This document shows, piece after piece, positions 1 through 35,208 of a stretch of DNA of 35,208 bases. The stretch is from Oscillospiraceae bacterium. GTDB lineage: Bacteria; Bacillota; Clostridia; Oscillospirales; Ruminococcaceae. A program made the translations under genes and the position numbers. How positions within the stretch are numbered: the first letter of the stretch is position 1; each line of letters opens with the position of its first letter. The notes beneath the pieces are model-generated. The model ran no database searches. It saw only the letters and a program-made list of their open reading frames with translations, and was not told the DNA's origin. The stretch spans positions 1 through 35,208 of the forward strand of contig JAFZPP010000014.1 of the NCBI GenBank assembly GCA_017550285.1, written 5' to 3'.

Positions 1-9
1 ACCCCGCTG

Positions 10-110
10 CTGCTCCGTACCAGCCCCATAAAGGGGCTGATGCGGAGCAGAAATGGGATTCTCAAGGGACAGTGTCCCTTGAGCGGGAGTCTGAGGGCAG
101 AGCCCTCAGA
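10..110. repeat. Cluster of three perfect hairpins in a gene-free region
   Basis: Three palindromes follow one another. The first is a two-part stem, CTGCTCCG (10-17) with CGGAGCAG (43-50), enclosing AGCCCC (22-27) with GGGGCT (33-38). The second is a 10-bp stem, CTCAAGGGAC (61-70) with GTCCCTTGAG (74-83), with a 3-nt loop. The third is a 9-bp stem, TCTGAGGGC (90-98) with GCCCTCAGA (102-110), also with a 3-nt loop. None is followed by a T-run, so they do not look like intrinsic terminators. They resemble REP/ERIC-type intergenic repeats, but this is inferred from shape only, since no second copy lies in the window. Confidence 0.6.
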
Positions 111-161
111 ACATCTCTCAATCATCCCGCCAAATTCTGATTTATCTTAGTTCTAACTACT

Positions 162-197
162 GCAATGCCCCGAAGTCTTTTTCATTGCTTCGGGGCA
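162..197. other. Hairpin with two mutually exclusive stems
   Basis: A 10-bp stem, TGCCCCGAAG (166-175) with CTTCGGGGCA (188-197), can form. So can a competing 6-bp stem, GCAATG (162-167) with CATTGC (183-188), which uses some of the same bases. There is no T-run on either side. It lies beyond the terminator of the minus-strand operon. The role is unknown. The rest of 111-220 shows nothing recognisable. Confidence 0.45.
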
Positions 198-220
198 AAA
201 CTTCTATACGGGTATCTGTC

Positions 221-250
221 AAAAAAAGGGAGAACCCAGACGGTTCTCCC
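221..250 (-). terminator. Rho-independent terminator of the topoisomerase operon
   Basis: On the minus strand the stem GGGAGAACC pairs with GGTTCTCCC around a 5-nt loop (228-250) and is followed by seven T (227-221). It sits about 20 bp past the stop codon at 271, so it closes the leftward operon that begins at parE. Confidence 0.9.
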
Positions 251-270
251 CTCTTTCTCATCACTTTCGC

Positions 271-648
271 TCATCGGAATGCGGCACTGCCGCCCCGCAT
301 CAGCGCATCAAGCTCACTCAGCGTCAGCGCTTTGATCAGCACAAACTCACCGTTGTCATCGAGAATATAGCCGCCTGTCACCAGCTTTTTCATCGCGGCA
401 AAGAAATCCGTATCGCCGATGACATCGCCCTTTGTTTTGCTGTAGAGAAGAATACGCCATTTCGTAATCTCCTCGCCGTCCGGATGATAGCGCTTATGCG
501 GCAGCTTCGGCATGATCGTCTCAATGCCCTCGTTCATCGCAAGCACGCCGAACGGTTCACCCTTCGGATCGGTAAAATACCGCGGTGCTGCGACAAATGC
601 ATTTGTCCAGTCGGCATTTCTGCCCTGATAATTGCCGTAATCAATCAT
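271..648 (-). CDS. Small hypothetical protein downstream of GNAT gene
   Basis: This gene encodes a 125-residue soluble protein with no signal peptide or membrane segment. I do not recognise the family. The start at 648 is chosen because a purine-rich ribosome site (AGAGAGGGC) lies just upstream and because the ATG overlaps the GNAT stop codon by 8 bp (ATGATTGA), a typical translational-coupling arrangement; a longer reading frame to 750 lies inside the GNAT gene and is unlikely. The protein starts MIDYGNYQ, has a mixed alpha/beta look (for example EITKWRILLYSKTKGDVIGD), and ends in a short helical stretch, LTLSELDALM. It is the last gene of the parE-parC-GNAT operon. That position gives no firm functional hint. 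Confidence 0.7.
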   Translation of the reverse strand: MIDYGNYQGRNADWTNAFVAAPRYFTDPKGEPFGVLAMNEGIETIMPKLPHKRYHPDGEEITKWRILLYSKTKGDVIGDTDFFAAMKKLVTGGYILDDNGEFVLIKALTLSELDALMRGGSAAFR

Positions 649-1132
649 CTTGTTGCCCTCTCTGCAAGATTGTTTCCATTCCGATTTTCTGCGGATGCAT
701 ACCGCAGCTCTCGTAGAATGCCTGCGCGGACGGATTGCATGCCCAGACATTCAGCGTCACATTGTAACAGCCCAGCGACCGCGCATATTCCAGCACCGCA
801 TCATAAAGCCTCCGCCCGACATGCTGCCGCCGTGCCGCTTCATCCACGCAAATATCGTCGATATACAGCGTTTTGATATCGGTCAGCACATGATCATCCG
901 GATGCTGCTGCAAAATGCAGAAGGCGTGTCCGAGCACATGTGCATCCGCATCGTCCGTCAGCACGAAAACCGGCGTTTTTTCATCAGCAAAGATCGCTGC
1001 AAGCTCGTCGGCGGTGTATTTCGTTGCCGGACCCTTGAAAAGATCGGGTCTGCCGCTGTGATGCACCATATCCACCTGCACCAGCAGGTTCAGAATATCA
1101 GGAATATCGCGTATTTCGGCTCTGCGAATCAT
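641..1132 (-). CDS. GNAT-family N-acetyltransferase
   Basis: This 163-residue cytoplasmic protein is expected to transfer an acetyl group from acetyl-CoA to an amine. The GNAT fold is visible. There is an N-terminal IRRAEIRDIPDILNLL strand-helix. The motif A region, YIDDICVDEAARRQHVGRRL (about residues 90-109), contains the R-x-x-G-x-G/R-type pyrophosphate-binding loop in the form RRQHVGRRL. Motif B follows as NPSAQAFYESCGM near residues 132-144. The substrate cannot be told from the sequence; the overall layout resembles small-molecule or protein N-acetyltransferases. The ribosome site GAGGTG precedes the ATG, and the gene lies 20 bp after parC. Its stop overlaps the next gene by 8 bp. Confidence 0.9.
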   Translation of the reverse strand: MIRRAEIRDIPDILNLLVQVDMVHHSGRPDLFKGPATKYTADELAAIFADEKTPVFVLTDDADAHVLGHAFCILQQHPDDHVLTDIKTLYIDDICVDEAARRQHVGRRLYDAVLEYARSLGCYNVTLNVWACNPSAQAFYESCGMHPQKIGMETILQRGQQDD

Positions 1133-1152
1133 ATTTGCACCTCATATCGGGC

Positions 1153-3390
1153 TTACAGTGTCATCTGCCCGTTGATTTCCAAATCTTTTGCCATACCGCC
1201 CGATGCCGGAATATTCTTCACGACATACTTTTTCATGTTCTCGAGCTGCTCCGCAGTCAGAACAGATGCCGAATCGAGCGCCGAGGACTTCGATTTCAGC
1301 GTCATGACCTGTACGCCGATTGAATCGCGTGTGGTCTTCGGCAGCAGCATCGCGGTATTGAACACGACTGCGCGGTTATTCGTCGAGCGCAGCAGGACAT
1401 CGCAATCCTCTGCAATGAAAATGATATCGACAATCGGATTTTTTGCAGAGTACGCATTTGCGAGCTTTTTGCGGTTTGTCTTGGTCGCGTAGGCGCTGAG
1501 CGGAACCTTTGCAATCTTGCCGTTTGCAAAGCAGAACAGCAGGAATCCGCTGTAATCCTCCGTCGCAACCATATACTTCACACGCTCGCCGTCATCAAAG
1601 CCGAGCTTGACCGGTACATAATCGCCGAGTACGCTTGCCTTTGTATCATCGAATGCGGCGGCGCGCGTCTTATAGACCTGTGCCTGATCCGTGAAGAACA
1701 GCAGCTCCGTGCGGTTTGTCGCATTCTTCTGCTGCGTCATCACGTCGCCCTCTTTCAGCTTCTGGTCGCTGCTCATGCGAAGGCTCTGCGGCGTGATCTT
1801 CTTGAAATAGCCCTCTGCCGACAGGAACAGATGCACCGGATAATCGGGCGTATCGTCTTCTGCCTCGGTCTCCGGTTCGTCATTCAGATCATAGAACAGC
1901 GTCTTGCGCGGCTGACCGTATTTCTGCGCGACCTTTTTCAGCTCCTCAATCATGATCTTCCGGATCTTTTTGACATCCTTCAGGATATCCTCCATTTCGG
2001 CGATATCCTTGCGGAGCTGCTCGATCTCCTGTGTGCGCTTTAAGATATATTCGCGGTTGAGATGACGCAGCTTGATTTCTGCGACATACTCCGCCTGCAC
2101 ATTGTCGATGCCGAAGCCGATCATAAGGTTCGAGACAACCTCCGATTCCTCCTCGGTCTCGCGGATGATTTTGATTGCCTTGTCGATATCCAGCAGAATC
2201 TTCTCGAGACCTTCCAGAAGGTGCAGCTTGTCCTGCTTTTTGTGCAGATCAAAATAGACTCTGCGGCGGACGCACTCTGTCCGGAATGCAATCCATTCCT
2301 CAATGATCTCGCGCACGCCCATGACCTTCGGCATGCCTGCAATCAGAATATTGAAATTGCAGGAGACCGCATCCTGCAGCGGCGTCATGCGGTAGAGCTT
2401 TTGCATCAGCTTTTCCGGATCGGTGCCGCGCTTTAAGTCGAGCGTTAGCTTTAAGCCGTTTAAGTCGGTCTCATCGCGGAGATACGAAATCTCGCGGATT
2501 TTGCCCGCCTTGACCAGCTCAACAATCTTCTCCATGATTGCTTCGATTGTGGTAGAATACGGAATCTGCGTGACCTCGATGCAGTTCGCGGATTTGTCAT
2601 AATTCCACTTCGAGCGCAGCTTAATGCTGCCTCTGCCGGTATCGTAGATTTTGCGCAGCTCCTCCTCATCATAAAGCATGAATGCGCCGGTCGGGAAATC
2701 CGGTCCTTTCAGCGTCGAGAGAACATCGTGCTCCGGATCTTTCAGCAGTGCAATCGTTGTCTCGCAGACCTCCGCCAGATTGAACGGGCAGACATTGCTA
2801 GCCATGGAAACCGCGATGCCGACATTTGCATTGACCAGCACCGAAGGATAGCTTGCAGGCAGCAGCGTCGGCTCCTGCATTGTATTATCATAATTCGGGA
2901 TGAAATCGACCGTTTCCTTGTCGATATCCGCGAACAGCTCCGCAGCAATCGGTTCCAGTCTGACCTCGGTATAACGCGGTGCGGCATATGCCATATCACG
3001 CGAATATACCTTGCCGAAATTGCCCTTGCTGTCTACATACGGATGCAGCAGAGACTCGTTGCCGCGTGCAAGGCGCACCATAGTCTCATAGATTGCGGCA
3101 TCGCCGTGCGGATTCAGACGCATCGTCTGTCCGACGACGTTTGCGGATTTTGTTCTTGCACCGGAGAGCAAGCCCATTTTGTACATCGTATACAGCAGCT
3201 TGCGGTGCGAGGGCTTGAAGCCGTCAATCTCCGGCAGTGCGCGCGAGACAATCGCGCTCATGGCGTAGGGCATGAAGTTCTTCCGGAGCGTTTCCGTGAT
3301 CCGCTCCTCGACCATTAACCCTGCGCCCTCAATATATGCATTGTTGGGATTCGCCTCTCTCACCGGCGTATCCTTGCGTTTTCTTGGCAT
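1153..3390 (-). CDS. parC: Type IIA DNA topoisomerase subunit A (ParC-like)
   Basis: This 745-residue breakage-reunion subunit works with the ParE-like protein encoded upstream to pass DNA duplexes (decatenation and relaxation). The catalytic tyrosine is Tyr140 in AAPRYTEVRL. Nearby are DGFKPSHRKLLY (about 56-67), the QTMRLNPHGDAAIY helix-turn-helix (88-101) and the GGN-like gate. A long coiled-coil region (about 390-500) follows. A divergent C-terminal beta-pinwheel (about 520-720) lacks the canonical GyrA box QRRGGKG, which favours a topoisomerase IV-type or divergent subunit over gyrase. It is about 60-100 residues shorter than typical GyrA. AAAGGA precedes the ATG. The N-terminal 20 residues are polar and family-unlike. 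Whether it is called parC or a second gyrA is uncertain, but type IIA subunit A is firm. Confidence 0.92.
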   Translation of the reverse strand: MPRKRKDTPVREANPNNAYIEGAGLMVEERITETLRKNFMPYAMSAIVSRALPEIDGFKPSHRKLLYTMYKMGLLSGARTKSANVVGQTMRLNPHGDAAIYETMVRLARGNESLLHPYVDSKGNFGKVYSRDMAYAAPRYTEVRLEPIAAELFADIDKETVDFIPNYDNTMQEPTLLPASYPSVLVNANVGIAVSMASNVCPFNLAEVCETTIALLKDPEHDVLSTLKGPDFPTGAFMLYDEEELRKIYDTGRGSIKLRSKWNYDKSANCIEVTQIPYSTTIEAIMEKIVELVKAGKIREISYLRDETDLNGLKLTLDLKRGTDPEKLMQKLYRMTPLQDAVSCNFNILIAGMPKVMGVREIIEEWIAFRTECVRRRVYFDLHKKQDKLHLLEGLEKILLDIDKAIKIIRETEEESEVVSNLMIGFGIDNVQAEYVAEIKLRHLNREYILKRTQEIEQLRKDIAEMEDILKDVKKIRKIMIEELKKVAQKYGQPRKTLFYDLNDEPETEAEDDTPDYPVHLFLSAEGYFKKITPQSLRMSSDQKLKEGDVMTQQKNATNRTELLFFTDQAQVYKTRAAAFDDTKASVLGDYVPVKLGFDDGERVKYMVATEDYSGFLLFCFANGKIAKVPLSAYATKTNRKKLANAYSAKNPIVDIIFIAEDCDVLLRSTNNRAVVFNTAMLLPKTTRDSIGVQVMTLKSKSSALDSASVLTAEQLENMKKYVVKNIPASGGMAKDLEINGQMTL

Positions 3391-3447
3391 AGTTTCAATC
3401 CTTTCGGCATGAAAAAGTAGGAAGGAGGATGTAGGAAGGAGGAAGTG

Positions 3448-3744
3448 TTAATTTGCAGAATTCAGCGTTTTTGTCACTGATGAAAGCAGGCGGTACAATT
3501 CCTCACAATCCTGCTTCATAGAAATAAACATCGGACGTGAGAGATAATCTGTTTCATACAGCAGTTCCAGCCAGCACAATGTTTCGGAACATTCCTTAAA
3601 TGCAATATACATTTTTGAAAGGAAATCTTTTCTGCTGATTGCACAGTTTGCTTCTGCAATATTGGCACCGATACTCGTGCCGCTGCGCAGTATCTGCTTT
3701 GAAAGAATAAACTCATGCTTTTCTCTGGTCAGATACTGATACAT
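3448..3744 (-). CDS. Four-helix-bundle protein (23S rRNA intervening-sequence/S23 family), N-terminally shortened
   Basis: This reading frame encodes 98 residues with the hallmark LSKQILRSGTSIGANIAEA followed by SRKDFLSKMYIAFKECSETLCWLELL, typical of the S23/IVP four-helix-bundle family. Members occur inside 23S rRNA intervening sequences and as stand-alone genes, and they resemble the Avd proteins of diversity-generating retroelements. Their cellular function is not established. Family members are usually about 115-120 residues. The missing first helix is present just upstream in another frame (see 3745-3802), so this is probably a broken gene or one restarted at an internal ATG. No good ribosome site precedes the ATG at 3744. 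Base composition is clearly AT-richer than the flanking topoisomerase genes, suggesting separate origin. Confidence 0.65.
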   Translation of the reverse strand: MYQYLTREKHEFILSKQILRSGTSIGANIAEANCAISRKDFLSKMYIAFKECSETLCWLELLYETDYLSRPMFISMKQDCEELYRLLSSVTKTLNSAN

Positions 3745-3802
3745 ACGAACAATACGAATTGCAAAAGTGCTTGCTTTTCACCTTGTTAATATTGGTTTCC
3801 AT
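3745..3802 (-). pseudogene. Frameshifted N-terminus of the four-helix-bundle gene
   Basis: An ATG at 3802, preceded by GGGAGGAAGGA (a ribosome site supplied by the polypurine arm), starts METNINKVKSKHF. The frame is then lost at a run of four T on the minus strand (3766-3763). Removing one T joins HF to AIRIVR and then to MYQYLTREK of the downstream frame, giving a 117-residue protein of normal family length. The span 3448-3802 is 355 nt, one more than a multiple of three, as expected for a single-base insertion. It could be a true mutation, a slippery-site frameshift or an assembly error. Confidence 0.7.
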
Positions 3803-3840
3803 TCCTTCCTCCCTGCTCCTTTCTCCTTCCTCCTTCGTTT

Positions 3841-5829
3841 TTACGAAATGTCTGCGAGGTCGAGATAATCGCCGCCGTGCTCTGCGATATAGTCCTTACG
3901 CGCGGCGAGATTGTCTCCGAGCAGCATATCAAACATCTCAAATGTCGCTTCGGCTTCCTCCGGTGTAATGCGGATGATGCGGCGCGTCTCCGGATTCATC
4001 GTCGTCAGTGCCATCATTTCCGCTTCGTTCTCACCGAGACCCTTTGAGCGCTGGAGCGTATATTTCTGCCCCTCGAGCATCGAGAGAATCTTCACACGCT
4101 CCTTTTCATCGTATGCAAAATAGGTGCGGTCCTTCGTCGTGATCTCAAACAGCGGAGATTCCGCAATATAGACATATCCCTCGCGGATCAGCGTCGGGGC
4201 AAGGCGATAGATCATCGTCAGGATCAGCGTGCGGATATGGAATCCGTCCTCGTCGGCATCCGTACAGATGACGATTTTGTTCCAGCGCAGGTTTTCCAGA
4301 CTGAACGTCGCAAGCTCCTTGTTCGCCTTCGTCGTGACCTCGACACCGCAGCCCAGAACCTTCAGCAGATCGGTGATAATCTCCGACTTGAAGATGCGGA
4401 CATAATCGGCTTTCAGACAGTTCAGAATCTTGCCGCGCACCGGTATGACCGCCTGAAACTCTGCGTCACGCGCCATTTTGACGGAACCGAGTGCGGAATC
4501 GCCCTCCACGATATACAGCTCGCGGCGGTCGGTATCCTTCGAGCGGCAGTCCACAAACTTCGGCACCATATTGGACAAATCCAGATTGCCCGAGAGCTTC
4601 TTTTTGATATTCAGACGGGTACGTTCGGCATTCTCACGGCTGCGCTTATTGATCAGCACCTGCTCCGCGATGCGTGCGGCATCGTCCGGATTCTCCGTGA
4701 AATATACCTCGAGCTGATGTTTCAGAAACTCCGTCATTGCCTCATAGACAAAACGGTTCGTGATTGCCTTTTTCGTCTGGTTTGCATAGGATGCAATCGT
4801 CGAGAAGGACGACGATACCAGCACGAGACAATCCTGAATATCCTGAAATCCGATCTTGTTTTCGTTCTTCTGATAACGGTTATTATTTTTCAGGAAGGCG
4901 TCGATCTGCGCAGTAAATGCACGCTTGACCGCATCATCCGGCGAGCCGCCGTGCTCCAGCCAGCTCGAATTGTGATAATATTCCAGACGCTGCACCTGAT
5001 TGGAGAATGCAAATGCAACCGACAGCTTGACCTTGTATTCGTCACGGTCGGCGCGGTCGCGTCCCTTGCGGTCTGCCGACCAGAACTGCACCGGCGTCAG
5101 CGGCTTGTCCCCGACAATCTCATTGACATAGTCGGTGATGCCGTTTTCATAATAAAATTCGGTTGTATCAAACTTACCCGGCGTAACCTCGTTGCGGTAG
5201 ATGAACAGCAGATTCGGATTGACAACCGCCTGCCGTTTCAGCACATCGCGGAACCAGTCATCCGTGACCGCAATATCCGTGAAGACCTCAAGATCGGGCT
5301 TCCAGCGCGTCTTCGTACCGGTCTGTTTGCGCGTCGCCGCTGCCTTCTGCAAGCCGCCGATATTTTCGCCCTTCTCAAAATGCAGCGTATACTCCTGCCC
5401 GTCGCGGATGACCGTCACATCCATATACTCCGATGCAAACTGCGTTGCACAGAGACCCAGACCGTTCAAGCCCAGCGAATAAGCATAGGTATCCGCTTCG
5501 GCGTCATACTTTCCGCCTGCATACAGCTCGCAGTAGACCAGCTCCCAGTTATAGCGCTCCTCGGTCGGGTTCCAGTCTACCGGACATCCTCTGCCGAAGT
5601 CCTCGACCTCGACGGAATGGTCGAGATACCGCGTAATGATAATCTTTTTGCCGAAGCCTGCGCGCGCTTCGTCAATCGAGTTCGTAATGACCTCAAAGAC
5701 CGAATGCGCACAGCCGTCCAGACTGTCCGAGCCGAAGATGACCGACGGACGCTTGCGGACCTTATCCGGTCCTTTCAGCATCGTGATACTCTCGTTGCCG
5801 TATTCCTGCGGCACCTGTTGTTTCGCCAT
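3841..5829 (-). CDS. parE: Type IIA DNA topoisomerase subunit B (ParE-like)
   Basis: This is the 662-residue ATPase subunit partnering the ParC-like protein. The GHKL ATPase domain shows FEVITNSIDEA (45-55), DFGRG (77-81), the LGLNGLGLCA lid (119-128) and a QTKKAI K-loop (351-356). The TOPRIM domain shows the metal ligands Glu442 in EGDSA and DADED (524-528). QRSKGLGE (593-600) replaces the usual QRYKGLGE. The length is typical of short ParE/GyrB proteins, with no GyrB-specific TOPRIM insertion. The start at 5829 is chosen because GAAAGGAAC lies 7-8 nt upstream; in-frame ATGs further up lack a ribosome site. It is first in its operon, with a promoter at 5867-5895, and is separated from parC by the four-helix-bundle element. 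Confidence 0.93.
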   Translation of the reverse strand: MAKQQVPQEYGNESITMLKGPDKVRKRPSVIFGSDSLDGCAHSVFEVITNSIDEARAGFGKKIIITRYLDHSVEVEDFGRGCPVDWNPTEERYNWELVYCELYAGGKYDAEADTYAYSLGLNGLGLCATQFASEYMDVTVIRDGQEYTLHFEKGENIGGLQKAAATRKQTGTKTRWKPDLEVFTDIAVTDDWFRDVLKRQAVVNPNLLFIYRNEVTPGKFDTTEFYYENGITDYVNEIVGDKPLTPVQFWSADRKGRDRADRDEYKVKLSVAFAFSNQVQRLEYYHNSSWLEHGGSPDDAVKRAFTAQIDAFLKNNNRYQKNENKIGFQDIQDCLVLVSSSFSTIASYANQTKKAITNRFVYEAMTEFLKHQLEVYFTENPDDAARIAEQVLINKRSRENAERTRLNIKKKLSGNLDLSNMVPKFVDCRSKDTDRRELYIVEGDSALGSVKMARDAEFQAVIPVRGKILNCLKADYVRIFKSEIITDLLKVLGCGVEVTTKANKELATFSLENLRWNKIVICTDADEDGFHIRTLILTMIYRLAPTLIREGYVYIAESPLFEITTKDRTYFAYDEKERVKILSMLEGQKYTLQRSKGLGENEAEMMALTTMNPETRRIIRITPEEAEATFEMFDMLLGDNLAARKDYIAEHGGDYLDLADIS

Positions 5830-5866
5830 GCATGATGTTCCTTTCATAAAATAGTCATACTTTATT

Positions 5867-5895
5867 AGTATAGCACACTTTTGAAAAAAAAGCAA
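5867..5895 (-). promoter_or_regulatory. Sigma-A promoter of parE
   Basis: On the minus strand, -35 TTGCTT (5895-5890), a 17-bp spacer and -10 TATACT (5872-5867). The -10 is preceded by TGTGC, making an extended-type TGTGCTATACTAA stretch that also occurs at the dut promoter. Confidence 0.8.
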
Positions 5896-5926
5896 GCCAA
5901 CAGGAAAAAAGAGGATACAGAAAAAT

Positions 5927-6064
5927 AAAGTAGGAAGGAGCAGAGAGGAAGGAGGAAGTGCTGATTACCTCCGGTTTAGGAGTGAGATGTTGCTGTATCG
6001 CCTTACGGCGATAATAAAGAAGCAGTCAAAAACATCCTCCCTCCTACTTTCTCCTTCCTACTTT
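5927..6064. repeat. Gene-less copy of the polypurine inverted-repeat element (copy 2)
   Basis: The perfect 14-bp inverted repeat AAAGTAGGAAGGAG (5927-5940 and 6051-6064) forms the outer ends. Each arm extends inward with more polypurine or polypyrimidine sequence. The arms match those around the four-helix-bundle gene (30/34 on the left, 22/24 on the right) in the same orientation. The roughly 75-bp interior (5961-6035) encodes nothing and contains only a small hairpin, TCGCC TTA CGGCGA (5999-6011). It lies in the divergent space between the parE and sortase-operon promoters and could be a MITE-like deletion derivative of copy 1. Confidence 0.65.
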
Positions 6065-6108
6065 TCCTTTCTCTTTTGTGTGTAAAATCTGAAAAATACC
6101 GGCAGAAG

Positions 6109-6137
6109 TTGCAATTTGTCCGGAAACATGGTATAAT
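6109..6137 (+). promoter_or_regulatory. Sigma-A promoter of the sortase operon
   Basis: -35 TTGCAA (6109-6114), a 17-bp spacer and a perfect -10 TATAAT (6132-6137). Transcription would start about 60 bp upstream of the first gene at 6207. Confidence 0.85.
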
Positions 6138-6206
6138 ATATCTTGGATTGCCTTGTGCAGTCCGGAAGAAACCCCTCTGTGCCCTTTGTACCGAAAGGAG
6201 CAAATC

Positions 6207-7037
6207 ATGAACCACCAAACGAAAAAACTGACAGCCTGTCTCGCTGCGGCTGCCGCGGTCATACTCAGCGGCTCTGTACTGCCGCTGAACGCTTCGGCAA
6301 GCAGCGTCGAGGATGTCTATGATGCCATGCGCAGAATCGGCATGCCGGAATCCATGATTCAGGAGGCAAAGCTCCAGTATCAGAATACCGAGCATGACGA
6401 GAACGGCATGAGCATCAACGGCACGTATTTCACCTACGATGTCTGGGCGGATATGGTCGAAATCTATGAGGACGATATCTGGACTGAGGTCGGCAAACAG
6501 TTCGGCATCTCAGGCGAGGAAATCAAAAAAGCCTCTACAGAAACCACTCCCGCACAGACCTCCGCTGCCGATCCGCCGGCACAGACGCCCGCACAGCCCC
6601 AGAAGCCTGCGGTCTCCGTCGAACCGTCCAAGCCCTTTGTCAATATGACACTCGATGAGAAAAAGGAATATGTCGCAAGCCTGCCCGAAGAAGAACGTGC
6701 CGGCTTCATCGCCGGTCTCTCCACGACTGAGCGAAACAGCATCATCAAGCAAATGGACACCGGCAGTCAGGCAAATATCGCAAGCGGCTTCATTGAGCTC
6801 GGTGAACAGCTCGGCATGCATATCTCCGTCGATCAGCTCGACGGCAGCGGCATAAATTATTCCGTCCGCAACAGTGAAGGCACACTGATCGACGTTTCCA
6901 GCGTCGGCACTTCCGTCGATGATACCGGCTGGAATACAACCGTCCCCGTGCTCGGCGGCTCCGCCATGATTCTCGGAGCAGTCGGCGGTCTGGTGCTCGC
7001 GTTCCGCAAGCAGCGCAGAGAGGAGCATGACGCATGA
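6207..7037 (+). CDS. Secreted, C-terminally anchored protein A; putative sortase substrate
   Basis: This 276-residue protein has a signal peptide (1-32, cleavage near ASA-SSV). An N-terminal domain contains HDENGMSINGTY (63-74), and a Pro/Thr/Gln-rich linker covers about 110-140. A second domain carries SLPEEERA and a TTERNSIIKQ stretch (158-182). The C-terminus is TGWNTTVPVLGG (240-251), then a hydrophobic segment, then the basic tail RKQRREEH. This tripartite end looks like a cell-wall sorting signal, but it has no LPXTG. Protein B, encoded next, shares the whole architecture and the same C-terminal motif, and a sortase gene follows. AAAGGAG precedes the start. The family is unknown to me. 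An ordinary membrane anchor is the alternative reading of the C-terminus. Confidence 0.88.
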   Translation: MNHQTKKLTACLAAAAAVILSGSVLPLNASASSVEDVYDAMRRIGMPESMIQEAKLQYQNTEHDENGMSINGTYFTYDVWADMVEIYEDDIWTEVGKQFGISGEEIKKASTETTPAQTSAADPPAQTPAQPQKPAVSVEPSKPFVNMTLDEKKEYVASLPEEERAGFIAGLSTTERNSIIKQMDTGSQANIASGFIELGEQLGMHISVDQLDGSGINYSVRNSEGTLIDVSSVGTSVDDTGWNTTVPVLGGSAMILGAVGGLVLAFRKQRREEHDA

Positions 7038-7825
7038 GGAAGATTTACAGAATCATTCCGGCGGCGCTGCTCGGTCTCCTTGCATCCGCTGCCCTGCTGA
7101 CGGCACCAGTCTCCGCTGAAAATGCCACGGCAGACGATGTCTTTGCAACCATGCACGAAATTGGTCTGCCGGACGGCTACATTCAGGCTGTACACACGAA
7201 ATTTCTTTCTCAGCCCGATCAGCATGATGAAAACGGCATGACGATGAACGGCACATACCGCAGCTATGACGAATGGATCAATGTCATCCGTGAAGAGGGC
7301 GCGCTCAAAATCTACGAGGCATCTGCAAACGCAATGGGCGTGGACGTCGAAACGCTGACTCTCATGTTCGGCGAACCGGAGAAAATTGAAAACTATGTTC
7401 CGTCCGTGACGCCGGAAAAGCCGTTCGCCGAAATGACGCTCGAGGAAAAGCGCGCCTATGTGGACAGTCTGCCCGAGGAGGAGCGTGCATTATTCCTCGC
7501 AAGCCTCACGCCGGAGGAGCGCAACAGCATCTTAAAGCAGCTTGATCCCGAGCAGAAGGAGCAGGTCGCAGGCGGTCTCATCGAGCTCGGCGAAGAGCTC
7601 GGTATGCATATCTCGGTCGATGATGTCGATGAATTCCGGTTCAGTGTCCGCGATGACAGCGGCAGACTGATTGGTTCGGCCGGCTTCGGGCTTTCCGTGG
7701 ATGCGACAGGCTGGAATACAACCGTTCCGGTGCTTGCGGGCTCCGGTATGATTCTGCTGTCTGTCGGCGGATTGCTGCTGCTCACCCGCAGAACCGGAAA
7801 ACAGGAGGACAAACAGCATGGCTGA
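7034..7825 (+). CDS. Secreted, C-terminally anchored protein B; paralogue of protein A
   Basis: This 263-residue protein has a signal peptide (1-28, ending VSA) and an N-terminal domain with HDENGMTMNGTY (64-75). A second domain has SLPEEERALF and EERNSILKQ (145-169). The C-terminus is TGWNTTVPVLAG (225-236), then a transmembrane-length segment and the tail TRRTGKQEDK. It is colinear with protein A over its full length except for A's Pro/Thr linker, so the pair arose by tandem duplication. Its ATG overlaps A's stop (ATGA, 7034-7037), and its own stop overlaps the sortase start by 8 bp, implying coupled translation. The function is unknown. The shared, non-LPXTG C-terminal motif suggests both are substrates of the adjacent sortase. 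Confidence 0.88.
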   Translation: MRKIYRIIPAALLGLLASAALLTAPVSAENATADDVFATMHEIGLPDGYIQAVHTKFLSQPDQHDENGMTMNGTYRSYDEWINVIREEGALKIYEASANAMGVDVETLTLMFGEPEKIENYVPSVTPEKPFAEMTLEEKRAYVDSLPEEERALFLASLTPEERNSILKQLDPEQKEQVAGGLIELGEELGMHISVDDVDEFRFSVRDDSGRLIGSAGFGLSVDATGWNTTVPVLAGSGMILLSVGGLLLLTRRTGKQEDKQHG

Positions 7826-8522
7826 ACAAACCGAAAAGAAACGCGGCAGCAAAGCGATTCTCATTCTGACGCCGTTTCTGCTGCTGCTGCTGACCGGCGG
7901 TATTCTGATTCTCTGCTATTCTCTCGCACCGACACATCGCTTGCAGAAATATCTGAATATCGCGTTTATGGATAATCTCAAGACGACCGCACAGACCGAC
8001 GGTCTGCATATTATCGAAAATGATATCAGCACAAATGATACGCCGTCGGAAACCTTTGACGCGGGCGAGATCATCTATCCGACCTTCGGCGAACAGTATG
8101 CGATGCTGCAAATCGAATCGGCGGATATCTATGTCAGCGTCTATTACGGCGTCAATGCGGAACTGCTCGAACGCGGCGCATGCCAGTCCACACAGTCCGC
8201 GATCATCGGCGAGAATCCCGGCAATACCGTCATTGATGCGCATGTCACGACCTTCTTCTCCGAACTCGGCAAAGTGAAGACCGGCGATACGGTCAAGCTC
8301 TATACAAAATACGGCAGATTTGTCTATAAGGTTACGGAGCAGATCGAATTCAGCAAGGAGGACAAGCGCTATCTGACCGTACCGAAGGAGGGCGAATATC
8401 TGACGCTCTATACCTGCAAGCCGCAGGTGCTCGGCAGCCCCGATCAGCGCGTCGGCGTGCGCTGTGAGCCGGTTGAAAAGCAGTTCTATGCGCAGAGCAA
8501 GCAGGAAGGAGGCACACAATGA
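7818..8522 (+). CDS. Sortase family transpeptidase
   Basis: This 234-residue membrane-anchored sortase has a cytoplasmic basic N-terminus, a transmembrane helix at about 13-34 and an extracellular sortase beta-barrel. Catalytic residues are visible: His142 in VIDAHVTTFF (usually GHRDTFF), Cys200 in LTLYTC and Arg211 in DQRVGVRC. The usual Gly before His is Ala, and the residue after it is Val. The layout (IIGENPGNTVID, GKVKTGDTVKLYT) fits class C/D-type sortases. Sortases cleave a C-terminal sorting signal and join the protein to cell-wall peptide or to another protein. Here the likely clients are the two preceding gene products. It overlaps both neighbours (8 bp and 4 bp). The class and target motif are inferred. 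Confidence 0.9.
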   Translation: MAEQTEKKRGSKAILILTPFLLLLLTGGILILCYSLAPTHRLQKYLNIAFMDNLKTTAQTDGLHIIENDISTNDTPSETFDAGEIIYPTFGEQYAMLQIESADIYVSVYYGVNAELLERGACQSTQSAIIGENPGNTVIDAHVTTFFSELGKVKTGDTVKLYTKYGRFVYKVTEQIEFSKEDKRYLTVPKEGEYLTLYTCKPQVLGSPDQRVGVRCEPVEKQFYAQSKQEGGTQ

Positions 8523-9418
8523 GCAAAGCCTCAACCTATATTGCAAGTGTGATTTTTTCGCTGCTGCTGATCTTTCTGATGATCGGCGCAGCACTGGCAG
8601 GCGTCCTGCGCTACTGTGCACTCGATACGGAGACTGCGCTCTCCATCGTGGATTCGCAGAATCTTCCGGCGCGCGTGCATGCAGCACTCGAAACGAATGC
8701 GAAGCAGCAGGAAAGCACAACCGGCATCCCGTATGATGTCTATGCGGAAGCGATTACCGAGGAACAGCTCGCGCCGATCATCCGCGATACCGTCACGAAC
8801 GGCTTTGCCTATCTCCGCGGCGATACCGCAAGCCTCGGCATCCAGCCTGATTTCTCCGCGCTGGAAGCAAAAATCCGCGAATTCTTCATCTCCTATGCCG
8901 AGAAAAACGGCATCAAGCAGAATGAGACCTTCGAGGAAGCCGTCCGCTCGACGACCGATGCGGCAGAGGCGAATATCCTCGCTGCCTGCGATGTGTTCCG
9001 GTTCGGCTCGCTCAATGATGCGGGCGTCATCAAAAAGGCAAAAGTCTATGTCCCGTGGGCAGGCATTGCGGCGCTCGCGCTGATCGCAGCGGTGATTATC
9101 TTCGCCTGCATCCTGTTCCTCATCAATGTGCATGAGCACGGCAACGGCTTCTACTGGATCGGTACGGCATCCCTGATTGCGGCGATTCTGCTGCTGATTC
9201 CGTCCGTCTGGCTGTATCAGGCACGCTGGTTTGACCGCTTCGCCGTCAAGACCGACCAGACCTTTGCGGCAGTCACCGGTTTCCTCTATACGAATACAAA
9301 GGCTGTGATTCTGACAGCAATCGGCGGCATCATTGCTGCAATTTTCATGTATCTGATCTTCGGGCTGTTCCGCCTGCGCAGACATAAGCGCGAGGTGGTC
9401 CGCAAGGCAAAGCACTGA
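8519..9418 (+). CDS. Polytopic membrane protein of the sortase operon
   Basis: This 299-residue protein is not recognised as a named family. It has one N-terminal transmembrane helix (about 8-30), an extracellular domain of about 145 residues, three further helices (about 178-203, 211-233 and 262-285), and a basic cytoplasmic tail, RLRRHKREVVRKAKH. The ATG overlaps the sortase stop (ATGA, 8519-8522). A strong terminator follows the gene. The tight coupling suggests it assists export, positioning or processing of the sortase substrates, but no catalytic motif is visible. Confidence 0.85.
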   Translation: MSKASTYIASVIFSLLLIFLMIGAALAGVLRYCALDTETALSIVDSQNLPARVHAALETNAKQQESTTGIPYDVYAEAITEEQLAPIIRDTVTNGFAYLRGDTASLGIQPDFSALEAKIREFFISYAEKNGIKQNETFEEAVRSTTDAAEANILAACDVFRFGSLNDAGVIKKAKVYVPWAGIAALALIAAVIIFACILFLINVHEHGNGFYWIGTASLIAAILLLIPSVWLYQARWFDRFAVKTDQTFAAVTGFLYTNTKAVILTAIGGIIAAIFMYLIFGLFRLRRHKREVVRKAKH

Positions 9419-9423
9419 CACAG

Positions 9424-9454
9424 AACCGGAGGCACCGATCTGTCTCCGGTTTTT
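9424..9454 (+). terminator. Terminator of the sortase operon
   Basis: Stem AACCGGAG (9424-9431) with CTCCGGTT (9444-9451), followed by TTTT, directly after the last stop codon of the operon. Confidence 0.8.
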
Positions 9455-9556
9455 CACGGATAATCATAATACTTCATGTCAATCGCAGCAACATTCACAA
9501 TCTTCCGTCTGCATCACTTCACATAATATGATGACATAGATTCGGAGTCAAATGGT

Positions 9557-10351
9557 ATGAGAAAGGCAATCAGGATGAAATACATCATTGTGGGTATACT
9601 GCTCGCTGCGATCGCAGGAATCGTCATTTTCCTCGCGGCGCATGCAAAATCCAACAAAAAACAAATGGCTAAGACAATCAGCGAAAGCATGCAGATTCTC
9701 GCGGAGCATTTTCAGGTGACGGAACGCGATCCCGCCGAATATGCACAAATCCGCATCTACGGGCTGATGAAATTCAATGTAAAGCAATATGAAATCGGCG
9801 GCGTCGGCAATCTCTCCGTCATGACAACAAATATGGGCTTTATGCAGATGCTGTCGTTTGTGATTACGCCGTTTGAGAAGAATCTGCCGCTGCTGTCTAT
9901 GGATTTCATGTACTTCCCCGGCAGCCGCAAGACCTATACAGAGGTCTATGATCTCGTCGCGGACAAAGACGCACCGGAATATCAGACCGTACTGGAAACC
10001 ATGAACGGACTCTCTGAGACCGGCAAGGCGCTTGCCGATCTGCCGCGCGGTGAGCTGCCGTGGTACGATCATCTGCTGACCGTCAAGCTATATAAAACCG
10101 GCTCCGCTAAGCAGGATGAGACGATTCATGCGCTCTTCTGCGATGCAGTCAGCCGCTATGCTGACGCTGCGGATACGCTTGAACCGCTCAGCGAGGAAGA
10201 AAAGGCAGTCAAGGCACAGCTCACGCAGCAGTACAGCGACGACCTGATCGAAAAGGGCGGCGTCTCGACCGATGTGTTCAAGAAAGCACTCGGTCCGGAG
10301 AAAACCAAGGATTTCTTCGACAAGGTATTCTTCGGAAACAGCGCACAATAA
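9557..10351 (+). CDS. Membrane-anchored protein with a possible ferredoxin-dependent bilin reductase-like domain
   Basis: This 264-residue protein has an N-terminal transmembrane helix (about 8-28) and a soluble domain of about 230 residues. The central stretch MQMLSFVITPFEKNLPLLSMD (split here: MQMLSFVITPF, 96-106; LPLLSMDFMY, 110-119), followed by VYDLV, resembles the bilin reductase pattern L-x-I-L-H-x-x-x-x-P, then D-x-P-x-x-G-x-D, then x-D. The C-terminus KKALGPEKTKDFFDKVFFG resembles their closing fall-x-x-E-x-x-x-x-Y-x-x-x-x-L-F. Asp116 would match the proton-donating aspartate; the PcyA histidine position is Ser or Leu here. This is remote similarity by eye and needs a profile search. 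Two starts are possible: 9557 (GGAG) or the ATG six codons later (AAAGG). Confidence 0.8.
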   Translation: MRKAIRMKYIIVGILLAAIAGIVIFLAAHAKSNKKQMAKTISESMQILAEHFQVTERDPAEYAQIRIYGLMKFNVKQYEIGGVGNLSVMTTNMGFMQMLSFVITPFEKNLPLLSMDFMYFPGSRKTYTEVYDLVADKDAPEYQTVLETMNGLSETGKALADLPRGELPWYDHLLTVKLYKTGSAKQDETIHALFCDAVSRYADAADTLEPLSEEEKAVKAQLTQQYSDDLIEKGGVSTDVFKKALGPEKTKDFFDKVFFGNSAQ

Positions 10352-10363
10352 ATATACAGTCAA

Positions 10364-10402
10364 AAAGCCGTGATACAGCGTTCCGAGCTGTATCACGGCT
10401 TT
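10364..10402. terminator. Bidirectional terminator between convergent genes
   Basis: Stem AAAGCCGTGATACAG (10364-10378) with CTGTATCACGGCTTT (10388-10402). A-rich sequence on the left and T-rich on the right let it serve both the plus-strand gene ending at 10351 and the minus-strand gene ending at 10406. Confidence 0.85.
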
Positions 10403-10405
10403 CTG

Positions 10406-11098
10406 TTATCTGAATAAAATATCCTTCCGATTCACAATCAGACCGGCTATGCCTCCGTCACGGAGCAGTGCAGGCATATCTTCCGTGCTGCGGATATCCC
10501 GATCCGTTAAGATGCCGCCTGCAAAGGCATCCTCCCAGTGCGCATCGGAACCCGAAAACTGCGGCAGACCGAAGCTCTCTGCATACCAGAGGGCGCGGTC
10601 GTTAAAAATCTCCTGATGATTGCCTGCGTTCCAGACCTCGACTGCATCGACACGGTCCGGCAGCAGCTTGATCAGCGGCACATAGCTCTCCTGCCGGAAC
10701 GGATGCGCATGCACCAGAATGCCGCCTGCCTCCCGCACCAGCTTCAGATATTCCAAAGGCGTGACGCGGACCGTCTCCGGATGCGCAAGCAGCCATTCCG
10801 GCGGAAGACCGTAGGTCAGGAAGTCATTGCCCTCCCAGCTGTATTCCCAGCCGAAACAGACGCGCAGCCCGATTGCTTCACCCGCCGCCTTTGCATAATC
10901 GTAGCCCAGACAGAACTTCCGCACCCATTCACGCCACGGCTGCGAACGGTCAACCGAGGTGTTTCCGCAGTAAAAATGATCTGTCACAAACATGCCGTCA
11001 TAGCCTGCCGCCTTGCAGCTTCGCGTCATATCCGCAGCAGATGCCCGCGCACAGGCACTCCCCTCCTGCGTATGGACATGTGTTTCCCAGCGCATCAT
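10406..11098 (-). CDS. PHP-domain phosphoesterase
   Basis: This 230-residue cytoplasmic metal-dependent hydrolase belongs to the PHP family, which includes phosphoesterases such as histidinol phosphatase and nucleotide 3'-5' phosphatases. Metal ligands are seen as HVH (7-9), TDH in GMFVTDHFY, the acidic GWEYSW segment, HAHPFR and SGSDAHW near the C-terminus. The substrate is unknown. The start at 11098 has GGGAGG nine bases upstream; the next codon is also ATG. The ribosome site lies immediately after the T-run of the terminator at 11115-11153, so expression depends on read-through or on a promoter inside the terminator region. Confidence 0.88.
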   Translation of the reverse strand: MMRWETHVHTQEGSACARASAADMTRSCKAAGYDGMFVTDHFYCGNTSVDRSQPWREWVRKFCLGYDYAKAAGEAIGLRVCFGWEYSWEGNDFLTYGLPPEWLLAHPETVRVTPLEYLKLVREAGGILVHAHPFRQESYVPLIKLLPDRVDAVEVWNAGNHQEIFNDRALWYAESFGLPQFSGSDAHWEDAFAGGILTDRDIRSTEDMPALLRDGGIAGLIVNRKDILFR

Positions 11099-11114
11099 TG
11101 TAATCTTCCTCCCG

Positions 11115-11153
11115 AAAAAACAGTATCGCAAAGCACCCGCCCTGCGATACTGT
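11115..11153 (-). terminator. Terminator after the DUF4321 gene
   Basis: On the minus strand ACAGTATCGCA pairs with TGCGATACTGT (11120-11130 with 11143-11153) and is followed by a run of T (11120-11115). The GGGAGG ribosome site of the PHP gene starts only a few bases beyond it. Confidence 0.85.
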
Positions 11154-11161
11154 ATGCTTTC

Positions 11162-11425
11162 TTATTTGATCGAAGCCGCGATCTTCGGCGAAATCACAAT
11201 CGCCAGCAGAATCAGCAGAATCTGAATCGGATTGATCGAAACGCGCATTCCGAAGGTGATCGCAAATGCATGGAGATCGAGCGTTCCGGGCTCAATGCCG
11301 AAGCTCAGTGCCGTGCCGAGCCAGCGCACTGTCGGCTCCTCCAGTCCGGCGCAGAGATTGCCGAGCAGATAGCCGAATACGATTGCCATAATGATCATGA
11401 GCAGATAAATGAGCTTGTTTTTCAT
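11162..11425 (-). CDS. DUF4321 family membrane protein
   Basis: This 87-residue protein has two predicted transmembrane helices: residues 4-24, and about 65-83 near the C-terminus. They flank a loop with the family signature LGTALSFGIEPGTLDLHAFA, followed by ITFGMRVSINPIQILLILLA. DUF4321 proteins are short, found mainly in clostridia, and have no assigned function. AAGGAAGG lies upstream of the ATG. It lies 46 bp downstream of dut, probably in the same transcript, which ends at 11115-11153. Confidence 0.85.
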   Translation of the reverse strand: MKNKLIYLLMIIMAIVFGYLLGNLCAGLEEPTVRWLGTALSFGIEPGTLDLHAFAITFGMRVSINPIQILLILLAIVISPKIAASIK

Positions 11426-11471
11426 TTTGATAATCCTTCCTTTTCATGTTCTGCATTGTTTCTGTATCTTT

Positions 11472-11912
11472 TTATACGCCTGTTGAGCCGAAGCCGCCGC
11501 TTCCGCGGTCTGTCTCCGGCAGGATATCCGATTCCGTAATCTCCGGCAGGATCACCGGTACAACGATCAGCTGCGCAATCCGCAGTCCGTCCGTGACCGT
11601 GAACGGCACATCGCTCTGATTGATCAGCGGTACACAGATTTCGCCGCGGTAATCCGCATCGACGATCCCGACGCCGTTTGCCATACCGATGCCGTGCTTC
11701 GATGCCAGTCCCGAACGTGCACAGAGCATCAGCATCACATCCCTGCGCGCCGGTGCTGCGGCAAGCCCCGTCGGAATCAACCGAATCTCATGCGGCGGAA
11801 TCTCGACCGGCTCCGCAACCGCCGCGGATAAATCCATTCCGGCGCTTGCTTCCGTCGCCCGCGCAGGCAGCTTTGCATTTTCACGCAGCCGCTTGAAGGT
11901 CAGCAGCATCAC
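11472..11912 (-). CDS. dut: Deoxyuridine 5'-triphosphate nucleotidohydrolase (dUTPase)
   Basis: This 146-residue trimeric dUTPase hydrolyses dUTP to dUMP and pyrophosphate, keeping uracil out of DNA and supplying dTMP synthesis. All five family motifs are visible in order: AGMDLSA; ARSGLASK; GVGIVDADYRGEI with the catalytic Asp; GLRIAQLI; and the C-terminal Gly-rich RGSGGFGSTG. Two starts are adjacent: GTG at 11912, with AAAGGA eight bases upstream, or ATG at 11909. A strong promoter lies at 11945-11973. Confidence 0.95.
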   Translation of the reverse strand: MMLLTFKRLRENAKLPARATEASAGMDLSAAVAEPVEIPPHEIRLIPTGLAAAPARRDVMLMLCARSGLASKHGIGMANGVGIVDADYRGEICVPLINQSDVPFTVTDGLRIAQLIVVPVILPEITESDILPETDRGSGGFGSTGV

Positions 11913-11944
11913 GGCATCCGTCCTTTCGTTATAAACTAATCTTT

Positions 11945-11973
11945 AGTATAGCACATTTTGTCGAATTTTGCAA
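11945..11973 (-). promoter_or_regulatory. Sigma-A promoter of dut
   Basis: -35 TTGCAA (11973-11968), a 17-bp spacer and -10 TATACT (11950-11945) on the minus strand. It shares the TGTGCTATACTAA core with the parE promoter. Confidence 0.85.
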
Positions 11974-11991
11974 GTACCTTTCTGAGAAAAG

Positions 11992-12777
11992 TCAGTCCTC
12001 AAACAGCTTCTGTACTTTTTCCCGAAATGCCTCGTCGATCTCATACAGATAACTCGAATGCGGCTGCACCACAGGAATCACGATCCACTCCTCTTTCGGT
12101 ATGCCGAGCGAATTCAGAATCAGCTTTGCATCTTCAATCGTCAGCGGCTTGAGTGACCGGATTTCCAAGTCCGTCTTGCTGCGGTTTGTGCCGCTCATCA
12201 GTCCGCATTCGTAGCTCTCCGGCGCCATTGCCCAGACATAGATTTCAATGCCCTTGAAGTCTGACAGCGCAAAATATTGAGGGTACTGCGCTTTCAGTTC
12301 GTCCAGTCTTGCCTGATCGGCAGCGCTGAGATCGTTCCAGAACAGACCGTCTTCATTCGGCTCAATATATGCCGGTACCGTGATATCCTTGCCCTTCGTA
12401 TCGACTGCACGGAAAAAGACCGGCTGTTCCATGATTCCGCCGATGTATTTCCGCATCATGAAATCGGTATCTTCATCCCCTGCAAGCGTGAAAAAGCGCA
12501 TATTCTGATCCTCAGCACCGTCCTGCACCTGATATCCCAGACAGCTTCCGACATCCTCGCCGTCTACGCCGCCCTTTGCCGGTTTCCCGTAAGGAATATA
12601 GATTCTGTCCTGATATCTGACAGCATAATACGTATCATTCCGATCCGCAGGATTGATATATGTTTCGTTATAAAACACAGCCGGATTCTCCGGCAGTGAA
12701 TCGTCGATCCGCTTGCAGCCTGTCACCAGACAGAGCACGACAGCAAGCAGCAGCGGAAATGCAAATCGTTTTATCAT
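11992..12777 (-). CDS. Lipoprotein of unknown function
   Basis: This 261-residue exported lipoprotein has a basic N-terminus, a hydrophobic core and the lipobox LVTGC, with Cys21 as the lipidated residue. The mature part is polar and Tyr/Asp-rich, with no recognised domain. The C-terminal portion (LTIEDAKLILNSLGIPKEEW) is helical. The start at 12777 is favoured by GAGGAGAT seven bases upstream; an in-frame start further upstream has no such site. It is monocistronic as far as can be seen: the preceding LRR gene ends at a terminator, and dut reads from its own promoter. Confidence 0.85.
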   Translation of the reverse strand: MIKRFAFPLLLAVVLCLVTGCKRIDDSLPENPAVFYNETYINPADRNDTYYAVRYQDRIYIPYGKPAKGGVDGEDVGSCLGYQVQDGAEDQNMRFFTLAGDEDTDFMMRKYIGGIMEQPVFFRAVDTKGKDITVPAYIEPNEDGLFWNDLSAADQARLDELKAQYPQYFALSDFKGIEIYVWAMAPESYECGLMSGTNRSKTDLEIRSLKPLTIEDAKLILNSLGIPKEEWIVIPVVQPHSSYLYEIDEAFREKVQKLFED

Positions 12778-12817
12778 GGTATCTCCTCTGTACAGTGATT
12801 GTTCCAAAAATATACAC

Positions 12818-12857
12818 AGCCGCAGGACCTCTGACCGGAATCAGAAATCCTGCGGCT
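12818..12857 (-). terminator. Terminator after the leucine-rich repeat gene
   Basis: Stem AGCCGCAGGA (12818-12827) with TCCTGCGGCT (12848-12857) and a 20-nt loop. On the minus strand it is followed by GTGTATATTTTT, a moderate T-tract, immediately after the stop codon at 12863. Confidence 0.7.
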
Positions 12858-12862
12858 TGCAA

Positions 12863-13696
12863 TCAGCGATAGGTTGCGGCGATTTCTTCCTTTTGCAGTC
12901 CGGTTCTGCCCTGACAGTCATACTCCTCATAGAAAAGGCGCGTCGGGGTATTGAACGGGACAATATGACTGCCGCCTGCATGTTTATACTGCGTAATACG
13001 GAAGCAGACGCGCGTTTCGTCGCAGGCATCGAGCATCACGGACATCGAACCGTCGGTCTGCTCCGTGCCGATCAGATGCGGCGATGCGGAGAACTGGAAA
13101 ATCTCCGGCAGCGCAAAGGAAGAATTATGCATGATCGTCAGAACCGGCTTGCGCTGTGCCAGAATCCGCTCCTGCTGCGGCGTATCGCGGAATGCATCCA
13201 GCGCGATCAGGTCGGGCATGACAGGGGCGTTCAGCGTTTTCAGTCTCGCACAGCCTGCAAACGCACCGCTCCGGATTGCGCGGATCGAGCGCGGAAGCGT
13301 GACCGATTCCAGCGCCGCACAGTTATGAAACGCATTCGCATCAATAACCGTGACACCCTCCGGAATCACGATCTCGCGGAGCAGCGAGCAGAATTCAAAG
13401 CAGCCGATGCCGATCTTGCCTGCATCGCCGTCAGGATAGCGCATCTCCGCCGGCATCAGGATATTTTCGAGCATGTCGCAGTCGCGGAAGGCATATGCTC
13501 CGAGCTCGCAAAGCGCATTCGGGAGCGCCGCGCGCCGCAGATTTCTGCATTCACGGAACGCGCTCTCACCGATAATTCTGACGGTTTCCGGTATCTCGAC
13601 CTCCGTCACGGAGCTGTCGCGGAATTCGCCGCGTTCAACACGGTCTTTGTTATGATACTTGATCTTATCCGCACCGGATTTCCGAAAAATGCCCAT
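12863..13696 (-). CDS. BspA-type leucine-rich repeat protein
   Basis: This 277-residue protein is without a signal peptide. About residues 30-160 hold five or six BspA-type (LRR_5) repeats of the form I-P-x-x-V-x-x-I-G-x-x-A-F-x-x-C, for example VRIIGESAFRECRNL, ALCELGAYAFRDCDML, VTVIDANAFHNCAALESVTL and IRAIRSGAFAGCARLKTL. The C-terminal 110 residues form a separate domain of unknown type. The start at 13696 is chosen because AAAGGAG is seven bases upstream; an ATG two codons earlier is too close to that site. It follows the transglutaminase-like gene by 40 bp with no terminator between them, so the two probably form an operon. Confidence 0.85.
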   Translation of the reverse strand: MGIFRKSGADKIKYHNKDRVERGEFRDSSVTEVEIPETVRIIGESAFRECRNLRRAALPNALCELGAYAFRDCDMLENILMPAEMRYPDGDAGKIGIGCFEFCSLLREIVIPEGVTVIDANAFHNCAALESVTLPRSIRAIRSGAFAGCARLKTLNAPVMPDLIALDAFRDTPQQERILAQRKPVLTIMHNSSFALPEIFQFSASPHLIGTEQTDGSMSVMLDACDETRVCFRITQYKHAGGSHIVPFNTPTRLFYEEYDCQGRTGLQKEEIAATYR

Positions 13697-13736
13697 TTCC
13701 ATTCTCCTTTGATTCTGTTGTTCTTTTTTTTTCAGA

Positions 13737-15290
13737 TCAGCCCGGCGTAACCGGATAGAGACTCTTGTCACGCTCAAAGCAGTTGCCGTTTGCAGCCGAG
13801 AAGGCATCAATCTGAGCGTCAGTCCAGAGGAAGAAGTCATTGCCGCCGCAGTAGGGGCATGCATCGAAGTGATACCATGCACCGTTGACGCGCACCAGAT
13901 TCCAGAAGTGCTGCGCGTACCAGACCTGCGGGGTATCCTCCTCGCCGTTCTCGGTTTCGGTATTCGGATTCTGCCGGCAGACAATCATATTATCATAGCC
14001 TGCGCAGGTCAGCAGCAATCTCGAAAGACCGTAGTAGCATGCGGAATCGCCGTAGCCGAGCGTCAGTGCATCAACAGCAGCGATCTGCCAGTCATCATTG
14101 TTGTTGCCGTTGACATAATTCAGATGTGTCTTGACATAGTCAAAAATGGCTCTTGCAAATGCCTTCTGATCGACGGGCGAAGTGGTCTTCTCGATCTGAT
14201 GCACGATATAATCGCCCATACGCATGACATCCTCCTGCGTGAACATATTGGAGCTGTCATAGGTCGAGAGCACTTCAAGCTCGGCGGTCTGCGTGCCGAT
14301 ATTGCCCGCGGAATCCTCCGCGGAATATGTAATCGTATAATTGCCGGCACGGTTGATATTGAATCCGGCAGGCTCCTGCACAGAAACAGTCAGCTGACCG
14401 TCCACGCTGTCGATTGCGGTTACGCCGCGCAGATAGTCTACCGGTACGCCGATCATCGTGCGCATTTTGGTAAGACCCTGAATCTGCGGAACTTCGCCGT
14501 CACCGCCGACGCTGTACTGCACATCGTAGGTCTGGCTGTTGCCTGCCGCATCGACAAGCACGATCTGCGTGCTTCTCTGACCCGGCGTAATCGTCAGCGG
14601 CTTCTCGGAGAAATATGATTCAACCGGAGACATATCCGTGCAGCTTTCGATGAAATCATCGGTCTTGACTTCCTGATTGATAAAGAAGCTCACATTCTGG
14701 CGAATCTCCGCAACAGGCGGCGTCGAATCCAGCACCTGCAGCTTGAACGGAATCTCTCTGCCGTCCTTCTCTTTGACTGTCACGGAATAAATACCGATCT
14801 CCCTAAACTCGGAAAGCGGCGGCTCGACCGTTGCACCTGCAAAGCTCTCACCGAGCAGCTCCTCAACCGTTGCGACCGTGCCTGCCTCCATATTCATAAT
14901 GGAATCCTTGACGGTCAGCACCGAATTTTCCGTGCGCGTCGTGCCGTCCTTGAGCTGGACGAGGATTGCAACATCATGGTCGCCGACCTCCATATCCGGA
15001 ATCGTCAGATAGCGCGCGTCGCTGACCAGAATGCTTGTCCGCTTATACAGGAACGAAAACGGCGAAGGGAGCTCCGCGCCTGCCCACATGGTTACATTGT
15101 CCGTGACATAATCCAGGCTGGACGAAACCACGGTCTGACCGTCCCTGCCGCGGTGTACCGCCGCGGAAATCAGCGCGACCACAATTCCGGCAAGAATCAT
15201 CATACCGGCAAAGAGATATCCCTTCTGCTGCGTATTCTCACCCGATGCGGCAGAATCCCTCTGCTCGAATTGTTTTTTTGAACGCTTCAT
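13737..15290 (-). CDS. Membrane-anchored transglutaminase-like protein with Ig-like domains
   Basis: This 517-residue protein has a cytoplasmic basic N-terminus and a single transmembrane helix (about 26-45). Its extracellular part holds about three Ig-like/DUF5011-type beta domains (roughly 58-340), recognisable by DSTPPVAEI, VDAAGNSQTYDV and YTITYSAEDSAGNIGT. The C-terminal transglutaminase-like domain has an intact Cys-His-Asp triad: Cys418 in GDSACYYG, His461 in QHFWNLV and Asp476 in WYHFDAC. Such domains act as cysteine peptidases or transglutaminases; the substrate, probably a cell-surface protein, is unknown. The ATG at 15290 has AAAGG nine bases upstream; a TTG two codons earlier is the alternative start. 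A consensus promoter precedes it. Confidence 0.9.
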   Translation of the reverse strand: MKRSKKQFEQRDSAASGENTQQKGYLFAGMMILAGIVVALISAAVHRGRDGQTVVSSSLDYVTDNVTMWAGAELPSPFSFLYKRTSILVSDARYLTIPDMEVGDHDVAILVQLKDGTTRTENSVLTVKDSIMNMEAGTVATVEELLGESFAGATVEPPLSEFREIGIYSVTVKEKDGREIPFKLQVLDSTPPVAEIRQNVSFFINQEVKTDDFIESCTDMSPVESYFSEKPLTITPGQRSTQIVLVDAAGNSQTYDVQYSVGGDGEVPQIQGLTKMRTMIGVPVDYLRGVTAIDSVDGQLTVSVQEPAGFNINRAGNYTITYSAEDSAGNIGTQTAELEVLSTYDSSNMFTQEDVMRMGDYIVHQIEKTTSPVDQKAFARAIFDYVKTHLNYVNGNNNDDWQIAAVDALTLGYGDSACYYGLSRLLLTCAGYDNMIVCRQNPNTETENGEEDTPQVWYAQHFWNLVRVNGAWYHFDACPYCGGNDFFLWTDAQIDAFSAANGNCFERDKSLYPVTPG

Positions 15291-15349
15291 TTGCAAACGC
15301 CTTTCTCTCCGGAACGCCGGAGAATTTGATTAACAGACAGTTACATTTT

Positions 15350-15378
15350 ATTATACCGCGTTTTCCTCTGATTGTCAA
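15350..15378 (-). promoter_or_regulatory. Consensus sigma-A promoter of the transglutaminase-like gene
   Basis: On the minus strand, perfect -35 TTGACA (15378-15373), a 17-bp spacer and perfect -10 TATAAT (15355-15350). A small hairpin (CTCCGG, four bases, CCGGAG) lies in the leader near 15307-15322. Confidence 0.92.
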
Positions 15379-15456
15379 GTTTCTTTGCAGGATTTTGCTG
15401 AAACAGGCACGATTTTGCTGCATTCAAACGCACATCCGGCAGATGATCGTAAAAAA

Positions 15457-16998
15457 TCAAACATCGGTGCATGCCGGCTGATCCGCAGAAAGCGGCATGT
15501 GATCGGTGCGGAACGGCGCAAGCGGCAGTCCGTTCATGCCGAATACCGTCACCTGCATATAATTCGTCCACGCATAGCGCGCAAACTGCGGCGCAGGAAC
15601 ATCCTTTGCCGTCAGAGTAATGCAGTCCGGCGCGAACGCCGCGTTTGCAGGATGAAAGACGCCGTCTGCGCCTGCGAGCTCGAAGCCCGCAGCCTCACCT
15701 GTCAGACGGAAACCCTCGGGCGCATGCTCCGTGCGGATGACATAGCTATTTCCGAGCGGATAGCCCAGCCGGAGCATCGGCGCGGATGCCTTTGCGCGCG
15801 GCATTCTGTGATAGACCTCGCAGAGTGCCTGCAAAACGAGCCTGTGCCCGACCGTCGCCTTCTCCTTCGGGTGGATATTATCAAATTCGCCGCCGTCTGC
15901 GAGCACGGCAAGTCCGGTATGCCGCAGCTTGCGATAGACATTCGCCTGCGCCTCGCGGATGCGGCACCAGTGCTTGTAATCGGGATCGTATGCGGTCCGG
16001 AACATCGGCAGCTGCACATTCAGAAACGGCAGTTCACTGTCGTTCCAGTCACGGCGCCAGCAGCCGATCAGCGCCGTCAGCAGCGTTTCGTAGGTTTCGG
16101 GGCGGTGATCATCCGATTCGCCCTGATAATACAGAAAGCCGCGCAGCGTATACGGGCAGACTCTTTGCAGCATGGTCTCATACAGCCCGCAGGGACGGTT
16201 TTCGTTTTTCGGTCCCATCGGTCCCGGATAATGCGATTCTCCGACGATTTTCAGCGCATCGTTCCATGAGATATCCGGCTGCTTTTCCAGCAGCTTGGAG
16301 TAATCGCCCCACCATTTCGCCTGATATGCGGTGTATTCGTCATAGGCGGCGATCAGCTCTGCATCGGTCTTGCCTGCAACCGCCTTGTCATAATCCTCCA
16401 GATACGGATGCAGCGCGGTCTCCGCTTCGAGCACATCTCTCGAAACCCACGCAGATGCGGATGTTCCGCCCCAGTTGCAGCCGATCAGTCCGACCGTCAC
16501 GCCGAGCTTCTGTGCAAGCTCGAGACCGAAATACAGCCCGACTGCCGACCATGCGCGTGCGCCCTCCGGCGTTGCCTTGTTCCATGCAGTCTGCCGTTCG
16601 GCGCGCTCGAAATCGCCGTCAATCATCTGCTGCTTCGGCGTATAGTAGAAGCGCACGCCGCAGTCCGGCGTCAGCGAATCAAGCAGCGTCTGCCCGTTCA
16701 GCTCATCCTTGATCTCATACTCCATGTTGCTCTGTCCGCCGCAGAGCCAGACCTCGCCGACGGCAATATCGCGGTACACAATCTGCACCGCACCGCTGCG
16801 GATTGTCATGGTCAGGCCCTCCGCCGCGGGCATCGGCGGCAGCGTCACGCGCCATTTGCCGTCCCGCACGGTATCCGATGCGGACTGTCCGCCGAGCGTA
16901 ACCGTGACGCGCCTGCCGTCTTTGCCGTCGCCCCAGACTTTGATCGGCTTCTCTCGCTGCAAAACCATATTGTCCGTAAAAATTGCTGCTGTTCTCAT
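15457..16998 (-). CDS. Sialate O-acetylesterase-type SGNH hydrolase (SASA family), cytoplasmic
   Basis: This 513-residue esterase is expected to remove acetyl groups from sugars. The nucleophile is Ser90 in WLCGGQSNMEYEI, the oxyanion loop is near YYQGESDD (290-297), and the C-terminal Asp-x-x-His is D373-N-I-H376. N-terminal (1-85) and C-terminal (about 405-513) beta-sandwich domains flank it, as in family members. There is no signal peptide, so it acts inside the cell, unlike most secreted sialate esterases. The start at 16998 has AGAGG eight bases upstream. It follows malQ by 56 bp and may be co-transcribed. Whether the substrate is acetylated sialic acid or acetylated xylo/manno-oligosaccharide cannot be told. 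Confidence 0.9.
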   Translation of the reverse strand: MRTAAIFTDNMVLQREKPIKVWGDGKDGRRVTVTLGGQSASDTVRDGKWRVTLPPMPAAEGLTMTIRSGAVQIVYRDIAVGEVWLCGGQSNMEYEIKDELNGQTLLDSLTPDCGVRFYYTPKQQMIDGDFERAERQTAWNKATPEGARAWSAVGLYFGLELAQKLGVTVGLIGCNWGGTSASAWVSRDVLEAETALHPYLEDYDKAVAGKTDAELIAAYDEYTAYQAKWWGDYSKLLEKQPDISWNDALKIVGESHYPGPMGPKNENRPCGLYETMLQRVCPYTLRGFLYYQGESDDHRPETYETLLTALIGCWRRDWNDSELPFLNVQLPMFRTAYDPDYKHWCRIREAQANVYRKLRHTGLAVLADGGEFDNIHPKEKATVGHRLVLQALCEVYHRMPRAKASAPMLRLGYPLGNSYVIRTEHAPEGFRLTGEAAGFELAGADGVFHPANAAFAPDCITLTAKDVPAPQFARYAWTNYMQVTVFGMNGLPLAPFRTDHMPLSADQPACTDV

Positions 16999-17054
16999 AA
17001 TCGTAACCTCTTTCTGTTCTTTATATTTTTTTCCAAATCCCCCGAAAGGATTTT

Positions 17055-18563
17055 TCATTCGCACGATTCCTGCGGATCCGGCTGATTCAACCGCCCGTAG
17101 GTCTCATTCATCTCACGGATCTTTGCTGCGAGCTTCGGCGTAAACTGCGCACTTTCCGTGCGGTAGATCCAGTTGCCGCCGAGCGTCGAGGGCGTATTGA
17201 TCCGGTCCGAGGGCGGTGCATTGACGAAATCCTGAAACGGTGCGACCGCAATCTTCGCTGTCGAGCGCCATGCAGCACGCAATACCGCCTGCGGCAGCTT
17301 CTTCGGCTTCTTCACGCCCAGATACCGCATCGCATAGGCATTTGCCGCATCGGAATTGCTCTTGACCCAGCCGCGCAGCGTGTGATTGTCATGCGTGCCG
17401 GTATAGCAGACACAGTTCGATGTCTCAAAATTATGCGGCAGATACGGATTTTCCGCATCGCTGTCAAATGCAAACTGCATGACCTTCATGCCCGGGAAGC
17501 CCGTGCGCTTGAGCAGACGGATAACCGCAGGCGTGATATTGCCCAAGTCCTCGGCGATGACATGCATCTCGCCGAATTTCTCCTTCGCCGCCTTCCAGAG
17601 CGCATAATCCGGTCCCTTGATCCATTTGCCGTGCTCGGCAGTCTCATTGCCGTAGGGAATCGCGTAGTATCGCTCAAATCCGCGAAAATGATCAATCCGG
17701 ACAACATCATACATCCGCAGCGTGAACCCGATTCGTTCGAGCCACCATGCGAAATTGTCCTTTGCCATGGATTCCCAGTTCCAGAGCGGATTTCCCCAGA
17801 GCTGCCCCGTCACGGCGAAGCAATCCGGCGGACAGCCCGCGACGGCAACCGGCTTCTTCTCCGCATCAAGCTGAAACAGCTTCGGCTGTGCCCAGACCTC
17901 CGCGCTGTCATATGCTGCATAGATCGGGATATCGCCGATGATGCGGATGCCCTTCTGGTTCGCGTACTGCTTGAGCGAATCCCACTGACTGAAAAAGCAG
18001 AACTGCACAAACTGCCAGAATTCGATCTCCGTGCGGTATTCCTTCCGCGCCGCCGCAACCGCCTCGCGCTTACAGAGCCGCAGCTCCGGTTCCCATTCGT
18101 CCCATGCCTTGCCGTCATGCGCATCCTTGAGCGCCATGAACAGCGCGTAATCCGGCAGCCATGCCTTCTGCGCGGTACAGAATTTCCTGAACGCCGCCGG
18201 CTTGCGCTTGCAGAAATTATCATATGCAATCCGCAGCACCGGCTTCACCTGCCGCCAGAGCAGCGCATAGTCGATTGTATCCGGCTCAGATTCCCACGGA
18301 ATTCCGTCATAATCTGCATGACTGAGCCAGCCGCGGTCGGCAAGAATATCAAAGTCAATCAGATACGGATTGCCCGCAAAACAGGACGGCGACTGATACG
18401 GTGAATCGCCGTAGCTTGTCGGCGTCAGCGGCAGAACCTGCCAGTAATGACAGCCTGCGCTGTACAGAAAATCTACAAAATCATAGGCTGCCTGCCCCAG
18501 CTTGCCGATGCCGTGTGCCGACGGCAGCGCCGTGACCGGCAGCAAAATTCCGCTTTCTCTCAT
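17055..18563 (-). CDS. malQ: 4-alpha-glucanotransferase (amylomaltase, GH77)
   Basis: This 502-residue cytoplasmic enzyme transfers alpha-1,4-glucan segments between maltodextrins, releasing glucose and lengthening acceptors for phosphorolysis. GH77 hallmarks are LPSAHGIGKLG (13-23), SYGDSPYQSPS (50-60), the nucleophile Asp291 in RIDHFRGF, the acid/base Glu338 in IAEDLG and Asp392 in GTHDNHT. The length is standard for bacterial MalQ. The start at 18563 is supported by AAGGAGGAG seven bases upstream; an upstream extension of the frame is not needed. A small membrane-protein gene precedes it by 40 bp and an esterase follows, so starch-derived oligosaccharide use and deacetylation may be co-expressed. 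Confidence 0.96.
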   Translation of the reverse strand: MRESGILLPVTALPSAHGIGKLGQAAYDFVDFLYSAGCHYWQVLPLTPTSYGDSPYQSPSCFAGNPYLIDFDILADRGWLSHADYDGIPWESEPDTIDYALLWRQVKPVLRIAYDNFCKRKPAAFRKFCTAQKAWLPDYALFMALKDAHDGKAWDEWEPELRLCKREAVAAARKEYRTEIEFWQFVQFCFFSQWDSLKQYANQKGIRIIGDIPIYAAYDSAEVWAQPKLFQLDAEKKPVAVAGCPPDCFAVTGQLWGNPLWNWESMAKDNFAWWLERIGFTLRMYDVVRIDHFRGFERYYAIPYGNETAEHGKWIKGPDYALWKAAKEKFGEMHVIAEDLGNITPAVIRLLKRTGFPGMKVMQFAFDSDAENPYLPHNFETSNCVCYTGTHDNHTLRGWVKSNSDAANAYAMRYLGVKKPKKLPQAVLRAAWRSTAKIAVAPFQDFVNAPPSDRINTPSTLGGNWIYRTESAQFTPKLAAKIREMNETYGRLNQPDPQESCE

Positions 18564-18603
18564 ATACTCCTCCTTGATGAATCCGTTTCTGTTTGCATAT
18601 GTT

Positions 18604-18786
18604 TCATGTCCTTTTGCAAAATATTCCGATATACCGCACATGACGGAAATCGCCGAAAACAGCATCGCAGCAGCCGCAATCATCGCACAGGGCAATCAGC
18701 TTACAAATCAGCAGAATCACTGCCGCAGGCAAAAGAATGATACAGATGATCATATAGATTTCGCTCAGCACTGCAAAATTATCCAT
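18604..18786 (-). CDS. Small membrane protein (60 residues)
   Basis: A short frame starts MDNFAVLSEIY and contains one strong hydrophobic helix (MIICIILLPAAVILLICKLI), followed by a Cys-rich segment, CDDCGCCDAV, and a basic end. AGAGG lies nine bases before the ATG, and the gene sits 40 bp upstream of malQ on the same strand. No family is recognised. The cysteine cluster after the helix could bind metal or be acylated, but this is speculation. It could also be a chance open frame. Confidence 0.45.
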   Translation of the reverse strand: MDNFAVLSEIYMIICIILLPAAVILLICKLIALCDDCGCCDAVFGDFRHVRYIGIFCKRT

Positions 18787-18788
18787 TC

Positions 18789-18817
18789 TTGATTTCCTCT
18801 GTTTTCTGCTGCATAAT
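18789..18817 (+). promoter_or_regulatory. Probable promoter of the CmpB-type gene
   Basis: -35 TTGATT (18789-18794), a 17-bp spacer and -10 CATAAT (18812-18817) on the plus strand. It lies in the 74-bp divergent gap before the gene at 18861. Confidence 0.5.
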
Positions 18818-18860
18818 CGGCACATGCTGCACATACTATCCGCAGAAAGGAGCGTGCAGC

Positions 18861-19262
18861 ATGAAATCCCGTACACATTCCGGCGCATATCCGATGTGCT
18901 TTCTGCTCGGATTCTTCGCCTACTGCTTTTTTGAAATTGCAATCCGCGGCAGAACCCACTGGACAATGGGGCTGCTCGGCGGCAGCACGCTCTGTGTCCT
19001 GCTGTGGCTGCGGCGGAATCTGCAAAGCACGGTGCTCTGCGCACTGCTCGGTGCATGCTTCGTCACGGCTGCGGAATTCTGCACCGGCGTTTATGACAAT
19101 CTGTTCCGCGGCTGGCAGGTCTGGGATTATTCTGACCGCAGGTTTCACCTTTACGGTCAGATTTGTCCGCTGTTTTCGTGCATATGGTTTTTGCTCTGTC
19201 TCATCGGCAGCTTTCTCTGCCGCAAAATTGACCGAAGGTTTATCTGCGCAGCGACTGAATAA
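18861..19262 (+). CDS. Putative ABC-transporter-type permease of the CmpB family (PF06541-like)
   Basis: This 133-residue polytopic protein has about four transmembrane segments. The family signature is the conserved stretch running from AAEFCTGV through WQVWDYSDRRFHLYGQICPLF, with a hydrophobic C-terminal helix after it. Family members are small membrane proteins labelled putative ABC transporter permease, but their transport role is unproved. The start at 18861 has AAAGGAG nine bases upstream; a longer frame to 18789 overlaps the promoter. The final 23 bp overlap the end of the convergent CE2-type gene. Confidence 0.8.
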   Translation: MKSRTHSGAYPMCFLLGFFAYCFFEIAIRGRTHWTMGLLGGSTLCVLLWLRRNLQSTVLCALLGACFVTAAEFCTGVYDNLFRGWQVWDYSDRRFHLYGQICPLFSCIWFLLCLIGSFLCRKIDRRFICAATE

Positions 19263-20262
19263 ACTCCGTCAGCTCACATGCCATTTCGCACTGCTCCGGA
19301 ATCCGCGGATGCCCCGGCGTTGCCCTGCCGCTGCGCGTAAACCGGAACCGTCTGATGCGCGGACTGCTCATGCGCGCACAGGCATCATCGAGCAGCGCCT
19401 CCCAGAAATCATCGTGCATCAGCACCGTCAGCATCAGAATAAACACCGCCTTCGGATATTTCTGCATCAGGTCGCCGAGGATGCGGCAGTACACATCGAG
19501 CCAGTGTGCTCTCTGCTCCGGCGTCAGGAGCTGATCGCGCCCGTCAAAATGCTGATCGTTCTGACCGATTGCGATTGTCACAAAATCCGGCGTATACCGC
19601 GAAAAATCCCACTGCGTCATCGGCTGATCGGCAAAATAGCAGAGCTTGTCATAGGCAGTTTCGAGCCCGTACTGCCCGTTCCAGAACCAGCCTGTGCCGT
19701 CGAGCAGCGCAATGCCGCCCTGCGCGACAAGATGCACCTGCGCACCCAGAAGCCGCGCGGTCTGCATCGCGTAGCTGCACCAAGCATTGTCATATTTGGA
19801 ATCATAGACCGTCGGATCAGACGATGCCACACAGTCCACAGCCTCGACCACTGAGCCGGCGGTCACGCTGTCGCCGTAGCATTCGAGCTTTAAGTCAGGC
19901 AGCGGTGGCATCTCCAGCAGATCGCCGTCATCCGAAAGCAGAATCTTCTGCAAACTGTAAAAATGCGTCGCATCCTGCCGCTTGTAGAGGATGCAGGTAT
20001 GCTTTCCGGCGCCTTTCAGCGGGATATCATAGCGATTGTCAGCATCGCCGAGCGCGATCTGATGCATCTGCCCGTCAATGATGCAGCCGAGCTGCAAGCC
20101 GTTATAGCTGACATGATTCTCAATAAAAACGACGAGCTGACTACCCGTAAAGGCAAACTGCACAAGCGAGCCCGCCCAATAAAAAACGGGCGCATCGGGA
20201 TTTGATACGTCGATGCGCCCCATATATTGCAGACGCTCATCGGAAGGTCTGATTTCTTTCAT
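19240..20262 (-). CDS. CE2-type SGNH acetylesterase, cytoplasmic
   Basis: This 340-residue esterase has an N-terminal jelly-roll domain (about 10-120) and a C-terminal SGNH domain, the CE2 arrangement known for xylan and glucomannan acetylesterases. Ser132 lies in ECYGDSVTAGS, the oxyanion Asn in AIGQNDQH (231-238), and His318 in ATPGHPRIPEQ. CE2 enzymes can work with a Ser-His dyad, and no clear Asp precedes this His. There is no signal peptide, so it probably deacetylates imported oligosaccharides. CGGAG precedes the ATG. It follows the TPR gene by 24 bp, so the two are likely co-transcribed, and it overlaps the convergent gene by 23 bp. Confidence 0.88.
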   Translation of the reverse strand: MKEIRPSDERLQYMGRIDVSNPDAPVFYWAGSLVQFAFTGSQLVVFIENHVSYNGLQLGCIIDGQMHQIALGDADNRYDIPLKGAGKHTCILYKRQDATHFYSLQKILLSDDGDLLEMPPLPDLKLECYGDSVTAGSVVEAVDCVASSDPTVYDSKYDNAWCSYAMQTARLLGAQVHLVAQGGIALLDGTGWFWNGQYGLETAYDKLCYFADQPMTQWDFSRYTPDFVTIAIGQNDQHFDGRDQLLTPEQRAHWLDVYCRILGDLMQKYPKAVFILMLTVLMHDDFWEALLDDACARMSSPRIRRFRFTRSGRATPGHPRIPEQCEMACELTEFIQSLRR

Positions 20263-20286
20263 GTTCTGTAGCTCCGTTGCGGAAGA

Positions 20287-21327
20287 TCAGGATTCATTCG
20301 ATTCTGCGCGTTTTTCGTTTGCAAGCCGTTCCATTTCCTCACGGAAATGCGGGTCATTCGTCAGATCGTATGCGACACGGTTGAAGAGCGCTTCCAGATC
20401 GGTCCGGCGCTGCTCCTGTGCACTCTTTGCCAGCGCGACTGCCAGATTCACCAGATCATTGTTCGGCGGCGGCTGGAGACCGTATTTCTCATAGACGTCA
20501 ATCGTCTGACCGTGCGTCGGCGGCGCAAACTTCTGCCCGAAGGTCTTCATGCGGCGCAGTACATCCTGCAATTCAAATTCGACTGCCTTGGACGGTGCAA
20601 AGCGGATACTCTCAAAATAAAACACCGCTGCGGAATAGAAATCCTGCTCGTTGTAGCAGTAGTAGCCCATATTTGCAAGCACACGCGCAATGCGGTCCGA
20701 CGTCGTGCAGCAGCGCAGCGTTTCAATATTGACCGAAAACAGCTTTCTCTGATTGTGCGCAAATTTGCAGAGCTCGGCAAGCTCAAAGCGGACATCCGCG
20801 CTGACCGGATTGAATCGGATCGCACGCTCCAGCACCTGCTCGGCGGCTCTTGCTTCGCGGTTTTCCAGCAGCACAAAGCCATAGAGCGCAAGATAATGCG
20901 CAAAATCAAACGGTGCACGGTCAAAGTTCGTGTCATTCGGATAGTAGTAGCGGTACATGTGATATTCAAACGGATTGCGGAAGCTGAAATACTTCGGATT
21001 GTCGCCCTCGAAATACTGTGCGATCTTATCGGAAATCGCTTTCAGGATTGCCGCGGCGCCGTTGTATCTGCCCTCATTGACCATTTTCAGCGCTTCGCCG
21101 AATGCCATGTCCATGCGCTTGCCGTTGACGAGCGTCATATCCTCCATTTTTCCGCGGAGCTCCGGCGGCATCAGCTCAAAGGCGTATTCCGCGACGGCAG
21201 CAGTCAGCTCGTCGGCATTTTCCTCGCTGCGGAGGTCCTCCGCAACTGCATGCAAATGCGCAATATCCTTCTCAAGATCACCGGTCATTTCGGTGCGGAG
21301 CTGCGCCATGAGTTCGGTTACATTCAT
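20287..21327 (-). CDS. Tetratricopeptide-repeat protein
   Basis: This 346-residue cytoplasmic, strongly helical protein has no signal peptide. TPR-like units are seen across about residues 75-275, for example FGEALKMVNEGRYNGAAAIL, YGFVLLENREARAAEQVLER followed by AIRFNP, and MGYYCYNEQDFYSAAVFYFE followed by SIRFAP. A highly aromatic segment, YHMYRYYYPNDTNF, lies near the middle. Such repeats mediate protein-protein contacts; no enzymatic motif is visible. It lies between aspS and the CE2-type gene on the same strand. A 10-bp GC hairpin without a T-run (21376-21410) separates it from aspS. Confidence 0.82.
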   Translation of the reverse strand: MNVTELMAQLRTEMTGDLEKDIAHLHAVAEDLRSEENADELTAAVAEYAFELMPPELRGKMEDMTLVNGKRMDMAFGEALKMVNEGRYNGAAAILKAISDKIAQYFEGDNPKYFSFRNPFEYHMYRYYYPNDTNFDRAPFDFAHYLALYGFVLLENREARAAEQVLERAIRFNPVSADVRFELAELCKFAHNQRKLFSVNIETLRCCTTSDRIARVLANMGYYCYNEQDFYSAAVFYFESIRFAPSKAVEFELQDVLRRMKTFGQKFAPPTHGQTIDVYEKYGLQPPPNNDLVNLAVALAKSAQEQRRTDLEALFNRVAYDLTNDPHFREEMERLANEKRAESNES

Positions 21328-21422
21328 TTGTATTTTTCCCCTTTTTTCGATTGATCATACCCGTAAATATATGCATCTGCTGCCGCCGGTACATGCGCAG
21401 CGGCAGCAGACGGCTCCGTTCA

Positions 21423-23195
21423 TCAGTCCTCGGCGATTGTCGCAATGCCGAGGATATCAAGGCTGTCCTTGTCAACCGGCGACGGGCAGCCGCTCATCAG
21501 CTCGCGTGCATTCTGTACCTTCGGGAATGCGACAACGTCACGCAGCGAATCACACTGTGCAAGCGTCATGGTCAGTCTGTCGAGCCCGATGCCGAGACCG
21601 CCGTGGGGCGGTGCGCCGTACTTGTACGCTTCGACAAGGAAGCCGAATTTCGCCTCGATCTCCTCATCAGTCAGACCGAGCGATTCAAACATCTTCTGCT
21701 GGAGCTCGTAATCCGTAATACGGATTGAGCCGGAGCAGAGCTCTGTGCCGTTGAGCACAAGGTCATATGCCTTTGCAAAGACCTTCTCCGGCGCGGTATC
21801 GAGATATTGCAGGCACTCGTCCATCGGCATCGTAAACGGATGATGCATCGCAAGCCACTCGCCGGTTTCCTCGTCCTTCTCAAAGAACGGGAACTGCGTA
21901 ATCCACAGGAAATTGAATTCATTTTCCGGAATCAGGTCGAGCTTTCTGCCGAGATGATTGCGTAGTGCGCCGAGTACCGGCAGCGTGACAGAGGTTCTGT
22001 CCGCTACGATCAGCACGACGTCGCCCTGTTCCGCACCGGCAGTTTTCAGGATCGCATCCAGCTCGCCTTCCTTGAGGAACTTGCCGAAGGAGCAGTTCGG
22101 CTCTGCATCGACCCAGCGGATGTATGCCAGACCCTTCGCACCGATGCCCTTGACCATTTCGGTCAGCTTGTCGATCTCCTTGCGCGTCAGCGCTGCGGCA
22201 GCATTCTTTGCGGTGATGCAGCGAACCGTGCCGCCTGCTGCCAGTGCGCCGGAGAATACTGCAAATTCGCAGTCTTTTACGGTCTCGGACAGATCGGTCA
22301 GCTCCATGCCGAAGCGCAGGTCGGGCTTATCCGAGCCAAAGCGGTTCATCGCCTCAGTGTAGGTCAATCTCGGCAGCGGTGTTTTGAGCTCACGGTGCAT
22401 GACATCCTTGAACAGACGAATCAGGAAGCCCTCGGTCAGATCGAGAATATCATCGACATCGACGAAGCTCATTTCAAGGTCGATCTGCGTAAATTCCGGC
22501 TGACGGTCCGCACGCAGGTCCTCGTCACGGAAGCAGCGCGCAAGCTGAATATACCGATCATAGCCTGCGACCATGAGAAGCTGCTTATAGATCTGCGGCG
22601 ACTGCGGCAGCGCATAGAATTCGCCGTGATGCACACGGGACGGGACAAGATAGTCTCTTGCGCCCTCCGGCGTGGATTTCATCATCATCGGGGTTTCGAT
22701 TTCAAGGAAGCCGTTTTCATAGAAATACTGCCGCGCGCACATTGCAATCTTGTGGCGGAGAATCAGATTCTGCTGGAGCGGTGCTCTGCGGAGATCGAGA
22801 TAGCGGTATTTCAGACGAAGCTCCTCATTGACCTTGGTCTGCGGGGTAATCTCAAAGGGCGGCGTCTTTGCCTTTGCCAGAATGCGCAGCTCGGTGACAT
22901 AAATCTCGACATGACCCGTAGCGATCTTGTCGGTCTTGCTCTCACGCTCGCGCACCTCGCCCTTTGCAAGAATAACATATTCGGATTTGCAGGATGCAGC
23001 CTTCTCAAACAGCGCCTTGTCGGTCGTATCGTCAAAGGTCAGCTGCACGACGCCCGTGCGGTCACGCAGGACGATAAACAGAATACCGCCCTTATCACGC
23101 ACGGTATCGACAAAGCCGCCGACCGTGACGGTTTTTCCGGCTTCGAGCACCTCGCCGCAATAGCAGGTGCGCTTCATTCCTTGCATGTTGTCCAT
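21423..23195 (-). CDS. aspS: Aspartate--tRNA ligase
   Basis: This 590-residue class IIb aminoacyl-tRNA synthetase charges tRNA(Asp). An N-terminal OB-fold anticodon-binding domain (about 10-110; GGFVDTVRDKGGILFIVLRD) is followed by motif 1. Motif 2 is seen as CFRDEDLRADRQPEFTQIDL (about 215-234). The bacterial GAD insertion domain covers about 290-410, and motif 3 is GLGIGLDRLTM near the C-terminus. The length is standard for bacterial AspRS. AAGGAG lies ten bases before the ATG. The leader is too short, and shows no specifier stem or T-box sequence, so T-box control is not visible. Confidence 0.97.
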   Translation of the reverse strand: MDNMQGMKRTCYCGEVLEAGKTVTVGGFVDTVRDKGGILFIVLRDRTGVVQLTFDDTTDKALFEKAASCKSEYVILAKGEVRERESKTDKIATGHVEIYVTELRILAKAKTPPFEITPQTKVNEELRLKYRYLDLRRAPLQQNLILRHKIAMCARQYFYENGFLEIETPMMMKSTPEGARDYLVPSRVHHGEFYALPQSPQIYKQLLMVAGYDRYIQLARCFRDEDLRADRQPEFTQIDLEMSFVDVDDILDLTEGFLIRLFKDVMHRELKTPLPRLTYTEAMNRFGSDKPDLRFGMELTDLSETVKDCEFAVFSGALAAGGTVRCITAKNAAAALTRKEIDKLTEMVKGIGAKGLAYIRWVDAEPNCSFGKFLKEGELDAILKTAGAEQGDVVLIVADRTSVTLPVLGALRNHLGRKLDLIPENEFNFLWITQFPFFEKDEETGEWLAMHHPFTMPMDECLQYLDTAPEKVFAKAYDLVLNGTELCSGSIRITDYELQQKMFESLGLTDEEIEAKFGFLVEAYKYGAPPHGGLGIGLDRLTMTLAQCDSLRDVVAFPKVQNARELMSGCPSPVDKDSLDILGIATIAED

Positions 23196-23228
23196 TTCAA
23201 AAAAACTCCTTCAAATAAATATTCAAAT

Positions 23229-23261
23229 GCGAAATGCGGCGAACCGTATTTCGCTTTTTTT
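23229..23261. terminator. Hairpin terminator between aspS and the zinc-ribbon operon
   Basis: Stem GCGAAATGCGG (23229-23239) with CCGTATTTCGC (23244-23254) and a 4-nt loop. The plus strand has a perfect run of seven T after it (23255-23261). The minus strand has only ATTTGAATATTTATTT. It most likely ends the leftward zinc-ribbon operon, but its better orientation is rightward, where no gene lies upstream. Confidence 0.75.
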
Positions 23262-23284
23262 ACTTTGATACCCCGCTGTCGGTT

Positions 23285-23860
23285 TTAGAGAAACCGCGAG
23301 ATCAGGTGTATGACCGCCCAGCCGCCTTCGCGAATCAGAATGATCGTGAACGGATACAGGGCGAGTGCAAACAGCAGACGCAGAACATAATTGCTGCCGA
23401 GAATCTTTTTCGGTGCAGTCACTGCCAGCAGGATCGGCAGGAACAGAAAGCCGAACATCATCAGCAGTACGCTCGGATAAAGAATCCAGTCTACATTCTG
23501 GAATATCTCACTGTTCACAAATGCACAGACGGACAGCAGCAGACTCAGCACAGCTTCAACGCACCACTGTGCAGGCGTCAGACCGTGTTGATCCGCAGAA
23601 TTGCCCTGCGCCGGTTCCGCCGGATATATCTTCTCCGGCATGCTCGTCTGCGGCATCGGCATCTGCTGCACAGGCGGAGGCGAAAAAACCGGCATCTCCG
23701 TTAAATCCCGCGTATCTGCCGCAAATGCAAAGCCGCCGTCCGAATCCGCATAATGCAGCACGCCGCCGCAATAGGGGCAGTGCTTATTCCGACCGGGCGC
23801 AGTCTGCACGAGTCTGCCGCATACCGGACATTCCGTTCCGGCAAATTGATTCATCTCCAT
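23285..23860 (-). CDS. Zinc-ribbon membrane protein 1
   Basis: This 191-residue protein has an N-terminal zinc ribbon, Cys11-x2-Cys14 and Cys28-x2-Cys31 (CPVC, CPYC), followed by the DGGFAFA motif (41-47). A Pro/Met-rich linker (PPPVQQMPMPQTSMP) covers about 58-95, and about three transmembrane helices follow (100-117, 126-148, 158-176). The ribbon would face the cytoplasm. It is the last of four consecutive genes of the same layout. GGAG lies seven bases before the ATG. The function is unknown. The design resembles small ribbon-plus-membrane proteins annotated only by their zinc ribbon. Confidence 0.82.
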   Translation of the reverse strand: MEMNQFAGTECPVCGRLVQTAPGRNKHCPYCGGVLHYADSDGGFAFAADTRDLTEMPVFSPPPVQQMPMPQTSMPEKIYPAEPAQGNSADQHGLTPAQWCVEAVLSLLLSVCAFVNSEIFQNVDWILYPSVLLMMFGFLFLPILLAVTAPKKILGSNYVLRLLFALALYPFTIILIREGGWAVIHLISRFL

Positions 23861-23899
23861 TTTGTCACTCCGTTCATGTTGTCAGAAAATACGAAGAAA

Positions 23900-24373
23900 T
23901 CATCTATGCGTGATCTGAAAATCGAAAATCAGACGGCAGACAAAATCCATTGCAAAGAGACCGAACATAATAATCACCAGCGCAATCACGATCTTTCCGA
24001 ACCGCTCCGACTGTGTCTGCTGCTGAAATACGCCGCATGCATACAGCAGAAACGGCAGCGAAAGCAGCGCACCGATGATTGCAGCCGGTGAAATGAAAAG
24101 ACCGTTTTCCACGCCCAGAACATTGCAGAGAATGATTGTCAGCACCCAGATCACAGGCACGAATGCGCCTGCAATCAGCTGCTTTTTCCATTGTGCCTTC
24201 TGCGCCTGCACACGCGCCTCCGTAAATGCCGGATTCGGAGCGATCCGTGAACGCAGCTCGCCGTTGATGATCTGCATTTTGGCAGCGCAGTTTGTGCAGG
24301 ACACGATGCCGGTATCTTCAAATAAGGTCATCGGATTGCCGCATTTCGGGCAATATGCTGTTGTTTGTTCCAT
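23900..24373 (-). CDS. Zinc-ribbon membrane protein 2
   Basis: This 157-residue protein has a zinc ribbon, Cys8-x2-Cys11 and Cys26-x2-Cys29 (CPKC, CTNC). It lacks the glutamine-rich linker of its neighbours. Three transmembrane segments follow (about 67-88, 93-115 and 126-150). The start at 24373 (MEQTTAYCPKCG) is preferred because it begins just before the ribbon; further upstream the frame is unrelated in sequence and overlaps the preceding gene. The function is unknown. It lies 39 bp upstream of protein 1 and 55 bp downstream of protein 3. Confidence 0.8.
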   Translation of the reverse strand: MEQTTAYCPKCGNPMTLFEDTGIVSCTNCAAKMQIINGELRSRIAPNPAFTEARVQAQKAQWKKQLIAGAFVPVIWVLTIILCNVLGVENGLFISPAAIIGALLSLPFLLYACGVFQQQTQSERFGKIVIALVIIMFGLFAMDFVCRLIFDFQITHR

Positions 24374-24428
24374 GACTGATTTTCCCCTATCGTGATACGT
24401 CTGTGTGGTTTGATATATCGAAAATAAA

Positions 24429-25052
24429 TCAGTACATGCCGAGCAGTCCGGCAAGAATCGCAAACAGGATGCCGCCGACTGCCGACGAGATTGCGGCGCC
24501 GAGCCAGAGCTGCGTGATTCCCGCAAGAAATCTGTTCTTTGAAAAAGGCTTTTTCTCGATGTACGCTTCATCCGGACGGGTCATGCCGGAGACCGCGCCG
24601 AACCCCGCCAGTGTCAGCACCCATGTTAAAATCAGCGGGACACCGATGCGGTAGCCCTTGACAGTGAACAGGATGCCGAGTGCAAACATCAGCGTCTGCG
24701 CTGTAATCATCGCGGAATTGATCAGATACCAGTTCCGGCGTTTGCCCTGCGCTTCCGCAAGCTGCTGCGGCGGGTACATATACTGCGCCGGCTGTGACGG
24801 CTGCATCTGTACCGTCGGCTGTGCAAACTGAACATCCGGCTGCGCAAAATCCGCCTCCGCAAACTGCAAATCCGTTTCCGCGAACTGTACATCGCGCAGG
24901 AATTCCTGCTCAGGCTGCGGCGCAAATGCAAAGCCGCCTTCGCCCTCAGGCGCATGCAGTTCACGGGCACAGTAGGGGCACATCGCGCTCCTGCCTGCTT
25001 CAAGCTGTGCCTTTCCGCCGCAATTCGGGCAGATGATGTTGATAAATGCCAT
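24429..25052 (-). CDS. Zinc-ribbon membrane protein 3 with FAQ/FAE repeats
   Basis: This 207-residue protein has a zinc ribbon, Cys9-x2-Cys12 and Cys25-x2-Cys28, then GFAFAPQ (40-46). A tandem short-repeat segment runs 54-79 (DVQFAET, DLQFAEA, DFAQP, DVQFAQP), followed by a Pro/Gln linker. There are about four hydrophobic segments (106-130, 136-155, 173-190, 190-205). The first 28 residues differ from protein 4 at only a few positions (MAFINI.CPNCGG.AQ.EAG), showing recent duplication. TRPDEAYIEKKPFSK is also shared with protein 4 (MRPDDAYIDRKPLFRK). The function is unknown. Confidence 0.83.
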   Translation of the reverse strand: MAFINIICPNCGGKAQLEAGRSAMCPYCARELHAPEGEGGFAFAPQPEQEFLRDVQFAETDLQFAEADFAQPDVQFAQPTVQMQPSQPAQYMYPPQQLAEAQGKRRNWYLINSAMITAQTLMFALGILFTVKGYRIGVPLILTWVLTLAGFGAVSGMTRPDEAYIEKKPFSKNRFLAGITQLWLGAAISSAVGGILFAILAGLLGMY

Positions 25053-25096
25053 TTTGTCACCTCATCAAAATTGTAAAACTATAAACGCATTGCCGT

Positions 25097-25768
25097 TCAG
25101 AAAAATTCGGCGATGATGCGCAGAATCGCATAGATAATCCCGCCTGCCGCAGCAGATGCCGGAAGGCTGATCAGAAAATGGATGATCGTCTGCACCAGCT
25201 TCTTTCGGAACAGCGGCTTCCGGTCAATATACGCATCGTCCGGACGCATCGCACCGGAAAGAATCGCGCAGACCGGCTGCGAGAACAGCCATGCGAGAAT
25301 CATCATAGCACCAAGCTCATCCGCAAAAAAGTAATCCACCAAGCCGATGGCAAACGTCAGAACAAGTGCCTGCACCGCGATCATCGTAACATTCAGAATA
25401 TGCCACTGTCTGCGGCGTTTCTGTGCCTTTTGCAGATCTGCCTGCGAATACTGCCGGTACTGCATCTGAGCTGCATACTGTGCAGGATTCATCTGCGGCG
25501 CCGCAAACACATTCGGCTGCTGCATAACAGGCTGCTGAACGGGCGGCTGCGCAAACTGCATATTCTGCTGCGCAAAATCCGGCTCCGCAAACTGCAAATC
25601 CTGTGCCTGCATCCCCTGCATAAACTGCATATCCTTTGCAAACGCAAAGTCCTGATCCTCCTGCTGCGCATTCAGCTCACAGGCACAGTAGGGGCACATT
25701 GCGCTCCTGCCTGCCTCGATCTGCGCCCTGCCGCCGCAATTCGGACAGGTAATATTGATAAATGCCAT
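25097..25768 (-). CDS. Zinc-ribbon membrane protein 4 with FAQ repeats
   Basis: This 223-residue paralogue of protein 3 has a zinc ribbon, Cys9-x2-Cys12 and Cys25-x2-Cys28, then DFAFAKD. A Gln/Met/Phe-rich low-complexity linker (about 46-117) holds DLQFAEP, DFAQQ and MQFAQP units and further Gln/Ala/Tyr runs. About four hydrophobic segments follow at the C-terminus. The linker is longer than in protein 3, consistent with growth of a short repeat. It starts 15 bp after the preceding membrane-protein gene. The function is unknown. Confidence 0.83.
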   Translation of the reverse strand: MAFINITCPNCGGRAQIEAGRSAMCPYCACELNAQQEDQDFAFAKDMQFMQGMQAQDLQFAEPDFAQQNMQFAQPPVQQPVMQQPNVFAAPQMNPAQYAAQMQYRQYSQADLQKAQKRRRQWHILNVTMIAVQALVLTFAIGLVDYFFADELGAMMILAWLFSQPVCAILSGAMRPDDAYIDRKPLFRKKLVQTIIHFLISLPASAAAGGIIYAILRIIAEFF

Positions 25769-25783
25769 AAAAACTTCCCTCTG

Positions 25784-26329
25784 TCAGATTCTCCGCTTTC
25801 CGAGTACCTTTTTCACAAATATCTGATGATAGAACCAGTCCATGCGCGAGAGTACCTTATCGTAAAAATAAAACACCAGATTAAACGCAAGGAACAGAAT
25901 CACAAACATCACAGGTCCGGTATCCTCAAAGGTCGGCAGCCCGAGTACATAGACCGTCGCCAGATAATCAAGCAGCAGAAACAGATTGAATACCGCATAT
26001 TTGCAGACCGTTTTCAGCGGTCTGGATTTGATTTTTTCGAGATACAGCCGCAGCATCGGATAATACCCGAAGAACAGAATGAACATCAGCGCGGCTTCCT
26101 TGTCAAAGGTCACGATCAGTGCCAGCAGGCTGACTGCAAGATATGTCAGCCACGCCCAGCCGACGGAAACCTCCTCGACCAGTATAATCATCAGCAGTCC
26201 TGCCGCCATAGGCGCCGCGATATACAGCGCAGGCAGCACGCCTGTCAGAAACATGATTACAATACACAGCGCCGCGACAATGCCGCCCAGTGCGACACGG
26301 CTGCTCAGATTCCGGCTGTCGTTCCTCAT
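25784..26329 (-). CDS. Polytopic membrane protein (ECF S-component-like topology)
   Basis: This 181-residue hydrophobic protein has about five or six transmembrane helices. The N-terminus is SRVALGGIVAALCIVIMFL, and further on come TFDKEAALMFILFFGYYPML and a basic cytoplasmic C-terminus, FVKKVLGKRRI. The size and the N-terminal Arg-x-x-Ala pattern recall S-components of ECF transporters, but no substrate signature is visible, so the call is by topology only. Its ATG overlaps the stop of the SGNH gene (ATGA, 26326-26329), so translation is probably coupled. The zinc-ribbon gene 4 follows 15 bp later. Confidence 0.8.
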   Translation of the reverse strand: MRNDSRNLSSRVALGGIVAALCIVIMFLTGVLPALYIAAPMAAGLLMIILVEEVSVGWAWLTYLAVSLLALIVTFDKEAALMFILFFGYYPMLRLYLEKIKSRPLKTVCKYAVFNLFLLLDYLATVYVLGLPTFEDTGPVMFVILFLAFNLVFYFYDKVLSRMDWFYHQIFVKKVLGKRRI

Positions 26330-27519
26330 TCGCAGACTCCGACCGCCAGCACCTCAAACGACTTGTCCGTCTGATCCTCCAGCATTTTAATCTCCACATG
26401 CAGATCCTGCACACTGTCATAGGTCTCGATCAGGTCAACCGCAGGACCGCCCCAGCTTCCCGGCGCATTCGCACAGACGACACCTGCCAGTTCGCCGTTG
26501 ACATAGACGCCCGCAAGCCCCCATGCAGGATCATTGTATTTTTTGTATACGATGAACAGCGACCTGCCCTTGACATTCATGACAAGCGGCGCATTTTCGC
26601 CGTTCTTCTGATAGCAGAAGCCAGCCTGAAAGACATTGTTATGCGAGCCGACCTCCCATGAGCCGATCTGATACAGCGTATTTGATGCATCACAGATCTT
26701 TCCGTGCTGATACAAGCCCGTATGCAGCGGCTCCTCCGGCAGCGCATAGGATTTCTCCGGCTTTTTCTGCTTCGCCTCGGCAAAATAATGCGCGGTCATA
26801 TCCGCAAGCAGCCGATGCCCTTCCACGGACGGGTGAACATCATCCGAGCCGTAATCGCTCCACGGCATATTGCCCGATTCCAGCTCCGGCGCAATCGCAT
26901 CACGCACCGAAATCATGCCGAGATCATAATATTCGCCGATTGCCTGCTGCTGTTCCTGACAGGTGTGTCCGGTCTCCATATAGGTGAACAGCAGAATGAC
27001 AGCCGGTTCATTCGGCGCTTCCAGACAGGTGCGCACAAGGCTTTCATATGCGGTCTGATAGACCGTATCCATTCCGTCATTGACGGCGTATTCAATGAAA
27101 ATGATATCCGGCTGCGACGGAAGCACGACGCTCTCCGCCCGCAGACAGCCGATCACCGAGGGCGTACCGCCGAAGCCGTCGTTCTGGCAGATGACCGTAC
27201 CGCCCGCGCAGTAATTCGTCTGGAACTCCGATGAAGTCAGCGACGCATAGCATTCCGGCGAACGCACGCCTGCCTCATAGCCTTCCGTAATCGAACCGCC
27301 GACATAGGCAATCGTGATATCCTCACCGGCAGCCGCCTTTTCAAATACGCGGCTGAGACGCTTCGTATTGCCCGTACTGACTAAGGAGCGCGTCACGAGC
27401 GTATCGCGGAGACCCGCTCCCGTATTCTGCTGTTCCGATGTGCCGCAGCCTGAACATGCGGCACCGGCAAATATGGCAGCGGCAAGCACCGCCATGCATT
27501 TCTGTATGCAAATCTGCAT
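26326..27519 (-). CDS. Secreted SGNH/GDSL hydrolase, probable lipoprotein
   Basis: This 397-residue exported esterase has an N-terminal signal with a cysteine-rich end, AGAACSGCGTS; Cys25 may be lipidated, though position -3 is not the usual Leu. The SGNH core has Ser76 in YVGGSITEG, the oxyanion Asn in EYAVNDG (about 147) and Asp226/His229 in SDDVHPS. A C-terminal beta-sandwich (about 265-395), with WGLAGVYVNGELAG, is likely a carbohydrate-binding-like domain. It may deacetylate polysaccharides at the surface. The ATG at 27519 has AGAGG seven bases upstream; a TTG two codons earlier is less likely. It heads the operon that continues to the zinc-ribbon proteins. Confidence 0.88.
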   Translation of the reverse strand: MQICIQKCMAVLAAAIFAGAACSGCGTSEQQNTGAGLRDTLVTRSLVSTGNTKRLSRVFEKAAAGEDITIAYVGGSITEGYEAGVRSPECYASLTSSEFQTNYCAGGTVICQNDGFGGTPSVIGCLRAESVVLPSQPDIIFIEYAVNDGMDTVYQTAYESLVRTCLEAPNEPAVILLFTYMETGHTCQEQQQAIGEYYDLGMISVRDAIAPELESGNMPWSDYGSDDVHPSVEGHRLLADMTAHYFAEAKQKKPEKSYALPEEPLHTGLYQHGKICDASNTLYQIGSWEVGSHNNVFQAGFCYQKNGENAPLVMNVKGRSLFIVYKKYNDPAWGLAGVYVNGELAGVVCANAPGSWGGPAVDLIETYDSVQDLHVEIKMLEDQTDKSFEVLAVGVCE

Positions 27520-27559
27520 CTCCAAGCCTCTTTTCCGTGATACAATAAACCTACTCTAT

Positions 27560-27588
27560 ATCATACCACAAACCGCCCGAAAAGTCAA
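27560..27588 (-). promoter_or_regulatory. Sigma-A promoter of the SGNH/zinc-ribbon operon
   Basis: On the minus strand, -35 TTGACT (27588-27583), a 17-bp spacer and -10 TATGAT (27565-27560). It stands divergent to the promoter at 27620-27648. Confidence 0.85.
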
Positions 27589-27619
27589 TGAATGAGCAGA
27601 GATTCCGGACTGATTTTTC

Positions 27620-27648
27620 TTGACAGCACAAACGCCGCATGCTATAAT
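27620..27648 (+). promoter_or_regulatory. Consensus promoter of the dockerin/DUF4832 gene
   Basis: Perfect -35 TTGACA (27620-27625), a 17-bp spacer and perfect -10 TATAAT (27643-27648). The leader can form a GCAGCAG/CTGCTGC stem (about 27659-27688) before the AAGGGAGG ribosome site. Confidence 0.92.
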
Positions 27649-27715
27649 AAAATCAAAGCAGCAGCATCGGATTCAGGATTCTGCTGCAAATCCGGCACAC
27701 AAGGGAGGTTCTGAT

Positions 27716-30121
27716 ATGAAGCATCTGTTTTCCCGTAAGGCGGCAGCCGCACTCTGCGCCTGTGTACTCGGGATTTCCGCTGCACCGGCACTGCCTGTCT
27801 CCGCGGCGGATGCGCTTGCAGATTCCGGTATTTCCTATACCGAATCAACGGAGACGCTGCTCAATCCCGGCATGGGCTATACAACGACGCTCTGGTACCG
27901 CTGCGCGCCCGGCAAAACCACGCCGCGCAATCCGGTCGGGAGCCTCGTGCTGATGTTCATTGATATCGGCGCATTCTCATCCGGCGAGAACGGCACAAAA
28001 AACGAAGACGGAAGCTATACGCCCGGCAAAGATTATCCGCTCGATGAAACCTTCTTTTCCGCGCTGCGCGAGACCTTTGAAAACTGCCGGAGAAACGGCA
28101 GTACCATCGCACTGCGCTTCCGCTATGACGATGACGGCACACAGAATCCCGAGCCTGCGACCTTCGATATGCTCAAAACGCATATCCGGCAGATCGGCGA
28201 AAGCGTTCTGCTCGAAGAATATCAGGATATCCTGATGTTTGTCGAGAGCGGCTTTGTCGGCTGCTACGGGGAACAATGGGGCGGCAAATACTGCTCGCTT
28301 GAACAGAAGGCGGAGCTGCTCGATCTCATGCTCGATATCGTCCCCGACCCGATCCCCGTGACCGTCCGGACGCCCAATATCTTCGCAAAATGGGCAGGCA
28401 TCGAGCAGAAGGCGCTCGCGGACTGGGAATCCGAGCCGGACAGCCGTGCCGCGCGCGTCGGACTCTATGATGACGGCTATATGGGCTCGGACAGCGACCT
28501 CGGCACCTACTCCGACCGCGCTGCCGAAACCGCATGGCTCGGCAGACAGACCGTCCGCAGCTATTTCGGCGGCGAATTCTCCGGTAATCTCGAATTTGCG
28601 CAGAAATATGAGACCTATCTGCCGCAGAACGCAATCCCAGAAATGTATCTGACGCATCTCAGCTACATCAATTCCAATATCTTCGGTCTCTATAACGATT
28701 ATACCTTCGGGAAGGAATACGATGTGCCGGATGCGGACAATTCAGCATATTACGGGCAGACCGTCTATAAATTCATGCGCGATCACCTCGGCTACCGCTT
28801 CGTGCTGCGCGATGCAAAGCTCTCGAAGGAAACGGAGCAGGGCGGGAATTTGCAGATCAGATTCTCGGTTGAAAACACCGGCTTTGCAAATCCCGTGCGG
28901 CAGCAGAAAGCCGAGCTCCTGCTTGAAAAAGACTGTAAATTTATCCGTATCCCGCTCACGCTCGATTCGCGGAACTGGCACTCCCGCGAAACCGTCCGAG
29001 AGCAGATTTCCGTGAAGCTGCCGGGCGGAATCGACCCCGACAAGTGGAATGTCTATCTCAAGCTGTCGGTCGGCGAGAATACGGTTGACCAATGTCATCT
29101 GCGGTCGGTGCGCTTTGCAAATCCCGATATCTGGCAGCCCGCGCTCGGCGCAAATTTCATCGGCACCGTGCAGGTCAAGCCCTCGGAGGACAGCATTCAG
29201 GCAACAAGCCCCGACAGCAGCGACGGGATACTCTATACACTCAGCGGCTTGCAGATTGTAGACGGTGCACGCTCATATGACGGCGAACAGGGTGAGCCTG
29301 CTGCGGAGCATGAGAATGCGGCAATCTGGCTGCATCAGGATGCCGAGAATCTTTATGTCACCGCAAAATACGATACCGGCGCGGAAGCCGAGGTGCATAA
29401 TCTGCACCTGAAAAATCAGACGAACGGCGAAAGCTACTGGATTTATTTTGCAAGCAACGGCTTCATTTATTTCGATCACGGCGAACCGGTCGGCGTCCTG
29501 CAAAAGCACAGCGGCAGCATCATTGAGTTTCAGATTCCGTTCGGCGATGTCATGGGACTCGGCGCCGGCGTCACAATCAGCGATGTGCGCTATGCCTTGC
29601 AGGACAGCGCAAATGACTGGAAGGTGTGCTCCGATGTCACCGCAAAGGAACCGTTCACGCTGCAAGACAGCATCACGGTTTACAACACCTTGCAGACAGT
29701 TCCGCTGATGAAGGAGCAGTCATACGTCATGCGCGTGCTGACCGATGCAAAGGATGCATCATACCAGTGGTATCACAGCGGCGCGCCGATCGTAAATGCA
29801 ACAGAGGATCATTACCGGATCGAAAGCGCGGATACGGATTCCGCCGGAACCTACAGCGTGCGGATCACGAAAAAAAGCGGTGCGGAGCGGACGGTTGATA
29901 TTTGCAGCATATCACCGGTGTATGACAGTCTGCTGCGCGGCGATGCGGACGGCGATGGCAACCTCACGCGCGATGATCTTTCCGAACTGCTGGATTATCT
30001 GCTGACAAAATCGGATACCGTGAAATATCCTTTGGCTGCTGACTGCAACGGCGACGGAATCCTGAATGCAGCCGATCTCACATTGCTCAGGCGCATGCTC
30101 GAAAGCGATGCGAAATCATGA
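27716..30121 (+). CDS. Secreted DUF4874/DUF4832 protein with Ig-like domain and type I dockerin
   Basis: This 801-residue protein has a signal peptide (1-30, ending VSA-ADA). DUF4874 (about 38-200; LLNPGMGYTT) is followed by DUF4832 (about 215-440), together a TIM-barrel-like putative glycosidase module. There is a beta-sandwich at about 480-640 and an Ig-like domain (about 660-730; YQWYHSGAPIVN). The type I dockerin (739-801) has two calcium loops, GDADGDGNLTRDDL and DCNGDGILNAADL. The dockerin would dock the protein onto a cohesin scaffold. The enzymatic activity of DUF4832 proteins is not firmly assigned. AAGGGAGG lies eight bases upstream of the ATG. It has its own consensus promoter and a terminator, so it is a single-gene unit. 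Confidence 0.9.
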   Translation: MKHLFSRKAAAALCACVLGISAAPALPVSAADALADSGISYTESTETLLNPGMGYTTTLWYRCAPGKTTPRNPVGSLVLMFIDIGAFSSGENGTKNEDGSYTPGKDYPLDETFFSALRETFENCRRNGSTIALRFRYDDDGTQNPEPATFDMLKTHIRQIGESVLLEEYQDILMFVESGFVGCYGEQWGGKYCSLEQKAELLDLMLDIVPDPIPVTVRTPNIFAKWAGIEQKALADWESEPDSRAARVGLYDDGYMGSDSDLGTYSDRAAETAWLGRQTVRSYFGGEFSGNLEFAQKYETYLPQNAIPEMYLTHLSYINSNIFGLYNDYTFGKEYDVPDADNSAYYGQTVYKFMRDHLGYRFVLRDAKLSKETEQGGNLQIRFSVENTGFANPVRQQKAELLLEKDCKFIRIPLTLDSRNWHSRETVREQISVKLPGGIDPDKWNVYLKLSVGENTVDQCHLRSVRFANPDIWQPALGANFIGTVQVKPSEDSIQATSPDSSDGILYTLSGLQIVDGARSYDGEQGEPAAEHENAAIWLHQDAENLYVTAKYDTGAEAEVHNLHLKNQTNGESYWIYFASNGFIYFDHGEPVGVLQKHSGSIIEFQIPFGDVMGLGAGVTISDVRYALQDSANDWKVCSDVTAKEPFTLQDSITVYNTLQTVPLMKEQSYVMRVLTDAKDASYQWYHSGAPIVNATEDHYRIESADTDSAGTYSVRITKKSGAERTVDICSISPVYDSLLRGDADGDGNLTRDDLSELLDYLLTKSDTVKYPLAADCNGDGILNAADLTLLRRMLESDAKS

Positions 30122-30124
30122 AAC

Positions 30125-30166
30125 AAAACCGCGGAATCAAAGCAAATGCAATGATTCCGCGGTTTT
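30125..30166. terminator. Bidirectional terminator between the dockerin gene and glmS
   Basis: A 15-bp stem, AAAACCGCGGAATCA (30125-30139) with TGATTCCGCGGTTTT (30152-30166). T-rich sequence follows on the plus strand and TTTGTTTC on the minus strand. It serves both convergent genes. Confidence 0.9.
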
Positions 30167-30175
30167 CATTTTCGA

Positions 30176-32014
30176 TTATTCAACTGTGACGGATTTTGCG
30201 AGATTACGCGGCTTATCGACATCGAAGCCCTTGCCGATTGAAACATAATAGCTCAGGAGCTGGAGCGGAATGACGCTCAGGCTGCCTGCAAACAGCGGCT
30301 CGATCTTCGGGACATAGCAGATGAATTCTGCCGTATCCTCGAGGAAATAATTGCCTGCGGTTGTGACTGCCATGAGCTTTGCACCGCGGCTCTTGACCTC
30401 GACCATATTGCTGACGGTCTTTTCGGTCAGCGCATCCTGCGTCACAATGCTGATGACGATTGTGCCCTTTTCGATCAGGCTGATCGGACCGTGCTTGAGC
30501 TCGCCGGCAGCATATGCCTCGGAGTGGATATAGCTGATCTCCTTGAGCTTCAGGCTGCCCTCCATGCCGATTGCATAGTCAATGCCTCTGCCGATGAAGA
30601 ACGCATCGCCGACATTGATCAGCTTTGCGGAATACCACTGCAAACGCTCGGTATCCTCGAGAATCTTCTCGACCTTATCCGGAATCGAATAGATTTCTTT
30701 CAGCAGTGCCTCATAGCGCTCCTCGGTGATCTCATTGCGCGCCTTCGCAAACTGGAGTGCAAGCAGATAGCCTGCAACGAGCTGCGTGCTGTATGCCTTG
30801 GTCGTTGCAACGGAAATCTCCGGACCTGCGAGCGTATAGAAAACATTATCCGCCTCGCGCGCAATCGAAGAACCGACAACATTCACGATGCCGAGCGTCT
30901 TGATGCCCTGATTCTTCGCCTCGCGGAGTGCTGCCAGCGTATCGGCGGTCTCGCCGGACTGGCTAATGACAATGACAATGCTCTTCTTGTTGAGCGTCAT
31001 TTTTCTGTAGCGGAATTCGGATGCGAGCTCCACGCGGACCTGAAGGCTCGTGAGATTCTCGATCACATACTGCACCGCCATGCCGACATGATATGCAGAG
31101 CCGCAGGCAACGATATAGACCTGCTCGATCTCCTGCATTTCCTCATCGGTCAGGCTGACGCTGTCAAAATGCACCACGCCGTCCGCGACAACGGAATTGA
31201 TCGTATCGCGGATAACCTTCGGCTGCTCGTGGATTTCCTTCAGCATGAAGTGCTCATAGCCGCCCTTTTCAGCGGATTCCGCATCCCACTTGATCTCGGT
31301 CAGCGGCTTCTCAATGACTTCGCTGTCGATGTTGAAGAAGGTTGCAGCGCCCTTTTCGAGCTTGCAGATTTCCATATTGCCGATGTAGTAAACATTGCGG
31401 GTATACTTGAGGATTGCCGGAACGTCGGATGCGACATAGGTCTCGCCGTCAGCGATGCCGATGATCATCGGGCTGTCCTTGCGTGCGCAGTAGATTTCGC
31501 CCGGATAATCCTTGAACATGACGCAGAGCGCATAGGAACCGCGGATACGGACCATCGAACGGGCAATCGCCTCGATCGGCTGCTGCGAATACTTTTTGTA
31601 GTAGTAGTCGATCATCTTGACCGCGACCTCAGTATCGGTCTGCGACTTGAACGAATAGCCCTTCTTGATGAGCTTTTCGCGCTGCTCCTGGAAATTCTCG
31701 ATAATACCGTTATGCACGGCAATGACGTTGCCGTCATCGCTTGCGTGGGGATGCGCATTCACGGCAGAGGGTTCGCCGTGGGTTGCCCAGCGCGTATGTC
31801 CGATGCCGCAGGTACCTTTGACCGCCCTGCCGTGATCGGTCATCTCCGCAAGGACCTTGAGCTTGCCCTTTTCCTTGATGATCTCCGTTTCCTTGTCACC
31901 GTCACGGACGGCGATGCCGGCAGAGTCATAGCCGCGGTATTCGAGCTTCGACAGACCGTCCAGCAGAACCGGCGCCGCCTGTCTGTTGCCTGTAAATCCG
32001 ACAATTCCACACAT
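30176..32014 (-). CDS. glmS: Glutamine--fructose-6-phosphate aminotransferase (isomerizing)
   Basis: This 612-residue enzyme makes glucosamine-6-phosphate from fructose-6-phosphate and glutamine, the first step of amino-sugar and peptidoglycan precursor synthesis. The N-terminal class II glutaminase has the catalytic Cys2 (MCGIVGF), plus GHTRWATHG and NGIIENF. Two SIS sugar-binding domains follow, with VACGSAYHVG, ISQSGETADT and the C-terminal KSVTVE. The length is standard. The ribosome site is AAAGGAAG, and the promoter is at 32108-32136. The leader of about 90 nt does not show a recognisable glmS ribozyme. Confidence 0.98.
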   Translation of the reverse strand: MCGIVGFTGNRQAAPVLLDGLSKLEYRGYDSAGIAVRDGDKETEIIKEKGKLKVLAEMTDHGRAVKGTCGIGHTRWATHGEPSAVNAHPHASDDGNVIAVHNGIIENFQEQREKLIKKGYSFKSQTDTEVAVKMIDYYYKKYSQQPIEAIARSMVRIRGSYALCVMFKDYPGEIYCARKDSPMIIGIADGETYVASDVPAILKYTRNVYYIGNMEICKLEKGAATFFNIDSEVIEKPLTEIKWDAESAEKGGYEHFMLKEIHEQPKVIRDTINSVVADGVVHFDSVSLTDEEMQEIEQVYIVACGSAYHVGMAVQYVIENLTSLQVRVELASEFRYRKMTLNKKSIVIVISQSGETADTLAALREAKNQGIKTLGIVNVVGSSIAREADNVFYTLAGPEISVATTKAYSTQLVAGYLLALQFAKARNEITEERYEALLKEIYSIPDKVEKILEDTERLQWYSAKLINVGDAFFIGRGIDYAIGMEGSLKLKEISYIHSEAYAAGELKHGPISLIEKGTIVISIVTQDALTEKTVSNMVEVKSRGAKLMAVTTAGNYFLEDTAEFICYVPKIEPLFAGSLSVIPLQLLSYYVSIGKGFDVDKPRNLAKSVTVE

Positions 32015-32107
32015 ACAAAAAATTCTTCCTTTCTTTGCTGTAGTGATATTTCAGTATTATCTGACATAATTGAGATGCCTTGTCATCAAATTACTGCATT
32101 CTCCTAT

Positions 32108-32136
32108 ATTCTATCATAAATCCCCTGAAAAGTCAA
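32108..32136 (-). promoter_or_regulatory. Sigma-A promoter of glmS
   Basis: -35 TTGACT (32136-32131), a 17-bp spacer and -10 TAGAAT (32113-32108) on the minus strand. Confidence 0.8.
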
Positions 32137-32157
32137 GCGAAAAAGCAAAATCCGAAG

Positions 32158-32184
32158 GATATGCCGCATTTTTTGCTGCATATC
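32158..32184 (-). terminator. Possible weak terminator after the PIG-L gene
   Basis: GATATGCAGC can pair with GCGGCATATC, with one mismatch, around a 7-nt A-rich loop. It overlaps the stop codon and is followed on the minus strand by CTTCGGATTTTGCTTTTT. The T-tract is interrupted, so the call is tentative. Confidence 0.4.
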
Positions 32185-33631
32185 AGAACACGATCTCTGA
32201 CCAGTCGGCGGCAGCTTCGGAGACTGTATTGACGGTATAATATGCAAGAATCAGCTGCGCATCGGCAACCGTCAGCGCACCGTCACAGTCAGTATCCGCA
32301 GCGTCGGTCTGCGCATCGGTCAGACCGCTCTCCAGTCCGGCGGTCAGATGCACGGCAGCCTCCAGTACAAGCTGCGCGTCCGCGACCGTCACTGCGCCGT
32401 CGCCGTCCGGATCACCCTTGATATATTCCGTCACGATATGCTCGAACATATCGTTAATGCCGGTATCTAAACCGACCGTCGAGCGGTAGAGCCCGTATTT
32501 CAGCGGACTGTAGGTCGTGATCTGCGAGGCTTTTGTATAGCCTCCGCCCTTGAGCCAGCCCGTAAACCACGTATACTGCTGGGAATTGTGCTTTGCATAG
32601 CCTGCCTTGCTGACCTCATATGCCGTTCTGCCGCCGAAGTATTCGAGCGGCGTGTCATAGTGCATCGTAAGCGGATTCTGCGCCCAGAGATGCAGATAGG
32701 TCTTCGGTACATTCCATGTGCCGTAGAGCGCGGCACTCTGCGGATACTGCGCGGCATCGGCGGAGATTTCCAGCGCCTTCCGCAGCGTTTCGGTATTGTA
32801 GCGGTGCTGCCCATGACCGTATTCGCCGTTGACATCATGCCCGACAACAACATCCGGCTTGAAGCGGCGCAGCATCTCGACCTGATATGCCACAACACTG
32901 TCATAGGATATGCCTGCATTCGTAAAATTGTTCTTTGCCCATTGCAGATTCTCGGAATACTGATCGGGGAATCTGCCCATCGCCGGATAATGCCGCAGAC
33001 CAACCTCCCAGAGCGCATTCAGCGTTTCGTGCAGACGGACAGGCTCGCCGTTGTGATGACAGAAATAGACGACCTGCATCTTTTTGCCGCGCGCGATTGC
33101 ATCGGGAATCAGACCGAGGAAAAAAAGATGCTCGTCATCATTATGCGTCGAAAAGAGTGCAATATCTGCCTTTTCGTATTCCGGCTCCCAGACCTGCACA
33201 TCAGCAGGCAGATCGCCCGCGCCGAAGATACGGATTTCGCTGACGGACACATAGGCATCAAAGGTCAGAACAATCTGCGATGCGCCGAGTGATGCGATAT
33301 CCGCGTAATCATGCAGAAACGCATGCTGTCCGCAGTCGAGCTGCGTCTCACCGGCGGAAACATGCCAGAGCGCGGGCTTCTTATCAAATTTGACCGATAC
33401 ACCGGCAATCGGACCGGATGCAGTGATTGTCAGCGTACCGCCCGGCGCAAACGTGTAAACGGTGCCTTCTTTTCCGTCGCGCATGACATTTGTATTGTAG
33501 CCGCTGGAAGCAACCATCTGTGCGGATGCAGTATATTCCGCAGCGGCTTCCGCAGATGCGGGAAGTACGGAGAACATGCCGCAGAACAGTGCTGCTGACA
33601 GAAATCCGGCAATGATTTTGATGTTTTCCAT
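32183..33631 (-). CDS. Secreted PIG-L-family deacetylase with type I dockerin
   Basis: This 482-residue protein has a signal peptide (1-28) and an N-terminal beta-sandwich (about 33-150, possibly carbohydrate-binding). The PIG-L/LmbE deacetylase domain (about 155-400) has the metal motif THNDDEH (162-168, in place of the usual HPDDE) and His273-x2-His276 in GHGQH. The C-terminal type I dockerin (406 onward) has two near-identical calcium loops, GDPDGDGAVTVADAQLVL and DTDCDGALTVADAQLIL. PIG-L enzymes remove N-acetyl groups from sugars such as GlcNAc. A dockerin-bearing form implies extracellular deacetylation within a cellulosome. GGAGG lies seven to eight bases before the ATG. It has its own promoter. 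Confidence 0.92.
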   Translation of the reverse strand: MENIKIIAGFLSAALFCGMFSVLPASAEAAAEYTASAQMVASSGYNTNVMRDGKEGTVYTFAPGGTLTITASGPIAGVSVKFDKKPALWHVSAGETQLDCGQHAFLHDYADIASLGASQIVLTFDAYVSVSEIRIFGAGDLPADVQVWEPEYEKADIALFSTHNDDEHLFFLGLIPDAIARGKKMQVVYFCHHNGEPVRLHETLNALWEVGLRHYPAMGRFPDQYSENLQWAKNNFTNAGISYDSVVAYQVEMLRRFKPDVVVGHDVNGEYGHGQHRYNTETLRKALEISADAAQYPQSAALYGTWNVPKTYLHLWAQNPLTMHYDTPLEYFGGRTAYEVSKAGYAKHNSQQYTWFTGWLKGGGYTKASQITTYSPLKYGLYRSTVGLDTGINDMFEHIVTEYIKGDPDGDGAVTVADAQLVLEAAVHLTAGLESGLTDAQTDAADTDCDGALTVADAQLILAYYTVNTVSEAAADWSEIVF

Positions 33632-33668
33632 TCTGTTTTCCTCCGATTTCCGTTGTTTTCTATGATAC

Positions 33669-33697
33669 AGTATAACATATCATGTGCAGAATGTCCA
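33669..33697 (-). promoter_or_regulatory. Sigma-A promoter of the PIG-L/dockerin gene
   Basis: -35 TGGACA (33697-33692), a 17-bp spacer and -10 TATACT (33674-33669) on the minus strand. Confidence 0.75.
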
Positions 33698-33783
33698 TGC
33701 GTCATGCGGAAAATAAAAGGAAAATTAAGGATTATCCGATTTTGAAATGCTGACGATTTCATAATTCACATTTTCCGTTTCTG

Positions 33784-33827
33784 AAAAAAATGAAAGCGCC
33801 CCGTGCATGTGAATGTGCACAGGGCGC
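33784..33827 (-). terminator. Terminator of the coaX operon
   Basis: The minus-strand stem GCGCCC-GTGCA type (33796-33807 with 33816-33827, one mismatch) is followed by TTTCATTTTTTT. It is 16 bp past the coaX stop codon. Confidence 0.85.
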
Positions 33828-33842
33828 CTGTTTACTGTATTG

Positions 33843-34607
33843 TTACCGGTTTTTTTCATAAATCAGGATCAGTCCCTTGAGCAGCAGCATCGGATCATGA
33901 ATGATCTTCCGCTTGCAGTACGGGATAATCGCAGGCGCGTTGCCGCCCGTGGCAACCACGGTGCAGAGGCGCCCGAGCTCTTCCTCCATGCGGGCTGTTA
34001 CGCCGTCAATCGCGGCAGCCGTGCTGTAGATGATGCCGCTTTTCATGCAGTCTACGGTATTCTTGCCGATGACTGTTTTCGGCGGCTGGAGACTGATTAC
34101 GGGAAGCTGCGAAGCTCTGTTCGAAAGTGAATCGAGTGCCACGCGCACACCCGGAATAATCATGCCGCCGCGGAAAGTTCCGGTTTCATCGACAACGGAG
34201 AGCGTTGTCGCCGTTCCCATATCCACGGTAATGACAGGCAGCGGATATGCATGCGATGCCGCGACCGCATCCGCCACGCGGTCACTGCCCAGCGCCGCCG
34301 GATTGTCAACCTGAATTTTCAGTCCGGTTTTCACACCGGCACCGACGATCACAGGCTCTCTGCCGATTGTCCGCAGGACGGATTCACGTACCGTCTGCGT
34401 GACAGGCGGCACGACCGACGAAATGATGCAGCCGTCAAAATCCGCATACTTCATGTGATTTAAGTCAAGCACCGTGCGGATCAGCACAGTGTATTCGAGA
34501 TCTGTGGAAAGATGCTCCGTCGAGATGCGCTCCGTAAAGAGGATTTTCTCGCCGGAGAAGCCGCTCACAACGATATTTGTATTGCCGATATCGACAGCCA
34601 GAATCAT
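33843..34607 (-). CDS. coaX: Type III pantothenate kinase
   Basis: This 254-residue cytoplasmic kinase phosphorylates pantothenate in the first step of coenzyme A synthesis. The ASKHA-type nucleotide fold is visible: the N-terminal phosphate loop DIGNTNIVV (5-13), DNPAALGSDRVADAVAA (about 101-117) with the catalytic Asp and pantothenate-contacting residues, the second loop VDMGTATTLSVVD, and GGMIIPGVRVALDSL. The C-terminus includes VVATGGNAP. CoaX enzymes typically need a monovalent cation and are not inhibited by CoA. Its ATG is 15 bp after the ECF S-component gene, which probably imports pantothenate. Confidence 0.96.
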   Translation of the reverse strand: MILAVDIGNTNIVVSGFSGEKILFTERISTEHLSTDLEYTVLIRTVLDLNHMKYADFDGCIISSVVPPVTQTVRESVLRTIGREPVIVGAGVKTGLKIQVDNPAALGSDRVADAVAASHAYPLPVITVDMGTATTLSVVDETGTFRGGMIIPGVRVALDSLSNRASQLPVISLQPPKTVIGKNTVDCMKSGIIYSTAAAIDGVTARMEEELGRLCTVVATGGNAPAIIPYCKRKIIHDPMLLLKGLILIYEKNR

Positions 34608-34622
34608 AGCTTCACGCTCCGG

Positions 34623-35208
34623 TCAGGATTCAGTTTTTTTCAGTGGCAGAATATGCGACTGATAGAGCGCCGTACCGATACCGCCGGAGACAATCGTGCA
34701 GACAACCAGTTCACAGACAGCATTGATGCCGACGAACATGCAGATGAATACGATTGTTCCGATAAAGGTCTGCTGCTGACCCTTCGCTTCAAACAGTCCC
34801 CTGACATAATCGGTATTGCCGAAGAGCAGCACCAATGCGCCCATAAACAGGATCGTGTTGAACAGCGCCGTGCAGAAGCCGGTCACAAAGCTGGCTCCGG
34901 AGCCGCCGATTTTTTTTGTGAGCGCATTGTGAATCAGTCCGACAAGGAAACCGTCCATTGCACGCGGCACAAACCGCTGAATAAACGCCAGAACCGGATT
35001 GATTCCGGCAAGCGTTGCACCCATAGGGCTCAGCACGCCGATGCCGAAGCACTGCAAAAAGCTCAGCAGACCGAATATTGCTCCTATGACGAGACCGCCT
35101 GTCGGTCCGAGGGCAATCGCCGCAACTGCAATCGGAATGACGTTCAGCGTGATGGAAAGCGGAGGGATCGGAATCGTTCCGATCGGCGTGAATGAGAATA
35201 ACATCACC
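34623..35208 (-). CDS. ECF transporter S-component, probably for pantothenate (partial)
   Basis: The frame is open to the window edge, so the N-terminus is missing. The 194 visible residues are hydrophobic, with about five transmembrane helices. The stretch FTPIGTIPIPPLSITLNVIP, the following GPTGGLVIGAIFGLLSF and NPVLAFIQRF are typical of ECF S-components, which bind a vitamin and dock on an EcfAA'T module. The link to coaX 15 bp downstream suggests pantothenate as the substrate (PanT-like), but riboflavin- and other vitamin-type S-components look alike. A GTG at 35207 or ATG at 35204 is unlikely to be the true start because the usual first helix would be lost. Confidence 0.85.
   Translation of the reverse strand, partial: VMLFSFTPIGTIPIPPLSITLNVIPIAVAAIALGPTGGLVIGAIFGLLSFLQCFGIGVLSPMGATLAGINPVLAFIQRFVPRAMDGFLVGLIHNALTKKIGGSGASFVTGFCTALFNTILFMGALVLLFGNTDYVRGLFEAKGQQQTFIGTIVFICMFVGINAVCELVVCTIVSGGIGTALYQSHILPLKKTES

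Follow-up and report, generated by a model that had tools for sequence, protein, structure and literature searches.

A Sortase Operon of an Oscillospiraceae Bacterium with Two Paralogous Clients, a Proline-Less Candidate Sorting Signal, and a Membrane Partner of Predicted Lit-Like Fold

Introduction

What does a sortase recognize when it is encoded directly behind two secreted proteins whose candidate sorting signals contain no Leu-Pro, and what is the function of the operon they share? This question is raised by a locus in the window analyzed here, the whole 35,208-nucleotide stretch of contig JAFZPP010000014.1 (assembly GCA_017550285.1) of an Oscillospiraceae bacterium. An initial annotation made from the sequence alone had proposed a dedicated sortase system that reads the motif TTVPVL(G/A)G. 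Below, we compare this proposal with the operon and its relatives by computation.

Results

Operon and Client Proteins

Four open reading frames of the + strand overlap by 4, 8, and 4 bp, as originally described. The first encodes client A (6207–7037, +, 276 aa), which has an RBS-like GAAAGGAG just 5' of the start and matches the client profile. The second encodes its secreted paralogue, client B (7034–7825, +, 263 aa), with 43% identity to client A (alignment A5). They are followed by the sortase (7818–8522, +, 234 aa) and a membrane protein, hereafter the partner (8519–9418, +, 299 aa). Directly 3' of the last gene, a terminator-like hairpin, CCGGAG/CTCCGG and then TTTTT, was read directly from the sequence (9426–9454, +). 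Just downstream of the operon, a 264-aa protein (9557–10351, +) matches ferredoxin-dependent bilin reductase below the cut-off (24.4 vs. 31 bits).

Both clients have an N-terminal hydrophobic segment (residues 8–26 in client A and 7–25 in client B) and a single C-terminal one (residues 248–266 and 233–251, respectively), in keeping with their description as secreted proteins; the tail described as basic is so only in part, with acidic residues present too. Hydrophobic segments and the profile match divide client A (6207–7037, +) into a predicted signal peptide, ectodomain, sorting signal, transmembrane segment, and charged tail. According to the alignment, the sorting pentapeptide would be VDDTG in client A (residues 237–241; 6915–6929, +) and VDATG in client B (residues 222–226; 7697–7711, +), with the predicted cut between T and G. 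In the model of client B, calculated from 68 sequences with a mean pLDDT of 88.5, the folded part extends to the strand at residues 212–217, a linker follows whose residues 221–224 are the sole stretch with pLDDT below 50, and the predicted transmembrane helix occupies residues 230–261. VDATG lies in this linker, and TTVPVL (residues 229–234) lies at the start of the predicted helix.

Fold comparison found no clear match of the client to any solved fold, and domain searches of the clients revealed neither adhesive nor enzymatic domains. A short helical stretch of client B (residues 131–179) matches MgtE_N just under the cut-off (23.9 vs. 25.9 bits); at E ≤ 0.1, this family is matched by 66 of the 68 clients.

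The genome itself holds seven sortase-domain matches. When it was searched at E ≤ 10 with a profile of the C-terminal signal, which would miss unrelated proteins that carry a similar pentapeptide, two matches were obtained, both of them the window clients. A third protein of this genome (L051:1477–2091, +, G000:C22) shares the N-terminal domain of the clients, is secreted, and combines a linker rich in Thr with a hydrophobic segment at its C-terminus; the TG motif is absent from it.

Recurrence of the Module

Relatives of the sortase and of the clients were sought in 148 genomes of the same family. Sortase relatives with 40–57% identity were present in 12 other genomes, and client relatives, located by eye upstream of the sortase, in 10 others. 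From a scan of named genomes, we took the best 80 of 183 confirmed loci, several Ruminococcus flavefaciens records among them. A client lies directly upstream of the sortase at 76 of these 80 loci, and a membrane ORF, the partner, directly downstream at 77. As for the remaining four, the client is further upstream at L111, and the contigs of L125, L112, and L150 start only 0, 70, and 211 bases ahead of the sortase match; at the three loci lacking a downstream partner, the contig ends 592–825 bases after the sortase. Linkage of this extent exceeds chance and supports the idea of a sortase operon dedicated to clients of its own, with a membrane partner that recurs. Tandem client pairs occur at 17 of the 78 loci with client matches, including the window.

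The pairing of client and sortase is further supported by a natural fusion in genome G185 (L063:709–2043, +), where both are joined in one 444-aa ORF with the client signal MTYTG. This ORF adjoins Wzz and CpsB matches.

The partner profile, run against 291 genomes of the class, yielded ten matches above 70 bits besides its own and a longer protein of genome G314. Nine of the ten adjoin a sortase match, and the tenth (G245) starts at an apparent contig edge. Among 249 genomes of the phylum, seven besides the own genome were matched by the sortase profile (E ≤ 1e-30) and one by the partner profile (E ≤ 1e-15), at 68.1 bits, in a genome where the sortase profile has no match at its threshold.

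Identity and Class of the Sortase

The third protein of the operon is a sortase, as annotated, scoring 66.9 bits with PF04203 (cut-off 26.6) and 61.3 bits with TIGR01076 (cut-off 39.35), and it has one N-terminal hydrophobic segment. Its proposed His142, Cys200, and Arg211 are invariant in all 24 aligned sortases, its own sequence included. These residues bear on the possibility that the enzyme is a protease only, which releases the clients without linking them to the wall. Such a role would agree with the fact that no acceptor is known and with the client domain search described above, but the catalytic Cys, His, and Arg are kept, as is the layout of signal, transmembrane helix, and charged tail, and we consider simple release rather unlikely.

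The best class matches of the sortase are the class D models, and one might expect an ordinary class D enzyme that anchors ordinary LPXT-type proteins. However, it falls below both class D cut-offs (67.7 vs. 165 bits for NF033746 and 67.2 vs. 140 bits for NF058671), and the best scores among the 24 aligned sortases, those of L024 (120.2 and 126.6 bits), are likewise below them. In contrast, seven control sortases from other classes of the phylum, represented by partial sequences, pass NF058671 in seven cases and NF033746 in five, and at five of the seven control loci a neighboring protein ends in LPxTS or LPxTA. No substrate of the LPxTA, LPxTS, or LPQTGS type was found in the operon, whose clients have VDDTG and VDATG. 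An ordinary class D system is thus improbable.

In a quick tree of 101 sortases, which contained no named class references, the label "has partner" requires 3 changes, compared with 31.2 in shuffles. The tree separates 32 other sortases (97*), and the sortases of the system are not resolved as one clade. Nested among them are three sortases of the same subfamily (L214, L215, and L216; 170–176 bits) without client or partner, indicating that the module can come apart. Four further sortase matches in genome G135 (contigs C8, C17, C27, and C66) have near-identical scores of 24.0–24.4 bits and perhaps represent a repeated locus.

The Partner Membrane Protein

The four membrane helices originally assigned to the fourth protein are recovered as hydrophobic segments at residues 11–29, 183–201, 214–232, and 263–281. 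The protein appears to resemble Lit (PF07314) by predicted fold and by profile. Lit is described as having four transmembrane helices and an extracellular cap (PMC8275575); the partner, with its four hydrophobic segments, is predicted to be helical in its extracellular part, and it differs in its length (299 residues vs. 215–224 in the solved Lit chains) and in that its gene is tied to a sortase.

The resemblance raises the possibility that the partner is an active Lit-like transacylase and that the product of the module is a client or acceptor carrying a lipid modification. The catalytic pair of Lit, His85/His153, is absent from the partner, no column of the alignment has His in at least 60% of 66 sequences, and in the wide alignment no column has at least six His among the 29 wide members. 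Transacylase activity has little probability, and the partner would be a protein of Lit-like predicted fold that lacks the catalytic histidines. Since no column of the wide alignment is conserved in at least 90% of the sequences, the role of the partner is guesswork.

Two long relatives of the partner, of 484 and 433 aa (L173 and L174, genomes G314 and G394), lie in short loci in which no sortase was seen, and each adjoins a secreted protein with tandem aromatic repeats.

The Sorting Signal

The motif counts refer to the 76 clients that adjoin the sortase among the best 80 of 183 confirmed relative loci. T-G is present in all 76, as is the pattern [VIA][DEAN]xTG; 71 have [VI][DE]xTG, and none has LPxTG. 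The most frequent pentapeptides are VEDTG (23), IDETG (12), and VDDTG (9), and 75 of the 76 clients have a hydrophobic segment above 1.6. TTVPVL occurs in only five of them and WNTT in two, which refutes TTVPVL as a family-wide motif.

TTVPVL(G/A)G had been proposed as the recognition motif on the grounds that it is the longest exactly conserved stretch between the clients. The observation itself is correct, since TGWNTTVPVL (10 residues) is the longest exact match, but the argument is weak because two others, SLPEEERA and LGMHISVD, have 8 residues each; moreover, the stretch contains the T-G found to be conserved. Homologous operons keep the sortase yet lack TTVPVL, an outcome that the initial annotation had itself named as counting against its motif, and the conserved signal is the T-G just upstream. 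That the sortase recognizes a wholly non-LPXTG signal, TTVPVL(G/A)G, is highly improbable: the exact match and the adjacency of the sortase to both clients favor it, whereas its rarity among relatives and its position at the start of the predicted helix of client B speak against it. The term "non-LPXTG" is right for positions 1 and 2, where Leu-Pro is missing, and wrong for the rest, as T-G is kept. The order typical of LPXTG-type proteins, namely, a T-G pentapeptide, a hydrophobic segment, and a charged tail, is also present. Judging from these sequences, [VI][DE]xTG describes the signal better, as a motif in the LPXTG register without the proline.

Outside the clade of the window, another 27 systems whose client lies upstream were read by eye. 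T-G is found in 25 of the 27 clients, mostly as IKxTG (IKATG, IKQTG, IKSTG, IKPTG, IKKTG, IKNTG, and IKDTG); examples are IKATG at L022 and L025, IKSTG at L034, and IKDTG at L026, and L023 has two candidate TG sites. Other forms are IQPTG, WKQTG, VNQTG, VSTTG, VTETG, VANTG, TPNTG, and LANTG, and LPFTG occurs in two wider relatives only, L056 and L057. Two clients have no TG, L030 and L061 (KKTS). At L058, L213, and L225, no client was found, although partner and sortase are present. The T-G of the wider family and the LPFTG of L056 and L057 suggest a variant of the LPXTG signal that is read in the same register.

Position 2 is acidic in the clade of the window and basic in the wider clade, and in this it differs from the motifs that the passages considered of PMC4498605 and PMC12445088 give for sortases. 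The mean net charge of the β6–β7 loop of the sortase is −0.74 in 76 systems with acidic signals and −4.87 in 15 systems with basic signals. This charge match between signal and loop is no more than suggestive, being tied to two clades, with only 2 independent pairs on the tree.

Genomic Setting

Within the clade of the window, the module was found to have no fixed neighbors. Among all systems, 11 of 41 have Wzz or CpsB within 5 kb, compared with none of the 30 other sortases (Fisher p = 0.0017); at 20 kb, the figures are 15 of 41 and 1 of 30 (p = 0.0011). The genomes are not independent of each other, and many of the contigs are short. The chance expectation, calculated for a first list of 40 places, was 0.32 within 5 kb; this list included G142:C7, which was added after its Wzz neighbor was known and was later found to be a complete system. 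The final 41 systems were sorted by the presence of the partner, which removed G134:C7 and brought in G018:C8 and G031:C53. The 30 comparison sortases come from the same genomes, and 17 of them were checked for absence of the partner.

By clade, Wzz or CpsB within 20 kb is seen in 2 of 13 systems of the window's clade and in 13 of the 28 others. The genome of the window has no Wzz and no CpsB match, and its three Bac_transf matches lie elsewhere. For the wider family, a role of the module in the construction or attachment of a capsule or exopolysaccharide layer is probable; the clade to which the window belongs rarely shows this link.

Discussion

Proposed Mechanism

Taken together, our results make it likely that the operon is a self-contained surface-anchoring module comprising clients, a sortase that cuts VD[DA]TG between T and G, attachment to the envelope, and a near-constant partner of predicted Lit-like fold. 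The module probably anchors one or two surface proteins of this gut bacterium's own to the cell envelope. The clients would be exported by means of their signal peptides and then held by the C-terminal membrane helix, with the sortase anchored in the membrane by its own N-terminal helix. The sortase would cut the T–G bond of VD[DA]TG in the flexible linker just outside the membrane. The new C-terminus of the client would be joined to an amino group of the envelope, most likely a wall-peptide amine, so that both T–G cleavage and covalent wall linkage of the clients are predicted. The partner would probably hold the substrate, the acceptor, or the sortase at the membrane surface and not act as a catalyst. 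In this scheme, the operon structure, the identity and triad of the sortase, the conservation of T-G, the place of the motif in the client model, and the repeated linkage of the three genes come from the computed results, and the cleavage, the acceptor, and the function of the partner are inferred.

One family of operons reads LPFTG, IKxTG, or VDxTG with T-G constant. This variety would allow the rules that govern sortase specificity to be examined within one lineage, and it could provide enzymes with a peptide tag of a new kind. A search that requires L-P would overlook such surface proteins in Ruminococcus flavefaciens and related Oscillospiraceae. The repeated occurrence at capsule loci and the partner with its predicted Lit-like fold also raise the question of joint protein and polysaccharide assembly at the cell surface.

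Comparison with Known Systems

A sortase, a sorting signal, and a surface protein are already known kinds of components. What appears to be undescribed in the open literature is the proline-less acidic signal, a sortase lineage close to the class D cut-offs but below them, and the recurrent partner of predicted Lit-like fold. No description of this system was recognized in the open-licence literature, which is weak evidence, since motif strings rarely appear in text; in the parts of PMC4081043 and PMC11557425 considered, a sortase is named only for scaffoldin anchoring.

Class D, with LPNTA and LPQTGS (class motifs compared here are those of PMC4498605 and PMC12445088), is the best class match, and there too a sortase gene is clustered with its own client, as for SrtD of C. 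perfringens and its anchor protein (PMC4498605). Here, however, an acidic or basic residue stands in place of the proline and T-G in place of T-A or T-S, the class cut-offs are failed, and there is a putative Lit-fold partner, matched outside the class only weakly and in 1 of the 249 phylum genomes besides its own. The other sortases of the same genomes, pilus-type ones among them, share the sortase domain. Unlike the sortases of the system, they have upstream neighbors that mostly end in LPxTG and no partner in those checked, and they branch apart in the quick tree (97*, 32 rows).

The PEP-CTERM/EpsH system is described as combining a C-terminal motif, a transmembrane segment, a basic cluster, and a membrane processing enzyme in exopolysaccharide loci, and EpsH is stated not to be homologous to sortase (PMC1569441). 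The C-terminal motif, transmembrane segment, basic cluster, membrane processing enzyme, and setting at exopolysaccharide loci are alike in our module, and the comparison as a whole is one of analogy only. Our enzyme is a PF04203 sortase with a single hydrophobic segment, not of the polytopic EpsH type, and the module has one or two clients at the locus. Speculatively, and with a fairly low probability in our estimation, the whole could be a Clostridia-type counterpart of exosortase/PEP-CTERM. In it, a sortase subfamily and a non-catalytic Lit-fold partner would couple the anchoring of one small surface protein to capsule or exopolysaccharide assembly, possibly through an amine borne by a lipid or a polysaccharide in place of the customary wall peptide, and the β6–β7 loop of the enzyme would have a charge that suits the residue at signal position 2 (P, K, or D/E).
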